The translations under genes and the position numbers were made by a program. A stretch of 64,000 nucleotides of DNA from Candidatus Limnocylindrales bacterium. GTDB taxonomy: Bacteria; Desulfobacterota; Binatia; UBA1149; CAITLU01. Positions within the stretch are counted from its first letter, which is position 1; each line of letters starts with the position of its first letter. Location: the NCBI GenBank assembly GCA_035571835.1, contig DATNBU010000045.1, positions 124,001 through 188,000 on the forward strand. Direction: 5' to 3'. The notes under the pieces are model-generated. The model was given only the letters and a program-made list of their open reading frames with translations. It had not been told where the DNA came from and ran no database searches. This document shows, piece by piece, positions 1-64,000 of this stretch.

Positions 1-837
1 GTCGCAGACCATCAGGCATCCGAAACGGTCGCAGAGCTCGCGCACGCCGCGCACGAACGACGCCGGCTGCGGCCAGATCCCGGCCGCGCCCTGCACGAGC
101 GGCTCGAACACGACCGCGGCAACCGTCTCGCCTTCGCGCTGGAGCAGCGCTTCGAGGCGCGCAAGGCTCACGCTGGAGGCAGCTTCGAGCGAGGTTTCGT
201 CGCACGCGCCGCGGCCCGCGATGGGCTCGCACAGATACGGCGGATCGAACTTCGAGACGCGGAACGTGATCGGCTCGTAGCCGCGATGAAACGGCTCGGA
301 AAAACCGAGGCTGACCGATCCGATGGTATCGCCGTGATACGCCTCCGACAGCGTCACGAAGCGCGAGCGTCCGGGCTGCCCGCGCTGGAGCTGGTACTGG
401 AACGCCATGCGAAGCGCGACTTCGACCGATGTCGATCCCGAGTCCGAGTAGAAGACCCGCGTTAGCGGTGCCGGCGTGATCTCGACGAGCCGCCGCGCCA
501 GCTCGATCGCCGGCACGTGCGAAAGCCCGAGCATCGTCGAATGCTGCAGCCGGTCGAGCTGCGCGTGCAGCGCGGCGACAATTGCCGGGTGACCATGGCC
601 GTGCACGTTGCACCACAGCGACGACACGCCGTCGAGATAACGCCTTCCCGCTGTGTCGGTCAGCCAGAAGCCTTCGGCCGACTCGACGATGATCGGATCG
701 TACGACAGCCACTCGCTCGTCTGCGTGAACGGATGCCAGAGATGACGGCGGTCGTCCGCGAGAAGCTCGCTCGCTCGCGCCGTCGCGACCTCATCGGCGA
801 TCGGCGGCAGCGCGGATCCGGCGGGAAGCTCAGTCAT
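1..837 (-). CDS. bioA: Adenosylmethionine-8-amino-7-oxononanoate aminotransferase, C-terminus cut by window edge
   Basis: This PLP enzyme transfers an amino group from S-adenosylmethionine to 7-keto-8-aminopelargonate in biotin synthesis. Translating the minus strand from an ATG at 837 gives MTELPAGSALPPIADEV, then class III aminotransferase landmarks: LWHPFTQ, YLDGVSSLWCNVHGHGHP and YSDSGSTSVEVALRM. The frame stays open to base 1, giving about 279 residues of a family normally near 430, so the PLP-lysine region lies outside the window. The start overlaps the end of bioF by 8 bp, which implies one transcript and probable translational coupling. Confidence 0.93.
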   Translation of the reverse strand, partial: MTELPAGSALPPIADEVATARASELLADDRRHLWHPFTQTSEWLSYDPIIVESAEGFWLTDTAGRRYLDGVSSLWCNVHGHGHPAIVAALHAQLDRLQHSTMLGLSHVPAIELARRLVEITPAPLTRVFYSDSGSTSVEVALRMAFQYQLQRGQPGRSRFVTLSEAYHGDTIGSVSLGFSEPFHRGYEPITFRVSKFDPPYLCEPIAGRGACDETSLEAASSVSLARLEALLQREGETVAAVVFEPLVQGAAGIWPQPASFVRGVRELCDRFGCLMVCD

Positions 838-2065
838 GGACATCTCGAAGCACGCTCGCGAGCGCGCTCGCAGCTCCCGCGATCTGTTCGGACGTATGCG
901 TGGCCATGAGACTGAGCCGCAGCCTCGAAGTTCCCGCCGGCACGGTCGGCGGCCGGATCGCGGCGACGTAGTAGCCGAGCTCGAGAAGACGGGCAGCGGC
1001 CGCGACCGCGCGACGCGCATCGCCGACCATGACCGGAAGAATCTGGCTGTCGAGGTTCGGTACGTCGAGGCCCGCATCGCGCAGGCTCTGTCCGAGAGCT
1101 CGCGCACGTGCGCGAAGCCCTGCCGCACGCTCTGGCTCGCGCGCGATCACGTCGAGCGCAGCGCCGGCTGCGGCTGCGGCCGAAGGCGGAAGCCCGGTCG
1201 TGAAGATGAACGGCCGCGCGCGATTGATCAGGTGGTCGATGAGCCGGCGCGATCCGGCCACATACGACCCGAAGCTCGCGAGCGCCTTTCCGAGCGTTCC
1301 CATGTGAATGTCGATGCGCGACGCGAGCCCGAGCTCTGCGGCAAGCCCCGCGCCGTTCGGGCCGAAAACGCCGGCAGCGTGCGCTTCATCGACCATCAGC
1401 CATGCGCCGTGCTCGCCCGCCGCATCGGCGATGGCCGCAAGCGGCGCCGCGTCGCCGTCCATCGAGAACACCGACTCGGTGATGACGAGGACCCGGCGCG
1501 CGTCTGCGCATCCTGCAAGTGTTTCGCGAAGGCTTTCGACGTCGTTATGCCGGTAGATGGCGACGCGCGCGCGCGACAGCCGGCATCCGTCGATGATGCT
1601 CGCATGGTTGAGCTCGTCGCTGACGACGACGTCGCCCGCGCCGACCAGCGAACAGATCACGCCGACGTTCGCGTGATATCCGGTCGAGAACAGCAGCGCG
1701 GCCTCAGAGCTTTTCCACGCGGCGATCCTCTCCTCGAGATCGGCGTGCGCCGTCATGTGCCCGGAGATCAGGCGTGACGAAACCGCGCTCGCGCCGAACG
1801 CGCGCGTCGCGCGTGCCGCGGCTTCGACGACTTCCGGATGATTGGCGAGACCGAGGTAATTGTTCGAGCAAAGCAGCACGGCCTCGCGGCCGTCGACGAG
1901 CACGGTCCCGTTCTGCGCGCCGCCGATGACGCGCAGCCGGCGAAGAAGCCCGCGGTCGTCGACCGCTCGAAGCTCTTCGGCGAGCACGCTGTCGAAATCG
2001 GGACGCGCGCGTGCGGCGTCGAGTGCTTCGCAAAGATCTGCCGCAGATTGGATGGATGTTGCCAA
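830..2065 (-). CDS. bioF: 8-amino-7-oxononanoate synthase
   Basis: Condenses pimeloyl-thioester with L-alanine to 7-keto-8-aminopelargonate, the step before BioA. The 411-residue protein is close to family length. Visible motifs are CSNNYLGLANHP (66-77), SDELNHASIIDG (149-160), the PLP-contact strand MVDEAHAAGVFG (224-235) and the Schiff-base lysine in GTLGKALASFGS (Lys260). The start is a TTG, because no ATG precedes the conserved N-terminus in frame. It lies 51 bp downstream of a BirA-like operator and overlaps bioA by 8 bp. It may therefore be the first gene of a bioFA operon. Confidence 0.95.
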   Translation of the reverse strand: MATSIQSAADLCEALDAARARPDFDSVLAEELRAVDDRGLLRRLRVIGGAQNGTVLVDGREAVLLCSNNYLGLANHPEVVEAAARATRAFGASAVSSRLISGHMTAHADLEERIAAWKSSEAALLFSTGYHANVGVICSLVGAGDVVVSDELNHASIIDGCRLSRARVAIYRHNDVESLRETLAGCADARRVLVITESVFSMDGDAAPLAAIADAAGEHGAWLMVDEAHAAGVFGPNGAGLAAELGLASRIDIHMGTLGKALASFGSYVAGSRRLIDHLINRARPFIFTTGLPPSAAAAAGAALDVIAREPERAAGLRARARALGQSLRDAGLDVPNLDSQILPVMVGDARRAVAAAARLLELGYYVAAIRPPTVPAGTSRLRLSLMATHTSEQIAGAASALASVLRDVHD

Positions 2066-2076
2066 CGATGGGGACC

Positions 2077-2117
2077 TGCCGGGCTGGCCGGGTGGCTAAC
2101 ATCGGGCCAGCCCGGCA
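2077..2117. repeat. Perfect 13-bp inverted repeat upstream of bioF
   Basis: TGCCGGGCTGGCC (2077-2089) and GGCCAGCCCGGCA (2105-2117) are perfect complements around a 15-base loop. The right arm abuts the BirA-like operator and the left arm ends 12 bp before the bioF start. It could be a second operator, or an RNA hairpin if transcription begins further upstream. Confidence 0.6.
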
Positions 2118-2122
2118 GTCAA
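2094..2122 (-). promoter_or_regulatory. Candidate bioF promoter overlapping the BirA-like site
   Basis: Read on the minus strand, TTGACT (2122-2117) is followed after 17 bases by TTAGCC (2099-2094). The -35 is good and the -10 is weak. The -35 falls inside the left half of the biotin operator, so BirA binding would block RNA polymerase. Confidence 0.35.
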
Positions 2123-2149
2123 CCGGCGTCCTCGCTTGCCGGTTTACAC
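2116..2149 (-). promoter_or_regulatory. BirA-type biotin operator (candidate)
   Basis: On the plus strand CAGTCAACC (2116-2124) and GGTTTACAC (2141-2149) are separated by exactly 16 bases. The proteobacterial BirA site is TTGTAAACC-N16-GGTTTACAA. The right half matches 8 of 9 positions, the left half 6 of 9, and the spacer length is the same. It lies 51-84 bp upstream of bioF, where biotin repression would be expected. The match was made by eye; a weight-matrix score was not computed. Confidence 0.6.
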
Positions 2150-2181
2150 TTCCGAAGCCGTCTGTTGCCGGCAGCGCAGGA

Positions 2182-4389
2182 TCACTGCCCGTCGTAATCG
2201 GCAGGGAACAGCGTCCAGCGCCCGGGTCGTGACGTCCATTCTGCGGTCACGTACGCGACGTCGTCACCGAAGTAGACCTGGGTCGTCATGACCGGGAGCG
2301 TCGCGGCCGAGAAATCGCCGTAGGCCGTCACGCGGATCGCGAAGCCGACTTCGCCGCGATCGACGCGCCGGCGAACGCGCAGCTTCGCGATGCCTTCGCG
2401 CACCGGCGAGCCGTCGTCGGGCGCACGGTAGAACCATCTCTTCTCGCCGCTGGCCTGGAGATCGACCGGCTTGACCTCGGCGCTGTAGATCACACCGTTG
2501 GCGTTGGTCAGCGAGACCACGAAACCGTCGACGAGCGGATTGATCGCGGACTCCGGCACCATCCTTCCGTGGAACGTGAATCTTCCGACGGACGGGCGCT
2601 CGCGGGCTTCGCTCGCGAGATCCTGCTCGAGCTCGGGGATGTAGATGATCGCCGGATCGCGCGCGAGCGGTACGCATGGCGGCGCGGGCTGGCACGCGTC
2701 CGTGCAGGTCGGCTCCGGTGCTTCGGCGCAGTCGGGATCCGCGCAATCGATCAGCCCGTCGCCGTCGTCGTCGATCAGGTTGTTGCATATCTCGTGATCG
2801 TCGGGGTCGCACGTCTCGCCGCAGCCGGTCTCGACGATGCCGTCGCCACAGACTGTGCCGGTGCCGGTGCACTGTCCTGCAACGCATTGGTCGTGCGGCG
2901 TGCACGGGCTGCCGTCGCTGCACGGCGCGTCGTTGTTGGTATGGCTGCACTCGCCCGATGGTGCGCAGAGGTCGTCGGTACAGGCGTTGCCGTCGTCGCA
3001 CAGGGTATCGTCGGGGACGCTCTCGCACGCATCGGCCTGCTCGCTGCACCGGTCGACGGCGCAGCCTGTCGATCCCGAGCAGACCGGCGGCGGCCCGCTC
3101 CGGCAGCCGAGCGTCGGGCTGCAGATTTCCACGCCGTTGCAGAAAACGCCGTCGGCGCAGTCCGTATCGTCGGGAGTATGCCGGCACGCGTCGATCGAAT
3201 CGTCACAGACGTCGGTCGTGCACGCGAACGGATCACTGCAGTCGACCGGCGCGCCTGGCTTGCAGCCCTTGTCGGTACAGGTTTCGACTCCGTCGCAGAA
3301 CTCGCCGTTGCTGCACGCGTTGTCGCTCGGCGCGTGGGTGCATTTGTCGGTCGCCTCGTCGCACGCGTCGACGGTGCACGAGATCGAGTCGCCGCAGTCG
3401 ACGGGTGTGCCTGGCTGACAGCCGACAAACGGGCTGCAGATCTCGGAGCCGTCGCAGAACTGGTGGTTGTCGCACGCGCGATCGTCCGTGGTGTGCGTGC
3501 AGCGGTCCTGCTGCTCGCTGCAGTCGTCGACGGTACACGAGATCCCGTCGCTGCAGTCGATCGGTGTGCCGGGTGCGCACGTTCCGGCGGGCGTGCAGAT
3601 TTCCCGGCCGTTACAGAACTTGTTGTCCTGGCACTCGGCGCTTTCGGGAACCTGGACGCATCCGAAGCCGTCGGCCGCGTCGTTCATCGGATCGCAGATC
3701 GCGTCGTTGCATCCGATCGCGCGATCGGCGCACTCCGCATCGTTCTCGCAGAGCGGCTCCGGCACGAAAATGTCGATATCGAGCGGGGTAAGCGGACAGT
3801 TGCACTTGGCGGCCGTACCCGGCTGCACGTCGACCGGGCCGGTGCAGGTCTCGTTCGAGTTCTGCTGCCAGCTCGTGCAGTTGGCGACGTCGAGCTTGTG
3901 ATTCTGGTTGGCGTCGACGCACGCGACGGTCACGCTCGTGACCGGCAGGTTGACGATCATCGAAGAGCTCGTGTCGCCGCAAAGATCGCCGTCGAGGTCG
4001 CGGAACGGCGACGGGCCCGTCGGCAGCGTCAACACGCGGCAGTCACCGACGAGCGCCTGCTCGCCGTCGGTGCCGATGAACAGCCCGATGTCGTAGCGTG
4101 AGGTCGCCGTCGTCACGACGGTGAGGGTCGCGTTGAACGTGACGGTATCGGTTTTCGACGTGCAACCGTCGTCGGTGATCACGACGTTGTTGATCGCGGT
4201 GATACGGATGTCGTTGGCAGTGCAGTTGAGCGGGGTGCCAAATCGCTCCTGGATGCACGGGAGTGCCGACGCGGTCGTCGCGGCTGCGAACGAGATGGCT
4301 GCCGACGAAGCGAGCGCGGCGAGCGCCAGCCGTCCATCGGTCCGACGGTCACTGCGAAGGGCCGTCCTGATCGTTTTCATGACGATCAT
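2182..4389 (-). CDS. Large secreted cysteine-rich repeat protein with MopE-like motif
   Basis: The protein is about 735 residues. I chose the ATG at 4389 because AGGAGG lies 8 bases upstream; the open frame continues further without a ribosome site. A signal peptide covers roughly residues 1-42 (hydrophobic run LALAALASSAAISFAA). Residues about 250-510 contain four or more repeats of about 42 residues with the pattern FCxGxExC...GC.PG.P.DC.D...CT.D.C....D.C.H...D..C. A MopE-like Asp-rich segment follows (IDDDGDGLIDCADPDC), then a Cys-poor C-terminal domain of about 170 residues ending at 2182. Families of this kind are extracellular and disulfide-rich. The specific function is unknown. It precedes bioF on the same strand but is separated from it by the biotin operator. 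Confidence 0.85.
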   Translation of the reverse strand: MIVMKTIRTALRSDRRTDGRLALAALASSAAISFAAATTASALPCIQERFGTPLNCTANDIRITAINNVVITDDGCTSKTDTVTFNATLTVVTTATSRYDIGLFIGTDGEQALVGDCRVLTLPTGPSPFRDLDGDLCGDTSSSMIVNLPVTSVTVACVDANQNHKLDVANCTSWQQNSNETCTGPVDVQPGTAAKCNCPLTPLDIDIFVPEPLCENDAECADRAIGCNDAICDPMNDAADGFGCVQVPESAECQDNKFCNGREICTPAGTCAPGTPIDCSDGISCTVDDCSEQQDRCTHTTDDRACDNHQFCDGSEICSPFVGCQPGTPVDCGDSISCTVDACDEATDKCTHAPSDNACSNGEFCDGVETCTDKGCKPGAPVDCSDPFACTTDVCDDSIDACRHTPDDTDCADGVFCNGVEICSPTLGCRSGPPPVCSGSTGCAVDRCSEQADACESVPDDTLCDDGNACTDDLCAPSGECSHTNNDAPCSDGSPCTPHDQCVAGQCTGTGTVCGDGIVETGCGETCDPDDHEICNNLIDDDGDGLIDCADPDCAEAPEPTCTDACQPAPPCVPLARDPAIIYIPELEQDLASEARERPSVGRFTFHGRMVPESAINPLVDGFVVSLTNANGVIYSAEVKPVDLQASGEKRWFYRAPDDGSPVREGIAKLRVRRRVDRGEVGFAIRVTAYGDFSAATLPVMTTQVYFGDDVAYVTAEWTSRPGRWTLFPADYDGQ

Positions 4390-4835
4390 GGCGCCCACCT
4401 CCTTTTTGCTCAGCCCCTTGCCCGTCTGTCCTGAACAGGACTTCAGACCGCGATTCGAATTTCCGGCAAGTCCGGCTGCGTTACGCGAGGCGGCGCGCAA
4501 CGAGCGTGGCTGCAGGTTCGAAACCCGTCGCGCACGACAAAACAGCAGCCGTTGCGCGCCGTTCGTCGCTCGCTCGCACGCTTCGTCAAGTCGAAAATTT
4601 GCGCGACCGGCGCGCGGGCTTCGACGCAATCGCGTACCACGGCGTCGAGGGAAGACCCGTTCGCGCACGCAAAAAGATGCGAGCGCACGGTGATTTGCCG
4701 ACCGACACACGCAGTTGCTCTGCAGTTGCGTCCGCTACGGGCGCGGACGCGCCGCCTGTCCGGAAAATCGCTTCGCAGTCATTGCCTGACGAAGCTCGTG
4801 CTTCTAGCCTCGAATCCGTGCAATGGAGGTGACCG
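4390..4835. other. 446-bp divergent intergenic region
   Basis: This gap lies between the Cys-rich protein (minus) and the BON protein (plus). It holds the strong AGGAGG site of the minus gene, a small palindrome GTCCTG-AA-CAGGAC (4428-4441), and GGAGGT just before 4836. No open frame here looks coding, and no clear promoter or RNA gene was recognised. Confidence 0.6.
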
Positions 4836-5372
4836 ATGGAATCCCGCTCGAAAGCGAAACGCAGCGATCCGTCTTCCGGTAAGAACGATCCGCCTTCCGC
4901 AAAGAAGAAGAAGGCTCCCGGCGCGAACCACTCCGGCGATGTGCCGGACGATTCCGATGCGGCCGACGCGACACTCGCGCTCGATCCCGGCTCGATGGAA
5001 GACGAAGAGATCGCGGCGTCGATCCGCGAACAGTTTCGCGAAGAAGTCGGCGACGATCTGGCCGGTGTCGCGGTGACGTGCCGCCGCGGATGCATCACGC
5101 TCGTCGGCGAGGTTGCAAGCGAGGAGCTTCGCGAGGTCGCGCGGCTCATCGTCGAGGACGAGAACGGCCTCGAGGTCCACGACCGGATTCTCGTCAGTCA
5201 GATCGCGGGAGAATCTCCGGGCGAAACCGAAGAAGGCGAACGGCCGCTTCCGGATGACATCCGGATCGTGCAGGACGACATCGACGCCGAGGACGTCTCG
5301 GGAGACATTCTCGAAGTGGAAGATGAAGGCGTCGGATTCATGGCTCCGTCGCGTCCGGTTCCGGAACGCTGA
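4836..5372 (+). CDS. BON-domain protein
   Basis: The protein has 178 residues. The N-terminal 50 residues are low-complexity, lysine- and serine-rich and probably disordered. A single BON domain spans about 56-120 (DEEIAASIREQF...CITLVGEV...ARLIVEDENGLEVHDRILV). An acidic tail follows. There is no signal peptide, unlike OsmY-type BON proteins, so a cytoplasmic location is likely. GGAGGT lies 5 bases before the ATG. The gene converges on the HxlR-type regulator and their ends overlap by 35 bp. BON domains bind membranes or ligands; the role here is unknown. Confidence 0.8.
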   Translation: MESRSKAKRSDPSSGKNDPPSAKKKKAPGANHSGDVPDDSDAADATLALDPGSMEDEEIAASIREQFREEVGDDLAGVAVTCRRGCITLVGEVASEELREVARLIVEDENGLEVHDRILVSQIAGESPGETEEGERPLPDDIRIVQDDIDAEDVSGDILEVEDEGVGFMAPSRPVPER

Positions 5373-5895
5373 GGACGGGTTTCTTCGTGCGGCGGCTTCG
5401 AGCCGTCGCAACGAATCCCGCCGCCAGCTCCGGCGTAAGGCCGGGTCCAGGTTCGAGATCGACGTCGTTCCAGCGAAGCGGCTGATCGCACTTCGGACAT
5501 CGGCTCTCGGCGCGTCCGACATGGCCGCAGGGCTTGTGACGGATCAGCAGCGGCGGGCCGGCGCCCTTGTCGAGCCAGCGGTCTCCCCACCGAAGCAGCG
5601 CCAGCATCACGTCGAAAAAGTCGGAACCCTTCTCGGTCAGCAGGTACTCGAACCGCCTGGGCTTGTCCTGGTACTGGCGGCGCTCGAGGAGGCCTTCGGC
5701 GACCAGGCGTGTGAGCCGCTGGGTCAGTACGTTGCGGCCGATCGAAAGCCCTTTCTGGAACTCTTCGAACCGCGTCGCGCCGAGGAACGCCTCGCGGATG
5801 ACGAGCGGCGTCCACCAGTCGCCGAGCAGGTCGACGGTCCGCGCTACCGAGCAGGGCCATTCATGGAACGGGGTTCTTTTCACCACGGACTGCAT
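5338..5895 (-). CDS. HxlR-family transcriptional regulator
   Basis: The protein is 185 residues from the ATG at 5895 (MQSVVKRTPFHEWPCSVAR). The HxlR winged helix spans about 10-105: CSVARTVDLLGDWWTPLVIREAFLG, then FEEFQKGLSIGRNVLTQRL and YLLTEKGSDF. It keeps the single N-terminal Cys used for redox or electrophile sensing in some members. The C-terminal 75 residues add CGH...CPKCDQPL, a possible zinc-binding pair common in longer HxlR proteins. It is transcribed away from an NTF2/SRPBCC operon across a 92-bp region with a dyad, so it probably controls that operon and itself. Confidence 0.9.
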   Translation of the reverse strand: MQSVVKRTPFHEWPCSVARTVDLLGDWWTPLVIREAFLGATRFEEFQKGLSIGRNVLTQRLTRLVAEGLLERRQYQDKPRRFEYLLTEKGSDFFDVMLALLRWGDRWLDKGAGPPLLIRHKPCGHVGRAESRCPKCDQPLRWNDVDLEPGPGLTPELAAGFVATARSRRTKKPVLSVPEPDATEP

Positions 5896-5900
5896 AGCAG

Positions 5901-5947
5901 GTTGCACAAGTGAACGCACTCTGCAACTATCAGTCTCGCTAGTGAAC
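5901..5947. promoter_or_regulatory. Candidate HxlR operator
   Basis: GTTGCA (5901-5906) and TGCAAC (5922-5927) form an imperfect dyad, GTTGCACAAGTG against the complement GTTGCAGAGTG. AGTGAAC occurs twice, at 5909-5915 and 5941-5947, 32 bp or about three helical turns apart. Both lie between the divergent starts at 5895 and 5988, as expected for a HxlR dimer site. Confidence 0.45.
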
Positions 5948-5987
5948 TGACTACGTTCTGCCGGGACGACGTCCCGAAGGAGGCCGC

Positions 5988-6443
5988 ATGAACCCGCAAG
6001 ATTCCTCCCAGGCATTCGCCGCCTTTGCCGAAGCGTTCGAGGTCGGTTTCGCGTCGCGAGACTGGACCCCGGTGGACCGCATGATGACCGACGACGTGGT
6101 CTGGTCGCTGGCCGAGCTGCCGCCGCCGGTCGGAGGCACCCATGTCGGACGACAACAGGCCATCGATGCGATCCGCCTCAGCACCGACACGTTCGACCGT
6201 CGTTTCGACCGGCGCGAGCCGGTGATCACCGACGGTCCGCGCGAGATTCCCGGCGGCATCCACATGACGTGGGCCGTGACGTACACGCGCGACGGTCTGC
6301 CGCCGTTCGTGCTGCTCGGCGAAGAATGGGACCTGTTCCGTGACGGCAAGCTCGAGGTGCATCGCGAACGCGTCCACAACCTGGCCGAGATGTGGACGTA
6401 CGTGGCCAATCACAACGACCGGCTCGCTCCGGTCGCGCCCTGA
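5988..6443 (+). CDS. SnoaL/NTF2-like protein
   Basis: The protein has 151 residues with an NTF2-like cone fold pattern: helix FAAFAEAFEVGFASRDW, then VDRMMTDDVVWSLAE, a GGTHVGRQQAIDAI segment and strands HMTWAVTYTRDG and GEEWDLFRDGKL. AAGGAGG lies 4 bases before the ATG. It is first in a three-gene operon divergent from the HxlR gene. Such proteins are often small-molecule isomerases or hydrolases, or bind a ligand. The substrate cannot be read from the sequence. A related protein is encoded at 48189-48596. Confidence 0.8.
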   Translation: MNPQDSSQAFAAFAEAFEVGFASRDWTPVDRMMTDDVVWSLAELPPPVGGTHVGRQQAIDAIRLSTDTFDRRFDRREPVITDGPREIPGGIHMTWAVTYTRDGLPPFVLLGEEWDLFRDGKLEVHRERVHNLAEMWTYVANHNDRLAPVAP

Positions 6444-6457
6444 CGCGGAGGCTTGCG

Positions 6458-6967
6458 ATGATCGTCCGATGGATCACCGGCCTCGTGTATTCGCGAGGAC
6501 TGCGCGCGCTCGAGCGCGGAGACCTCGATTCGCTGCTCGCCAACTTCTCCGAGAGCTGCACGCTCACGTTCGCCGGTGACTCGCCGCTTGGCGCGAAGCT
6601 TTCGACAGCGGCGGAGCTCCGCCTGTGGTTCGAGCGCTTTCGGCGGCTGCTTCCCGAGCCGCGCTTCGAAATCCGCCGGCTCGTGATCAGCGGGCCTCCG
6701 TGGAACCAGCGCCTGGCGTCGCATGCGATCATTCGCAGCACCGTCGGCGGCGAGCCGTACGAGAATCAGTTCGGGCATTTCCTCACGCTGCGCTGGGGAA
6801 AAGTCGTCGACGACCTGATCATCGAGGATACGCAGATGTGGGAGCGCGCATGCCGCCGCCTCATCGCCGCGGGTGTCGACGAAGCGGCGGAAAAACCCAT
6901 GTGGCCGGTGGCGGTCCCTGCGCGGTCGTATGCGACGGCGCCCGCTGCGGCTGCCGCGTCTCGATGA
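6458..6967 (+). CDS. Second NTF2-like protein of the operon
   Basis: The protein is 169 residues from the ATG at 6458, which has GGAGG 6 bases upstream. It shows ALERGDLDSLLANFSESCTLTFAGD, then LRLWFERFRRLLPEPRFEIRRLVISG and a late strand YENQFGHFLTLRWGKVVDDLIIEDTQ, typical of SnoaL-like folds. It begins 14 bp after the preceding gene and its TGA overlaps the next start (ATGA at 6964). Paired NTF2-like proteins suggest a small-molecule modification step; no substrate is evident. Confidence 0.75.
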   Translation: MIVRWITGLVYSRGLRALERGDLDSLLANFSESCTLTFAGDSPLGAKLSTAAELRLWFERFRRLLPEPRFEIRRLVISGPPWNQRLASHAIIRSTVGGEPYENQFGHFLTLRWGKVVDDLIIEDTQMWERACRRLIAAGVDEAAEKPMWPVAVPARSYATAPAAAAASR

Positions 6968-7554
6968 CATCGCGCATCGAGAGTTTCATGCCTCGCTACG
7001 ATGCGATCGAGACACATCGCCGCGAGATTGCCGCGCCCAAAGCCGTCGCCTACGCGGCGCTCTGGAACGCGGATCTCGGCGCTTCACCGGTGATCCGGTT
7101 CCTGTCGGCGCTACGCTCGCTGCCGGCGATGCTGCTGTCCGAGCGCAGGGTGCGTCCGCGCAGGCTCGATCTGAATGCGATGGTCGGCGCAGGCTTCGGC
7201 AAGCTTGCCGAGGATGCGCCCGACGAAGTCGTCCTCGGCGTAACCGGACGGTTCTGGCGCCCGGTCGGCAATCTCCTTCCGTTTCGCGAGGCGGACTTTC
7301 GCGGGCCCGTCATGCCCGGCACGGCGAGAGCGGTCTGGAACTTCGCTCTCCAGGAGCTGTCGCCGGGTCGCACGGTGCTGACTACCGAAACCCGCGTGCT
7401 GTGCGGTGATCCGGCCAGCCGCAGGAAGTTTCTCGCGTACTGGCTCCTGATCCGGCCGTTCAGCGGGTGGATTCGCGTCGTGATGCTGGAAGCGATCGAC
7501 CGCGAAGCAATGCGGCACGCTTCCCGGTCGGACGGCCCGGTGGCCAGGCCGTAA
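6964..7554 (+). CDS. SRPBCC (START-like) family protein
   Basis: The protein is 196 residues if it starts at the overlapping ATG (6964); an ATG at 6988 is the alternative. The pattern is SRPBCC-like: opening strand ETHRREIAAPKAVAYAALWN, an internal GVTGRFWRPVGNLLPF, and strands AVWNFALQELSPGRTVLTTETRV before a long C-terminal helix. These folds form a hydrophobic ligand pocket. It closes the HxlR-associated operon, which therefore encodes three small ligand-binding folds and no recognisable redox enzyme. Confidence 0.7.
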   Translation: MTSRIESFMPRYDAIETHRREIAAPKAVAYAALWNADLGASPVIRFLSALRSLPAMLLSERRVRPRRLDLNAMVGAGFGKLAEDAPDEVVLGVTGRFWRPVGNLLPFREADFRGPVMPGTARAVWNFALQELSPGRTVLTTETRVLCGDPASRRKFLAYWLLIRPFSGWIRVVMLEAIDREAMRHASRSDGPVARP

Positions 7555-7611
7555 GCGGGCACAAGACGCGGAACGTTCGATGCGGCGCCGCCTGCGCGCT
7601 AGTCTCGCCCG

Positions 7612-8226
7612 GTGCCGACAAAACGACCTGCGGCGAAGGACGCCCTCAAGCGATGCCCGTGGGTCGACCTCACCAAGCCCGATTACGTCGCCTACCATGA
7701 CGACGAGTGGGGCGTCCCGGTCCATGACGACCGCAAGATCTTCGAGTTCCTGACGCTCGAAGCCGCCCAGGCAGGGCTCAGCTGGTACACCGTGCTGCGC
7801 AAGCGCGAGGCCTATCGGCGCGCGTTCGCGGATTTCGACCCGCTGAGAGTCGCGCGCTTCACGCCGGCGCGCGTCGAAAAGATGCTTCTCGATCCGGGCA
7901 TCGTTCGAAACCGCCTCAAAGTCACGTGCGCCGTCAGCAACGCGAAGCATTTCCTCGAAGTGCAGCGCGAGTTCGGGTCGTTCGCGGCGTACATCTGGCG
8001 GTTCGTCGGAGGCAACCCGCTCGTCGCCGAGCGTCGTGTGATCGCGGACTATCCCGCGCGCACCGCGATCTCGGATGCGATCAGCAAGGATCTGATGAAG
8101 CGCGGTTTCCGTTTCGTCGGCTCGACGATCATCTACGCGCACATGCAGGCGACCGGTCTCGTCAACGATCACTCGGTCGACTGCTACCGGCGCAGCGAGC
8201 TTCTCGCGAAATCCCGCAAGAAATGA
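7612..8226 (+). CDS. tag: DNA-3-methyladenine glycosylase I
   Basis: Excises 3-methyladenine from alkylated DNA, starting base-excision repair. The protein has 204 residues from a GTG start. Motifs match TAG: CPWVDLTKPDYVAYHDDEWG, with zinc ligands Cys15, His29, His187 and Cys191 (NDHSVDC). Also present are the catalytic Glu50 in TLEAAQAGLSW and KRGFRFVGSTIIYAHMQATG. The end overlaps the next gene by ATGA. No alkylation regulator is nearby. Confidence 0.95.
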   Translation: MPTKRPAAKDALKRCPWVDLTKPDYVAYHDDEWGVPVHDDRKIFEFLTLEAAQAGLSWYTVLRKREAYRRAFADFDPLRVARFTPARVEKMLLDPGIVRNRLKVTCAVSNAKHFLEVQREFGSFAAYIWRFVGGNPLVAERRVIADYPARTAISDAISKDLMKRGFRFVGSTIIYAHMQATGLVNDHSVDCYRRSELLAKSRKK

Positions 8227-10082
8227 CGCGTCGTCGTACGAAGAAGCCGGGGCGTGCCGCTTCCCAGCCGCCGGAGGACACGTCCGCGCCGTCGCGCGCG
8301 ACGAGGATTGCGGCTGCGCAGGCGGCGGCACGGCCAGTTGCGGCTCCGCAAGCGGCCGCTCGGCAAATTGCTGCTCCACCCGCTGACTCGATGCTCGCAT
8401 CGCTGCAGGAGCTGGCGCGGGAGGCATCGAACCGCATCGTGATGCTTGGCGTGGTGCTCGGGTTCTTTGCGATCATGGCGGTCATAGCGGCGCGCACCAA
8501 TACACCGACTCCCGACGAGTTCGTCTACGTTCCGGCCGGTTACTATCACCTGACGACCGGCGACCTGACGTTCGATACGACCAACCCGCCACTGCTCAAG
8601 ATGCTGATGGCGGCGCCGCTGCTCGCGATGGACGTCCGTATCGACACCAGCCCGAAGGCCCGCGACAACAGCACGGGCTGGGGCGCGTGGATCTTCGGTA
8701 CGAGCTTCATGGAGCTCAATCGCGAGCGTTATCTCGACGCGTTCTTTCGCGCGCGCCTGGTGATCGTCGCGCTTGGCCTGGTTCTCGGCGTGCTCGTCTT
8801 CGCGCGCGCGCGCGAGCTGCTTTCTCCGGCCGGCGCGCTCGCGGCGCTTCTCGTTTACGGCACGATGCCGCCCGTCATCGCGCATGCGTCGGTTGCGACG
8901 CTCGACGTCGGCGTTTCGCTCGCGCTGTTTGCCGCACTGATCGCGGCGGCGCGGTTCGCCAGAAGCAAGGCCGTGGTCTGGGCGCTCGCGACCGGCGCAG
9001 CGTTTGGTTTTGGGTTCGCGATCAAGGGCACGGCCGCGTTGTTCGCGCCGCTGGTTCCGATCCTCGTTGCGGCCGAGTGGGACGACTGGAACGCGGACGG
9101 GATCCGGCGATTCGTGATCGGCGGCGCGTCGATGCTCGCGGCCGCGTGGCTTGCGATCCTGGTTTCGTACCGTTTCTCGGGCTTTCCGCTTCCGGCGCCG
9201 CTCGTCGAGGGCATCCGGTTCCAGATCGCCGCGAGCAGCTCGGGAGAATTTCCGGCGTTCCTGTTCGGCAGCTGGTCGCAGAAAGGCTGGTGGTACTACT
9301 ACCTGGTCGCGCTCGTGCTGAAGACACCGATCGCGTCCCTGGTGCTGTTCGTCGCCGGAATCGTCGCGATCGCAACCGGACAGGGCAGGCCCGGCGATGC
9401 CGCCGGAAGCCGGCGCGCAGAGGCCGCGTGGATCCTCATTCCGCCGCTGTTTCTCCTCTACGTGCTGTCGTTCCACTACGCGAAGGATTACGGAATCCGC
9501 TACCTGTTGCCGGCGTTTCCGTTCCTCGTCCTGCTTGCCGGCCGCGGCGCGGACCTGCTGCTGCGAAGCGGAACATATGCGCGCGCGGCGCTGGCCGTGC
9601 TGCTCGTTTGGCAGACGGCGGCATGCGCGTTCGCCGGACCGCATCAGCTTGCGTACTTCAACGAGCTTGCCGGAGGTCCCGATCGCGCGCGCACGCTGCT
9701 TCTCGATTCGAACCTGGACTGGGGCCAGGACCTCGGACGGCTTGCATACTATCTTCACGACCGCGGTCTGCGCAGCGCGTGCATCGGATACTTCGGGCAC
9801 GTGAGCCCGAAGGTCTACGATCTCGACTTCACGCTGCCGCCGACGACACCGGCACCGGGACTGTGTGCGATCAGCGCGAACTTTCTCGCGGGATATCCGT
9901 ACGCAATCACGTACGCTGGAGATCGCATCCGCGGCGTGCGGCCGGGAGCGTGGTCGTGGTTCGACAAGCTGGTGCCGATCGCGCGCATCGGCCGCTCGAT
10001 CTACGTATACGACGTGACGGCCGAAGACGTCGCGCGTCTTGGCGGATCGCATCCGCCCGCCGCCTCTCCACCGGCGCGCTGA
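8223..10082 (+). CDS. GT39/ArnT-like membrane glycosyltransferase
   Basis: The protein is 619 residues from the ATG at 8223, which overlaps the tag stop. An Ala/Pro-rich cytoplasmic tail of about 70 residues precedes a multi-pass membrane region. The first periplasmic loop carries the acidic pair Asp98-Glu99 (TPTPDEFVYVPAGYYHL) used by polyprenyl-phosphate-sugar transferases. The segments TTNPPLLKM and LDSNLDWGQDL are also typical. It probably transfers a sugar from a polyprenyl-phosphate donor outside the membrane. The adjacent DPM1-like gene could make that donor. Confidence 0.8.
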   Translation: MTRRRTKKPGRAASQPPEDTSAPSRATRIAAAQAAARPVAAPQAAARQIAAPPADSMLASLQELAREASNRIVMLGVVLGFFAIMAVIAARTNTPTPDEFVYVPAGYYHLTTGDLTFDTTNPPLLKMLMAAPLLAMDVRIDTSPKARDNSTGWGAWIFGTSFMELNRERYLDAFFRARLVIVALGLVLGVLVFARARELLSPAGALAALLVYGTMPPVIAHASVATLDVGVSLALFAALIAAARFARSKAVVWALATGAAFGFGFAIKGTAALFAPLVPILVAAEWDDWNADGIRRFVIGGASMLAAAWLAILVSYRFSGFPLPAPLVEGIRFQIAASSSGEFPAFLFGSWSQKGWWYYYLVALVLKTPIASLVLFVAGIVAIATGQGRPGDAAGSRRAEAAWILIPPLFLLYVLSFHYAKDYGIRYLLPAFPFLVLLAGRGADLLLRSGTYARAALAVLLVWQTAACAFAGPHQLAYFNELAGGPDRARTLLLDSNLDWGQDLGRLAYYLHDRGLRSACIGYFGHVSPKVYDLDFTLPPTTPAPGLCAISANFLAGYPYAITYAGDRIRGVRPGAWSWFDKLVPIARIGRSIYVYDVTAEDVARLGGSHPPAASPPAR

Positions 10083-10122
10083 GCGCTTTGACATCGTGAC
10101 GGCACCGGCAAAAGGAAGCGCG

Positions 10123-10890
10123 ATGGGTGTTGCGGCGGCCAACCATTCTCATCCCGGCATCGTCATTCCGACGTACAACGAGAGCGAGAACATCGAGCGG
10201 CTCGTCGCCGAGATCCTCGCGCTGCCGGTCGGAGCTCACGTTGTCGTCGTCGACGACAACTCGCCGGACGGGACCGGGGAGCTGCTCGACAAGCTGGCCG
10301 CCGTCGAGCCGCGACTGCACGTGGTGCATCGCCCGGCCAAGCTCGGCCTCGGCACCGCGCATATCGCCGGCATCCGCAAGGCCGACGCGCTCGGCCTCGA
10401 CCCGATCGGCACGATGGACGCGGATTTCTCCCACCACCCCCGTTACATCCCGAACCTGATCGCCGGCCTCGCCCACAACGATGTGATGATCGGCTCGCGA
10501 TACGTGGCCGGCGGGGGCACCAAGGACTTCGGGCTCCACCGCCAGCTGCTCAGCCGGACAGCGAACACGTTTGCCAGGACGATGCTCGGCCTGACGTCCG
10601 GCGACTGCACGGCCGGTTTCCGCCTGTACCGCCGGGAGACGCTCGCCTCGATCGATCTCGATTCGATCTTCTCGAACGGGTACTCGTTCCTCATCGAGAT
10701 TCTCTTTCTCGTTCAGGCCGCCGGCTGGAAGGTCGGCGAATCGCCGATTCTTTTTGAAGATCGTCGCGAGGGGATCTCGAAGATCTCGCGCAAGGAAATC
10801 GCCAAGGCGGTCTACACGGTGCTGCGGCTGTTTGCGCAGCGCGGACGCATCCGCGGCGGCGTCGCGCGACCGGCGTCGCGACCGAGGTAG
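10123..10890 (+). CDS. DPM1-like polyprenyl-phosphate mannosyl/glucosyltransferase (GT2)
   Basis: The protein is 255 residues from the ATG at 10123; a GTG at 10096 is possible. The GT-A fold shows IVIPTYNESENIERLV (13-28), VVVDDNSPDGT, then the metal-binding DADFSHHP and the acceptor-side GSRYVAGGGTKDFGL, ending with the DPM1 signature GWKVGESPILFEDRREG. There is no C-terminal membrane anchor, as in short DPM1 enzymes. It lies 40 bp after the GT39-like gene, so it probably supplies that enzyme's lipid-linked sugar. Confidence 0.88.
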   Translation: MGVAAANHSHPGIVIPTYNESENIERLVAEILALPVGAHVVVVDDNSPDGTGELLDKLAAVEPRLHVVHRPAKLGLGTAHIAGIRKADALGLDPIGTMDADFSHHPRYIPNLIAGLAHNDVMIGSRYVAGGGTKDFGLHRQLLSRTANTFARTMLGLTSGDCTAGFRLYRRETLASIDLDSIFSNGYSFLIEILFLVQAAGWKVGESPILFEDRREGISKISRKEIAKAVYTVLRLFAQRGRIRGGVARPASRPR

Positions 10891-11012
10891 TCAAACGCGT
10901 ACGTCATCGTGCTGCGCGTGATGAAGAGGCTCACGCGCACAGCAAGTGGAACTATCCACTGCGTCGACGAATGCGCTTTGCTTTCCTGCGATTTCTCTTC
11001 GAAGGCACAGAA

Positions 11013-11030
11013 TCGATTTTTGTAAATCGA
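11013..11030. repeat. Dyad TCGATTT-N4-AAATCGA upstream of the lipase
   Basis: This perfect 7-bp inverted repeat lies in a locally AT-rich patch of the 301-bp gap 10891-11191, just upstream of the candidate lipase promoter. It is a plausible regulator site. Confidence 0.5.
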
Positions 11031-11045
11031 ATACGGCCAAAAGCA

Positions 11046-11074
11046 TTGACGGCCGGAGGACCGGCGGATAAGTT
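11046..11074 (+). promoter_or_regulatory. Candidate lipase promoter and leader
   Basis: TTGACG (11046-11051), 17 bases, then TAAGTT (11069-11074). The leader of about 110 bases that follows contains a hairpin CACGTCC-TGC-GGACGTG (11108-11124). I checked the leader against GEMM-type riboswitch patterns and did not find the required core. Confidence 0.35.
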
Positions 11075-11191
11075 CCGGCGATCGCAAGTAGCCGAATCCC
11101 TGGAGCGCACGTCCTGCGGACGTGATGGGACGAAGCTCTTTCGAGACCACGGGTTGCCGGAATTGCGGTGCCCGAAACCTTCGGAGGGAAA

Positions 11192-12319
11192 ATGAAACGA
11201 CATTTCACGCTGGGCGCCGCGGCGGCGCTCTCGGTTTTTCTGATTGGCGGACTGGCAGGCAGTGCGCACGCGCGCACCGCGAACAAGACGCTCTATCCGA
11301 TCGTCTTCGCGCACGGCGCCGGCGGCTTCGACAACATTCTCGGCTACGACTACTGGGGCGATGACTGGGGCGTGTTCGTGCTCGACCCGTGCGACGGGTT
11401 CCTCGAGACTACGTGCAACGGCGACATCGACTACAACCAGAAGTCGTTCATCGCATCGGTTACGCCGCTTCAGTCCTCCGAAGCGCGCGGCTACGAGCTC
11501 TACCAGGACATCCTCGGCTACATGGCGACGTCGGGCGCGCAGTACGTCAACATCGTCGGGCACTCGCAGGGCGGCATCGATCTTCGCAAGGCGGCCAAGC
11601 TGCTCTACACGAACAAGGCCCGCACGGTCGTCAAGTACGGCATCAGCCTGTCGTCGCCGCACCGCGGCTCGCCGATCGCGAAGTACATCCTCGACCTGAA
11701 GCCCGGCGTCGTTTCGGTAATCGACGCGCTCGCGACGTTCTACGGAAGCATCGTCTACGGCGCCGGCAACGACGGCTACGCGGCTGCCAAGTCGCTCATG
11801 TACAACGACTACAGCGCGACCGACGGCGTGACGACGGGCCTCGCGGCATACAACGTCACGTATCCGAACAGCCCGACGTACATCGCGCGCAGCCGCAGCA
11901 TGGTGACGGCCCAGCAGGGCCTCGACATGAATCCGGCGCTCTACCTGGTGCAGCAGGGGTTCTACAACATCGACGGTGACGGCTACGCGGCCAGCGACGC
12001 CGACAACGACGGCGCCGAAGGCATCGGCAACGGCAACCGGAACGACACCGACGACGATGGGCTGGTCGGCGTGAACTCGGCCCAGATGGGCCTGCGCCTC
12101 GAGCACGTCGGCTGCTGGCCCTGTCTCGATTACGTCTATGAGCGGACGGCCACCGGCGACTGCACCAACCTGAACTCGCCGCCGTCGATTGCGATGACGT
12201 CGAAGTCGTACGTGATCCCGCAGGATCACATCGACATCATCGGCGTCGGACCGGACACGTTCGACGAGATGGAGTTCTACGCTGCACTGACGGACTACAT
12301 CGCCGACAGCGGATTCTGA
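11192..12319 (+). CDS. Secreted triacylglycerol lipase (alpha/beta hydrolase, Pseudomonas/Burkholderia-like)
   Basis: The protein has 375 residues; GGAGG lies 4 bases before the ATG. A signal peptide spans about 1-28 (SVFLIGGLAGSAHA). The oxyanion-hole strand is YPIVFAHGAGGF (35-46). The nucleophile is Ser125 in NIVGHSQGG. The acid is Asp289 in DDDGLVGVNSAQMG and the histidine is His346 in PQDHIDIIG, the order seen in family I lipases. A calcium-loop-like DGDGYAASDADNDG (261-274) is inserted before the Asp. Four or more Cys residues could form disulfides. It hydrolyses long-chain acylglycerols outside the cell. A candidate foldase lies downstream beyond a terminator. Confidence 0.88.
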   Translation: MKRHFTLGAAAALSVFLIGGLAGSAHARTANKTLYPIVFAHGAGGFDNILGYDYWGDDWGVFVLDPCDGFLETTCNGDIDYNQKSFIASVTPLQSSEARGYELYQDILGYMATSGAQYVNIVGHSQGGIDLRKAAKLLYTNKARTVVKYGISLSSPHRGSPIAKYILDLKPGVVSVIDALATFYGSIVYGAGNDGYAAAKSLMYNDYSATDGVTTGLAAYNVTYPNSPTYIARSRSMVTAQQGLDMNPALYLVQQGFYNIDGDGYAASDADNDGAEGIGNGNRNDTDDDGLVGVNSAQMGLRLEHVGCWPCLDYVYERTATGDCTNLNSPPSIAMTSKSYVIPQDHIDIIGVGPDTFDEMEFYAALTDYIADSGF

Positions 12320-12344
12320 TCCGCCGTACTTGCGGTCATGTTCA

Positions 12345-12384
12345 GGGGCCGTTATCCCGTCGGGATAACGGCCCCTTTCGTTTT
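12345..12384 (+). terminator. Rho-independent terminator after the lipase
   Basis: GGGGCCGTTATCCC (12345-12358), loop GTC, and GGGATAACGGCCCC (12362-12375) form a perfect 14-bp stem followed by TTTCGTTTT. Confidence 0.95.
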
Positions 12385-12430
12385 ATCCATCCGTTGAACT
12401 ACCTGCCGCCCATGCATCGTAGAGGCTCCC

Positions 12431-13489
12431 GTGTCTGACCGATCGAAGAATCGCAAAATTGTCTTCGCTGCCGTTGCCGTGGTCGCGCTCGTCGCCGTCG
12501 TGTTCCTGCGGTCCGGGTCCGGTCCGTCTCCGGGGCCGAAGAAAGGCGAGGATGACGCAACGCAATGGGTCGACGGCGACGGATCTGGAGCTTCCTCTCC
12601 GGATTCCTCGCGGCGCCAGGCGCGGGCGCTTGGCATCAGCGACAGCCGGTCCGACGACGAGGCGGCGGAGTACCTGCGCGAGCAGTTCGGCGCGACGATC
12701 GACAACAAGCGGTCGCAGATCAAGGCGATCGAAAAGCTGATCAATTACCTGATGAAGCGCTATCCGGACGACTGGCAGAGCCGGCTGCAGGCGCTGCTCG
12801 CCAAGGCATTCCCCGGGCTCGCCGATCAGCTCTATGCGCAGTTCCAGAACATGTCGTCGTACAACGAATGGCTGAAAGCGCACCATGACGAGCTCGCGAA
12901 GATGGATCCGGCCGACAGGCGCGAGGCGCTTCGCGATGCGCGCTCGCGCTTCTTCGGCGCGGATGCCGAGGAGATCTTCGCGGAGACTCTCAAGCAGGAC
13001 CAGATCGCCGACGCGATGGCGGCCATCAAGGACGCGCACGACACCACGGTCAAAGAGAAGCTCGATACCTACATGGATGCGATCAACGATGCGTTCGGAG
13101 AAGAAGCGCCGCAGTTCATCGAACGCCGGCAGACCGAATTGCTCGGCCGCTTCGTCGAGCTTCCATCGGTGCAGGACGATCTGTACGCGATGTCGCCGGA
13201 GCAGCGCGAAAACGAGCTGTCGAACATTCGTGCGGCGATGGGTCTCGACGAGCAGGCTCTCACCCGATGGCGTACTCTCGATGCGGAGCGCGATGCGCAA
13301 TGGGATACCGGCGAGGACTACATGCGCGAGCGCGACCAGATCGTGAAGTCGTCACAAGGCGACGAGCAGGCGCGGCGGCTTGCGGAGCTTCGCACGAAGA
13401 CGTTCGGAGAAGACGCCGACACGATCCGCAGCGAAGAGGATGCGGGCTTTTTCCGTTTCGGCCATCGCCGGGTTTATGGAAAAGAGTAG
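12431..13489 (+). CDS. Candidate lipase-specific foldase (LifO-like)
   Basis: The protein has 352 residues from a GTG start. An N-terminal membrane anchor (about 10-27) is followed by a Pro/Ser/Gly/Asp linker and an almost entirely helical, charged domain. Helical repeats such as ARSRFFGADAEEIFAETLK and LAELRTKTFGEDADTI resemble the R..FG..A motif of lipase chaperones, and the gene directly follows a lipase, the usual arrangement. The family signature RxxFDYxLSA was not found, so this is a divergent member or a look-alike. The terminator between the genes implies separate transcription or read-through control. Inner-membrane anchored, periplasmic. Confidence 0.6.
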   Translation: MSDRSKNRKIVFAAVAVVALVAVVFLRSGSGPSPGPKKGEDDATQWVDGDGSGASSPDSSRRQARALGISDSRSDDEAAEYLREQFGATIDNKRSQIKAIEKLINYLMKRYPDDWQSRLQALLAKAFPGLADQLYAQFQNMSSYNEWLKAHHDELAKMDPADRREALRDARSRFFGADAEEIFAETLKQDQIADAMAAIKDAHDTTVKEKLDTYMDAINDAFGEEAPQFIERRQTELLGRFVELPSVQDDLYAMSPEQRENELSNIRAAMGLDEQALTRWRTLDAERDAQWDTGEDYMRERDQIVKSSQGDEQARRLAELRTKTFGEDADTIRSEEDAGFFRFGHRRVYGKE

Positions 13490-13510
13490 CCGACACTGCG
13501 GAGGTTGCTC

Positions 13511-14047
13511 ATGAAGACGATCAAAAATTTTGCAGGACTGATCGCGTTTATTTTCATTGCGGCGCCGGGATTCGCAGCGCCGCCTCCGATGGGTGCATGC
13601 TGCAACATCGTGGCCGGCTGCTGCCCCCCGCTCGGCAACTGCCAGATCACGACATCGTCGTTCTGCGAATTCGGCTACCAGGGTGACGGTACGGTCTGTC
13701 CGGATTGTCCGGCGACGACCACGACCACTACGACGAGCACGACGACGCTCGCACCGACCACCACGACGTCGACGACCACCAGCACGACGACAACCACCAC
13801 GCTCGGTCCGGGAACCACGAGCACGACGCTCGTGCCCGTGTCGATCTGCGGAGACGCGAATCAGGATCTGGAGATCACGTCGACCGACGCATTGATCGCG
13901 CTGAAGACTGCGGTTTCGACCGCGAGCTGTCCGCTCGAACGATGCGACTACAACGGAAGCGGCGAGGTTACTGCCACGGATGCGCTCGCGATCCTGAAGG
14001 TCGCCGTGGGACAGCCGATCGTGCCGATGTGCCCGATCGTGATCTGA
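13511..14047 (+). CDS. Secreted protein: Cys-rich head, threonine linker, dockerin-like tail
   Basis: The protein is 178 residues from the ATG at 13511, with GGAGG 7 bases upstream. A signal peptide ends near residue 23. Next comes a Cys-rich segment (GACCNIVAGCCPP...CPDCP), then about 40 residues that are nearly all Thr/Ser. The C-terminal domain has two calcium-loop/helix units, CGDANQDLEITSTDALIALK and CDYNGSGEVTATDALAILK, as in type I dockerins. It may attach to a partner on the cell surface. No cohesin gene was recognised in the window. Confidence 0.85.
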   Translation: MKTIKNFAGLIAFIFIAAPGFAAPPPMGACCNIVAGCCPPLGNCQITTSSFCEFGYQGDGTVCPDCPATTTTTTTSTTTLAPTTTTSTTTSTTTTTTLGPGTTSTTLVPVSICGDANQDLEITSTDALIALKTAVSTASCPLERCDYNGSGEVTATDALAILKVAVGQPIVPMCPIVI

Positions 14048-14069
14048 AAAGAACAAACCGCGACAGAAA

Positions 14070-14119
14070 AACGGGGTCGACACCGATTTGCGAATATCGG
14101 TGTCCGACCCCGTTTTTTT
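14070..14119. terminator. Bidirectional terminator
   Basis: AACGGGGTCGACACCGAT (14070-14087) pairs with ATCGGTGTCCGACCCCGTT (14096-14114) with one bulged base. A T-run follows on the plus strand and five Ts on the minus strand. It ends both the secreted protein gene and the convergent oxidoreductase gene. Confidence 0.92.
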
Positions 14120-15103
14120 CTACATCGAGAGCACGATCTTTCCGAAGTTTGCGTTCTCTTCCATCAGGCGATGGGCGTCTGCTGCGTTCGCGAGCGGAAT
14201 CACCCTGTCGACGACGGTCGCGATCCGTCCGCTCGCGATATGCGGCAGCACGCTCTTTTCGAATGCGCGCACGGCCGTCGCTTTCTCTTCGAGCGAGCGC
14301 GCCCGCAGCAGAGTGCCGCGGATCGTCAGGCGCTTCTGCAGCATGGCGCCGAGCGCGAGCTCGCCGCTGAAGCCGCCCATGAGGCCGATCAGGATCATCC
14401 GCCCTTTTTCCGCGAGCGCGCGCACGTTCGACTCGAGATACGACGCGCCGATGAAGTCGACGACGACGTCGACGCCGCGCCCGCCGGTCGCTTCGCGTGC
14501 GCGGTCGGCAAACGCTTCGGTTTTGTAGTCGATCGCGACGTCGAGCCCGAGCTTGCAGGCCGCATCGAGCTTTTCCTTCGACCCGGCCGTGCCGAGCACG
14601 ATCGATGCGCCCATGACCCTGGCAAGCTGGATTGCCGCCGTACCGACGCCGGAGCCGGCCGCGTGCACGAGCACGCTTTCTCCGCACGCAAACGAGCACT
14701 GCAGGAGCGCGTCGTGCGCCGTGATGAACGCTTCCGGAACCGAAGCGGCCTGCTCGAACGTGAGCCGCTCGGGAATGATCGACGCGAGCCGATGATTGAC
14801 GACGATCTTTTGCGCGTAGCCGCCGCCGGCGAGAAGGCCCATCACGCGGTCGCCCGCGCGAAATCCGGTCGCGTTGGCGCCGGCGCTTTCGACTTCGCCC
14901 GCGAACTCGAGCCCCGGAATTTCGAACTCCGGCTTTGGTCCGGGCTGCGGGTAAAGGCCACGACGCTGCAGCAGGTCTGCACGGTTGAGAGCGGTGGCCT
15001 TTACACGAACCACGAGGTCGTCCGGACCGCATGCGGGGTCGGGCAGGTCGCGCAGCGCGAGCACTTCCGGCCCGCCGTATTCGGCAATCACGATGGCTTT
15101 CAC
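14120..15103 (-). CDS. Zinc-free NAD(P)H quinone oxidoreductase (MDR, PIG3-like)
   Basis: The protein has 327 residues from a GTG start, with AAGGAG 8 bases upstream. The medium-chain reductase lacks the zinc-binding Cys set. Motifs are NRADLLQRRGLYP, GLEFAGEVESAG, GDRVMGLLAGGGYAQ and the nucleotide-binding VHAAGSGVGTAAIQLA. It reduces quinones or enals with NAD(P)H in the cytoplasm. The start overlaps the recO stop (GTGA), so it is translated downstream of recO. Confidence 0.92.
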   Translation of the reverse strand: MKAIVIAEYGGPEVLALRDLPDPACGPDDLVVRVKATALNRADLLQRRGLYPQPGPKPEFEIPGLEFAGEVESAGANATGFRAGDRVMGLLAGGGYAQKIVVNHRLASIIPERLTFEQAASVPEAFITAHDALLQCSFACGESVLVHAAGSGVGTAAIQLARVMGASIVLGTAGSKEKLDAACKLGLDVAIDYKTEAFADRAREATGGRGVDVVVDFIGASYLESNVRALAEKGRMILIGLMGGFSGELALGAMLQKRLTIRGTLLRARSLEEKATAVRAFEKSVLPHIASGRIATVVDRVIPLANAADAHRLMEENANFGKIVLSM

Positions 15104-15891
15104 GAGGAGAACTCCTTGGCGACGGTCTTGAGGAACGCGCGCGAGCGAAGAGGCTTTGTCAGATGGAGATCGACGAGGCGATCGAGAAGGGCAGTCGCGA
15201 GGCGCCCGACCGCAGGCTCGGCGACGTCCGGCACCGAGAGCGTCGCGCCGCGCACGTACGCCATGAGCGGCGGATCGATCACGCGGCGGCTCGGCCGGAA
15301 GCGTTCGTCTGCGGGATCGAGCCCTGCGGCTTCGGCTTCGTGACGCGCGCAGATGACGCCGCTGCCACGGCTGTCGAGAATCGGGCGCGAGCCTTCGGTG
15401 ACCGGCTCTCCGCAGATCCCGCAGATCCCGAAGTCCGGCGCCCAGCCGCTGCGCTCGAGCAGGCCGAGCACGAAGTGGTGGGCGAGCGGTTCGATCAGGT
15501 CGCGGCCAAGCCGGCTGATGACCTCGCGATAAAGCTCATACAGGTCGCGGCACGGATCGCGGTCGGCAGTCATGACCTCGGTCAGCTCGGTCAGGTAAGA
15601 AGCCCACGCGAATGCGTCGAGGTTCGATGCCAGCGCCGGGTTCGATGCCAGGACCCGGCTCTCGTGCAGAAAAGCCAGTGAGAATTGGGGTTTGCGGTCG
15701 AGGCGGACCTGGATTTCCTGAAACGGCTCGAGTGCTCCGCCGGCGAACCGGCGCACCGAGCGACGCGCGCCTTTGGCGATCGCCGAGATTTTCCCGGCCT
15801 CTTCGGTGAGCAGGACCAGGATCCGGTCGGACTCCCCGAAGTTGCGGCTTCGCAGGACGAACGCGCTGGTGATGATTTCATCCGCTGCCAC
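15100..15891 (-). CDS. recO: DNA repair protein RecO
   Basis: Loads RecA with RecR at single-strand gaps. From the GTG at 15891 the protein begins MAADEIITSAFVLRSRNFGESDRILVLL, matching the family N-terminus (OB fold), and has 263 residues. In-frame ATGs at 15951 and 15960 would add 20-23 residues not typical of RecO, and 15960 coincides with the grpE -35 box. A CGICG motif with a later CARH resembles the RecO zinc site. The gene is divergent from grpE and overlaps the oxidoreductase gene by 4 bp. Confidence 0.9.
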   Translation of the reverse strand: MAADEIITSAFVLRSRNFGESDRILVLLTEEAGKISAIAKGARRSVRRFAGGALEPFQEIQVRLDRKPQFSLAFLHESRVLASNPALASNLDAFAWASYLTELTEVMTADRDPCRDLYELYREVISRLGRDLIEPLAHHFVLGLLERSGWAPDFGICGICGEPVTEGSRPILDSRGSGVICARHEAEAAGLDPADERFRPSRRVIDPPLMAYVRGATLSVPDVAEPAVGRLATALLDRLVDLHLTKPLRSRAFLKTVAKEFSS

Positions 15892-15959
15892 GGTTTCCCC
15901 GAAGAAGTCCCAGAAAACGTCGCGCCCGACGTATTCGCAAGGATATGCCATCGCTTTCA

Positions 15960-15987
15960 TTGACACGCTGCACCGGCGACTTAGCTT
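15960..15987 (+). promoter_or_regulatory. Candidate grpE promoter
   Basis: A perfect TTGACA (15960-15965), 16 bases, then TAGCTT (15982-15987), which puts the likely transcript start about 28 bases before grpE. No CIRCE element or clear sigma-32 box was seen. Confidence 0.55.
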
Positions 15988-16021
15988 CGGCGCGCCGTCG
16001 CCCGCCGGAGGCCCCCTTACA

Positions 16022-16636
16022 ATGAGCCAGGACGATTCAAGCCAAGCCACTTCCAGAGCAGACGAGCGCGCCAACGGCGCGGATGGCGACGAGCCCCGCT
16101 CCACGCGCAGCGAGGCCGATACGACCAGCGATGTTTCGGGCGAAGACGCCGAGCCCGGCGTAGCGCTGTCCCCGGAAGACGAGCTCGACGCGGCCCGCAG
16201 CAAATCGGCCGAAAACTACGATCTTTACGTGCGCGCCAAGGCGGACATCGAGAACATCCGCAAGCGCCACCAGCGCGAGCTTGCCGATCGCGCCCGATAC
16301 GACGGCGAGTCGCTGGCGCGTGACATCGTTCCGGCCATCGACGACCTCGAGCGGGCGCTCGAGCATGCTGGCGACGGCGCTGCCGGAGTCACCGACGGCA
16401 TCGAGCTCGTTCGCAAGGGCCTGATGGCTGCGCTCAAGCGCAACGGAGTCGAGCGCATCGAGGCCGAAGGGAAGCCGTTCGACCCGGCTGAGCACGAAGC
16501 GGTGACCGTCGTCGAGACCGACGAGGTGCCGCCGAATACGGTCATCAGCGTTTTCCGGGCGGGCTACAAAATTCGCGACCGGCTGCTGCGCGCCGCAATG
16601 GTCTCGGTGTCGAAGGCACCCGAATCCAAGGCCTGA
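16022..16636 (+). CDS. grpE: Nucleotide exchange factor GrpE
   Basis: Releases ADP from DnaK in the Hsp70 cycle. The protein is 204 residues from the ATG at 16022, with GGAGG about 10 bases upstream. An acidic disordered N-terminus of about 55 residues precedes the long dimerisation helix (DLYVRAKADIENIRKRHQRE), then DIVPAIDDLERALEHA and the beta head with FDPAEHEAVTVVETDEVPPNTV and GYKIRDRLLRAAMV. It is first in the grpE-dnaK-dnaJ cluster. Confidence 0.96.
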   Translation: MSQDDSSQATSRADERANGADGDEPRSTRSEADTTSDVSGEDAEPGVALSPEDELDAARSKSAENYDLYVRAKADIENIRKRHQRELADRARYDGESLARDIVPAIDDLERALEHAGDGAAGVTDGIELVRKGLMAALKRNGVERIEAEGKPFDPAEHEAVTVVETDEVPPNTVISVFRAGYKIRDRLLRAAMVSVSKAPESKA

Positions 16637-16675
16637 AAACGCGGAAAACCGGCGAGAAATCCACTTGCGGACCGG

Positions 16676-16699
16676 GGTCGGGTGCTTACTTACCCGACC
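16676..16699 (+). repeat. Hairpin between grpE and dnaK
   Basis: GGTCGGGT (16676-16683), an 8-base loop, then ACCCGACC (16692-16699): a perfect 8-bp stem in the 146-bp gap. It has no T-run, so it is more likely a processing, stability or regulatory element than a terminator. Confidence 0.6.
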
Positions 16700-16782
16700 A
16701 GGCGCAAAGGCGCACAAAAATCCGGAAGACGTCCTGCATCGACACGACGAGGTGACGGGAGCTTCCAGCGAAAGAGGGAATC

Positions 16783-18714
16783 ATGGGCAAGGTCATCGGC
16801 ATCGATCTCGGTACCACCAACTCCTGCGTGGCCATTCTCGAAGGCGGACAACCGACCGTCATCTCGAACTCGGAAGGTGGTCGTACGACCCCGTCGGTCG
16901 TCGCCGTCAACGACAGTGGCGAGCGCCTCGTCGGCACGATCGCCAAGCGCCAGGCGATCACCAATCCGCAGAACACGGTCTATGCGGTCAAGCGGCTGAT
17001 CGGACGTCGCTTCGACGATCCGGAAGTGGTCAAGGCGCGCACGCACCTCGGCTACGAGGTCGTCAAATCCGACAACAACGCGGCCTACGTCAAGCTCGGC
17101 GGCAAGGTGATGAGCCCCGCCGAAGTTTCGGCCGTGATCCTGCAGAAAATGAAGAAGACCGCCGAGGACTATCTCGGCGAGACCGTGAACGACGCCGTCA
17201 TCACGGTGCCGGCGTACTTCAACGACAGCCAGCGTCAGGCGACGAAGGACGCGGGGCAGGTCGCAGGCCTCAACGTTCTTCGCATCATCAACGAGCCTAC
17301 GGCTGCCGCGCTCGCGTACGGCCTCGACAAGACCGGCGATCGCAAGATCGCGGTATTCGACCTCGGCGGCGGAACGTTCGACATTTCGATCCTCGAGCTC
17401 GGCCAGGGCGTGTTCGAGGTCAAGGCGACCAACGGAGACACGTTCCTCGGCGGTGAGGATTTCGACCAGGCCATCATCGAGTGGCTGGTCGCCGAATTCC
17501 GCAAGGACCAGGGCATCGACCTTTCGAAAGACCGCATGGCGCTGCAGCGGCTCAAGGAAGCTGCCGAGAAAGCCAAGTGCGAGCTGTCGACGTCGATGGA
17601 AACGGACATCAATCTTCCGTTCATCACGGCGGACCAGTCCGGACCGAAGCATCTCAATCTCAAGCTGTCGCGCGCCAGGCTCGAACAGCTGTGCGCCCCG
17701 CTGCTCGATCGGCTCAACGGCCCGTGCACCACGGCGCTACGCGATGCCGGCCTTTCGGCGTCCGAAATCGACGAAGTGGTGCTGGTCGGCGGCATGACGC
17801 GCATGCCGGCGGTCGGCGAGCGCGTCAAGAAGCTGTTCGGCAAAGAGCCGCATCGCGGCGTCAATCCCGACGAAGTCGTCGCGATCGGTGCAGCGATCCA
17901 GGGCGGCGTGCTGGCCGGCGACGTCAAGGACGTGCTGCTGCTCGACGTGACTCCGCTGTCGCTCGGCATCGAGACGCTTGGCGGCGTGTTCACCAAGCTC
18001 ATCGACAAGAACACGACGATCCCGACCCAGAAGGCGCAGGTCTTCTCGACGGCCGAGGACAATCAGCCGGCGGTGTCGATCAAGGTCTTCCAGGGCGAGC
18101 GCGAGATCGCGGTGCACAACAAGCTGCTCGGCCAGTTCGACCTGACCGGCATCGCGCCGTCGCCTCGCGGCATGCCGCAGATCGAAGTCACGTTCGACAT
18201 CGATGCCAACGGCATCATGCACGTGTCGGCCAAGGACAAGGGAACCGGCCGCGAGCAGCGCATCGAGATCAAGTCCGACAGCGGCCTGAGCAAGGCCGAG
18301 ATCGAGCGAATGATCAAGGATGCCGAAGCGCATGCGGCCGAGGACCACAAGCGTCGCGAGCAGGTCGATGCGCGCAACGAGCTCGACTCGATGATCTACC
18401 GGCTCGAGAAGAGTCTCGCCGACGCGGGCGATGCAGCCGACGAGTCGATCAAGAGCGAAGTGAATGCCGCGCTCGAGAAGGCCCGGCCGGCGCTGCAGCT
18501 CGAAGACGCCGAAGCGATCAAGCGGGCAAAGGACGAGCTCGAGAAGAGCGCGCACAAGCTTGCCGAGGTCATGTACAAGAAGGCGCAGGCCGATGGCGCT
18601 GCGGGCGGCGACGGACACGCGCCGGGCGGACCCGGTGCGGACGGCGCCAGCGGAGCGTCGCGCGCCGGCGATGATGTGGTCGATGCGGACTTCGAGGAAG
18701 TGAAGCCGAACTGA
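16783..18714 (+). CDS. dnaK: Chaperone DnaK (Hsp70)
   Basis: The ATP-dependent folding chaperone, 643 residues (family about 640). It has the nucleotide-binding domain ([38 protein letters not shown]), the linker with [17 protein letters not shown], the substrate-binding domain and a C-terminal helical lid ending in a Gly-rich tail and [16 protein letters not shown] precedes the ATG. It lies between grpE and dnaJ and ends in a strong hairpin. Confidence 0.98.
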
Positions 18715-18717
18715 TTC

Positions 18718-18751
18718 ACGAAGAGAGGCACCTGCGGGTGCCTCTCTTCGT
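18718..18751 (+). terminator. 15-bp perfect hairpin after dnaK
   Basis: ACGAAGAGAGGCACC (18718-18732), loop TGCG, and GGTGCCTCTCTTCGT (18737-18751). The stem is perfect but no T-run follows, so it may be a leaky terminator or a 3'-end stabiliser that lowers dnaJ expression relative to dnaK. Confidence 0.75.
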
Positions 18752-18834
18752 ATCCGCTCGGGCGCGAAGCGATCTGGAGTTTGCAGCGTGAAGCGCTCGC
18801 GGCTCGACAGAGCGCGGAACTAGAGGCACAAGCT

Positions 18835-18870
18835 GCGGGCCCGCATCGCCGACTGGCGACGCGGGCCCGC
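18835..18870 (+). repeat. GC-rich hairpin just upstream of dnaJ
   Basis: GCGGGCCCGC (18835-18844 and 18861-18870) pairs as a 10-bp stem. After one mismatch, TCGCC-GACT-GGCGA continues it for 5 bp. It ends 28 bases before the dnaJ start. Confidence 0.7.
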
Positions 18871-18898
18871 GCACATTGAGGCAGGGCGGTAAGGCAAC

Positions 18899-20026
18899 GT
18901 GTCGAGAGATTACTACGAGATCCTGTCTGTGGCGCGCGATGCGTCACAGGACGAAATCAAGAAGGCCTATCGCCAGGCCGCGCTCAAGTTTCATCCCGAC
19001 CGCAATCCCGACGACAAGGACGGCGCCGAGCGACGCTTCAAGGAAGCGAGCAAGGCCTACCAGGTGCTGTCCGACGCCGACAAGCGCGCGCAGTACGACC
19101 GATTCGGCGAGGCCGCGTTCGAGGGGCCGGGTGCCGGCGGCTTCGACTTTTCGTCCGCGTTCGCGAGCGGTGCGTTCGAGGACGTGCTCGGCGATCTCTT
19201 CGGCGACTTTTTCGGCGGCGGAGGACGGCGTTCGCGCAGCCGGCCCGCGCGCGGCGACGACCTGCGTTACGATCTCGAGATCACGTTCGAAGACGCTGCG
19301 CGCGGCTGCGAGAAGCACATCTCCGTGCCGCGCACCGTCACGTGCGAAACCTGTAGCGGCAGCGGCGGCAAGCCAGGGACATCTCCGGAAACCTGTTCGG
19401 GCTGCAACGGCGCGGGGCAGATCCGCTACCAGCAGGGGCTTTTCCAGATCGCCAAGACGTGCGGGCAGTGCAACGGCGAAGGCAAGGTCAACAAGAGCCC
19501 GTGCACGACCTGTCGCGGCGCCGGACGCACGCGTGCGATGCGCGAGATCAAGGTGAAGATCCCCGCGGGCGTCGACAACGGCTCGCGCCTCAAGCTCCGC
19601 AATGAAGGCGAAGCCGGCGTGCGCGGCGGAACTCCCGGCGATCTCTACGTCGTATTGTCGGTACGCGAGCACCCGCTGTTCCATCGCGACGGCGCCAACG
19701 TCGTCTGCCAGCGTCCGATCTCGATGATCGATGCTGCGCTCGGCGCCGAGGTCGACGTGCCGACCCTCGACGGCGTCGTCAAGCTCAAGATTCCTGCGGG
19801 CACTCAGCATGGAAAAGTCTTTCGCCTGTCCGGCAAAGGCGTGCCGGATCTGCGACGCGGCAGCGGTGCGCGCGGCGATCAGTACGTCGCCGTGCAGATC
19901 GAGATCCCGACCAAGCTCGGCCGCAAGCAGCGAAAGCTGCTCGAGCAGCTTCGCGACGAAGGCGCCGAGAATCACGAGTCGCTGGTTGCGTCGTTCACCA
20001 GCAAGCTTCGCGACATGATGAGCTGA
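18899..20026 (+). CDS. dnaJ: Chaperone DnaJ (Hsp40)
   Basis: Stimulates DnaK ATPase and delivers clients. The protein has 375 residues from a GTG start. The J domain (1-70) has the HPD tripeptide in [11 protein letters not shown], and a Gly/Phe-rich region (about 75-120) follows. The zinc domain has four CxxCxGxG repeats ([32 protein letters not shown]), and the C-terminal client domains are complete. Two hairpins separate it from dnaK. Confidence 0.97.
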
Positions 20027-20033
20027 CCGGGCG

Positions 20034-21089
20034 ATGCCCCGGTCCGACGCTCGGATCCCGGCCCTCCGGGCGCGCGCTTCCCGGGCACACGGAGAGTTCG
20101 AATTGCTCGCTGCCGTTCGCCGCTCGATCGGACGCGGCGGCCGCGGGGTCACGGTCGGGATCGGCGACGACGCAGCCGTCGTTCGCGTGGATGCCGCTTC
20201 GCAGCGCGCGGGATCCTCGCTCGTGCTCACGACCGACGCGATGGTCGAAGGAGTCCACTTCCGGCGATCGTGGCTGACGGCGCAGCAGATCGGCGTGCGC
20301 GCGTGGCGCGTGGCCGTCTCCGACATCTCGGCAATGGGCGCGAGACCGCGCTGGGTACTGCTGTCGCTCGAGCTGCCCGCGGGACGAGCCCGGATGCCCG
20401 AGCGCGACGTGCTGGCACTGATTCGCGCGCTCGGCGCCGAGGCGCGTCGAAGCGGAGCCGCGCTGGTCGGCGGCAACGTAAGCCGCGGCGCGGCGCTGTC
20501 GGTCACGGTAACGGTCGTCGGCGAAACGGCCGCAAAGCCCGTGCTGCGAAGCGGCGCGAAGCCCGGCGAAGTCGTCTTCGTGACAGGGAATGTCGGAGGC
20601 TCTGCGGCGGCGCGCCTCGGGCTCATGCGCCGCACGCGATCGGACGGCATCCGCGGCGCAGCTTCCGCGTACATCCGGCCACCGCTGCGGGTGGCATTCG
20701 CCGCCGAAGGCTGCGTGCGCGGGCTGTTTTCCGCGATGATCGATGTGTCCGACGGCCTGCTGCAGGATCTCGGGCACATGGCCGACGAGTCGAAAGCCCG
20801 GATCCGTATCGACGCTGCTGCGATTCCCGTTCATCCCGCGGCGAAGCGTTCGCAGAAGGACCAAGGCCTCGAGCTCGCGCTGACTGGCGGCGAGGACTAC
20901 GAGCTCGCGTTCACCGCTCCGGAGCGGCGCGCCGGCGCCATTGCGATGCTCGCCGCCAGACATCGCGTGGCCGTGACTCCGATCGGCTTCGTCGAGCGTG
21001 GACGCCCGGCAGTCACCGATGCAGCGGGGCGGCCTTTCGCGTTCGCGAGGGCCGGCTTCGATCATCTGCGTGCGCGGAGCTCACGATGA
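20034..21089 (+). CDS. thiL: Thiamine-monophosphate kinase
   Basis: Makes thiamine pyrophosphate from thiamine monophosphate. The protein has 351 residues of the AIR-synthase/PurM-like fold with [10 protein letters not shown] (41-50), [46 protein letters not shown] and [13 protein letters not shown]. It starts 8 bp after dnaJ and overlaps larB by ATGA. An N-terminal extension of about 20 residues is likely disordered. Confidence 0.95.
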
Positions 21090-21847
21090 ATCCCGCAGTG
21101 CTGCGAACGCTCCTCGAAGAGCTCGTCGAAGGCCGCATCGGCGTAACCGATGCGCTCGAGCGCATCCGCCATCTTCCTTTCACCGATGTCGAGGGCGCAC
21201 GGCTCGACCACCATCGCGAGCTGCGCACGGGAATGCCGGAAGTCGTCTTCGGCGAGGGCAAGACGTCCGGGCAGATCGTGACGATCGCGCGCGAGATGAT
21301 CGCGCGCTCCGGCGCGGTGCTGGTGACGCGTCTCGATCACGACAAGGCCGCGGCACTCGTCGAGGCCGTCGACGGAATCGATTACTACGCGGACGCCCGC
21401 ATCGCGATGTGCCGTCCCCGTGAGCAGGCGCCGGGCGCGGCGCACGTTGCGATCGTTTCCGCCGGCACGTCCGATCAACCGGTCGCGGAAGAAGCCGCGC
21501 GCACGCTCGAATTCCTCGGCGCCGCGGTGCGCCGCTTTCGCGACCTCGGAATTTCCGGCCTTCACCGCCTGCTCGCCGAACGCGAGCGGCTTTGCGAAGC
21601 ATCTGCAGTGATCGTCGTGGCCGGTATGGAAGGAGCGCTGCCGAGCGTCGTCGGAGGGCTCGTCGACGTGCCTGTCATCGCCGTGCCGACGAGCATCGGC
21701 TACGGCGCGAGCTTCGGAGGTCTTGCAGCGCTGCTGGCGATGATGAACTCGTGCGCGCCGGGCGTTACCGTGGTCAACATCGACAACGGATTCGGCGCGG
21801 CCGTTGCAGCCGCGGCGGTGCTGCGCGCGGCTGCACGCCTGAAATGA
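21086..21847 (+). CDS. larB: Nickel-pincer cofactor biosynthesis protein LarB
   Basis: LarB carboxylates and hydrolyses nicotinic acid adenine dinucleotide in synthesis of the nickel-pincer nucleotide of lactate racemase-type enzymes. The protein has 253 residues with an AIR-carboxylase-like (PurE) C-terminal half: [72 protein letters not shown]. The N-terminal part has [12 protein letters not shown]. No larA, larC or larE is in the window. The stop lies 4 bp from the convergent LolA-like gene. Confidence 0.93.
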
Positions 21848-21851
21848 AACG

Positions 21852-22586
21852 CTACTTCGGTGCTTCCGCGGGTGCCGCGACCGGCGCCGCGGCTCCGGCC
21901 AGCTTCCAGTCGAACGTGTACATGCGCATCGAGTGCGCCGCGTAGTCCTGGATCAGCATTTTCGTCGGACGCGGCCGCGAGCCGACCATGACCCAGTCCT
22001 TGTCCGTGCGGATGCGGACGAGGTTGTTGAACGTGTCCTTGTAGTACTTGATCATGTGCGGGACGAGCTTGGCCTTGTCGAACGTGACCACGTACAGCGC
22101 GTACGGCCGCCCCGGATCCGCGTACAGCGAAACCGTCTGTTCGAGCGTGTTCTCGTCCGACGTCAGCGCGCGGCCGTAATCGGTTTTCCAGAACGGAAAG
22201 AAATCCATGCCGCGCAGGTCGGTGCCGGCGAGCGGCTCGTCGACGCCGAGCTTCGTTGACGCGGCGCCGGTCCTGGTGACGGCCTTGCCGTCTTTCCATG
22301 CGAGCGGCGTTTCCGATTTCCAGCCGGTCCCGGGCTGTTCAAAGACGACCGTTCCGCCGCCCGCGGGATCGATGACGAGGTGCGCCTTCGACGTGGTGCC
22401 GTCGGCGTCCTTGATCGTCACATCGGCTTCGACCTTCTCGTTGGCCGTCGACATGCGTTCGGCACGCTCGAGAAATGCAGCGAGGTCCCCCGCTTGGGCG
22501 GGTCGCAATACGGCCAGAGTTATGCCCGCGGCCAGAAGAAGTACGGCCGGGACCGGACGGACGGGACGCAACCGATGGATTGGCAT
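21852..22586 (-). CDS. LolA-like outer-membrane lipoprotein-sorting protein
   Basis: The protein has 244 residues with a signal peptide (about 1-32, AVLLLAAGITLAV...AQA). The rest fits the LolA/LolB-like half-barrel: LAAFLERAERM, EADVTIKDADGTTSKAHLVIDP, then GMDFFPFWKTDYGRAL and LYVVTFDKAKLVPHMIKYY. It resembles the group annotated as lipoprotein-sorting proteins outside the classical lolA locus. It is periplasmic; cargo is unknown. An Ala/Pro-rich tail is likely flexible. Confidence 0.75.
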   Translation of the reverse strand: MPIHRLRPVRPVPAVLLLAAGITLAVLRPAQAGDLAAFLERAERMSTANEKVEADVTIKDADGTTSKAHLVIDPAGGGTVVFEQPGTGWKSETPLAWKDGKAVTRTGAASTKLGVDEPLAGTDLRGMDFFPFWKTDYGRALTSDENTLEQTVSLYADPGRPYALYVVTFDKAKLVPHMIKYYKDTFNNLVRIRTDKDWVMVGSRPRPTKMLIQDYAAHSMRMYTFDWKLAGAAAPVAAPAEAPK

Positions 22587-22929
22587 GGAGCCAAGGCTGA
22601 GTTGCGGGCGGCCGGTTTGTCAAGCTGACCGCAGCGCCGATGACCTTCACCGATGGCGATGAAGCCGGGGCGCCGTCCCGGAACCGCCGTGGTTTTCCGC
22701 TCCAGGCATCCCGCCACAAATGTCCCGGCCGCAATTTAGTGGCACGACTCCATGGTTGATTGGATGTAGGGTTTCCGGGCAGATACGGTAGAAATGCGGG
22801 GGCGCGCAGCGAGGGTGCGCTGCGCTTCGTACCGGCGTCGGACGCCGGTGTCCTGGTCATGCAATCCTCAGCAGCGCCGAAGATCGGCGCGGTTGGCCGC
22901 ATCTGTTCTATGAGGGAGGAATTTCTTCA
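22587..22929 (+). other. 343-bp gap with three tandem hairpins before the protease homologue
   Basis: Three perfect stem-loops lie within 90 bases: GCGCAGCG/CGCTGCGC (22804-22825), ACCGGCGT/ACGCCGGT (22831-22849) and GCGCCGA/TCGGCGC (22874-22890). After them come GGGAGG and the start at 22930. The region resembles a structured 5' leader. No known riboswitch consensus was recognised. The upstream part shows no clear promoter. Confidence 0.6.
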
Positions 22930-24744
22930 ATGATCCAGCCGGGAAGAGCGCTCGTCGCTTCCTTTTTGCTCGTCGCAACCGTGGCCGTCGTTACGGCGCG
23001 GGCGGACGATTCTGACGGCGCGTCCGCGACGGTCCCCGTGCAGACCAACATCGTCAACGGGATCCCGACTCACCTGCAGCCGACGACCGGTGCGCTCCTG
23101 TTCGTCGGACCGGATCTGAAGAACCAGTTTCTCGATTGTTCGGCGGTGCTGATCGGCTGCCGCACGGCGCTGACCGCCGCGCACTGTGTCTGCGAAACGG
23201 CGAACAATGCCGCCGAGTGCCTGAACGATCTTCCGAATCTCGACGTGGCCGATCTTCGCGTGTTCTTCCAGCACAGCGGTTTTCATCACGTTCGCGAGAT
23301 CTACATCGATCCGGCCTACGTCGCGGGAGTCGGCGGCGACCTGGCCATGCTGCGACTGTCCGAGCTCGTCACCGGCATCGAGCCGTCGCCTTATCATCGC
23401 GGCTTTCCGACCTCGCCGGACCACGGAACGCCGGGCCTGATCGCCGGCTTTGGCGACAGCGGCTTCGACAACCTCGACGAAGCCATCAAGCGCGTCGGAT
23501 CGATCGAGACTGCGGCGTGCGTTCCCGGCACCGGCGTATTCGAGCCGGCCAACATCTGCTGGAACTTCACCGGCGCGGTTTCCAAGCCGGGCGACGAAGC
23601 CAATCTGTGCCTCGCCGACGACGGCGGCCCGCTGTTCATCGACTACGGCAACGGTCCGGAAGTGGCGGGCATCCATGCCGGCGGCGGCAGCACATGCGAC
23701 GTCGCCGGATATTCGTACGACACCAACGTCGCGCGAGCGCGCGACTGGATCGACGAAGTCGGAGGCCTCGACGTCAAGCGCGACCAGTGCAGCGAGCTCG
23801 GCGAAGTCGGCGAGCCGTGGGTCAAGGTGCAGGGCGGTGAGGGCAACCTTCCGAAGAACGAGGACGAGAAGCTGTTCTCGTTCATCGTTCCCGAAGATGC
23901 GCTCGTGCTGCGCGTATCGGTCAACGGCGATACCGATCAGAACGGCGACTACGACATGTTCGTCGGACTCGGCCAGAAAATCCCGACGCGTCTCGACAAC
24001 GACTGCCAGGCGCGCGGGGTCGGCCAGTTCGGCTTCTGCTCGTTCGAAGAGACGGGGACCGATCACGTCAATGTCCTGATCCGCCGCGCGCGTCCGCGCA
24101 TAGGCACGGGTCACAGCCGTTTCCAGGTCACCGTCACGGCGTATCAGCAGAAGCCGCCGGCGGACGATCCGCCGCGTGGTCCCGACAACCTGCGTTATTC
24201 CGTACGGGGTCCGGGCCTTCGCACGCTCACGTGGATCGACGATTCGAAGAACGAAACCGGCTTCGAGCTGCAGCGCCGGCCCGGAACCGATCCGCTCGCC
24301 GCGTTCACCAGGCGCGCGACCATCAAGGCCGACAAGCAGCTTTATCTCGAAAGCATTCCCGACGACCAGGTCTTCACGTACCGCATTCGCGCGTTCAACG
24401 GTTTCGGCTCGTCGGAATGGTCGAACATCTGCGTCGTGAATCTGCCTCGCATGCACCGTCCGACCAGGCTGCACGCGACGGCGCTGACTCCGGATGCAGT
24501 CACGCTGAAATGGCGCGACAACAGCAACGGCGAGAGCGCGATGGAGCTTCAGCGCCGCAAGTTCGGCTCGCTTGCATGGAAGGCGATCAAGGTGCTTCCG
24601 TCGGATACGAAGGGCTACGTCGATACCGGGATTACCGAAGGTCAGACCTACCAGTACCGCGTGCGTGCGCGCGGCTTCCTCGACGAGTGCATCCCGCACT
24701 CGCGGTTCTCGAACGTTCTCGAGGTGACGGTTCCCGCGCCCTGA
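22930..24744 (+). CDS. Secreted trypsin-fold protein without catalytic serine, with PPC-like and two FN3-like domains
   Basis: The protein has 604 residues with a signal peptide (about 1-25). The S1 trypsin fold (41-285) begins IVNGIPTH and keeps His85 (LTAAHC) and Asp137 (GGDLAML). The normal GDSGGP is ADDGGP: codon 231 (GAC at 23620) encodes Asp where Ser is required. Peptide hydrolysis is therefore unlikely, and this is a serine-protease homologue unless the Asp is a sequencing error. A PPC-like domain (about 295-410, Asp-rich DTDQNGDYDMF) and two fibronectin III-like domains (about 415-510 and 515-604) follow. It probably acts outside the cell as a binding or adhesion protein. Confidence 0.85.
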   Translation: MIQPGRALVASFLLVATVAVVTARADDSDGASATVPVQTNIVNGIPTHLQPTTGALLFVGPDLKNQFLDCSAVLIGCRTALTAAHCVCETANNAAECLNDLPNLDVADLRVFFQHSGFHHVREIYIDPAYVAGVGGDLAMLRLSELVTGIEPSPYHRGFPTSPDHGTPGLIAGFGDSGFDNLDEAIKRVGSIETAACVPGTGVFEPANICWNFTGAVSKPGDEANLCLADDGGPLFIDYGNGPEVAGIHAGGGSTCDVAGYSYDTNVARARDWIDEVGGLDVKRDQCSELGEVGEPWVKVQGGEGNLPKNEDEKLFSFIVPEDALVLRVSVNGDTDQNGDYDMFVGLGQKIPTRLDNDCQARGVGQFGFCSFEETGTDHVNVLIRRARPRIGTGHSRFQVTVTAYQQKPPADDPPRGPDNLRYSVRGPGLRTLTWIDDSKNETGFELQRRPGTDPLAAFTRRATIKADKQLYLESIPDDQVFTYRIRAFNGFGSSEWSNICVVNLPRMHRPTRLHATALTPDAVTLKWRDNSNGESAMELQRRKFGSLAWKAIKVLPSDTKGYVDTGITEGQTYQYRVRARGFLDECIPHSRFSNVLEVTVPAP

Positions 24745-24756
24745 TTGCGGCGTTTA

Positions 24757-24780
24757 CGGCCGGCCGGTCACGGCCGGCCG
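24757..24780. terminator. Hairpin between convergent genes
   Basis: CGGCCGGCCG (24757-24766), loop GTCA, and CGGCCGGCCG (24771-24780): a perfect 10-bp stem. It overlaps the last codons of the minus-strand gene, whose stop lies in the loop. No T-run on either side; a likely barrier between converging transcripts. Confidence 0.6.
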
Positions 24781-25622
24781 GATCGGAGCGCGTCTTCGAT
24801 GATGGCGCACATCTCGTCCATCGAACCGGGTTTCGCGACCAGGTGCCGCACGCCGGCTTCGCGAGCCTTCTCGCGCATTTCGTCAGTGACGTATCCCGAC
24901 GTCACCATGACCGGGAGGTCGGAGCGAAGCATCGAAGTCTCCGCCGCGACCTGCAGGCCCGAGATCCTCGGCATGTTGTAGTCGGTGACGACGAGATCGA
25001 ATCCGGAAGGGTTTTCCTTCAGCGCGGAGAGGGCTTTTTCGGGTTGCACGAAGCCGCTCACGCGGTAGCCGAGGCCGCGAAGCATGCGTGATGCGAGGTT
25101 GACCATCGCTTCCTCGTCGTCGAGATAAAGAATCGATCCGCGCGCTTCGGCGCCGGCGTTGGGCCTGGAATCCGAAGGTCTGGAGGCCGCTGCCTCAGGC
25201 GTGCCGGCGGGATGCGCGCCGGTCACCGACATATGGACGCCGATTCCGTCGGGCAAGGATGCACGCAGGATCCGCGTGAGGTCCTCGGCGATGGTTTTCC
25301 ATTCGTTCGGGTCGGCGGCGATCGTACGCCCTCGACGCAGCGCAAGGATCTGCTCGACCAGTCGAATGCCGTGGCGCCCGGCCTTGGTGATCTCTTCGAG
25401 ACTCTTCCTGACGGAGCTCGACAGGCCCGGGTCCATGGATGCGAGCTCGGCGTTGCCGAGAACGATTCCGAGGATGTTGTTGAGCTCGTGTACGACGCCG
25501 CCGGCGAGCGAGTCGAGAGCCGGGGCTGCGCCCCGTTCGGCCTGCTCCGATGGCGGCTCGTGTCCTCCGCGCGCGTCGCGAGGTGTCCCGGAGCCTTCGC
25601 GTTTCGGGTCGTCGTTCCCCAC
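24768..25622 (-). CDS. HisKA-REC protein lacking the kinase ATPase domain
   Basis: The protein has 284 residues from a GTG with AAGGAG 7 bases upstream; an upstream TTG frame has no ribosome site. The HisKA dimerisation/phosphoacceptor domain (about 35-100) has His45 in GGVVHELNNILG. An NtrB-like bridge (IAEDLTRILRASLPDGIGVHM, to about 131) leads straight into a Pro/Ala/Ser linker. A complete receiver domain (164-280) follows, with Asp169-Glu170, Asp214 (VVTDYNMP) and Lys264 (VAKP). The HATPase domain that normally follows is absent. It could act as a phosphotransfer intermediate or a kinase partner. Confidence 0.85.
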   Translation of the reverse strand: MGNDDPKREGSGTPRDARGGHEPPSEQAERGAAPALDSLAGGVVHELNNILGIVLGNAELASMDPGLSSSVRKSLEEITKAGRHGIRLVEQILALRRGRTIAADPNEWKTIAEDLTRILRASLPDGIGVHMSVTGAHPAGTPEAAASRPSDSRPNAGAEARGSILYLDDEEAMVNLASRMLRGLGYRVSGFVQPEKALSALKENPSGFDLVVTDYNMPRISGLQVAAETSMLRSDLPVMVTSGYVTDEMREKAREAGVRHLVAKPGSMDEMCAIIEDALRSGRP

Positions 25623-25758
25623 CGGCGTGCTCCTTCCCTCCCGGAGACGGCTGCGAATCCAAGGAGCACAACTACGCTTCGGTGAATGCTGACGCGAGTG
25701 CCGGCGCAATGCCGGGCGCGGTCGAGCATCGGCGACCGATGCATGAGCCGCAATCGGG

Positions 25759-27195
25759 CTACATCACGGCGAAGTAGTTCGTTACGGCGAACTCGACGGC
25801 ATCGTCGGTCATTGCCGGCGGCACGTCGTGGTAGCTGCAGTAGCTTCGGATCTGAAGCATCAGGTCGCGCGGATGGCAGCAGCGCATCGGGCGGCCCGTT
25901 GCGACGAAATAGTTCTCGATGAGGCGATCGATTCGCTCCGGCGTGGGATCGATCCCCAGTCCGGGCGCGACGACGCCGCAGATGCGGCGAAACTGATCCG
26001 GCGTCGGATCGGTGACCTCGATCTTGTACGGGAGCCGGCGCAGGAACGCCTCATCGACCAGCTCGCGCGGGATCAGATTGGTCGAGAAAACCACGAGCTG
26101 GTCGAACGCGACCTGGATTTTCTTGCCGGTCGGCAGCTTCTGGAAATCGAAGCGTTTTTCGAGCGGTACGATCCAGCGGTTCAGGAGCTCGGCCACCGGC
26201 ATCGCCTGGCGCCCGAAATCGTCGATGAGCAGCACGCCGCAATTGCTCTTCATCTGCAGCGGCGCCTCGCTCACGTTGCTGACCGGATCGTGACGAAGCT
26301 CGAGCTGATCCATCGTAAGCTCACCGCCGACGACTACGGTCGGGCGACGGATGCGGACCCAGCGTGCGTCTTCGAGCGGCTCGCCGAGCACAGGAGAATC
26401 GTCGTTGGTCACTTCCTGGTGCAGCACGGGATCGAAAAGACGGATGCATACGCCGTCGGCGAGGATCGTGCGCGGAATCCACAGATCGCTTCCGAAGCAG
26501 CGAACGAGCCGTTCGGCGATGCTGGTCTTGCCGTTGCCCGGCGGGCCGTAAAGGAACATCCCGCGGCCGGCGTTGACGGCCGGACCGAGCCTTTCGATCA
26601 TCTCGGGCTGCAGCGTCATGTCGGCGAACGCTTCGCGCAGATGTTCCGCGCCGATGCGCTGGAGAGTCAGACTTTGCGCTGCCACAGACGCAAGGTAGTC
26701 CTCCAGCGGCACCGGCGCTGTCTCGGAATACGTGCACGTCAGCATATAGCGCCGCGCGCGTTCGGCGCCGGCGTCGGTCAGCACGTATTCGTAATCTCCG
26801 GCGGCAGCATTGCGCTTGTACGCGAGGAACAGATCGTTCTTCAGCTGGGAGAGGATCGGCTCGACCATGCGGTACGGCAATCCGGTGGCGTGACCGAGGC
26901 GCCGGCCGCACGATGCGCCGCGAACCAGAAGGAAACGGCAGAGGAGCTCTTCGACGAAGTCGCGCGACAGTCCGGCGTCTTCGAGGCTCGTCGGTTTGCG
27001 CGGCCAGAACCCGGCGACGTCGCTGGTGCGTCTGGCGAGCTGGGCAGCCGCGACTGCACTGAGACCGCCACTGGTGTCCTCGGCGTCGGGCGGCGTCCAC
27101 GCCGGCTGCGTCTCGAGAGGACGCGTGCTCATGCCGGTTACAGATACGGCGGGACTGACGTCGTCCAGAAGTGACGAGAAACGGGCGATGCTCAT
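25759..27195 (-). CDS. AAA+ ATPase with N-terminal winged-helix-like region
   Basis: The protein is 478 residues from the ATG at 27195. Residues about 75-150 look like a winged helix (LSRDFVEELLCRFLL...GLPYRMVEPILSQLKND...YVLTDAGAERARRYM). The AAA+ core has Walker A GPPGNGKTS (217-225), Walker B GVLLIDDFG (320-328) and a sensor strand VVFSTNLIPRELVDEAFLRRLPYKIEV that includes arginine-finger candidates. Similar ATPases are annotated without function. The gene is upstream of the HisKA-REC gene, same strand, 136 bp apart. A 65-codon frame lies 74 bp upstream. Role unknown. Confidence 0.85.
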   Translation of the reverse strand: MSIARFSSLLDDVSPAVSVTGMSTRPLETQPAWTPPDAEDTSGGLSAVAAAQLARRTSDVAGFWPRKPTSLEDAGLSRDFVEELLCRFLLVRGASCGRRLGHATGLPYRMVEPILSQLKNDLFLAYKRNAAAGDYEYVLTDAGAERARRYMLTCTYSETAPVPLEDYLASVAAQSLTLQRIGAEHLREAFADMTLQPEMIERLGPAVNAGRGMFLYGPPGNGKTSIAERLVRCFGSDLWIPRTILADGVCIRLFDPVLHQEVTNDDSPVLGEPLEDARWVRIRRPTVVVGGELTMDQLELRHDPVSNVSEAPLQMKSNCGVLLIDDFGRQAMPVAELLNRWIVPLEKRFDFQKLPTGKKIQVAFDQLVVFSTNLIPRELVDEAFLRRLPYKIEVTDPTPDQFRRICGVVAPGLGIDPTPERIDRLIENYFVATGRPMRCCHPRDLMLQIRSYCSYHDVPPAMTDDAVEFAVTNYFAVM

Positions 27196-27269
27196 TGGCT
27201 TTCCCTGAGTATGGAGCGAGTTTTCGTGGGATACGTCCGCGAATACCGCGAGACGCATCCATCGAACGC

Positions 27270-27467
27270 TCAGTCGCGCATTTTCAGAATCCGGCAGACG
27301 CTGCGTGCGACGCCGGTGCGACCGGGCGGCAGCGCCACCAGATCTCCGTCCCGCTGCGTCTCGGCGGCGGGAAGGCTTGCGCGACCTGGCGGTAATGCGA
27401 GGACCAGCTCGCCTTCGCTGTGAGAATCAAAATCGAAAGTATGGTCGAAACTGCGGCTCGACTGCAT
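27270..27467 (-). CDS. Possible small protein with internal repeat
   Basis: This 65-codon frame begins with an ATG (27467) and GGGGA about 7 bases upstream. It contains two copies of an LV-LPPGR unit (GELVLALPPGR and GDLVALPPGR), and its third codon positions are mostly G or C. It lies on the same strand and 74 bp upstream of the AAA+ ATPase. The rest of the 27196-27737 gap shows nothing coding. It could be a chance frame; only the internal repeat and position favour it. Confidence 0.35.
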   Translation of the reverse strand: MQSSRSFDHTFDFDSHSEGELVLALPPGRASLPAAETQRDGDLVALPPGRTGVARSVCRILKMRD

Positions 27468-27676
27468 GACCGATTCCCCGTTGGTACGCCGCTTTCGGAC
27501 TGCTTGCGCCCGGATGGCGCACGTTTCGGCAGGCCGGATGGACGGCGGCGACCGGCGCGCATCCTATTGAACGCTCCCCCGAAGGGATATGGGGAAATTC
27601 CCGCGTGAGGGCCCGGGAAGTCCCCGCAAGCCCCGGGCTCCGATCGGCAAGCCGCAGGGACAGCCCGGGTAGCAGC

Positions 27677-27704
27677 GACCGCCGCACCACGGATAGCGGC
27701 GGTC
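27677..27704 (-). terminator. Hairpin downstream of the FixJ-like gene
   Basis: GACCGCCGC (27677-27685) and GCGGCGGTC (27696-27704), a perfect 9-bp stem with a 10-base loop, 34 bp past the regulator stop. There is no T-run. A second complementary pair, CCCGGGCT/AGCCCGGG, lies just beyond it. Confidence 0.5.
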
Positions 27705-27737
27705 GATCCGGGAAAATTCGCAGAGGCGGCGGGAATA

Positions 27738-28403
27738 TCAGGTCTGGCGCGCCGGCCCTGCAGAGGCGGGGTCGCAAAGCCCGGCAAGGATCGCGAGCTT
27801 GACGAGATCCGGTACCGACGTCGCACCGAGTTTGCTCATGACGTGCGAGCGATGTTCCTCGACGGTCTTCTCGGAAAGGCCGAGCTCCATCGCGACCACT
27901 TTGTTCGCCTTGCCGTCGACGACCGCCAGAAGCACCTGCCGCTCGCGCGGAGACAGCTTCGCGACGAGTGAACGAACAGCGGCGACGCGCGCGTCGCGTC
28001 CCTTTTCCACGCGCGAGGTCCGAAGCGCACTTTGCACGGTATCGATCAGGGCCTGGGCCGAAAACGGCTTTGGAAGAAAGTCGTGCGCGCCGAGCTTCAT
28101 GGCTTCGATCGCGACCGGAACCTCGTCGACTCCGGAGATGAAGATGACCGGCGGCGTGACGCCGTGATCGCGCATGCGGCGGACCAGCTCGATGCCGCTC
28201 ATTCCGACGAGCCGGATGTCGACGACGAGTGCGTCGATTTTTTGGGCGTCTAAAGCGGCCAGGAGGGCAGCCGGACCTTCCCATCCGATGCACTCGATAC
28301 CAACAGAATCGAGAGCTCTCTGGACGAGAACTCGAATTCCTTCGTGGTCGTCCACGACGTGGACAACGCCTGGACTGGAGACCGTGTCTTCCATTGCGGA
28401 CAT
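27738..28403 (-). CDS. FixJ/NarL-type response regulator
   Basis: The protein is 221 residues from the ATG at 28403; ATG at 28394 is the alternative. The receiver domain (about 12-125) has VHVVDDHEG, the phospho-acceptor Asp62 in LVVDIRLVGMSG and Lys112 in LPKPFS. The LuxR helix-turn-helix (about 150-212) reads LSPRERQVLLAVVDGKANKVVAMELGLSEKTVEEHR, close to FixJ/TodT. It is divergent from sbcD. The nearest partner candidate is the HisKA-REC protein encoded at 24768-25622, which lacks its own ATPase domain. Confidence 0.92.
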   Translation of the reverse strand: MSAMEDTVSSPGVVHVVDDHEGIRVLVQRALDSVGIECIGWEGPAALLAALDAQKIDALVVDIRLVGMSGIELVRRMRDHGVTPPVIFISGVDEVPVAIEAMKLGAHDFLPKPFSAQALIDTVQSALRTSRVEKGRDARVAAVRSLVAKLSPRERQVLLAVVDGKANKVVAMELGLSEKTVEEHRSHVMSKLGATSVPDLVKLAILAGLCDPASAGPARQT

Positions 28404-28671
28404 CCTGGATCCCGCCACTGCTCGATCGAAACGGTCCCGGCCAGGAGACACGAGCGGTGCTTGCGTTCGGTTGATCAATCCCCGCTGCAGACAATTCCAT
28501 TCGCGGACAAAAACGACAAGCCAATTCGCGCACCGCCGGGGCGATTGCTTCGCATTGCTGTGGCCTTGCGGCAGCGCGACGACGCGACGCAGCGCACGGG
28601 GCTGTGCGAACTGCGGGTCGTTATGCCGCGGATGATCTTGCCCGACCCCCGCACGTCGATACAAACGTCGC

Positions 28672-29817
28672 GTGCGCTTTCTTCACTCTGCCGACTGGCA
28701 TCTCGGGCGAAGCTTCCTTGGCCTGTCGCTGATCGACGATCAGGCGCACGTGCTCGAGCAGCTCACTCGCGTGGCCGTGGAAAGCAAAGTCGACGCGGTG
28801 CTGCTGGCCGGTGACATCTACGATCGCTCCGCGCCGTCTTCCGATGCCGTCAGCCTGCTCGACGAGACGCTGACGCGCCTCGTGCTCGAGCACGGCATCG
28901 CCGTGATCGTGATCGCCGGCAATCATGACAGCGGCGAGCGTCTGGCGTTCGGGTCGCGCCTTCTGTCGGGTCGCGGACTGCACGTGGCGGGACTTGCACC
29001 GTGCGTGGTTACGCTCGACGACGAGCACGGTCCTGTCGACATCGTTGCGATCCCTTTCTGCGAGCCGTCGGCGGCGGCCGGACGCTCGGGCGACGACGCG
29101 ATCGCCGACCACGATGCGGCGCTTCGCGCCGAGATTTCGTGGGCCTCGAGGCTGCCGTTCCGCGGCAACGGCGGCGCCGGCCGGCGCAAGGTGGCGCTCG
29201 CACACGCGTTCGTGGCCGGCGGCCATGCCAGCGAATCGGAGCGACCGCTGGTGCTCGGCAACGCCGCGCTGGTTCGATCCGACTGCTTCGATTCTTTCGC
29301 GTACGCAGCGCTCGGACACCTGCACAGGCCGCAGCCGGTCGGTCGTCGCGAATGTCGCTACAGCGGCTCGCTGCTGAAGTATTCATTCGACGAAGCGGCC
29401 CATCGAAAGACCATCTCGCTCGTCACCATCGGTGCCGCCGGCGCGTGCGACGTCGAGGAGGTAAGCCTTTCGGCACGTCGCGACGTGCGCGTTCTCGAAG
29501 GCACGCTCGACGAGATCCGGCGCGCGGCGGCGACGGACAGCTCGCGCGACGACTACGTGATGGTCCGCCTGAGCGACCGCGGCGCCGTGCTCGATTCGAT
29601 CGGCAAGCTGAGGGCGATCTATCCGAACTGCCTGCGCGTCGATCACGCCGCATTCTTCCGCACCGAGCCCGGCGCCAGGCAGGCGGTCGATCTTCGCCGG
29701 CAGGACGAAGAAGAAATGTTCGAGGCGTTCTTCCTCGAGGTGACCGGTGAGCGCGCCAGCGAACAGGAGCAGCGCGCATTCTGCGATGCGCTCGCCGCGG
29801 TCCGGCGGTCGTCCTGA
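28672..29817 (+). CDS. sbcD: Nuclease SbcCD subunit D
   Basis: Metallophosphoesterase (Mre11-type) nuclease that with SbcC cuts hairpins and blocked DNA ends. The protein has 381 residues from a GTG. The metal-binding motifs are in order: HSADWHLGRSF (5-15), LLAGDIYDRSAP, VIAGNHDSGERL, ALAHAFVAGG and ALGHLHRPQ, followed by the DNA-contacting YSGSLLKYSFDE. The TGA overlaps the sbcC ATG by one base. Confidence 0.96.
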   Translation: MRFLHSADWHLGRSFLGLSLIDDQAHVLEQLTRVAVESKVDAVLLAGDIYDRSAPSSDAVSLLDETLTRLVLEHGIAVIVIAGNHDSGERLAFGSRLLSGRGLHVAGLAPCVVTLDDEHGPVDIVAIPFCEPSAAAGRSGDDAIADHDAALRAEISWASRLPFRGNGGAGRRKVALAHAFVAGGHASESERPLVLGNAALVRSDCFDSFAYAALGHLHRPQPVGRRECRYSGSLLKYSFDEAAHRKTISLVTIGAAGACDVEEVSLSARRDVRVLEGTLDEIRRAAATDSSRDDYVMVRLSDRGAVLDSIGKLRAIYPNCLRVDHAAFFRTEPGARQAVDLRRQDEEEMFEAFFLEVTGERASEQEQRAFCDALAAVRRSS

Positions 29818-32800
29818 TGCGCCCGCTTCGTCTTACGATGCAGGCCTTCGGTCCGTACGCCGAACAGGTCGAGCTCGACTTCCGGCGGCTCGAGAACCGC
29901 TCGCTGCTGCTGATTCACGGCCCGACCGGTTCCGGAAAGACGACGATTCTCGACGCGATGTGCTTCGCGCTGTTCGGCGAAGCCGCCGGTACCGATCGCA
30001 AAGGCAGGGATGTCCGGAGCCATTTCGTCGACGCGCCGGTCGCTACCGAGGTCACGCTCGAGTTCTCGCTCGGTGACGCCTTGTGGCGCGTCCGCCGCAT
30101 CGCGGAACAGATGCGCGAGGGCGGTGCCAGAACGTCGAAGCCCGGCCAGGCCGCACTCCAGCGCCTTCTGCCCGACGGCGAAGTCGAGCTTCGGGCTTCG
30201 AAGATCCGCGACGTCGACGCAGCCATCCGTGAGCTGCTCGGTTTCGAGGTCGAACAGTTCCGCCAGGTCGTCATGCTTCCGCAAGGCGACTTCCGGCGCC
30301 TGCTGGTCTCCGATTCGAAGGATCGCGAAAAAATTCTCGAGCGACTCTTCGAAGCGGAGCGCTATCGCCGCATCGAAACCGAGCTCAAGCGCGCCGGAGC
30401 CGTGCTCGAAGCCGAGGCTGCCGAAGGCCGCATCCGAATCGAGGAGCTGCTGCGCGTGTGCGAAGCCGCGAACATCGACGAGGCGCGCGCGCGACTCGCC
30501 GATTGTGAGGCGCGCAAAGCGGCGAACGACGAGCAGGGTCTGGTCCTCCGCTGCCAGCACGAAGCGGCCATCGCAGCGCTGGCCGAAGCGGAAAAGGGCG
30601 TGGCTGCGTGGAACGAGCACGACGCGGCAAAACTCGCGCTCGTGACGCTCGAGAACGAATCGACGGCGTTCGGCCGCAAACGCGAGGAGCTCGCCGCTGC
30701 CCGCCGGGCACAGCAGGTCGAGCCGCTTCTGGAACGGCTGACCAACGCCGCCGCGTCGCTCGACAAGGAACGGCGCCGCGTCACGGAGGCGCAGGGCGCG
30801 CACGGCAACGCGGTGCGCGCGTTCGAGGCGGCGTCGGCGGTCCTCGATCGCGAGAACGCGCGAAGCGAGCAGCGCGAACGACTCGCGGCACGCGTGCAGC
30901 GTCTGGAGCAGGCGAAGAACACCTCGGGCAGGCTTGCCGATTCGCGGCGCCAGATCGCCGGTTGCGACGCGGAGATAGCGGCCGCGGCCGCGGCGAGCAC
31001 TGCAGCCGCCCGCGACATCGAGCAGTCGCAAGTCTCCATCGATGCGGCCGACGCCGGGATCGCCGCGCTCGAGCCGCTGGTTCGCGAGCTCGAGAAACGC
31101 AGAAGCGCCGTGGGCGAACGGACGCGCGTGCTCGGCGTAGTACACGACATCGAGCGCACGCGCTCGCAGCTTTTTCAGCAGACGATCGCCGCCGGCGGCG
31201 CGAAGAAGCGCGTCGACGAAGCCGAACAGGACGTCGCGACGTGCGCAGCCGCGGAAGTCGACGTCCTGCGGCGCTGGTTCGACGGCCAGGCCTCCGTCCT
31301 TGCCGCGCGCCTCGAGCACGGCGCGCCGTGCCCGGTTTGCGGATCGACCGAGCATCCCACGCCGGCCGCATCCGATGGCGAGGTGCCGCTCGAAGCCGAC
31401 GTGCATGCTGTGCGGGCCCGAATCGGGGCCGCACGCGTGCTGCTCGAGAGCCGCCGCCGCGAGCTCGACAGCGACACGGCGAAAGAGGCCGACCATCGCA
31501 GCAGGATTGCGGTCCTCGAAGGATCGCTCGGCGACGAAGCCTCGCTGACCGGCGAGGCCGCAGCGCGGGCGCTCGCCGAAGCGGAGCAGCGTCTGATCGA
31601 AGCGGGCAAGGCGCACGCGCGCAAGTTCGACCTCGAAACCGAAAAGCGCGCGCACGCGAGTACGATCGAAGCGGCCAGGCAGGCGCTGGCCGCCGCAGAG
31701 ACGCGGACGGCCGCAGCCAGAGAAAAGCTCGCCAGCGAAGCGGCGCGCGTCGCCGAGCTCGAACGGTCCATCCCGGAAGAAGCCATCGGCAGGGACGTCG
31801 CTGCGCTGTTCGACGAGGCCGTGCGCGACGAGACGAATGCGCGGCGTGCGTTCGACGATGCACGGACCGGACATGCCACGGCACTGCAGGCCCGCACCTC
31901 GGCGGAAGCGTCGTTGCGGTCGGCCGAAGCACGCGTGCGCGATGCCGACGAGGCTGCCGCGTCGGCTGGCAGCGATTTCGACAGCGCGCTTGCGACGAGC
32001 GGCTTTGCAGGCCGCGACGCGCTCGACGTCGCCAGGCGCGCGGCCGGCGCGATCGAAGCCCTGGAAGCCGCGCTTCGGCGTTTCGACGCTACGCTTGCCG
32101 CCGCAAAAATCCGCGCAGAGCGCGCTGCTGCGGCAGCGGGCGGTCGTGAAAAGCCCGATCTGGCCGCGTGTCAGCAAAGCGCTGCGGCTGCACGCGCAGC
32201 GCTCGACCGGAACCTCGACGAGAATGGGCGTCTCGGCGAAGCGCTCGCATCGATCCGTCGCAGCGTGAACGCGCTCGGTGAGATCGCGGCGATCGTCGAG
32301 GCCGCGGAGCGTCGTTTCCTGTCGGTCGGACGCGTCGCGGCGATCGCCGACGGACGAAACGAGGCCGGCATATCGCTCGCGCGCTTCGCGCTCGGCTCGC
32401 TGCTCGACGACGTGCTTGCGGCAGCAACCGAACGCCTTGCCCGCATGAGCCAGAACCGCTTCGCGCTCGTGCGCGCCGGAGATCGCCGCGACCGCCGCCG
32501 CAGCGGCGGGCTCGACCTCGAGGTCTTCGACTCGCACACCGGTGTCGCCCGTCCGGCGGCAACGCTGTCCGGCGGCGAGGGCTTCCTCGCATCGCTGGCG
32601 CTCGCGCTCGGGCTTGCCGATATCGTCCAGGCCCATGCCGGCGGGATCCGTCTCGATACGATGTTCATCGACGAGGGCTTCGGGACGCTCGATCCCGAGG
32701 CGCTCGACCTCGCGATGCGGACCCTCGAAGACCTGCAGGCCGGCGGGCGTCTGGTAGGCATCATCTCGCACGTGCCGGAACTGATGGAGAGGGTGGGCGC

Positions 32801-32855
32801 CAGGCTCGAAGTCAGCGCCGGGCGTCGCGGCAGCACGGCCCGTTTCGTATGCTGA
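29817..32855 (+). CDS. sbcC: Nuclease SbcCD subunit C
   Basis: SMC-like ATPase (Rad50 type) that drives SbcD. The protein has 1012 residues: N-terminal Walker A GPTGSGKTT (35-43), a Q-loop region QVVMLPQGDFRRLL, and two Ala/Glu/Arg-rich coiled-coil arms around the zinc hook CPVC (505-508). The signature motif LSGGEGFLASLALALGL begins near 917 and Walker B FIDEGFGTLDPE near 951. It is coupled to sbcD by a TGATG junction. Confidence 0.97.
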   Translation: MRPLRLTMQAFGPYAEQVELDFRRLENRSLLLIHGPTGSGKTTILDAMCFALFGEAAGTDRKGRDVRSHFVDAPVATEVTLEFSLGDALWRVRRIAEQMREGGARTSKPGQAALQRLLPDGEVELRASKIRDVDAAIRELLGFEVEQFRQVVMLPQGDFRRLLVSDSKDREKILERLFEAERYRRIETELKRAGAVLEAEAAEGRIRIEELLRVCEAANIDEARARLADCEARKAANDEQGLVLRCQHEAAIAALAEAEKGVAAWNEHDAAKLALVTLENESTAFGRKREELAAARRAQQVEPLLERLTNAAASLDKERRRVTEAQGAHGNAVRAFEAASAVLDRENARSEQRERLAARVQRLEQAKNTSGRLADSRRQIAGCDAEIAAAAAASTAAARDIEQSQVSIDAADAGIAALEPLVRELEKRRSAVGERTRVLGVVHDIERTRSQLFQQTIAAGGAKKRVDEAEQDVATCAAAEVDVLRRWFDGQASVLAARLEHGAPCPVCGSTEHPTPAASDGEVPLEADVHAVRARIGAARVLLESRRRELDSDTAKEADHRSRIAVLEGSLGDEASLTGEAAARALAEAEQRLIEAGKAHARKFDLETEKRAHASTIEAARQALAAAETRTAAAREKLASEAARVAELERSIPEEAIGRDVAALFDEAVRDETNARRAFDDARTGHATALQARTSAEASLRSAEARVRDADEAAASAGSDFDSALATSGFAGRDALDVARRAAGAIEALEAALRRFDATLAAAKIRAERAAAAAGGREKPDLAACQQSAAAARAALDRNLDENGRLGEALASIRRSVNALGEIAAIVEAAERRFLSVGRVAAIADGRNEAGISLARFALGSLLDDVLAAATERLARMSQNRFALVRAGDRRDRRRSGGLDLEVFDSHTGVARPAATLSGGEGFLASLALALGLADIVQAHAGGIRLDTMFIDEGFGTLDPEALDLAMRTLEDLQAGGRLVGIISHVPELMERVGARLEVSAGRRGSTARFVC

Positions 32856-32886
32856 CGGCCCGGCGGGCGGCGCCGGCACCACGGCG

Positions 32887-34836
32887 ATGAAAGCTTTGCT
32901 CACGTTTCCACTCGGCGGCCGAAGGTTCACGCAGCTCTTCGTCGCAGCGCTGATTGCCGGGCTGGCGATCGCCTACGCGAACGGCTTCGGGATCGGCTTC
33001 TATTTCGACGACAGTTACGGGATCCAGGAAAACCCGGCGGTCCGAAGTCTCGCGAACATCCCGCGCTTCTTTTCGGATCCGTTCACGCTGACCACGGTGC
33101 GCGAGAACGTCGACATCCGCCCGGTTCTGGTCACGACGTTTGCAGTCAACTACGCGATCTCGGGAAACAACCCGTGGAGCTATCACGCGTTCAACCTGAT
33201 CGTGCACCTGCTCACCGCGCTGATGGTGTTCGTGCTGGTGCGCGACCACATCTGGTGGCCGGCTTCGCGCCGCGGGCCGGACGGAGGCGCGCGTCTGCCG
33301 GCGGCCGCTGCTGCACTGTTCTTCGCGCTCGCGCCCATCAACAACCAGGCGCTGAATTACATGTGGGCGCGTTCGGCGCTGCTGTGCACGGCGTTCTACG
33401 TCGCGGCGTTCCTTGCAATCATGAACCGGCGCGTCTTCGCCGCAGTGCTTCTCCATGTGCTTGCGCTGCTGACCAAGGCCATCGCACTTACGCTTCCGGC
33501 TGTCTTCGTCGCGTACGACTTTCTCTATCGCGACCGAAAGCGGCACCCGACGCTGCGCGCGTGGCTCAGGGACTGGAAGGAGCTGATTCCGCCGGTTGCG
33601 CCGCTGGCCGCGATCAACGTCGTCTACCTTTTCTTCCGTTCGAGGATGCTTCCCGACTGGGCCAACGATGCGCTGCACGAGCCGTGGGTCACCCCGTGGA
33701 TCTGGTTCATCAGCCAGTGGTCGGCGCTGCTGCACTACGTGCGAATCTTCTTCCTGCCGTACGGTCTGTCGGTGGACACGGATTTTCCGTACACGATGCA
33801 CGTTGCCGAACTGCGGGCATGGGGATCGCTGATCGTGATCCTCGCGTGGGTCGGGCTCGCGCTGCGCTACTCGAAGAGATACCCGCACGTCGCGTTCGCC
33901 ACATGCTGGTTCTTCATCACGCTTGCGACCGAGTCCACGTTTACGCCGCTTTCCGAAGTCGTCAATGACCACCGGCCGTATCTCGCTTCGGCGCTCGGCC
34001 TGAGCGTGCTCGCGGCGTGGCTGGTTGATAGCGCGGCAAGGCTTACCGCGAGGATGACGGGTGGAAACCGGCGCGTCGTGTTTGCGGCCATCGTTGCGGT
34101 GCTCTGCGTCGGTGCGGCGGCGCTGGGCCATCGCCGGACATGGCAGTGGTCCGACGAGCTGCGCCTGTGGGAGTCGACCGTCGCGGCGAGCCCGAACAAC
34201 GGGCGCGCGTGGATGAACGCCGGGCTGGCGTCGATGAATCGCGGCAATCTCAAGGAAGCCAAGCGGCGCTTCGAGAAAGCCCGTGAGCTGATGCCCACGT
34301 ATCCGTACCTGCACATGAACCTGAGCACGCTCGCGATCGCGGAAAAGCGCCCGAAGGACGCCGTCGAATCGGCGCGCCAGGCCGTACGATTCGCACCAAA
34401 GCTTGCGCGCACGCATTTCTATCTCGGCGTCGCGCTCGACGAGCAGGAAAACTACGCCGAATCCGTGCAGGAGTTCCGGCGCGCGATCGAGCTCGATCCG
34501 AACGATTACAAGGCGCGCCAGCTTCTGGAAAAAGCCACGTCGCTGCTCGCGGCGCAGGATGCCGCCAAGGCCGAAGCCGCGATGATGTCCGAGGGCCTGC
34601 GCCTGCTCGACGTCGATCACGACAGCGCCCGTGCGATCGCCGTGTTCCGCTCGCTGCTCGAACGCAATCCGGAGCACTACGGCGCGACGTTCCAGCTCGC
34701 CCGCGCGCTGGATACGGCCGGCAAGCAGGCCGAAGCGCGGCCAGTGTGGGAAAAAATGCTTACGCTCGCGCAGCAGGCGAAGGATACGCAGACCGAGACG
34801 AAGGTGCGCGAGCGGCTGGCGAAGAAGGCGACCTGA
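32887..34836 (+). CDS. TMTC-like membrane protein with C-terminal TPR repeats
   Basis: The protein has 649 residues. The first about 430 are multi-pass membrane, beginning with a loop carrying Asp41-Asp42 (GFYFDDSYGIQENPAVRS) and later RPVLVTTFAVNY and FNLIVHLLTALMVF, the layout of TMTC/PMT-type polyprenyl-mannose transferases. The region after HRRTWQWSDELRLWESTVAASPNN contains at least four TPR units up to the end (ARTHFYLGVALDEQENYAESVQEF). Eukaryotic TMTCs O-mannosylate secreted proteins. A similar surface glycosylation role is inference. Confidence 0.8.
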   Translation: MKALLTFPLGGRRFTQLFVAALIAGLAIAYANGFGIGFYFDDSYGIQENPAVRSLANIPRFFSDPFTLTTVRENVDIRPVLVTTFAVNYAISGNNPWSYHAFNLIVHLLTALMVFVLVRDHIWWPASRRGPDGGARLPAAAAALFFALAPINNQALNYMWARSALLCTAFYVAAFLAIMNRRVFAAVLLHVLALLTKAIALTLPAVFVAYDFLYRDRKRHPTLRAWLRDWKELIPPVAPLAAINVVYLFFRSRMLPDWANDALHEPWVTPWIWFISQWSALLHYVRIFFLPYGLSVDTDFPYTMHVAELRAWGSLIVILAWVGLALRYSKRYPHVAFATCWFFITLATESTFTPLSEVVNDHRPYLASALGLSVLAAWLVDSAARLTARMTGGNRRVVFAAIVAVLCVGAAALGHRRTWQWSDELRLWESTVAASPNNGRAWMNAGLASMNRGNLKEAKRRFEKARELMPTYPYLHMNLSTLAIAEKRPKDAVESARQAVRFAPKLARTHFYLGVALDEQENYAESVQEFRRAIELDPNDYKARQLLEKATSLLAAQDAAKAEAAMMSEGLRLLDVDHDSARAIAVFRSLLERNPEHYGATFQLARALDTAGKQAEARPVWEKMLTLAQQAKDTQTETKVRERLAKKAT

Positions 34837-34919
34837 GCGCTGCTCCGGTTGCAGCCACGATCGCAAAGCACGCCCATGCAATGCTGAGAAAGCGTGCGGC
34901 CGTCTCGCGCAGCAGCATT

Positions 34920-36098
34920 TCAGCGCCTGTCGTAGTCGCCGATATACGTCCCGCGACTGATCCCGAGCATGCTCAGGAAGAACGACGAGAACATCGTCTG
35001 CACTCCGAGGAAGAACCACATCGACCAGAAGATCACGCCGCGCATCTGCGAGAACTCGCCGAAATCGCCGCCGGCCCAGCTGCGAAATACCGAAATGTCG
35101 CCGACGAGCCCGACGAGTGTCAGGATCAGCCCGACGATGAGGCCGGTCTCGAGCTTGACGTTGCGCAGAAGGCCTCCGAGCGACGACCTTTCCGCCGGTG
35201 CGAAGCGCTCCGAATGGCTGAAGACCCTCGCGAACATCCCGATCGAGAGAATCTGCACGCCGAGCAGCACGAAGATCATTCCGAAGAACATCGTGTGGAT
35301 GTCGAACTCGACGCGACCGATGTGGTGCGGCCCGGAAAACAGCCAGAGCACCATCAGCATGCCGACGGTCGCGAGCACCGCCCCCGGAGCGAGGAACAGC
35401 CAGTTCGGCGCGTACAGCAGCATGAACCGCAAATGCCGCCATCCGTCCGGAAAGCTTCGCAGATGCGGCGGGCGCCCGCGCCGGTCGGGCCACAGCGTGA
35501 TCGGAATCTCGGTCATGCGGATGCCGAGTCGCGACGCCTTGATCACGAACTCGGATGCGAACTCCATTCCGGTCGTGCGCAGGTCCATGCGCTGGTAGGC
35601 GTCCTTCGTAAAGCCGCGCATCCCGCAATGTGCGTCGCCGATGCCGGAGCGGAACAGCAGGTTGAGGATTCCCGACAGCACCGGATTGCCGACGTAGCGG
35701 TGCAGCCACGGCATCGCGCCGGGCTTGATCTCGCCGCGCATGCGGTTGCCCATCACCACTTCGTAACCGGCCTGCCACTTCTCGACGAAGCGCGGGAGCT
35801 CGAGGAAATCGTAGCTGTCGTCGGCGTCGCCCATCACGATGAACGTGCCGCGGGCTTCCTCGATGCCTTTGCGCAGCGCATGCCCGTAGCCCTTGAGGGC
35901 GGCGTGCACGACGCGCGCGCCGTGGGCACCGGCAAGATCGACCGAGCCGTCGGTCGAGCCGTTGTCCGAGACGACGACCTCGCCGCGAACCCCGGCGCGC
36001 GCGAAGGCGCTGATCGCCTTGTCGACGCACGCGTCGATCGTCCGTGCTTCGTTGAGGCACGGAATGACGACCGAAACCTGGGGAGCATCTTCCGTCAT
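34920..36098 (-). CDS. GT2 glycosyltransferase with C-terminal membrane domain
   Basis: The protein is 392 residues from the ATG at 36098; the frame continues upstream without a credible start. The GT-A domain (8-240) has VSVVIPCLNEARTI, VVVSDNGSTDGS and the metal site DADDSYDF (91-98), then NRMRGEIKPGAMPWLHRYVGNP and CGMRGFTKDAY. Four membrane helices fill residues about 250-380. This fits enzymes that load a sugar onto polyprenyl phosphate at the cytoplasmic face, so it could supply the TMTC-like protein it converges on. Confidence 0.88.
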   Translation of the reverse strand: MTEDAPQVSVVIPCLNEARTIDACVDKAISAFARAGVRGEVVVSDNGSTDGSVDLAGAHGARVVHAALKGYGHALRKGIEEARGTFIVMGDADDSYDFLELPRFVEKWQAGYEVVMGNRMRGEIKPGAMPWLHRYVGNPVLSGILNLLFRSGIGDAHCGMRGFTKDAYQRMDLRTTGMEFASEFVIKASRLGIRMTEIPITLWPDRRGRPPHLRSFPDGWRHLRFMLLYAPNWLFLAPGAVLATVGMLMVLWLFSGPHHIGRVEFDIHTMFFGMIFVLLGVQILSIGMFARVFSHSERFAPAERSSLGGLLRNVKLETGLIVGLILTLVGLVGDISVFRSWAGGDFGEFSQMRGVIFWSMWFFLGVQTMFSSFFLSMLGISRGTYIGDYDRR

Positions 36099-36263
36099 CG
36101 TCTTCGGGATCGCTCGAGTGCGAAGCGTGCAGCGCGCGGCGAGCCGGTCGCATCGCGTGCAACGAAGATACGGGGTTCCGTGCCGTCGTGCCACTCCTGC
36201 GGGGCCGCCCACGATACGCATTTCCGTCCCCGCACTTTCCCATCTTCGTTGCGACTGTTGTAG

Positions 36264-38066
36264 ATGGCGCCGATGCCGTCGTTCCTCACGGGCATTGCGG
36301 CGAGTTTCGGCGCGGCGGGCGCGTCGAAATGGAGCACACCCGATCTGTTCTCGATCGCTTTCGCTGCTGTGCTGGCCGTGCTCGTGATCGCCGTTCGCCG
36401 CCATCCGTCGGCGCCGCGCATCGTCGCCGCCGCCATGGTTCTCGCGCTCGTCACGGTTGCGTGGCGGTCGGTCCAGTTCGACCTCGTCGGCTGGCACGGC
36501 TTCATGCACGGCGCGGTGATGGAGCGGCTCGTCGACGGAGGCCCGATTCCACCGGAGGACCCCGCGTTCGCCGGCGGTACCCTGCGTTATCCATGGATCG
36601 AGCACTGGCTGATGGCGAGCCTGTCGCGCATGACGGGCGTCCATCCGAACGTCGAAACCATCGCTTTCGAGATCCTGCTGTTCGCCGTCTTCCTCGCCGG
36701 AAGCGCGGCCGTGGCAGCGGCCGTCAGCGAAGATCCCGAGGTCATTGCGCTGGCCGTGCTGCTGGCCGGTTTCGGCATCTCGATCTTCCACGGCGGGCTG
36801 CTGCGCCAGCTCGTGTTCTACCTGTTTCCGCAATCGCTGCTGGAGACCCGGATCATTCCGATCGACAAGTTCGCGAATATCAGCGCGATGCCGCCCGGCT
36901 ATGCGGCGATGGTCTGGTCGGCGGCTGCTTCGCTCGCATTCGTGCGCGGCACGATCCGCGTGCGGACGGCCGCGCTGTCGGTCGCGGCGCTGACGCTCGT
37001 CGCGGCGCTGTTTCATCCGCTGAGCTGGACGGGGATCCTCGTATTCCAGTCGGTCGTCGTGCTGATGCTGCTCGTTGCCGGCAGCCGTGACGACCGCGTC
37101 GGAGCGTTGTGGATCGCAGCCGGAGTCGCCGCGGCGTCGCTCGTCGCGTCTCCGTACCTGCACTCGATCGGCGCTTCCGAGTCGAGCGACGGCTGGACCG
37201 GCGTCGTCGACTCGTGGCCGCTTTTTTCGGCCAAGGCCTGGGATCTCGAGCTGCTGTTCGGGCCACTGGTGCTGCTCGCATTCGTGTACCGAAAAAGACT
37301 CGCGCAAATGGTGGGGGCCGGAAACGCGCCGCTGCGGATCATCTTCGTCGCGATCGTCGTGCTGGCCGGAGCATTCCTTTTCGTGCGGTATCCGGGGCGC
37401 AATGAATACAAGTTCCTGCTCTATCTGATCCCGCTTGCTGCCGTCGTGGGAGCGATCTGCCTGCGCGAGCTTCTTTCGCGTCACGTGTTCGTCGGCACGC
37501 TGGTGGCCGCGGTGTTTCTGCTGCCCGGAGGCCATGCGCTCGGACTGCGGCCGTGGACCCAGGTTCTCGAGCCGGCGCGTGTGGACGGTCCGTATTTCCG
37601 TGCAGTCAATGCGTCGTCCGATGCGCTGTTCCAGTGGATTGCCACGCAGACGCCACCCGACTCGGTGTTTCTTTCGGCCGACCTTCGTATCCCGGCGCTC
37701 GCGCGGCGCGGACTCTACATTGCGGTCGATGCTCCGTGGCTCGGGCTCGACGGATGGGGCGTGCTGCGCCAGCAGCTGCTCCAGTGGCACATCCGGCGGC
37801 CGGATGCGGTGATGTACCGGCGCCAGCATCTGGCCACGATCGTGATCGACGCCGACTGGGCGAGCCTCGAGCCGGCGGTTGCGATTGCCGAGATTCGCAA
37901 GGACATCTCCACGCGACCGCTGTTCGTGCACATCCAGAACCCCACGGCAGCCGAGAAGCTCGACCGCACCCCCGGATTCGAGCTTCGCTTCCGCAATGCG
38001 GCCGGTTCCGTCTATGAGCTCGGCAACGCAGCGGCCGGTCGCGCAGACAAGGAGTCGAATCGATGA
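36264..38066 (+). CDS. Large integral membrane protein, glycosyltransferase-like, function unknown
   Basis: The protein has 600 residues with about ten or more hydrophobic helices over the first 420 and a soluble C-terminal domain of about 170. An early loop reads WHGFMHGAVMERLVDGGPIPPEDPAF and a later one PWIEHWLMASL, a layout like GT-C enzymes with an acidic first loop, but no family signature is certain. The C-terminal part (ASSDALFQWIATQTPPDSVFLSADLR) resembles the soluble end of several bacterial GT-C proteins. It overlaps the DUF427 gene by ATGA and is divergent from the GT2 gene. Confidence 0.7.
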   Translation: MAPMPSFLTGIAASFGAAGASKWSTPDLFSIAFAAVLAVLVIAVRRHPSAPRIVAAAMVLALVTVAWRSVQFDLVGWHGFMHGAVMERLVDGGPIPPEDPAFAGGTLRYPWIEHWLMASLSRMTGVHPNVETIAFEILLFAVFLAGSAAVAAAVSEDPEVIALAVLLAGFGISIFHGGLLRQLVFYLFPQSLLETRIIPIDKFANISAMPPGYAAMVWSAAASLAFVRGTIRVRTAALSVAALTLVAALFHPLSWTGILVFQSVVVLMLLVAGSRDDRVGALWIAAGVAAASLVASPYLHSIGASESSDGWTGVVDSWPLFSAKAWDLELLFGPLVLLAFVYRKRLAQMVGAGNAPLRIIFVAIVVLAGAFLFVRYPGRNEYKFLLYLIPLAAVVGAICLRELLSRHVFVGTLVAAVFLLPGGHALGLRPWTQVLEPARVDGPYFRAVNASSDALFQWIATQTPPDSVFLSADLRIPALARRGLYIAVDAPWLGLDGWGVLRQQLLQWHIRRPDAVMYRRQHLATIVIDADWASLEPAVAIAEIRKDISTRPLFVHIQNPTAAEKLDRTPGFELRFRNAAGSVYELGNAAAGRADKESNR

Positions 38067-38344
38067 AAGCAATCTGGAACGGCAAGGTCGTGGCCGAGTC
38101 GAACGACACGGTCGTGGTCGAAGGCAACCACTACTTTCCGCTCGAATCGGTGCAGGCGGATACTCTCGTTCCGAGCAGCACGACGAGCGTATGCTCGTGG
38201 AAAGGAACGGCCAGCTACTACACGCTTCGCGTGGGTGGCCGCGACAACCCCGATGCGGTCTGGTATTACGCGGATCCGAAAGAAGCCGCACGGCAGATCA
38301 AGGGCCGGGTGGCGTTCTGGAAAGGCGTCGAGGTGGTCGAGTAG
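38063..38344 (+). CDS. DUF427-domain protein
   Basis: The protein has 93 residues covering one DUF427 domain: MKAIWNGKVVAESNDTVVVE, NHYFPLESVQADTL, CSWKGTASYYTLRVGG, AVWYYADPKEAARQIKGRVAFW. Members are small beta-rich proteins of unknown function. GGAG lies before the ATG, which overlaps the upstream stop. The coupling to a membrane protein is the only hint of context. Confidence 0.9.
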   Translation: MKAIWNGKVVAESNDTVVVEGNHYFPLESVQADTLVPSSTTSVCSWKGTASYYTLRVGGRDNPDAVWYYADPKEAARQIKGRVAFWKGVEVVE

Positions 38345-38350
38345 AAAGAG

Positions 38351-39292
38351 CTATCGCTGCGCCTTCGCATCGAGGAATTCGCGGACGACATCGGCCGGCG
38401 AGCGTCCGCCTTCGACCGCTTCGTTGAGACGCCGCATTGCCGCGAGGTCGATCGTCCCGCCAAGGCTGTCGAGCGTGCGGTCGAGCCCGGGGTGCCGCTC
38501 GAGCGCGTCGCGCCGCACGACCGGAACCGCTTCGTACGGCGGAAACGCGTGGCGGTCGTCATCGAGCACGCGCAGCGAGAAACGGGCGATTGCAGCATCG
38601 GTTGCGCTTCCCACGACGACGTCCGCCTGACGATCGATGAGTGCACGATAGAGCAGCCCGAGGTCCATCGTGCGGACTCCCGCAAACTTGATTCCATACG
38701 TGCGCTCGAGCGCCGGGTAGCCGTCGGCGCGTTGCTGGAACTCATAGCCGAACGCGGCCTGCCACCGCGGAGCCGCCTGGGCTGCATCGGAGATCGTGCC
38801 GACGCCGGCGTCGTCGCGTACGACGAGCGCGAACGTGTTGTCGAAACCGAGCGGCTTCGTCCACTGGAGGCCGGCCGGCGCATAGGCCGCGCGAACTTTC
38901 GCCAGCACATCGCCGGCGCGAATCGATGCGGCGGCCGCGGCTTCGTCCTTCAGGATCGCGCCGAGCGCGGTCCCCGTGTACTCGACGTAGACGTCGATCT
39001 GGCCCGCGCGCAGGGCACTGTCGCAGACGAACGTACCGCCGAGATCGAGCTTGCGCTCGGCCTCGAGTCCGCTGCGCTCGATCGCCTGCGCGACCAGCTC
39101 ACCGAGCACGCGCTGCTCGGTGAAGTTCTTGCCACCGACCACTATTGCGTCGCCGCGATTCGAGCACCCGGCGGCAACCAGCAACGCAATCGCGACGAGG
39201 GACGCGCGCGCGTTCCTCCCGAACGCGTTACTTCCGAACGCGTTACTTCCGAACGCGTTCGTCGCGAACGCTTTCGTCGCGAACGCTTTCAT
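38351..39292 (-). CDS. OpuC/EgtU-type substrate-binding lipoprotein
   Basis: The protein has 313 residues. The first 28 are a pentapeptide repeat (MKAFA-TKAFA-TNAFG-SNAFG-SNAFG-R) encoded by a 15-bp minisatellite. A hydrophobic stretch and lipobox LVAAGC (lipid-bearing Cys43) follow. The rest is the quaternary-amine binding fold: VVGGKNFTEQRVLGELVAQAIE, DVYVEYTGTALGAIL, then LGFDNTFALVVRD and DLGLLYRALIDRQADVVVGSATD. Known members bind betaine, choline, carnitine or, in EgtU, ergothioneine. It is the last gene of the ergothioneine operon, and the start overlaps the permease stop. Confidence 0.9.
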   Translation of the reverse strand: MKAFATKAFATNAFGSNAFGSNAFGRNARASLVAIALLVAAGCSNRGDAIVVGGKNFTEQRVLGELVAQAIERSGLEAERKLDLGGTFVCDSALRAGQIDVYVEYTGTALGAILKDEAAAAASIRAGDVLAKVRAAYAPAGLQWTKPLGFDNTFALVVRDDAGVGTISDAAQAAPRWQAAFGYEFQQRADGYPALERTYGIKFAGVRTMDLGLLYRALIDRQADVVVGSATDAAIARFSLRVLDDDRHAFPPYEAVPVVRRDALERHPGLDRTLDSLGGTIDLAAMRRLNEAVEGGRSPADVVREFLDAKAQR

Positions 39293-39295
39293 CGC
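39221..39295. repeat. 15-bp minisatellite, five units
   Basis: Units start at 39221, 39236, 39251, 39266 and 39281. The first two are identical (GAACGCGTTACTTCC); the others differ at one to six positions (for example GAACGCTTTCGTCGC). The last unit contains the ATG of the binding protein and the TGA of the permease. Unit length is a multiple of three, so copy-number changes keep the frame. Confidence 0.92.
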
Positions 39296-39906
39296 GACGG
39301 AGCCATGCGTCGCTCGACGGCGCCGAGAACGAGATCTGCAGCAATCGCCAGAAACGCCGCCGGCAGCGCGCCGGCCAGAATGGTCCGATGATCGAGCATC
39401 GCGACGCCCCGGAAGATCAGCACGCCGAGACCGCCGGCGCCGATGGCGGCGGCAATCGTCGCGACGCCGATTCCGACGACGGTCGCGAGCCGGATTCCCG
39501 CGAGAATCACTCCGGCGGCAAGCGGGATCTCGACGCGGCGCAGAAGCTGGCCGTCGGTCATGCCCATCCCGATTCCTGCCTCGCGCACGGCAGGGTCGAC
39601 GCCCTCGATTCCCGTGACGGTGTTGCGAAGGATCGGCAGCAGCGCGTAGAGCGTGAGCGCGATCAGCGCGGTCCGCGTTCCGATGCCGCCGATCAGCGGA
39701 ACGGGAATCAGCAGGCCGAACAGCGCGAGGCTCGGGACGGTCTGCACGATGCCGGCGCCGCCGAGCACGATCTGCCGCAGCGCGGGCCGGCGCGTCAGCA
39801 GTACTCCGAGCGGAACCGCGATCAGCGTTGCCGCGCCGACGGAGACGACGACCAGCACGAGGTGCTCGGCGGACGCGCGCGCGATCTCGCCTGCCATGCC
39901 GGTCAT
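39289..39906 (-). CDS. ABC permease, OpuC/EgtU type
   Basis: The protein has 205 residues with about six membrane helices. Family motifs include VSVGAATLIAVPLGVLLTRR, VQTVPSLALFGLLIPV, IALTLYALLPILRNTVTGIEGVDP and the ATPase-contact EAGIGMGMTDGQLLRRVEIPLA. Unlike streptococcal EgtU, permease and binding domain are separate genes. The start overlaps the ATPase stop (ATGA) and the stop overlaps the binding-protein start. Confidence 0.92.
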   Translation of the reverse strand: MTGMAGEIARASAEHLVLVVVSVGAATLIAVPLGVLLTRRPALRQIVLGGAGIVQTVPSLALFGLLIPVPLIGGIGTRTALIALTLYALLPILRNTVTGIEGVDPAVREAGIGMGMTDGQLLRRVEIPLAAGVILAGIRLATVVGIGVATIAAAIGAGGLGVLIFRGVAMLDHRTILAGALPAAFLAIAADLVLGAVERRMAPSR

Positions 39907-40718
39907 CGCGTGACGGCTCCTTGCGGCCGCGCGGCGCTGTCGGCAATTGCGGGCGCAATGGACTCGGGTTGCGAACTTTCGGGGCCGAGGTTGCCGGCTT
40001 CGAGAAATGCGCGCACTTCGTCGCCGGGCGTTCGCATCAGCTCTTCGAGCGAGCCCTCGGCGATCAGTCGCCCCGACGACAGGAGCGCGATGCGGTCGGC
40101 GACGAGCGCAGCTTCGGCAAGGTCGTGCGTGACGAAGATCGCCGTCTTGCCGAGCCGCGCGGTGAGCGCGCGAAACTCGCGCTGCAGCTCGCGCCGCGTG
40201 ATCGGGTCGAGCGCACCGAACGGTTCGTCGAGAAGGATGAGCGGCGGATCGGCCGCCAGCGCGCGCGCGACACCGACGCGCTGCCGCTGGCCGCCGGAAA
40301 GCTGGTGCGGGCGTCGCGAAGCGTATTCGCCGGGCGCAAGCCCGACCAGCTCGAGCAGCTCGCGTGTGCGCGCGGCGATGCGCGCGGGCGGCCAGCCTTC
40401 GAGCTCGGGAACGACGCCGACGTTCTGTTCGACCGTCAGGTGCGGAAACAGCCCGACTTCCTGGATCACGTAACCCGTGCGCCGGCGAAGCTCGATCGGA
40501 TTCCATGCGGTCGTCTCGCGTCCCGCGACGCGTACCGCTCCGGCCGTCGGCAGGATCAGTGCGTTGACGAGGCGCAGTGCCGTCGTCTTGCCCGAGCCGC
40601 TTCTTCCGATCAGCGCGAGGGTCTTTCCTTCCTCGACCGCGAGCGACAGCCTGTCGAGGATGGTGCCGGCGGCGCGGACATCGACGCGCACGTCGTCGAG
40701 CTCGACGAATGCCGTCAC
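39903..40718 (-). CDS. ABC ATPase, OpuC/EgtV type
   Basis: The protein has 271 residues from a GTG overlapping the preceding stop. It has Walker A IGRSGSGKTTALRL, Q-loop YVIQEVGLFPHLTV, signature QLSGGQRQRVGVARAL, Walker B LILLDEPFGALDPITR and switch VTHDLAEA. There are no CBS domains, which longer OpuCA/EgtV ATPases often have, so osmotic gating of that kind is unlikely. It powers the adjacent permease. Confidence 0.93.
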   Translation of the reverse strand: MTAFVELDDVRVDVRAAGTILDRLSLAVEEGKTLALIGRSGSGKTTALRLVNALILPTAGAVRVAGRETTAWNPIELRRRTGYVIQEVGLFPHLTVEQNVGVVPELEGWPPARIAARTRELLELVGLAPGEYASRRPHQLSGGQRQRVGVARALAADPPLILLDEPFGALDPITRRELQREFRALTARLGKTAIFVTHDLAEAALVADRIALLSSGRLIAEGSLEELMRTPGDEVRAFLEAGNLGPESSQPESIAPAIADSAARPQGAVTR

Positions 40719-41734
40719 GTCGCTGCTCCGGATGCGGCGCCGAAGCCGGGCCCGCCTGATTCGCCGCCGAAACCCGGCCTGCCGGATTCGGCGACGAGGC
40801 GCTGCGGGCGCGCCCCGCCTGCAACAAGAGGCAGAAGCGGAGCGATGTCGTTGGGGCCGTCGGGACACGCGAGCGCGGCCAGCGCGAGAAGCTGGCTGCG
40901 TCCGATGCCGACCTCGAACATTCCTCCAATGTAGGTCTGGAGATTTCTCTGCGCCGCACGCGAGAGGCAGTCGATGGCTTCGAGCACGCTGCCGATGCGC
41001 GCGGGCTTGACGTTGATCGCTGCCGGCGCCGGCTCGAGCGCTTCCAGCGCATGGACCGACGTCACCGCGGCATCGGCGCTCAGCCGAGCGACGAGTTGCG
41101 GCGACCAGGCGCCCGCGCCCGGCCGCGGATCCTCGATCCAGGCATCCGGAAGATAACGGCATGCGCGCTCGTGGTCGGCGGCTTCACCGAGAAGCTTGAA
41201 ATCGATGACGGCAACGGTGCCGAGCGCGGCGAGTGCGGACCAGGTTTCGTCTTTCCATGCAGGATCGGCGTCGATCTTGAGGGGCAGCGTCCCGGCGCCG
41301 AGCGATCTGGCTTCGGCGACCGGATCGGCGACGGCGGCAAACGAGATCGCGTAGCGGACCGGCGGCGGCTCGACGTCGCAGAGCTCGAACAGGCTCGTGC
41401 CGTGCTGCGCGAGCGCGAGATCGATCGCGGCCGCTTCGAGCGCCGCGCGGTCATACGCCGGAAAACCGGCGAGCCGGCTGGTCCATTCGCCGAGACGGAA
41501 TTTGCCGGTCGGCACGGTGGAGACGGCTTTGCCGAACGACGCATGGTCCTCGTCCGTCCAGCCCACGTGTTCGCCTCGGCCGGCATGATCTCCGCCGGAC
41601 AGCGTTACGGTCGACGATGGCCGCGAACCGTCCGGATACGATTCGAGCGCGACGTTGGAGAAGACGACCGACGCGCGGTCGATCCGCAGCGGAAGTTGCG
41701 TGAGCCGGCTACGAAGCCCGTCAATCGCGGGCAC
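40715..41734 (-). CDS. Enolase-superfamily (MR/MLE, OSB-synthase-like) enzyme
   Basis: The protein is about 339 residues from a GTG that overlaps the EgtD-EgtB stop by 14 bp. The N-terminal capping domain is followed by a barrel with strand motifs LPLKIDADPAW, AVIDFKLLG, AWIEDPRP (metal-ligand Glu candidate) and INVKPARIGSVLEAI (catalytic-Lys candidate). The layout resembles o-succinylbenzoate synthase or dipeptide epimerases, but no other menaquinone gene is near. The C-terminus ends in short Gly/Pro repeats (GRPGFGGESGGPGFG). Substrate unknown; its place in a betaine operon hints at an amino-acid derivative. Confidence 0.75.
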   Translation of the reverse strand: MPAIDGLRSRLTQLPLRIDRASVVFSNVALESYPDGSRPSSTVTLSGGDHAGRGEHVGWTDEDHASFGKAVSTVPTGKFRLGEWTSRLAGFPAYDRAALEAAAIDLALAQHGTSLFELCDVEPPPVRYAISFAAVADPVAEARSLGAGTLPLKIDADPAWKDETWSALAALGTVAVIDFKLLGEAADHERACRYLPDAWIEDPRPGAGAWSPQLVARLSADAAVTSVHALEALEPAPAAINVKPARIGSVLEAIDCLSRAAQRNLQTYIGGMFEVGIGRSQLLALAALACPDGPNDIAPLLPLVAGGARPQRLVAESGRPGFGGESGGPGFGAASGAAT

Positions 41735-44060
41735 AGCGGAAACCGGCAAAGATCTGGCGTCGTTCGGGCAGATCCCAGTTGCGAAACGTATTTCGGATCG
41801 CGACTGCCGGCGTTGCCCACGAGCCGCCTCGCAGCACCTTGTGCCGGCGGCCGAAGTGCACCACGGAATATTCGGGATACGGAAAAACCCGGAAGCCCGG
41901 ATACGGAACGAAGTCGGACGACGTCCACTCCCAGACGTCACCGAGCATCTGGTGACATCCGAAGTAGCTTCTGCCGGCCGCGAAGGCTCCGGCCGCGGCC
42001 GGAGCGAATGTGCGCTGGTCGAGATTGGCCCGGTCCGGAGACGGCCGCGCCTCGCCCCACGGATACAGACGCGGAAGGCCGCGCTCGAGATCCCACGCGG
42101 CAGCCTTTTCCCATTCGGCTTCGGTCGGAAGACGTTTGCCGAGCCAGCGCGCGCACGCCTGAGCTTCATGCCAGCAGACGTGCACGACCGGCCGCGTTTC
42201 GTCCAGCGGCTGCACGCGCCCGAAAACGCGCTCGCACCAGCTTCCGTCCTGCGCGCGCCACCAGCCGCCGGGGTGCGACACCTTCGTTTCACCGAGCCAG
42301 CGCCATCCGTCCGGTGTCCACAGCTCGGGACGGCGATAGCCGTCGTCCTCGACGAACGCACGGTAGGTGCCGCTCGTGACCGGCGCTTCGTCGATCCAGA
42401 ACGAATCGAGATCGACCTCGTGACGCGGGCGTTCGTTGTCGTAGGCGACCGCGCGGTCGTCGGTGCCCATCAGGAACGGACCGCCGGGCACGAAAACCTC
42501 GCCTTTCGCGCTGCATGCGGCACCCGGCGGCTCGCTTCGACGACGCGGCTCATAGGGCAGGCCCCGGAGCTGGATGCTCTGCAGGATCGTTTCGCTGTGC
42601 TGCGCTTCGTGCTGCGCAATCATCGAGAACAGATAGCCGTCGCGAAGCAGCGCGGCCTCTTCCGCGAAACCGGTGGCCGCGAGCACGCCGGACGTCTGCT
42701 CGCGCACGCCGGCCAGTCGCGCGAGGGCCGTATCGCGATCGGGAAGCGCAAGGGCACCGCGTGTCGGACGCGGATGGCGGATCGGATCGTAGAGGGTTCG
42801 ATCCGCGCCGATGGAAACCGGGCTGCGGCCGTTGCGTGATGCCGGCATGACGTCCGCACCGGCCGCTTCGGCCTGACCATAGGCGCGCTCGATCCATTCG
42901 TGCTCGAAGCTCGCGATGTGCCCGAGATCCCAGACGATGGGGCTGAGGATTTCACAGTGCTGGACGGCAAGGTCGGCCGGTGTGAGCGGCTCGACGATCT
43001 CCAGCGTGCGTTCGCGCTGCGCACCGAGCTCGTGTGCGAGCAGGCTGCGCAGCGTTTCGACCGGCGCCGTGCGGCGGCGGAAGCGCAGCAGCATCAGTGC
43101 GAACAGCCGGTCCGGATCCGTGAACGTCTCGATCGGCTCGAATCCGTGCCGCGCCGCCACCGATGCCATCGCGCCGGTTTCGAACTTGCGGCTGATCTCG
43201 ACGAGCGGCATCTCGCCGGCTTCGAGCTCGAAGCGGCGTCCCCACTCCTCGAGATCGATCGTCACCGGACGAAGCACCTTCGCGTGAATGTCGATGCGCG
43301 ATTTCGACGCATTCCAGCGCGCGACGTGCTCGAGCGACGAGAGATCGACGCTGGTTCCGAGCTCGCGGTTCATGCGCGCGAACAGATTGAGCGTGAACTT
43401 CGAGCTCCACCCGGCCGCATCGTTGTAGGCGGCTTCGAGCGTCGCCTGGTCCTTGACGAGATCCATGCCGAGCAGCAAGCGGTCGCCATCCGAAAGATTC
43501 GCGGTGACGAGCTCGAAGAATTCGTCGAGCTCATCCTCATTGAAGTTGCCGACGCTGCTGCCGAGAAAAACAAGAGTCAGCGGGGACAGCTCGCGCAGGA
43601 ACGGCACGGCCTGTTCGTACGATCCGGCAAGTGGATCGACGGTCAGCGTGCGGAACTCGCGCCGAAGCGCCGCGCACGTCTGCGAAAGCATCGAACGGCT
43701 GATGTCGATCGGCACATATCGCGCACGACGCGCACGCGTCCATGCGCGAAGAAGATGCCGCGTCTTGGTCGCGCTGCCCGCGCCGAGCTCGACGAGCGTG
43801 GTTGCGCCGCACAGCTCGCGAATTCGCCCCGCTTCGCGCTCGAGGATCTTCTCCTCGGTGCCGGTCAGATAGTATTCGGGCTGTTCGGTAATGCGTTCGA
43901 AAATCGTGCTGCCGGCTTCGTCGTACAGATACCGGCAACTCAGCCATCGGGGATTGTCTCCGAGACCGCGGATGATCGACCGTGCGAACGCTTCGCGCGC
44001 GAGATCCGGTCGGCTTCGAGAGGTGTGGCGGAGGATGCCCTCCGGCTCCGGCCTCAGCAT
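41721..44060 (-). CDS. egtD-egtB: Fused ergothioneine biosynthesis protein: EgtD methyltransferase plus EgtB sulfoxide synthase
   Basis: The protein has 779 residues. Residues about 15-330 are EgtD (His to hercynine): YLYDEAGSTIFERITEQPEYYLT, the SAM site LVELGAGSATKTRHLL (89-104) and LVFLGSSVGNF. Residues about 335-500 are the DinB-like part of EgtB with iron ligands His381 (LGHIASFEHEW), His484 and His488 (QHEAQH). Residues about 520-779 are the FGE-sulfatase-like part (VPGGPFLMGTDD, LPTEAEWEKAAA, LRGGSW, GFRCARD). EgtB joins hercynine to cysteine or gamma-glutamylcysteine with O2. The order matches fungal Egt1 and is opposite to OvoA. It heads a five-gene overlapping operon. Confidence 0.95.
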   Translation of the reverse strand: MLRPEPEGILRHTSRSRPDLAREAFARSIIRGLGDNPRWLSCRYLYDEAGSTIFERITEQPEYYLTGTEEKILEREAGRIRELCGATTLVELGAGSATKTRHLLRAWTRARRARYVPIDISRSMLSQTCAALRREFRTLTVDPLAGSYEQAVPFLRELSPLTLVFLGSSVGNFNEDELDEFFELVTANLSDGDRLLLGMDLVKDQATLEAAYNDAAGWSSKFTLNLFARMNRELGTSVDLSSLEHVARWNASKSRIDIHAKVLRPVTIDLEEWGRRFELEAGEMPLVEISRKFETGAMASVAARHGFEPIETFTDPDRLFALMLLRFRRRTAPVETLRSLLAHELGAQRERTLEIVEPLTPADLAVQHCEILSPIVWDLGHIASFEHEWIERAYGQAEAAGADVMPASRNGRSPVSIGADRTLYDPIRHPRPTRGALALPDRDTALARLAGVREQTSGVLAATGFAEEAALLRDGYLFSMIAQHEAQHSETILQSIQLRGLPYEPRRRSEPPGAACSAKGEVFVPGGPFLMGTDDRAVAYDNERPRHEVDLDSFWIDEAPVTSGTYRAFVEDDGYRRPELWTPDGWRWLGETKVSHPGGWWRAQDGSWCERVFGRVQPLDETRPVVHVCWHEAQACARWLGKRLPTEAEWEKAAAWDLERGLPRLYPWGEARPSPDRANLDQRTFAPAAAGAFAAGRSYFGCHQMLGDVWEWTSSDFVPYPGFRVFPYPEYSVVHFGRRHKVLRGGSWATPAVAIRNTFRNWDLPERRQIFAGFRCARD

Positions 44061-44066
44061 GCAAGC

Positions 44067-44095
44067 GCTGTATGGCGATGCACAGTAGCAGTCAA
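44067..44095 (-). promoter_or_regulatory. Candidate promoter giving a leaderless ergothioneine-operon mRNA
   Basis: Read on the minus strand, TTGACT (44095-44090), 17 bases, then TACAGC (44072-44067). Transcription would begin about 7 bases on, at the ATG (44060). No ribosome-binding site precedes that ATG, which fits a leaderless transcript. Confidence 0.35.
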
Positions 44096-44337
44096 CGCGC
44101 TGAGAGATTCGTCAAAATTCGTTTGCCACCCGATTTCGAACCCGGATGTCCGGCTGTTGCCAGCCGGCGGCGGACTGAGATGAATACCCAACCGGATTTA
44201 CCACTCGATCGGGTCATCTGACTTGCTTCGGGGATTTACACTTCGCGGGTGTGGGCGCTGGCCTTGCGCTATAAGCTCCGCGCGAGCGCGCACATGCGCC
44301 AACCTGCAGCGCGCACGCAAAGGTATTGCGGTCACAC

Positions 44338-45726
44338 ATGGCCTACGCATCGACCTTCAAGGATACGCGCTGGGTTTTCGCGGATCTCAGGGAGCTTCTC
44401 GCCAAGGCGTCGCCGGAGCGTTCGGGCGACCATCTTGCCGGAATCGCCGCCGGCAGCGCTTCGGAGCGCTTCGCAGCGCAGTGCGCGCTTGCCGATCTCC
44501 CGCTCGCGGAATTCCTCGCGTGCGAGCTGGTTCCGTACGAGGACGACGAAGTCACGCGCCTGATCGTCGATTCGCATGACGCTTCTGCGTTCGCGACGGT
44601 CTCTTCGCTCACCGTCGGCGAGTTTCGCGAGTGGCTGCTGTCGGATGAAATCGAATCGAGCGCGCTCACCGCAGTTGCACCCGGCCTTACTCCCGAGATG
44701 GTGGCAGCGGTATCGAAGATCATGCGCCTTCAGGATCTGGCGGTGGTATCGGCAAAGTGCGAGGTCGTCACGCGCTTCCGCGGTACGATCGGGCTTCGCG
44801 GACGGCTGGCAACGCGGCTTCAGCCGAACCATCCGACCGACGACAGCCGCGGGATCGCAGCGTCGATCGTCGACGGTCTTCTCCTCGGCGCCGGCGATGC
44901 GGTGATCGGAGTCAATCCCGTCGGCGACAGCATCGACGATTACATCCGCATCGTGACGTTGCTCGATGACGTCCGCACGCGGCTGGCGGCTCCGGTGCAG
45001 GGCTGCTGCCTCGGCCACGTGACGACCGCGATTGCTGCGATCGAGCGCGGCGCGCCGGTCGACCTCGTGTTCCAGTCGATTGCCGGATCCGAAAAAGCCA
45101 ACGCCGGCTTCGGTGTCACGCTTGCCGTACTCGCCGAAGCGCGCAGCGCCGCGCTTTCGCTCGACCGCGGCACCATCGGACGCAACGTGATGTATTTCGA
45201 GACCGGGCAGGGTGCGGCGCTGTCGGCCGACGGCCATCACGGAGTCGACCAGCAGACGATGGAAGCGCGCGCATACGGCGTCGCGCGAGCCTTCGATCCA
45301 CTGCTGCTCAACACCGTCGTCGGCTTCATCGGGCCCGAGTATCTGTACGACGGAAAGCAGATCCAGCGCGCCGGGCTAGAGGATCATTTCTGCGGCAAGC
45401 TGCTCGGCGTGCCGATGGGCGTCGACGTCTGCTACACGAACCACGCCGAAGCCGACCAGGACGACATGGACTCGCTGCTCGTCAACCTCGTCGTCGCCGG
45501 CGTCAATTTCGTGATCACCGTTCCCGGCGCAGACGACGTCATGCTCAATTACCAGAGCCTGTCGCATCACGACGTGCTCGCGGTCCGGCGCATGACCGGG
45601 CGGCGGCGTGCACCCGAGTTCGAGGAATGGCTCGCGCGCGTCGGGCTCGCCGATGGCGACGGAAATCTGCTGCCGAAACCGGACGTGCGTGCGATGGCGT
45701 CGGCGCTGGCGGCGATCGCGCCATGA
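44338..45726 (+). CDS. eutB: Ethanolamine ammonia-lyase large subunit
   Basis: Adenosylcobalamin-dependent conversion of ethanolamine to acetaldehyde and ammonia, with EutC. The protein is 462 residues from the ATG at 44338. Family segments: FRGTIGLRGRLATRLQPNHPTDD, GDAVIGVNPVGDS, YFETGQGAALSADGHHGVDQQT, FIGPEYLYDGKQI and LMGVDVCYTNHAEADQDDMD-like text near the end. A TATAAG at 44270-44275 is a possible -10. No microcompartment genes are present. It overlaps eutC by ATGA. Confidence 0.95.
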   Translation: MAYASTFKDTRWVFADLRELLAKASPERSGDHLAGIAAGSASERFAAQCALADLPLAEFLACELVPYEDDEVTRLIVDSHDASAFATVSSLTVGEFREWLLSDEIESSALTAVAPGLTPEMVAAVSKIMRLQDLAVVSAKCEVVTRFRGTIGLRGRLATRLQPNHPTDDSRGIAASIVDGLLLGAGDAVIGVNPVGDSIDDYIRIVTLLDDVRTRLAAPVQGCCLGHVTTAIAAIERGAPVDLVFQSIAGSEKANAGFGVTLAVLAEARSAALSLDRGTIGRNVMYFETGQGAALSADGHHGVDQQTMEARAYGVARAFDPLLLNTVVGFIGPEYLYDGKQIQRAGLEDHFCGKLLGVPMGVDVCYTNHAEADQDDMDSLLVNLVVAGVNFVITVPGADDVMLNYQSLSHHDVLAVRRMTGRRRAPEFEEWLARVGLADGDGNLLPKPDVRAMASALAAIAP

Positions 45727-46457
45727 AGACCGACCTGGTGATCGTGTCGCCGGTCGCGGCCGCATCGCTCCGGCGCTTTACCGACGCGCGCGTCGCGCTC
45801 GGCCGCGCGGGCTCGAGCCTGACGACGAAGGCGCATCTTCAGTTCGTCGGCGACCACGCCCGTGCGCGTGATGCGGTGTGGACCGCGGTGGACTTCGACA
45901 GCCTTGCGCATCAGCTGGGCGAGCTCGGAGCTCGCACGGTGCGGGTGCGAAGCCAGGCAGGCGACCGCGCGACGTATCTACGGCGCCCCGATCTCGGGCG
46001 CCAGCTCGACGAAGAATCGATGGCCCGCCTTGCTGCCGAGGCCGTGAAACCTGCGGCGTCGATCGCGCTCGTCGTCGCCGATGGCTTGTCCGCCGAAGCG
46101 ATTCACACGCAGGCCTCCGCTGTTGCAGGCCCGCTGCTGCTGCGGCTGGCGACCCGCGCGCCGTCGCTCATCGTGCTCGTCGAGCAGGGGCGCGTCGCCA
46201 TCGGCGATGCCATCGGCGAAGCGCTCGGAGCGGAGCTTGTGATCGTGCTCGTCGGCGAGCGCCCGGGCCTGTCGGCGGCGGATTCGCTCGGCTGCTACGT
46301 GACGTGGTCGCCGCGAACCGGCACGCCGGACTCACGCCGCAACTGCATCTCGAACATCCGCGGCGGGGGTCTTGCGCCGGAAGCGGCAGCGGAGAAGATC
46401 GCCGCACTCGTCGAGCGGATGTTCGAGCGCAGGATGAGCGGCGTCGGGCTCCTTTGA
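45723..46457 (+). CDS. eutC: Ethanolamine ammonia-lyase small subunit
   Basis: The protein has 244 residues and completes the cobalamin-binding EutBC enzyme. Motifs: ARVALGRAGSSLTTKAHLQFVGDHARARDAV, VRSQAGDRATYLRRPDLGRQL, LVVADGLSAEAI, LVGERPGLSAADSLGCYVTWSPR and NCISNIRGGGLAPEAAAEKI. The ATG overlaps the eutB stop. The 70-bp gap to the convergent alcohol dehydrogenase shows no terminator. Confidence 0.95.
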   Translation: MKTDLVIVSPVAAASLRRFTDARVALGRAGSSLTTKAHLQFVGDHARARDAVWTAVDFDSLAHQLGELGARTVRVRSQAGDRATYLRRPDLGRQLDEESMARLAAEAVKPAASIALVVADGLSAEAIHTQASAVAGPLLLRLATRAPSLIVLVEQGRVAIGDAIGEALGAELVIVLVGERPGLSAADSLGCYVTWSPRTGTPDSRRNCISNIRGGGLAPEAAAEKIAALVERMFERRMSGVGLL

Positions 46458-46527
46458 TTCCACGCACGTTCGAATCGTCACGCTCCAGCTGATCCTCGAG
46501 GCATAAGTCTGTCGGAGCGACCGCGAA

Positions 46528-47625
46528 CTACAGGTCCGGCCGCAGGCACGAGTGAATGCTCGCCGGCCCGCCCGTGCGTCCGGCGAGCGTAAGGATTGCC
46601 TCCTCCGCTTTCTCGAGCGGAAAGTCGTGCGTGTGAAGCTTTTCGAGCGGCACAGTGCCCGACTCGATCAGCCGGATCGCCGCGCGATACGCATTGCTCG
46701 TCACGCCGAGCACGCCGCAGATGCGGATCTCCTTGACGACGATCAGGTCGCTCACGAAGTCGGGAACGCTCTTGAAGCCTTTGACGCCGGCGAGAACGAT
46801 GCGTCCGCCCGGCCGCACGTAATGCAGCGATTCGGCGACCGGCTCGGTCGCGTTCGCCGACACCTCCACGACGACGTCGGCCCCGCGCCCGCCGGTCAGC
46901 TCCTTTACGCGCGTGCGCACGTCTTCGTTCTCGACATCGATCGTCGCATCGGCGCCGAGCTCGCGGGCGAGCGCGAGCTTGGCGGCATCGCGCGCAAGGC
47001 CCGTCACGATGATCTGTCCGGCGCCCGCGGCGCGGCACGCGATCACGCTTGTAAGCCCGCGCTGTCCGGGGCCGAGGATCAGCACGCTGTCGCCGGGGCC
47101 TACCTCGCCTGCTTCGACGGCCCAGCGGAATCCGGCACCGAGCGGGTTGAACATCACGGCAAGCTCGGCCGGCAGGCTCTTGTCGATCCTGTGCAGCAGC
47201 GTGTTCGGGTCGAGCACCATGTAGTCGGCGTACGCGCCCCACAAACCCGGTGGATGCGACAGCGGAACGTACGCATAACCGAACATCGCGCCGCCGCGGC
47301 CGCGGCACAGCTGATAATTTCCGGCCACGCAGTCGCGGCAGTTGCCGCAGCGGATCAGCGTTTCGACGGCCACGCGGTCGCCGACGTCGACGCCCCACCG
47401 CCGCGCGGCCTTGTCGCCGATCTTCTCGATGATGCCGAGCGGCTCGTGTCCCGGAATGAGCGGGAACTTTACCGGCAGCAGGCCGTCGTACTGCTCGACG
47501 TCGCTGCCGCAGATTCCGCAGGCTTCGACGCGCAGAAGCGCGCCGTCGTCACCGATATCCGGGACGTCGAGCTCGCGCATTTCGAGCTGGCGCGGACCGG
47601 TCTGGACGACAGCGCGCGACTTCAC
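46528..47625 (-). CDS. Zinc-dependent alcohol dehydrogenase (MDR family)
   Basis: The protein has 365 residues from a GTG with GGGAG 7 bases upstream. Catalytic zinc ligands include Cys39 (ACGICGSD) and His60-Glu61 (IPGHEPLG); structural-zinc cysteines are Cys93, Cys96, Cys99 and Cys107. The Rossmann motif is LILGPGQRGLTSVIACRAAGA. It oxidises an unknown alcohol with NAD(P). Being next to eutBC, it could act on the acetaldehyde formed, but it is on the other strand and the substrate is unproven. Confidence 0.9.
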   Translation of the reverse strand: MKSRAVVQTGPRQLEMRELDVPDIGDDGALLRVEACGICGSDVEQYDGLLPVKFPLIPGHEPLGIIEKIGDKAARRWGVDVGDRVAVETLIRCGNCRDCVAGNYQLCRGRGGAMFGYAYVPLSHPPGLWGAYADYMVLDPNTLLHRIDKSLPAELAVMFNPLGAGFRWAVEAGEVGPGDSVLILGPGQRGLTSVIACRAAGAGQIIVTGLARDAAKLALARELGADATIDVENEDVRTRVKELTGGRGADVVVEVSANATEPVAESLHYVRPGGRIVLAGVKGFKSVPDFVSDLIVVKEIRICGVLGVTSNAYRAAIRLIESGTVPLEKLHTHDFPLEKAEEAILTLAGRTGGPASIHSCLRPDL

Positions 47626-47650
47626 CGCGATTCTCCCGCGACGCGGCCGG

Positions 47651-48109
47651 TCACGGCTTGCGGCTTCCGGGCGGGTCCGAAATCAGAAGCGTGCCCTGCG
47701 CGACGCAGACCATGCGGTTCTCGTTGGAGACTTCGACCCGCACGACCGCCGAGCGGCGGCCGCACGACAGCACGCGCGACTCGGCGACGAGCGTTCCGGT
47801 CTTCACGGCAGCGAGATAGTTGATCTTGAATTCGGTCGTCGCCGCCCACTGGCCGGCCTTCATCAGAGGGTAGAGCACGCAGCCGAGAGCATGATCGACG
47901 AGGCCGGCCATCACACCGCCGTGAATGGCTCCCATGATCGTCAGCAGCTCTTCGCGCACCGGCATGCTCGCGCGCAGGAAGCCCGGCGTCATCTCGTCGA
48001 TCGTGATTCCGAGATACGACGGAAGCCCGCCGATCTTGCTGCTGGCCGCGATCATCGCCTCGGCCGTTCTGATATTGAACTCGGGAAGCTCGGGAGCGGG
48101 CATCGTCAC
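47651..48109 (-). CDS. PaaI-type hotdog thioesterase
   Basis: The protein has 152 residues from a GTG with AAGGAG 7 bases upstream; ATG at 48103 is the alternative. The hotdog fold pattern is clear: LGITIDEMTPGFLRASMPV, the active-site helix IMGAIHGGVMAGLVDHALG, ATTEFKINYLAAVKTGTLVAES and VEVSNENRMVCVAQGTLLI. It hydrolyses an acyl-CoA of unknown chain. It lies 25 bp upstream of the alcohol dehydrogenase on the same strand, so it is probably in one transcript with it. Confidence 0.9.
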   Translation of the reverse strand: MTMPAPELPEFNIRTAEAMIAASSKIGGLPSYLGITIDEMTPGFLRASMPVREELLTIMGAIHGGVMAGLVDHALGCVLYPLMKAGQWAATTEFKINYLAAVKTGTLVAESRVLSCGRRSAVVRVEVSNENRMVCVAQGTLLISDPPGSRKP

Positions 48110-48188
48110 GGCGGAACTCCTTGGGCAGCAGCTATGGCGCGAAGCTCATGCGCCATCTTCGCTGCAGAGTCCACGCCGCAGAACCGGC

Positions 48189-48596
48189 TCAGGCACCGCC
48201 GGGCATCGTGTCCTTCAGACGCACGATCCTGCCGTCTTTGACCCAGGCTTCTTCCTCGCCTTCCACGCGCAGATCGGGCTGACCCGCCTTGCGGTACGTC
48301 ACAGCCCACCGGATGTAGACCGCGTCGCCTCGCATTTCCGGGCCGGCGAGCGCTTCGAGCTGGCGGTCGTCGTACTTGCGGTCGAACGAATTCACCGACT
48401 CGACAAAGTGCTCGACGATGGCATCGCGGCCCTGCCACGTACCGCCGAACGGCGGACCGGCGACCACGTCGTATACGGCGTCTTCGTCGAAGCATTCGCG
48501 CACGAGCTTCCAGTCGTCATTGAGGAAGGCGACCTCGAACGCTGCTGCATACGAAGCGAAGACCTGGATGTCGTTGCGTACCTGGACGTCGTTCAT
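48189..48596 (-). CDS. SnoaL-like (NTF2 fold) protein
   Basis: The protein is 135 residues from the ATG at 48596, which has AAGGAG 8 bases upstream. Pattern: YAAAFEVAFLNDDWKLVRECFDEDAVYDVVAGPPFGG, WQGRDAIVEHFVESVNSFDRK and VYIRWAVTYRKAG. It resembles the protein encoded at 5988-6443 in the same segments (AFEV.F...DW..V and FDR..D), so the two are probably paralogues. Ligand unknown. Confidence 0.82.
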   Translation of the reverse strand: MNDVQVRNDIQVFASYAAAFEVAFLNDDWKLVRECFDEDAVYDVVAGPPFGGTWQGRDAIVEHFVESVNSFDRKYDDRQLEALAGPEMRGDAVYIRWAVTYRKAGQPDLRVEGEEEAWVKDGRIVRLKDTMPGGA

Positions 48597-48790
48597 CTGG
48601 CGATCTCCTTGCCGGACGCGCCGTGGCCCGGCGCGTCGGGCTCGCTGCATCGTTGGACAATCGGGGCGAGCAGGAAAGTTGCGGCCCGGGCAAGCGGGCG
48701 GGTAAGTCCTTTGGCAGCCGCGAAAACTTCCCCCGCGAACGGGTCCGGAACGAATATTGACTTTTCCGTATGGTATTGGAAGGTCGGGGC

Positions 48791-49305
48791 ATGAACATCA
48801 CCGCACAAGAGGAGTACGGCCTGCGCTGTCTTCTCCGCGTCGCGATGCACGAATCCGGCGATCCGATGCGCACGCAGGAGGTCGCGGCCGCCGAAGGGCT
48901 CAGCCTCGAGTACGCGGCCAAGCTCATGCGCATCCTCAAGAACGGCGGATTCGTTGCCAGTACGCGAGGTTCGGCAGGCGGATACCTGCTGGCCCGGCCG
49001 GCGGCGGAGATCAGCGTCTGGCAGGTGCTCGAAGAGCTCGGCGGTCCACTTTACGAGGAGAAGTTCTGCGAGTCGCACACGGGCATGCAGAGGAGCTGCA
49101 TGCATTCGACCGACTGCTCGATCCGCGCGCTGTGGCGCAACATGAACGGAATCCTCAAGACCGCGCTGTCGGCCATTTCGCTGGCCGACCTGACGCGCAA
49201 TGAAGGTGCCGTCGGTGCGTGGCTGGTGAGGCCCGGCGCACCCGGCACAGAGCCGGCCGCATTCGTGCGCGAGGCGCCGACTCCGTCTGTGCGGGGAGGC
49301 GTGTC

Positions 49306-49309
<4 letters not shown>
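48791..49309 (+). CDS. Rrf2-family Fe-S regulator of the suf operon
   Basis: The protein is 172 residues from the ATG at 48791. The winged helix (1-70) reads [20 protein letters not shown] and [34 protein letters not shown]. Cluster-ligand cysteines are Cys93, Cys103 and Cys109 (C-x9-C-x5-C), wider in the first interval than the x5 of IscR. A C-terminal tail of about 30 residues is Pro/Ala-rich. It probably senses Fe-S status and represses the operon it heads. Its stop overlaps the sufB start (ATGA). Confidence 0.9.
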
Positions 49310-51566
<2,257 letters not shown>

Positions 51567-51581
51567 TCGCCGGAATTCGCG

Positions 51582-52931
51582 ATGGCAACGGGCGGAAGCA
51601 CGACAGCGACGTTCGCGAGCGACTTCGAGCGCGTGCGCGAACGTCTGCCCGGTGCACAGGCCGGATGGCTGTCGGCGCTGCGTCGCGACGCGATCGCCGA
51701 GCTTGCCGGGACCGGCTTTCCGTCGATCCACGACGAGGACTGGAAATACACGAGCGTGCTGCCGGCGCTGCGTGACCGCCTCGAGCCCGTGCTGCCATCT
51801 GAAGCTGTTCTCGACCAGAGCGCCGCGGCCCGATTGCTCGCGCTTGTCACCGGGCTCGATCCGGCGTCTCCGCTGCTGGTGTTCGCCGACGGATGCTTTC
51901 AGCCATCGCTGTCGCGCGCCGATGCGGCAAACGGGCTGCGCGTGACGAGCCTTCGTGCGCGACTCGAGTCCGATGCCGCACCGCTCGAGCGCTGGCTCGG
52001 AAAATATCTTCCGGCGCAGACGCACGGTTTTGCCGCGCTGAACACCGCCTTTCTCGACGACGGTCCGGTCATCGAGATCGCCGAAGGGGCGATTCTCGAG
52101 CAGCCGATCCATATCGTCCATCTGTCGACGCGCCGCGAGCGGCCATTCATCACGCACCCGCGCGGTCTCGTCATCGCCGGCGACGGAAGCTCGTCGGTCG
52201 TCGTCGAGCATTCGATCGGAGAGGCCGGCGCGCGCTACCTCACGAACCTCGCAACCGAGATCACGATCGGACACGGCGCGGCGTTCGGTCATGTCCGGGT
52301 CCAGGATGAGTCGCACACCGCGTATCACGTGGCGCGGATCCAGGTGGAGCAGGCGGCGGGCAGCACGTTCGTCTCGCACGCGTTCGGCTTCGGAGCGGCG
52401 CTGTCGCGGACCGAGATCGCCGTGAAGCTCGCGGGCGAAGAAGCCGAGTGCACACTGTCGGGTCTCTATGCGATGGACGGATCGCGGCACGTCGATCATC
52501 ACCTGATGGTCGATCATGCAAGGCCGCGCACCAGGAGCCGCCAGCTCTACAAAGGCGTGCTCGACGATCGCTCGCGTGGCGTGTTCACCGGCCGCGTCGT
52601 CGTGCGCAAGGACTCGCAGAAGATCAAGGCCGTGCAGAACAACCCGAGCCTGCTGCTCGGTGCCGGCGCGGTCTCCGAAACCCGCCCGCAGCTCGAGATC
52701 TACGCTGACGACGTCGCGTGCAATCACGGAGCGACGATCGGCCGCCTGAGCGAAGACTCGATGTTCTACCTGCTTTCGCGCGGCATCGATCCCCTCGAAG
52801 CGCGACGCGTGCTGGTCTCCGGTTTCGCAGCCGAGGTCGTCGCCGGAGTGGTTCCCGAATCGCTGCGCGCTGCGCTCGTCGAAAAGGTCGGAATCCGGAT
52901 GGGAGAGCTCGGCCGCGGAGGCGCGTCATGA
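51582..52931 (+). CDS. sufD: Fe-S scaffold subunit SufD
   Basis: The protein has 449 residues. The N-terminal helical part (HDEDWKYTSVLPALRD) is followed by the right-handed beta-helix shared with SufB, with LYAMDGSRHVDHHLMVDH, SRQLYKGVLDDRSRGVFTGRVVVRKDSQK, DDVACNHGATIGRLSEDSMFYLLSRGI and the end EARRVLVSGFAAEVV. It pairs with SufB in the scaffold. It overlaps sufS by 4 bp. Confidence 0.96.
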   Translation: MATGGSTTATFASDFERVRERLPGAQAGWLSALRRDAIAELAGTGFPSIHDEDWKYTSVLPALRDRLEPVLPSEAVLDQSAAARLLALVTGLDPASPLLVFADGCFQPSLSRADAANGLRVTSLRARLESDAAPLERWLGKYLPAQTHGFAALNTAFLDDGPVIEIAEGAILEQPIHIVHLSTRRERPFITHPRGLVIAGDGSSSVVVEHSIGEAGARYLTNLATEITIGHGAAFGHVRVQDESHTAYHVARIQVEQAAGSTFVSHAFGFGAALSRTEIAVKLAGEEAECTLSGLYAMDGSRHVDHHLMVDHARPRTRSRQLYKGVLDDRSRGVFTGRVVVRKDSQKIKAVQNNPSLLLGAGAVSETRPQLEIYADDVACNHGATIGRLSEDSMFYLLSRGIDPLEARRVLVSGFAAEVVAGVVPESLRAALVEKVGIRMGELGRGGAS

Positions 52932-54181
52932 CCGTCGCAGCACGGGCAAGCGCGGGACCGGGCGGCCTCGACGTCGCGAACATTCGACGCCAGTTCCCGA
53001 TCCTCTCGGAAAAGATCAGCGGACACCCGCTCGTGTATCTGGACAACGCTGCGAGCACGCAGAAGCCGCGCGCCGTGCTGGACGCGGTCGCGCATTACTA
53101 CGAGCACGACAACGCCAATGTGCACCGCGGAGTGCACACGCTGAGCGAGCGTGCGACGGTCTGCTACGAAGGCGCGCGCTCGAAGATCGCGCAATTCGTC
53201 GGCGCAGCGGATTCATCGGAGATCATCTTCGTGCGCGGCGCGACCGAAGCGCTCAACCTGGTCGCAATGAGCTACGGCGGCGACGTGCTCGGCGAAGGCG
53301 ACCAAGTGGTGCTCACCGAGATGGAGCACCATTCCAACATCGTGCCGTGGCAGATGATCTGCGCACGGACGGGCGCGCAGCTGCGTGTGGTGCCGATCCT
53401 CGAGAACGGCGAGCTCGACATGAAGGCCTATGCCGAGACGGTCGGAGCGCGGACGAAGATCGTCGCGGCCTCGCACGTTTCGAACGCGCTCGGCACGGTC
53501 AATCCGATCGCCGAGATGGCGCGCATCGCGCACGCCGCGGGCGCAACGATCGTCGTCGATGGCGCGCAGGCGGCCGGGCATCGGCCGGTCGACGTCGCGG
53601 CGCTCGGCTGCGATTTCTACGCGTTTTCCGGCCACAAGATGTATGCGCCCATGGGCATCGGCGGGCTGTGGGGAAGGCGCGAGCTGCTCGACGCGATGTC
53701 GCCGTGGCAGGGCGGCGGAGAGATGATTCTCACCGTCACGTTCGAAAAGACGACGTACAACGTCGCGCCTCACAAGTTCGAAGCCGGCACGCCGGACGTC
53801 GGCGGTGCCGTCGGCCTTGCTGCTGCCGTCGAATGGATCGAATCCCTCGGTCGCGAAGTGCTGGCGGACGCGGAGCATGCGCTGCTCGCGTACGCCGAAA
53901 CGGCGCTCCTGTCGGTGCCGGGGCTTCGCATCGTCGGCACCGCCCGCGAGAAGTCGGCCGTCCATTCGTTCGTGCTCGAAGGCGTCCATCCGCACGACAT
54001 CGGAACCATTCTCGACAGCGAAGGCATTGCGATCCGCACCGGCCATCACTGCGCGCAGCCGGTCATGGATCATTTCGGCATCGCCGGAACCGCGCGCGCT
54101 TCGTTTGCCGCCTACAATACGGCCGACGACGTCGACCGGCTCGTCGAAGGCCTCGCCAAGGTGCAGGAGATGTTCGCCTGA
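52928..54181 (+). CDS. sufS: Cysteine desulfurase SufS
   Basis: The protein is 417 residues from the ATG overlapping sufD. PLP lysine Lys237 in YAFSGHKMYAP; persulfide Cys375 in TGHHCAQPVMDHF; also YLDNAASTQKP and EMEHHSNIVPW. It supplies sulfur from L-cysteine, passed on to SufU. The TGA shares a base with the next ATG. Confidence 0.97.
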   Translation: MTVAARASAGPGGLDVANIRRQFPILSEKISGHPLVYLDNAASTQKPRAVLDAVAHYYEHDNANVHRGVHTLSERATVCYEGARSKIAQFVGAADSSEIIFVRGATEALNLVAMSYGGDVLGEGDQVVLTEMEHHSNIVPWQMICARTGAQLRVVPILENGELDMKAYAETVGARTKIVAASHVSNALGTVNPIAEMARIAHAAGATIVVDGAQAAGHRPVDVAALGCDFYAFSGHKMYAPMGIGGLWGRRELLDAMSPWQGGGEMILTVTFEKTTYNVAPHKFEAGTPDVGGAVGLAAAVEWIESLGREVLADAEHALLAYAETALLSVPGLRIVGTAREKSAVHSFVLEGVHPHDIGTILDSEGIAIRTGHHCAQPVMDHFGIAGTARASFAAYNTADDVDRLVEGLAKVQEMFA

Positions 54182-54642
54182 TGTCGGATCTTCGCGACCT
54201 CTACCAGGAGCTGATCCTGGACCACGGCCGGCGGCCGCGTAATTTCGGCCCGCTGCCGGAGGCGACGCACGACGCGATCGGACACAACCCGCTGTGCGGC
54301 GACAAGATCACCGTTCACGCGCGCGTCCGCGACGACGTCGTCGAAGGAATCAGCTTCGAGGGGCAGGGCTGCGCAATCTCGCAGGCCTCGGCTTCGCTTC
54401 TGACCGAAGCCGTCAAAGGCAGGAAGATCGGCGACGTGAAGTCGCTGTTTCGTAAGCTGACCGCGCTCGTGACCGGGCGCGACGAAGATGCGAGCCGTGA
54501 GAGCGACGTCGAGCTCGGCAAGCTCGCGGTGTTCGAAGGCGTGCGCCAGTACCCGATGCGGGTCAAGTGCGCGACGCTCGCGTGGCACACGCTGAACAAT
54601 GCGCTGGACGGCAAGGCGGCCGAAGTCGCCCGGACGGAATAG
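54181..54642 (+). CDS. sufU: Sulfur-transfer protein SufU
   Basis: The protein has 153 residues of the IscU-like fold. Zinc/sulfur ligands are Cys39 and Asp41 (NPLCGDKI), Cys64 (GQGCAISQAS) and Cys130 (RVKCATLAW). The SufU insertion before the last Cys is present, which separates it from IscU. It accepts persulfide sulfur from SufS, as in Gram-positive SUF systems. Confidence 0.96.
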   Translation: MSDLRDLYQELILDHGRRPRNFGPLPEATHDAIGHNPLCGDKITVHARVRDDVVEGISFEGQGCAISQASASLLTEAVKGRKIGDVKSLFRKLTALVTGRDEDASRESDVELGKLAVFEGVRQYPMRVKCATLAWHTLNNALDGKAAEVARTE

Positions 54643-54644
54643 GC

Positions 54645-55073
54645 ATGGACAATCCGGCAGAAGACAAGAACGTTCCGGTTACGCCGCAAGGCGAGGCATC
54701 CGCCGGCGCGGCCGGCGAGACACCAGCGGCTACCGCGCAAGCCGCAGCTCCCGCGGGCAGCGTCGACGTCCACAAGCTCGAGCAGCTCATCATCGATGCG
54801 CTGCACACCGTCTACGATCCGGAGATCCCGGTCGACATCTACGAGCTCGGCCTCATCTACAGCATCGATATCACGCCGGAAGGCAAGGTCGCGATCACGA
54901 TGACGCTGACCACTCCGGCCTGTCCGGTTGCCGGCTCGATGCCCGGCCAGGTCGAGAAGACCGTCCGCATGATCGACGGCGTGACCGACGTGACGGTCGA
55001 TCTGGTCTGGGAGCCGACGTGGGGCCCGGCGATGATGACCGAGTCGGCCCGGCTTCAGCTCAACATGTACTGA
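54645..55073 (+). CDS. sufT: SufT/MIP18-family (DUF59) Fe-S maturation protein
   Basis: The protein is 142 residues from the ATG 2 bp after sufU. An Ala/Pro-rich N-terminus of about 40 residues precedes the DUF59 domain: LEQLIIDALHTVYDPEIPVDIYELGLIYSI, TLTTPACPVAGSMPGQVE and VDLVWEPTWGPAMMTESARLQL. Members help mature Fe-S proteins. Confidence 0.93.
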   Translation: MDNPAEDKNVPVTPQGEASAGAAGETPAATAQAAAPAGSVDVHKLEQLIIDALHTVYDPEIPVDIYELGLIYSIDITPEGKVAITMTLTTPACPVAGSMPGQVEKTVRMIDGVTDVTVDLVWEPTWGPAMMTESARLQLNMY

Positions 55074-55106
55074 GCGGAGTCTCCCGCTCGAGGGTTCGAA
55101 CCACTC

Positions 55107-55646
55107 ATGTCCATCCTGCGCTTCCTCGGCCTTTCTTCCACCGAGTCGGAAAAAGTTTCGTCCGCGGAGACACAGACGGTTCGCAAGATCGTCGCGAGCC
55201 TCGATGCCATGCCGTCCGAGCGGGCACGCTTCGTCGCGTCGTTCGCGTACATCCTGTGCCGGGTGGCGCGCACCGATCTTCACATCAGCGACGAAGAAGC
55301 CGCTGCGATGGAGCGCATCGTGATCGAGAAGGCCGGCCTCACCGAAGACCAGGCCATCGTCGTGCTGCAGATCGCGAAGACCCAGGAGCTGCTGTTCGGC
55401 AGCACCGAAAACTTCCTCGTTACGCGCGAGTTCAACAAGCTCGCGACTCGCGAGCAGAAGATCGCGCTGATCGACTGCCTGTTTGCCGTCTCGGCGGCCG
55501 ACGAATCGATCTCGACCGCCGAAGACAACGAGATCGTCCGCATCTGCGCGGAGCTACAGCTTCCGCGCGAGGAAGTGGTCGAGGCGCGCGGGCGTTATCG
55601 GAAGTATCTCGAAGTTCTCAAGAAAATACCCGTTACGGAAGCTTGA
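55107..55646 (+). CDS. TerB-like family protein
   Basis: The protein has 179 residues, all helical. Two TerB-like acidic helix pairs are visible: RVARTDLHISDEEAAAMERIV and AVSAADESISTAEDNEIVRICAELQL. Such domains may bind metals; the function is not known. It is 33 bp after sufT and before a strong terminator hairpin, so probably in the suf transcript. Confidence 0.8.
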   Translation: MSILRFLGLSSTESEKVSSAETQTVRKIVASLDAMPSERARFVASFAYILCRVARTDLHISDEEAAAMERIVIEKAGLTEDQAIVVLQIAKTQELLFGSTENFLVTREFNKLATREQKIALIDCLFAVSAADESISTAEDNEIVRICAELQLPREEVVEARGRYRKYLEVLKKIPVTEA

Positions 55647-55703
55647 GTGCTTCGGTCCCCGGGTGGCTGGTGCGCGTAGAAGTCGGCGATGCCGTCAGAG
55701 CCG

Positions 55704-55743
55704 TGCAACAAGCAAGGCGCTCGAAAGCGCCTTGCTCGTTGCA
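55704..55743 (+). terminator. Long terminator hairpin after the suf operon
   Basis: AGCAAGGCGCT-CGAA-AGCGCCTTGCT (55711-55736) is a perfect 11-bp stem with a tetraloop. Beyond a single mismatch TGCAAC/GTTGCA adds 6 bp. No T-run follows. Confidence 0.8.
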
Positions 55744-55764
55744 ATGAGCCGCAGAAACTACGCG

Positions 55765-56685
55765 CTATTGCCGGATAGAGGACTGTCCCTGTCCCCGTGC
55801 TCCCTCGACGGTCGCGGCTGATACCGGTGCAGGCGCTCCGCATCCCGGGACGCATTTCGCCGTGGCGCAGCAACTCGCGACGCATGTCGATCCGGCATCG
55901 CAGGAATCTCCCGCGCCGCAGTCCGGGAAGTCATCGCAGAGGAATGTTCCCGCGGAGCAGAAGCAACTGGAGAGATCCGCGGTCGGGAAGCTGGCGCAGT
56001 CGCCACCGCAGGAAATGAAACTGTTGCACTGCGTTTGCGTATCACATGGGCCTGGCAGGGTCGTGGTCGTGCTCGTGGTTGTGGTTGTAGTCGTCGCCGG
56101 ATCGCAGGGAGTGAGGCACACTCCACCTGCGCCGCAGCAAGTGAAGGTCACACACTGCTGACCTGGGGCGCACTCGCTGCTGGCGGTGCACGAAGTCAGG
56201 TCGCCGCAGATATCATTGTGGAAACACGTCGTCTCGCAACCGGTCTGTTCGACGGCGTGTTGCGAATGACAATCCTGCTGGGCATTGCACAACGGCGGGC
56301 CGTCGGGGAGCGGGCAGCTGTCGCACGGGACCGGACCGGCCGTCGATGTGGTCGACGAGGTCGTCGTGGTCGACGAGGTTGTCGTCGTGGTAACGGCCAC
56401 GCACTGGTTGGCGACGCAGCTGCTGCCGGGGTCGCAGGTGCCGCATTCCTGCGGGATGCCGCAGCCGTTGTCGATCGAGCCGCACTGCGCCGAGAGCGCC
56501 GCGCAGTCCTGCGGCGAGCAGCAATGACCGAACTTGTCGGTCGGAGGGATGGTGACGCAGAGTTTGCTCTTGCAACTCTTGCTTACGTGACAACTGGCGC
56601 CGTCAGGCTTGCCGCCAGCGCTGGCGACGCCGGCAGTCGCGAACATACCCAGCACGAGGATCGAAATGACAAAGCTTTTCTTCAT
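55765..56685 (-). CDS. Secreted cysteine-rich protein with two threonine linkers
   Basis: The protein is 306 residues from the ATG at 56685, with AAGGGG 7 bases upstream. A signal peptide spans about 1-23 (ISILVLGMFATAGVASA). Three Cys-rich segments are separated by two Thr/Ser runs (about residues 98-116 and 198-211). Motifs include CGSIDNGCGIPQECGTCDPGS-like and CVTFTCCGAGGVCLTPC. It belongs to the same style of extracellular protein as those encoded at 2182-4389 and 13511-14047. Function unknown. Confidence 0.85.
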   Translation of the reverse strand: MKKSFVISILVLGMFATAGVASAGGKPDGASCHVSKSCKSKLCVTIPPTDKFGHCCSPQDCAALSAQCGSIDNGCGIPQECGTCDPGSSCVANQCVAVTTTTTSSTTTTSSTTSTAGPVPCDSCPLPDGPPLCNAQQDCHSQHAVEQTGCETTCFHNDICGDLTSCTASSECAPGQQCVTFTCCGAGGVCLTPCDPATTTTTTTSTTTTLPGPCDTQTQCNSFISCGGDCASFPTADLSSCFCSAGTFLCDDFPDCGAGDSCDAGSTCVASCCATAKCVPGCGAPAPVSAATVEGARGQGQSSIRQ

Positions 56686-56838
56686 GTGAGAACCCCTTTT
56701 TTCCACGCCGTATAGACCATCGCGACTTCGGCTCGATACCATCATGCGACGGCGACTGCGGCAAGGCATTCGGCGTGATCGTGTGCGAGATCGGCGGCGT
56801 TTCGGGCGTCCAAAGGAAAAGGATCTTAAGCGAGCACC

Positions 56839-56921
56839 GCAGGCCAGTCGGCACGGATCTCCATCGTCGCACGCGTGTCGTCGCATTCCTCGCCCTGGTC
56901 GATCACGCCGTCGCCGCAGCA
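56839..56921 (-). pseudogene. Frameshifted fragment of a Cys-rich CGDG repeat
   Basis: One minus frame reads CCGDGVIDQGEECDD (56921-56877), the start of a widespread extracellular Cys repeat. The next part, ACDDGDPCRLAC (56874-56839), is only in another frame. There is no start, signal peptide or continuation. Interpreted as a decayed remnant. Confidence 0.45.
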
Positions 56922-56967
56922 CGGCGTGGCACCAACCGTCGGGCTCGGCTTCTGCGATCTCAAAATG

Positions 56968-57076
56968 TGCGACGTCGACCACCGCGGAGGAATCACGGCC
57001 GCCGATGCGCTCTCCTATCCTTCGCGAAGCGACAGTCCTCGGCGAGTTCGTCTGCTACTTCGAACTGCTGCCTTGA
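56968..57076 (+). pseudogene. Frameshifted dockerin-like fragment
   Basis: One plus frame reads CDVDHRGGITAADAL (56968-57012), closely like CDYNGSGEVTATDAL in the intact protein at 13511-14047. The expected following helix, PILREATVLGEFVC, is in a different frame (from 57014), ending at a stop at 57076. No start or upstream calcium loop is intact. Confidence 0.5.
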
Positions 57077-57241
57077 TGCTCGTCGGTGAATTTCGACTTC
57101 CTCATGACCTCTCCATTGGTCGGCCGGAAGTCCGGTATCTGTGTGTCCGGGATGGAGACGCACGTGGTTGCGGGTCCCGGTCGAGGGCGAAACACTCACA
57201 GCTCTGGCCAATTCCGCGCCCGATATGCAATCGTGCGCAGT

Positions 57242-59800
57242 ATGGAGCGCCGCGACGTGCGAGCCAGCAAAGCCCGACGCCTTGCCCGGTGGGTCACCGC
57301 GGCGCTCGTTCTCGTCGCGTCGGCGGCGGGAGCGGTCGACGGTTCGCTCAAAGTCTTTTCTTCCGGTGCCGTCGCGGGCACCGGAATCGTCGTCAGGAAC
57401 AAGCTGCTCGACGCCTCGACTGCCTCCGTCACCGTCGGCGGTGAGCCCGTCGCCGTGCTCTCGCGGCATCACCATCGCGTGCGGATCCTCGTGCCCGAGC
57501 ACGGGCCCGGCACCGTTCCGGTCGTCGCGACGAGCGGAAACGACACGTTCCACGGACAGCTTCTGATCGTACCGCCGTTCGACGGCTCGGTCGTCGTGAC
57601 GCCGGACGACGACGCGGCCGCCGGCGCGGTCGTCGGGCCGGACGGAGGAACGATCGTCGCGACCGACAGCAGCGACGTCCAGTTCGAGCTCGAGATTCCG
57701 GCCGGTGCCCTGACTTCGGATACCGCGATCACGATGACGCCGGCAGCGTCCATCGATGGTCTTCCTCTCGCCGGCCCCGCCGCCGCCGTCGATCTCGAGC
57801 CCGACGGCCTCGAGTTTGCCGTGCCGGCAACGCTGCGCATCACGTTTCCGGACAAACCGCCGCGACATCCTCTGGCATTCGGCTATGAGGCCGGCGGCGG
57901 CGGATTCACGATCGATACGCCGGTCGTCGTCGGATCGACGCTCGAAATTCCCGTCGTGCACTTCTCGGATCGCGGTGGGTCGGGCTCGCGCGCGGAGAAC
58001 ATGGCCAATCTGATCGCGGCCGAGCTCGACCACCTGAAGGGCAAGGATCTGACCATCGGCGAAACCGAAGAGCTGGCGGGCCTGATCTTCGAGTGGCTCG
58101 ACATCTTCGGCGAGCGGATGTGCGAGGGGCAGGTGCAGCCGATCTGCGTCCAGGCCGCCAACCGCGTGCTCGAAAGCGTGCGCGATCTCCTCGCCGAGCG
58201 CTGTCCGGCGCCGCCGGCGACTCCGCCAGCGCCGACGCTGGGCCTCGTCTTCGAGCTGCTGCGCATCGAGAACGTCCGTGTCCAGCTCGCCGACCGGTAC
58301 GGAGGCTCCATCGTCGATATGCCCGATGCCGGCCAGTGCATCGAGAGCATTTACGCTCTGCTGGTGACCCGCGCCGTCAACGCGTTCGTGCTGTTTCCGG
58401 TCGGCGACTCGCTCGACGAAGCCCTGGCCGCTTCCTCCGATGGCGACGAGCTCGACGGCTTTCCTCAACAGAAGACCGTGGCCGACGTCGACGGCGACGG
58501 CACCGTCAGCAACGCCGAATGGCTGATCTATCTGTCGATCTCGGCGCGCGACGTCGCGCCGGTGCCGGCGGACACCGCTTTCGATGCGTTCGTGACGACG
58601 ATGGAAACTGTGCTCGAAGACGGGAAACACACCTGCACGAATGACTACGAGGACGGTCTGGAAATTCTCCAGCGCGGAGCCGCGATCGCCTTCCCGTTCG
58701 ACCTGCTGGTCGTCGAGTACACCGAGGCCGGTGACGAGTGTGCACAGATCAAGGTGACGCCGGCGGCGATCAAGCTGGCACCCGGAGCGACGACCGACTT
58801 CGAAGCCACCGTCAACTACGAGGACTCGCCGCACATCCACTGGAGCGTGACCGGCGGGACGATCAATGACAGCGGAATGACCGGTCACTACACGGCGCCG
58901 ACCGGCGAGGGCGAGTACACCGTGACGGCGACCGACGTGCTCTACCCGGGCACGAAGGGCAAGGCGACGGTCGTCGTCTGCGGCACAGCGCCGAACGACG
59001 CGCCCGGCATGGCTGCCGCCGGCGAAGACCAGTGTCTGGCCGACGTGTTCGTCCGTCCCGCCTCCGTCAAGCTCGGACCCGGCCAGAAGTGGCAGTTTGC
59101 CGCGACCGTCTTCGATGTCACCGATCCCCGCGTCACATGGTCGGCTACGGGAGGAACGATCAACGGCGCGGGGCTGTACACCGCGGGACAGACGCCCGGG
59201 ACATACACCGTCACCGCGATCAGCGTGGAGGATCCGGCAAAGACAGCTTCCGCGACGGTCGCCATCGTCACGACGACCGGGCACCTGGAGATTTACAGCC
59301 GGTTCGCGATCGTCCATGCGTCGGGCAACTGCCCTGAGTCGGACGTGCAGTATCTTCCGCCCGATCCGCTCGCTTCACGGCACCCCGCGATTCTGGGCAA
59401 CTGGAACCATACGGCATCGAGCTGCGAAGTGACGGCAACGCAGAACTCCACCGTGGACGCCAGGCCCGACGGAACGGCGTGGTTCGACGCAGTGCTATCG
59501 GGCACCGGAGGCTCGGTTCTCGACGTCGAGTTCTCGGCCGTCGGCGATCCCGTGCTGCTGACCTGCTCCGGAAGCGGCACCGCATCGAGCAACGAAGGGC
59601 TGTTCGAGGCGCTTCTCTACCGGGACTCGACGCTCATCGAGACGTTCTTCGTGCAGTTCCAGGCCAGCAGCATCCCCATTGCGATCAATCGTGAGCTCGA
59701 GGGCGGTTCGTACCGGATCTACCTGACGTCGGGCAACGCGTCGCTGTCGTTGCGGTGCAACGCCAACGCGCCCGTCATCGCGAGTCCCGACGACGACTGA
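57242..59800 (+). CDS. Large secreted multidomain protein: IPT/TIG-, ZU5-, EF-hand- and BIG2-like regions
   Basis: The protein is 852 residues from the ATG at 57242, directly before a signal peptide (WVTAALVLVASAAGA, about 17-31). Residues about 33-112 look IPT/TIG-like (DGSLKVFSSGAVAGTGIVVRN). About 115-225 are ZU5-like (GPDGGTIVATDSSDVQFELEIP). A helical region leads to an EF-hand-like DVDGDGTVSNAEW (415-427). Two bacterial Ig-like units follow (from about 503 and 602; VTPAAIKLAPGATTDFEATV and VRPASVKLGPGQKWQFAATV), then a beta-rich end. Probably cell-surface or extracellular; partner unknown. Confidence 0.82.
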   Translation: MERRDVRASKARRLARWVTAALVLVASAAGAVDGSLKVFSSGAVAGTGIVVRNKLLDASTASVTVGGEPVAVLSRHHHRVRILVPEHGPGTVPVVATSGNDTFHGQLLIVPPFDGSVVVTPDDDAAAGAVVGPDGGTIVATDSSDVQFELEIPAGALTSDTAITMTPAASIDGLPLAGPAAAVDLEPDGLEFAVPATLRITFPDKPPRHPLAFGYEAGGGGFTIDTPVVVGSTLEIPVVHFSDRGGSGSRAENMANLIAAELDHLKGKDLTIGETEELAGLIFEWLDIFGERMCEGQVQPICVQAANRVLESVRDLLAERCPAPPATPPAPTLGLVFELLRIENVRVQLADRYGGSIVDMPDAGQCIESIYALLVTRAVNAFVLFPVGDSLDEALAASSDGDELDGFPQQKTVADVDGDGTVSNAEWLIYLSISARDVAPVPADTAFDAFVTTMETVLEDGKHTCTNDYEDGLEILQRGAAIAFPFDLLVVEYTEAGDECAQIKVTPAAIKLAPGATTDFEATVNYEDSPHIHWSVTGGTINDSGMTGHYTAPTGEGEYTVTATDVLYPGTKGKATVVVCGTAPNDAPGMAAAGEDQCLADVFVRPASVKLGPGQKWQFAATVFDVTDPRVTWSATGGTINGAGLYTAGQTPGTYTVTAISVEDPAKTASATVAIVTTTGHLEIYSRFAIVHASGNCPESDVQYLPPDPLASRHPAILGNWNHTASSCEVTATQNSTVDARPDGTAWFDAVLSGTGGSVLDVEFSAVGDPVLLTCSGSGTASSNEGLFEALLYRDSTLIETFFVQFQASSIPIAINRELEGGSYRIYLTSGNASLSLRCNANAPVIASPDDD

Positions 59801-59866
59801 TGTTCACAGCGCGACGACTGAGACCGCTGCCGGATACCGCAGTCGAGAGTGCGTCGAATATCCGGC

Positions 59867-60988
59867 TCAGACGTAGCGTGTAACCAGATTGTCATGCCGC
59901 GCCTTGTAGCCGGCGTACCAGCGGCACAGCGGATACATCGCGGCGACGAGCAGCGCTGCACTGGCGAGTGCACCAGGGATGCCGAACGCATGGCCGAGCC
60001 CCGTAAGCTCGACGGCAATTCCCATCACGTAGAAGTGCAGCGCGTAGAAGAACAGTGCCGTCTGTCCGAAGATGGCAAGAGGCCGCAGCATGGCGCCGCG
60101 CGCTGCGGCGGCGGCAAAGCCGACGAGCAGCATTCCGAGCACGCCGAGCTCGAATGCCAGAAACGCGAGGCTCGGCGGATTCTTCGAAAGATCGAGCCAC
60201 TGCTGGAGGCTGCCGTCGAGGCGCGGCGCGAGCGCGTTGCCGAAACCATTGAGCCCGCGCAGCACGAACGCGACCACCACGAGCGGAACGAGCGTTCTCG
60301 CCGCAGCGCGACCGATACGCTCGGTGGTCGCTGCCTCGCCGAGCGCGTATCCGGCCCAGCACCAGCCGAGCGCCATCACGCCGATCCACGGCAGCACGGG
60401 ATAATCGAGGAACACATGCGGCGACGCGCGGCCGCCATTGTATAGCGCTGCGGCCAGGCCCTTCGGCACGTCGAGCCCTCCGAGCTCGGGCGTCAGCACC
60501 AGACCGAGCCCGACGATCGCGAGAACGGCACGCGGCAGGCGGCGGAGCAGCGCCATCGATGCAATGCCCGCACCGATTGCGGTCAGCACATCGAGCCCGA
60601 ATGATTTCCAGAGATCGGACGCGTTGAGCCACACGAAGTCGATCAACACGATGAAGAGTCCGCGCGAGACGAGGAAGCGGTCAATGGCGGCTGCGCTCTC
60701 GCCGCGCTCCGTTTTCCGGCGGATCGAAAGGAACATCGATACGCCGGCCAGAGACACGAACGCCACCGGACAGATGTGGGTCGACCAGCGAAGGAAGAAC
60801 TGATCGACCGGGAACGACGTCGCGCCGCCGTTCAGATTGCGGCTGCCTGGCACGACACGGCCGTGATTCAGCATCGCCGACGCATGGTCGACGGCCATCA
60901 GGATCATCGCCAGGCCGCGGGCCCAGTCTATGGGAAGCAATCGATCGGTGCGGATGGCCGGCGGCGGCCGATCGGAGATGTCGGGCAA
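59867..60988 (-). CDS. DUF1624/HGSNAT-like membrane acyltransferase
   Basis: The protein has 373 residues from a TTG immediately after the upstream stop. The family opening is clear: IDWARGLAMILMAVDHASAML (20-40), then PVAFVSLAGVSMFLSIRRK and about ten membrane helices. Eukaryotic HGSNAT moves acetyl groups across the membrane to sugars; bacterial homologues are poorly characterised. It is last in a four-gene coupled operon beginning with the haloalkane dehalogenase. Confidence 0.85.
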   Translation of the reverse strand: MPDISDRPPPAIRTDRLLPIDWARGLAMILMAVDHASAMLNHGRVVPGSRNLNGGATSFPVDQFFLRWSTHICPVAFVSLAGVSMFLSIRRKTERGESAAAIDRFLVSRGLFIVLIDFVWLNASDLWKSFGLDVLTAIGAGIASMALLRRLPRAVLAIVGLGLVLTPELGGLDVPKGLAAALYNGGRASPHVFLDYPVLPWIGVMALGWCWAGYALGEAATTERIGRAAARTLVPLVVVAFVLRGLNGFGNALAPRLDGSLQQWLDLSKNPPSLAFLAFELGVLGMLLVGFAAAAARGAMLRPLAIFGQTALFFYALHFYVMGIAVELTGLGHAFGIPGALASAALLVAAMYPLCRWYAGYKARHDNLVTRYV

Positions 60989-61915
60989 CTACTGCACCAC
61001 TTCCCACGCTCCCGACGGCGAGTGCACCACGACCAGACGCGGCGGATAAGCCGTGAAGAGCGCGACGCTCGCGCACATCTGCGCGTCGTCGCCTTTGATC
61101 TTGTCGAACGCCGCGGGTTTGGGCGGAGCGTAGAGTTTTCCGGCGGAGCTCTGCACCACGACCGCGGGTCCGCCGGTCGTGACCATCTCGATCTTTTCTG
61201 CCGGCGCGACTTCCATCCTTACGCCTGCGGCGTAGGCCTTCTCGGCGCAGCCGGCTTTGCGCATCGATGCAATGTCGAGCTGCGGATTCTGTTTCAGCAA
61301 CGCGTAGAACTTTGCGAAGTCGGGCTTGAACAACTCCGTCCGCTGCGAGGCAAGCTCGGTGAGCGCCTTCCTGTCGGCATCGCCGAGCGCGGCGACGGCA
61401 GCGTAGTGATGCCACGGCCGGTCGGTGGCGAAATCGGCCGTGAACTCGTGCTCGAACACGACTTTGCCTTTCGCCTGTTTCGCGTCGACGCCTTCGCCGC
61501 TCTGGTTGGTGGACGTGCCGCTGCCGGCGTCGCCGGTCGTCGTCGTCTGGTCGTTTACGATCGCCCAGCGCAGCTCGGCGCGGTACGGCGCCCTGGCGTC
61601 CGCCGGCTCGAATTCGACGCGGATGGTGTTTTTGCCACGGCGTACGACAGGGCCGAGCGAGCCGACCGGAACCCAGACGGCCGGTGCGACTTCCCGGTCC
61701 TCGAACAGCACCATCACTTCGTGCTTGTCGATCGAGTTCTCGCTGACGGGGATGTTGTTGATGTACACGCGGGCGTTGCCCGGCACGGTCTCGACGCGGT
61801 CCGACTTCACCTTGTCCCCGGTAAACGGCGTGAACTCGAACTCGACGTTCAGGACCTTGGCGCTGGCCGCTGCGGGAACGAGAAGCGCGACAAGCAGGAC
61901 GAGCCTGCGCATCAT
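60989..61915 (-). CDS. Secreted protein of unknown function
   Basis: The protein is 308 residues from the ATG at 61915, which overlaps the SDR stop. A signal peptide spans about 1-20 (RLVLLVALLVPAAASA). The first half looks beta-rich (LNVEFEFTPFTGDKVKSDRVE, ARVYINNIPVSENSIDKHEVMVLFEDRE), with an Asn/Thr/Gly-rich linker near residue 140. The second half is mixed and has DIASMRKAGCAEKAYAAGVRM. No family recognised. Periplasmic or exported. Confidence 0.75.
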   Translation of the reverse strand: MMRRLVLLVALLVPAAASAKVLNVEFEFTPFTGDKVKSDRVETVPGNARVYINNIPVSENSIDKHEVMVLFEDREVAPAVWVPVGSLGPVVRRGKNTIRVEFEPADARAPYRAELRWAIVNDQTTTTGDAGSGTSTNQSGEGVDAKQAKGKVVFEHEFTADFATDRPWHHYAAVAALGDADRKALTELASQRTELFKPDFAKFYALLKQNPQLDIASMRKAGCAEKAYAAGVRMEVAPAEKIEMVTTGGPAVVVQSSAGKLYAPPKPAAFDKIKGDDAQMCASVALFTAYPPRLVVVHSPSGAWEVVQ

Positions 61916-62892
61916 ATGGCGTGCAGAAGCGGGGAATCGCCGGCGGCGAGCCCGGTCATTGCGATGCTCGCTTCCCAGAGCTCCTTCGCGCGTCCCGCGT
62001 CGTACGACTGATCCGACGACGGAGTCTCGCACCAGCGTGTATGCGACGGATAGTAGCGCGCGCCGCTGGCGCCCCGCCGCGGGTCGAGCACGAGGTCGGC
62101 GAGCGCGCTTCCCGATTTCTCCGCCGTGCTGATGCCGGGCACGAAGCGGGTCAGCCCGGACGCCATCGCCGGCATCACCGATTCCCACACGTAGCGCATC
62201 CATCCCGGATACTCGCGCGCGAGACCGGATCCCGGCACCAGGCCGGGGTCGAACGCGTTGATCGCAATCGGCCGGCTCGCGCCGCCGAGTCCGATCGCTT
62301 CCATCCGTCGCGCGAGCTCATAGGCGAACCACAGGTTGCAGAGCTTGCTGTTCACGTAGGCCAGACCGCCGTTGTACTTGTCGCGCGACGCATTGCCCGT
62401 GGCCGCAAGCGTTTCGAGATCGCCGATCTTCGCTTTGGGCATTCCGGTGACACGCTTCGGGTCGTGGACACCCGACGAGACGATGACGATGCGCGCCGGT
62501 GCATTCGCGGCCAGCGTTTCGAGCAGCAGGTTGGTCAGCAGGAAATGCCCGAGATGATTGACCGCGAACGTCAGCTCGTAACCGCGATCGGAAAGCACCG
62601 GGCCCTTTGTGAACTGCAGGCCGGCGTTGCAGACCAGCGACTGCAGAGCAAGATTGCGTGCGCGCAGCGCAGTCACTGCGCTCCGGATCGACTCCGGTGA
62701 TGCAAGGTCCAGATCCATCGCCTCGATGCGATCTGCGCCGCTTTCGGCAGCGATCCTGCGAACGGCCTCGTCGGACAGCCGGCGGTTGCGGCTCGCGATG
62801 ATCACGTGCCGCCCTGCCTTCGCGAGCGCTCGCGCGCATTCGTAGCCGATTCCCGAATTGCCGCCGGTGACGAGGACCGTCTGTTCACTCAT
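61912..62892 (-). CDS. Short-chain dehydrogenase/reductase (retinol dehydrogenase-like)
   Basis: The protein is 326 residues from the ATG at 62892, overlapping the dehalogenase stop. Cofactor motif TGGNSGIGYECA (9-20), DLDLASPESI, NAGLQ, active-site Ser in IVIVSSGVH and YVNSKLCNLWF (Tyr/Lys pair). Length and the late SGARYYPSHT segment match extended retinol- or protochlorophyllide-reductase-like SDRs. Substrate unknown; it may act on the alcohol formed by the neighbouring dehalogenase. Confidence 0.9.
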   Translation of the reverse strand: MSEQTVLVTGGNSGIGYECARALAKAGRHVIIASRNRRLSDEAVRRIAAESGADRIEAMDLDLASPESIRSAVTALRARNLALQSLVCNAGLQFTKGPVLSDRGYELTFAVNHLGHFLLTNLLLETLAANAPARIVIVSSGVHDPKRVTGMPKAKIGDLETLAATGNASRDKYNGGLAYVNSKLCNLWFAYELARRMEAIGLGGASRPIAINAFDPGLVPGSGLAREYPGWMRYVWESVMPAMASGLTRFVPGISTAEKSGSALADLVLDPRRGASGARYYPSHTRWCETPSSDQSYDAGRAKELWEASIAMTGLAAGDSPLLHAI

Positions 62893-63800
62893 GAAGTTGC
62901 CTCGATGAATTTCGCGACGACGCCGGCGAGCTCCTCGCCCTTGTCTTCCTGCAGGAAATGCCCGCCGCCCGTGATGGTCGTGTGGGGCTGGCCGTTGCAG
63001 CCCGGGATCATTTTCTGGAAACGGGCGTCGCCTCCGGCAGTCACCGGGTCGTTGTCGCTGAACGCGGTAAGAAACGGTTTGTTCCAGCGCTCCAGTACCT
63101 TCCACGCGCGGCGGTTGTCTTCGCTTGCCGGATTGTCGGGCGACGCGGGCACGAGCGTCGGAAACTGGCGGGCTCCGGATTTGTAGGATTCATCCGGAAA
63201 CGGGGCATCGTAGGCGGCAAGCACGTCCGGGCTCAGCTCGGTCGACGTTGCTCCCTGCAGGATCCGCGAGGTCGGGAACACAGGAACCTCCTGCGAGAAC
63301 TTCCGCCACGCAAGAAAGGCTTCGCCGGGAGACTGGTCGCCGGTCGGCAGAAACGTATTGGCCGCGACGACGCGGTCGAAGCGGCCTTCCTGCTCGGCAA
63401 CCAGACGAAGACCGAGCAGCCCTCCCCAGTCCTGGCAGACGAGCGTGATGTGCGTGAGGTCGAGCCGGTCGAAGACGAGCTCACGCAGCCATGCGACGTG
63501 TCGTGCGTACGTATAGCTCTCGCGCTCGGCGGGCTTGTCCGAGCGCCCGAAGCCGACGAGGTCCGGAGCAACGCACCGATGTCCCGCAGAGACGAGGACG
63601 GGAATCATCTTGCGATAGAGGTAGCTCCATGACGGCTCGCCGTGCAGCAGAAGAACCGGCGCGCTGCCGCGTGGACCTTCGTCCACGTAATGCATCCGCA
63701 GCGTGCCGCCTTCGCCGTCGGCGACGTCCGCATAGTGCGGCCGGAACGGATAGCCGGAGAGATTGGCGAAGCGTTCGTCAGGCGTTCGAAGGACTTTCAT
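62889..63800 (-). CDS. Haloalkane dehalogenase (HLD-I type)
   Basis: Alpha/beta hydrolase that replaces halogen by hydroxyl on haloalkanes. The protein has 303 residues. Oxyanion motif LLHGEPSWSYLYRK (51-64); nucleophile Asp124 with the halide-binding Trp125 in VCQDWGG; acid candidate in FSDNDPVT; base His in ITGGGHFLQED. DLVGFGRSDKP is typical of subfamily I. The Asp nucleophile excludes an ordinary esterase. It is first in a coupled operon with an SDR and two membrane or secreted proteins. Confidence 0.92.
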   Translation of the reverse strand: MKVLRTPDERFANLSGYPFRPHYADVADGEGGTLRMHYVDEGPRGSAPVLLLHGEPSWSYLYRKMIPVLVSAGHRCVAPDLVGFGRSDKPAERESYTYARHVAWLRELVFDRLDLTHITLVCQDWGGLLGLRLVAEQEGRFDRVVAANTFLPTGDQSPGEAFLAWRKFSQEVPVFPTSRILQGATSTELSPDVLAAYDAPFPDESYKSGARQFPTLVPASPDNPASEDNRRAWKVLERWNKPFLTAFSDNDPVTAGGDARFQKMIPGCNGQPHTTITGGGHFLQEDKGEELAGVVAKFIEATS

Positions 63801-63877
63801 GGCGCGAGCGTAGGATGGATGACGGCTTGGAGCCAGCGACGACGCCCGGTGCGGGTACGCCCGTGCGACCCGCGCTG

Positions 63878-63905
63878 TTGTCTATTGCCACGGTCCGGAT
63901 ATCTC
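63878..63905 (+). promoter_or_regulatory. Candidate promoter for the GST-like gene
   Basis: TTGTCT (63878-63883), 16 bases, then TATCTC (63900-63905), about 40 bases before the ATG at 63945. Confidence 0.35.
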
Positions 63906-63944
63906 GGCGGCCGGCGCCCGCAACGGTCGCCGGAGAGGAACCGC

Positions 63945-64000
63945 ATGCAGCTCATCGGAATGCTCGATTCTCCATATGTTCGTCGCTCGGCGATCTCGCT
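63945..64000 (+). CDS. Glutathione S-transferase N-terminus, cut by window edge
   Basis: AGAGGA precedes an ATG that opens MQLIGMLDSPYVRRSAISL before the window ends. The LIGxxxSPYVRR start is typical of bacterial GST thioredoxin-fold domains, with the Ser/Pro contact to glutathione. Only 18-19 codons are visible. It is divergent from the dehalogenase operon. Confidence 0.65.
   Translation, partial: MQLIGMLDSPYVRRSAIS

Follow-up and report, generated by a model that had tools for sequence, protein, structure and literature searches.

Trypsin-fold (S1) pseudoproteases have been described in animals, where they serve as ligands, cofactors, decoys or scaffolds (PMC13194640; PMC5718610). Protein Z, HGF, haptoglobin, the inactivated paralogues of the scabies mite and insect homologues such as spheroide belong to this kind; in these papers they share an S1 fold with a broken active site and function by binding, and in spheroide the serine is replaced by Gly (PMC5718610). 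The bacterial pseudoproteases named in PMC13194640 have the subtilisin fold. They include the clostridial CspC and CspA, in which the triad is intact or partial. Another paper (PMC3237569) concerns rhomboid pseudoproteases. Searches of open-licence papers, listed with the beginnings of their abstracts, showed no bacterial trypsin-fold pseudoprotease with Asp at position 195.

The window considered here, by which we mean the whole stretch of 64,000 nucleotides that was analyzed, carries a gene for a trypsin-fold protein with Asp in place of the catalytic Ser. The window protein shares the S1 fold and the broken active site with the animal pseudoproteases and would likewise function by binding, whereas those proteins belong to animal lineages. 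It would be a bacterial pseudoprotease as CspC and CspA are, although the latter have a subtilisin-like (S8) fold and not the trypsin fold. The bacterial S1 structures matched by its sequence were those of the secreted serine proteases VesC and VesB from Vibrio (PDB 6bqm and 4lk4, E 7.2e-7 and 1.9e-4, respectively), which are deposited as proteases, in contrast to the window protein with its Asp at 195 and its C-terminal fibronectin type III (FN3) domains. We consider it likely that the gene encodes a vertically inherited S1 pseudoprotease that is secreted, has no catalytic activity and acts by binding.

Gene, domain layout and locus

The features of the gene are collected in Table 1. Chymotrypsin numbering (57, 102, 195 and so on) was assigned from motifs.

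Table 1. Features of the pseudoprotease gene and its upstream neighbor (positions in the window).
Feature	Position	Strand	Remarks
Upstream divergent neighbor, weakly LolA-like	21852..22586	-	E 3.9e-4, under cut-off; marks the orthologous locus
Pseudoprotease gene	22930..24744	+	604 aa; ATG start, stop included; Pfam Trypsin and fn3 over cut-off
Likely signal peptide	22930..23004	+	about residues 1-25; judged by eye from the sequence
Asn40 (position 15) and Ile-Val-Asn-Gly (residues 41-44)	23047..23061	+	activation Arg15 lost in the window protein, Ile16 kept
Trypsin-fold (S1) pseudo-catalytic domain	23050..23781	+	residues 41-284; AlphaFold2 model, VIA-align Z about 25 to S1 proteases
His85 (= His57)	23182..23184	+	kept in 6/6 orthologues
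Asp137 (= Asp102)	23338..23340	+	kept in 6/6 orthologues
Ala229 (= Gly193, oxyanion hole)	23614..23616	+	Asp clade A1 K3 G2; Ser group G61 A9
Asp231 (= Ser195)	23620..23622	+	GAC; among the six orthologues GAC in 5, GAT in 1
His249-Ala250 (= 213-214)	23674..23679	+	His213 in 5/6, Ser214 kept in 1/6; Ser group T 57/70, S 66/70
Middle domain, weakly PPC-like	23797..24153	+	residues 290-408; beta strands in a low-confidence model
C-terminal fibronectin type III pair	24163..24741	+	residues 412-604; fn3 in 6/6 orthologues

The Pfam Trypsin profile matched residues 67-274 of the window protein with 51.5 bits (cut-off 20.6, E 1.5e-13), and the fn3 profile matched two stretches with 28.7 bits (cut-off 25, E 1.5e-6). 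By fold and descent the protein belongs to S1 and Pfam Trypsin, since its profile match exceeds the curated cut-off and its predicted fold is the double barrel. A preliminary description of this DNA had listed PPC-like and FN3-like domains. The FN3 part of this claim stands, and the PPC part is weak: the window protein had no PPC match in Pfam at E ≤ 1, and PF04151 (PPC) matched two of the six orthologues with a best E of 7.6e-5, a value given for the protein and not for a place within it. Judging from its N-terminus, its domains and the constraint on it, the protein is probably secreted. No sigma-70-like promoter was found around the gene.

An AlphaFold2 model of residues 40-293, built from 26 alignment rows, revealed a confident trypsin fold with a pLDDT of 87.9 and a pTM of 0.88. 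The matches listed when Foldseek was run with this model were S1 proteases (best E 6.5e-15). In VIA-align, 1000 of 1000 chains were found at Z ≥ 8, and the best match showed a Z-score of 25.4 and an rmsd of 2.7 over 219 residues, with the top rows tied. The full-length model was built from four rows and had a mean pLDDT of 49.8, with residues 1-295 under 50, and its fold search was informative for the FN3 part only.

The family sample comprised seven genomes of the uncultured phylum Binatota, and an orthologue was present in six of them, counting the window's own; three of the orthologues come from metagenome-assembled genomes. A search of 98 relatives revealed full-length matches in the five other family genomes at 65, 53, 52, 46 and 41% identity. 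When 148 genomes of the class were searched with a profile, the six orthologues scored 952-1042 bits, against at most 314 for the others among the matches listed. The orthologue is absent from the seventh family genome (G002), which contains weaker relatives only. A homologue of the LolA-like neighbor, oriented alike, is found upstream at all five other loci; it directly adjoins the gene in G001, G006 and G003, and it is separated from it by 3-4 kb in G005 and G004. An SbcD-like gene lies immediately downstream of the orthologue in G005, G006 and G003 and is more distant in the window. SbcD-like and LolA-like frames directly adjoin in G002 (L124, about 4867-6952, G002:C46), leaving no space for a 1.8 kb gene, and in its congener G006 the pseudoprotease gene sits between the SbcD-like and LolA-like genes. 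Because of the shared neighborhood and the clean absence from G002, the history of the locus, as read from sequence, is one of vertical descent with one loss. The gene is dispensable in G002, since that family member lacks it.

Two frames on the minus strand were also read beyond the gene. The first (24771-25709) encodes a 313-aa protein in which a receiver domain follows a HisKA domain. An ATPase domain was not matched at E ≤ 0.001, so that this kinase-like two-component protein seems to be without its catalytic half. The second (25762-27258) encodes 499 aa with a P-loop-like stretch, GPPGNGKTS; it had no Pfam match at E ≤ 0.001, and a homologue occupies the same place in G001.

Descent and active-site residues

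A maximum-likelihood tree was calculated from 76 rows, namely, the six Asp rows and 70 other homologues from the class (the Ser group). The tree excludes L006, which repeats the window, the first part of the split L059 gene, and the rows L080-L082, which are weak or truncated; L080 has Ser, and L081 and L082 end short of column 195. Residue 195 is Ser in 69 of the 70 other homologues and Ala in one, His57 is found in 69 (the remaining row, from a split gene, has a gap there), and Asp102 is found in all 70. We found that the six Asp rows form one clade (support 100/100) whose stem measures 0.78 changes per column, and that the sister of this clade consists of 12 Ser rows (join support 98/87). 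The change from Ser195 to Asp is best read as a single switch that predates the divergence of the sampled family members. The descent from a protease proposed in the preliminary description is well supported by this nesting of the Asp clade among rows with Ser or Ala, and the Ser in more distant homologues fits it. Ser in homologues, together with a corrected sequence, had been named as what would speak against an altered site; the orthologues have Asp, and only the more distant homologues have Ser. The 70 homologues share with the clade the trypsin domain, the N-terminal Ile-Val-Asn-Gly and conserved cysteines, with about 28-44% domain identity. In contrast, they have Ser195 in all rows except one, mostly have Ser214, Gly193 and Arg15, and do not have the FN3 pair.

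Two other sites in the class were observed alongside. L049 946-1611 (+) in G019:C1 reads GDAGGP, with Ala at the catalytic Ser and with His and Asp retained; the active site was thus inactivated a second time within the class, independently of the Asp clade. In L059 (G051:C180), a Ser-group homologue is split over two frames by a frameshift or an assembly error.

As described earlier, His85 and Asp137 are retained and codon 231 encodes Asp in place of the catalytic Ser; the alignment of close homologues extended all three observations to the six orthologues, with Asp in 6/6 at the nucleophile column. The catalytic S1 triad Ser195-His57-Asp102 is thus incomplete throughout the clade. The motif at the nucleophile of the window protein is C-L-A-D-D-G-G-P, so residue 193 is altered as well, and the Gly193 and Ser214 of a catalytic S1 protease are both Ala. 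An S1 fold, a missing triad residue and conservation by selection make the protein a probable serine pseudoprotease. The earlier argument from base changes also held, as no Ser codon can be reached from GAC in fewer than two changes. The Ser codon is TCN in 69/69 Ser-bearing homologues, and TCN and GAY likewise differ by two changes or more.

All six Asp-clade rows retain Ile16, Asp194 and those cysteines that are conserved across the Ser group. In the Ser group, 67 columns consist of one residue in at least 85% of rows, and at 58 of them this residue is also the majority in the Asp clade; within the clade, 70 of the 244 domain positions are invariant. Position 15 (residue 40) is Arg in 55/70 Ser-group rows and N, D, S, N, R and K in the six Asp rows, and the Thr at residue 190 is kept in one of the six compared with 63/70 in the Ser group. 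The putative loss of catalysis is supported by the changes that most of the six show at 214, 193, 190 and 15. By count, Ser195 is lost in 6/6, Ser214 and residue 190 in 5/6, and Gly193 and the basic residue 15 in 4/6. In G004 and G003, the members on the deepest branch, Gly193 and a basic residue at 15 (Arg or Lys) are retained. Ser195 was therefore probably the first of the catalytic residues to be lost. Human protein Z also has Asp at 195, but its own His57 is lost as well, whereas His57 and Asp102 are both kept in the Binatota clade.

Selection on the trypsin domain was estimated by Nei-Gojobori counts with a custom script. Between the window and G001, dN was 0.198 and dS was 0.84, with a ratio of 0.24, and the Asp-type domains of G006 and G005 gave a dN/dS of 0.36. 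Intact Ser-type paralogues of the same genome pairs showed values of 0.37 (L002/L073), 0.30 (L068/L051) and 0.25 (L044/L061). Between G006 and G002, two closer pairs of the Ser type gave 0.13 and 0.14; these have no Asp counterpart. The trypsin domain had the lowest ratio within the protein in two of the three Asp pairs; the third, G004 and G003, was near saturation (dS 2-3) and gave no order among the domains. The altered domain is held about as tightly as the intact ones.

The FN3 pair was present in all six Asp proteins. A profile of this pair matched none of the 70 Ser-group open reading frames (best E 0.32), of which 63 have a complete C-terminus and seven are cut, and Pfam fn3 matched none of the ten Ser-type proteins scanned at E ≤ 0.1 (nine of the 12 sister rows and one other, L313). 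In the sister clade, eight of the nine proteins scanned (L314-L321 and L323) have a PPC domain over the cut-off in the C-terminal part, which in seven proteins comes to within some 20 residues of the terminus, and the stretch between the trypsin domain and the PPC domain had no Pfam match at E ≤ 0.1. We also observed small secreted-looking proteins with the same kind of FN3 pair and a C-terminal Cys-containing stretch, in open frames of 300-467 aa, at five places read in four family genomes (L125-L129, e.g., L126 1133-2533 (-) in the window's own genome). A possible source of the FN3 pair of the pseudoprotease is this group of small proteins.

Asp195 was also sought by pattern elsewhere. The pattern C-x-G-D-D-G-G-P matched 45 viral stretches, and 0/45 had a trypsin domain with Asp195; a further 116 stretches had been picked for Ser and are uninformative on the frequency of Asp195. 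In an evenly drawn set of 198 genomes from the phylum, without G001, G003, G004 and G006, a related pattern, which cannot match the Ala193 of the window protein, matched seven genomes, and the orthologue of G005 was the only one of these matches with a trypsin domain. The reversed pattern matched four genomes.

Proposed function and competing explanations

We propose that, in the ancestor of one Binatota family, an S1 protease underwent the change from Ser195 to Asp and gained a C-terminal FN3 pair, and that the gene would thereafter have been inherited at one locus. After export, the domain would adopt a mature-like trypsin fold, as expected because Ile16 and Asp194 are kept. An acyl-enzyme could not form because Ser195 is missing; the Asp195 carboxylate would face His57-Asp102, and an ion pair with His57 would close the nucleophile site. 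The cleft, changed at 190, 192, 193, 213 and 214, would be remodeled, and the cleft and surface may bind a ligand or a partner protein, or the cleft may simply be closed. The middle and FN3 domains could anchor or present the protein outside the cell. We infer that the protein is most likely without proteolytic activity, has an Asp-His ion pair and functions by binding; binding instead of cutting is favored because the catalytic residue was replaced long ago by Asp, which is kept in the closest relatives.

Several observations stand against this proposal. His57 and Asp102 are kept in all six orthologues although a pure binder would not need them, but this retention is weak evidence for a role because so many positions of the domain are invariant in the clade. 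Additionally, Gly193 persists in two of the six orthologues, Arg or Lys at 15 in two and Ser214 in one. The absence of the gene from G002 and the lack of a sigma-70-like promoter match around it are further points.

A special case of the binding pseudoprotease is a regulator that would serve as cofactor or decoy for active S1 paralogues of its own cell, the role that protein Z and insect serine protease homologues have in animals. Ser-type relatives are present in each of the six genomes, L002 of the window's genome has an intact motif, and regulatory pseudoproteases are an established class (PMC13194640). However, 0/6 scanned neighbors of the gene were proteases, and neither a serpin nor an ecotin match was found in the seven family genomes (serpin PF00079 in 0/7, with the control matched in 3/14). 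With neither matched in these genomes, a circuit like that of protein Z would have no home-grown inhibitor of these two families, and an inhibitor could come from outside the cell. We regard this special case as possible yet rather unlikely. The contig of G003 does encode a Trypsin-profile protein some 7 kb away from the gene, but this protein is of another type and has the motif GNSGGP.

In haloalkane dehalogenases and epoxide hydrolases, which have the alpha/beta-hydrolase fold, Asp is the nucleophile, and an active, non-proteolytic hydrolase could be imagined in which Asp195 plays this part in a trypsin fold, with His57-Asp102 kept and a new His213. Consistent with such an enzyme, His57, Asp102, Asp194 and Ile16 are kept in 6/6, Asp195 is fixed and not drifting, and His213 is present in 5/6, at a position that we take to be a pocket wall, as in trypsin. 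However, Gly193 is replaced in 4/6 (by Lys in three and Ala in one), Ser214 is replaced in 5/6, and residue 15 is Arg in 1/6. We consider this enzyme very improbable because the neighboring catalytic residues are lost too, so that the surroundings erode and not the nucleophile alone.

A decaying remnant without function would explain the loss of several catalytic residues and the clean absence from G002, but the frames are open over the match in all six genomes, and the dN/dS of the domain (0.24-0.36) is like that of intact paralogues. There is little chance that this explanation is correct. A TAG reported for G005 is the end of its open reading frame and not an internal stop. A local oddity of one strain was rejected, as the six Asp rows form one clade. 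Finally, a sequencing or assembly error at 23620-23622, already judged unlikely in the preliminary description, has nothing for it and is excluded for practical purposes because five other orthologues, from separate genomes and independent assemblies, carry Asp at the same column.

Meaning for the family

The window protein is of a known kind, an S1 pseudoprotease, found here in bacteria with a fixed His-Asp-Asp site; it is real, well conserved and most likely non-catalytic. An annotation based on the Trypsin profile alone could mislabel the gene as an active protease. The finding also raises the question of why His57 and Asp102 persist when residue 195 is Asp. It places a bacterial S1 case on one branch of the tree, where the sister clade is of the Ser type, two FN3 domains were gained in a coupled way, and a likely sequence of residue losses can be given. 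The clade may thus serve as a compact natural experiment in the conversion of a protease into a binding protein.
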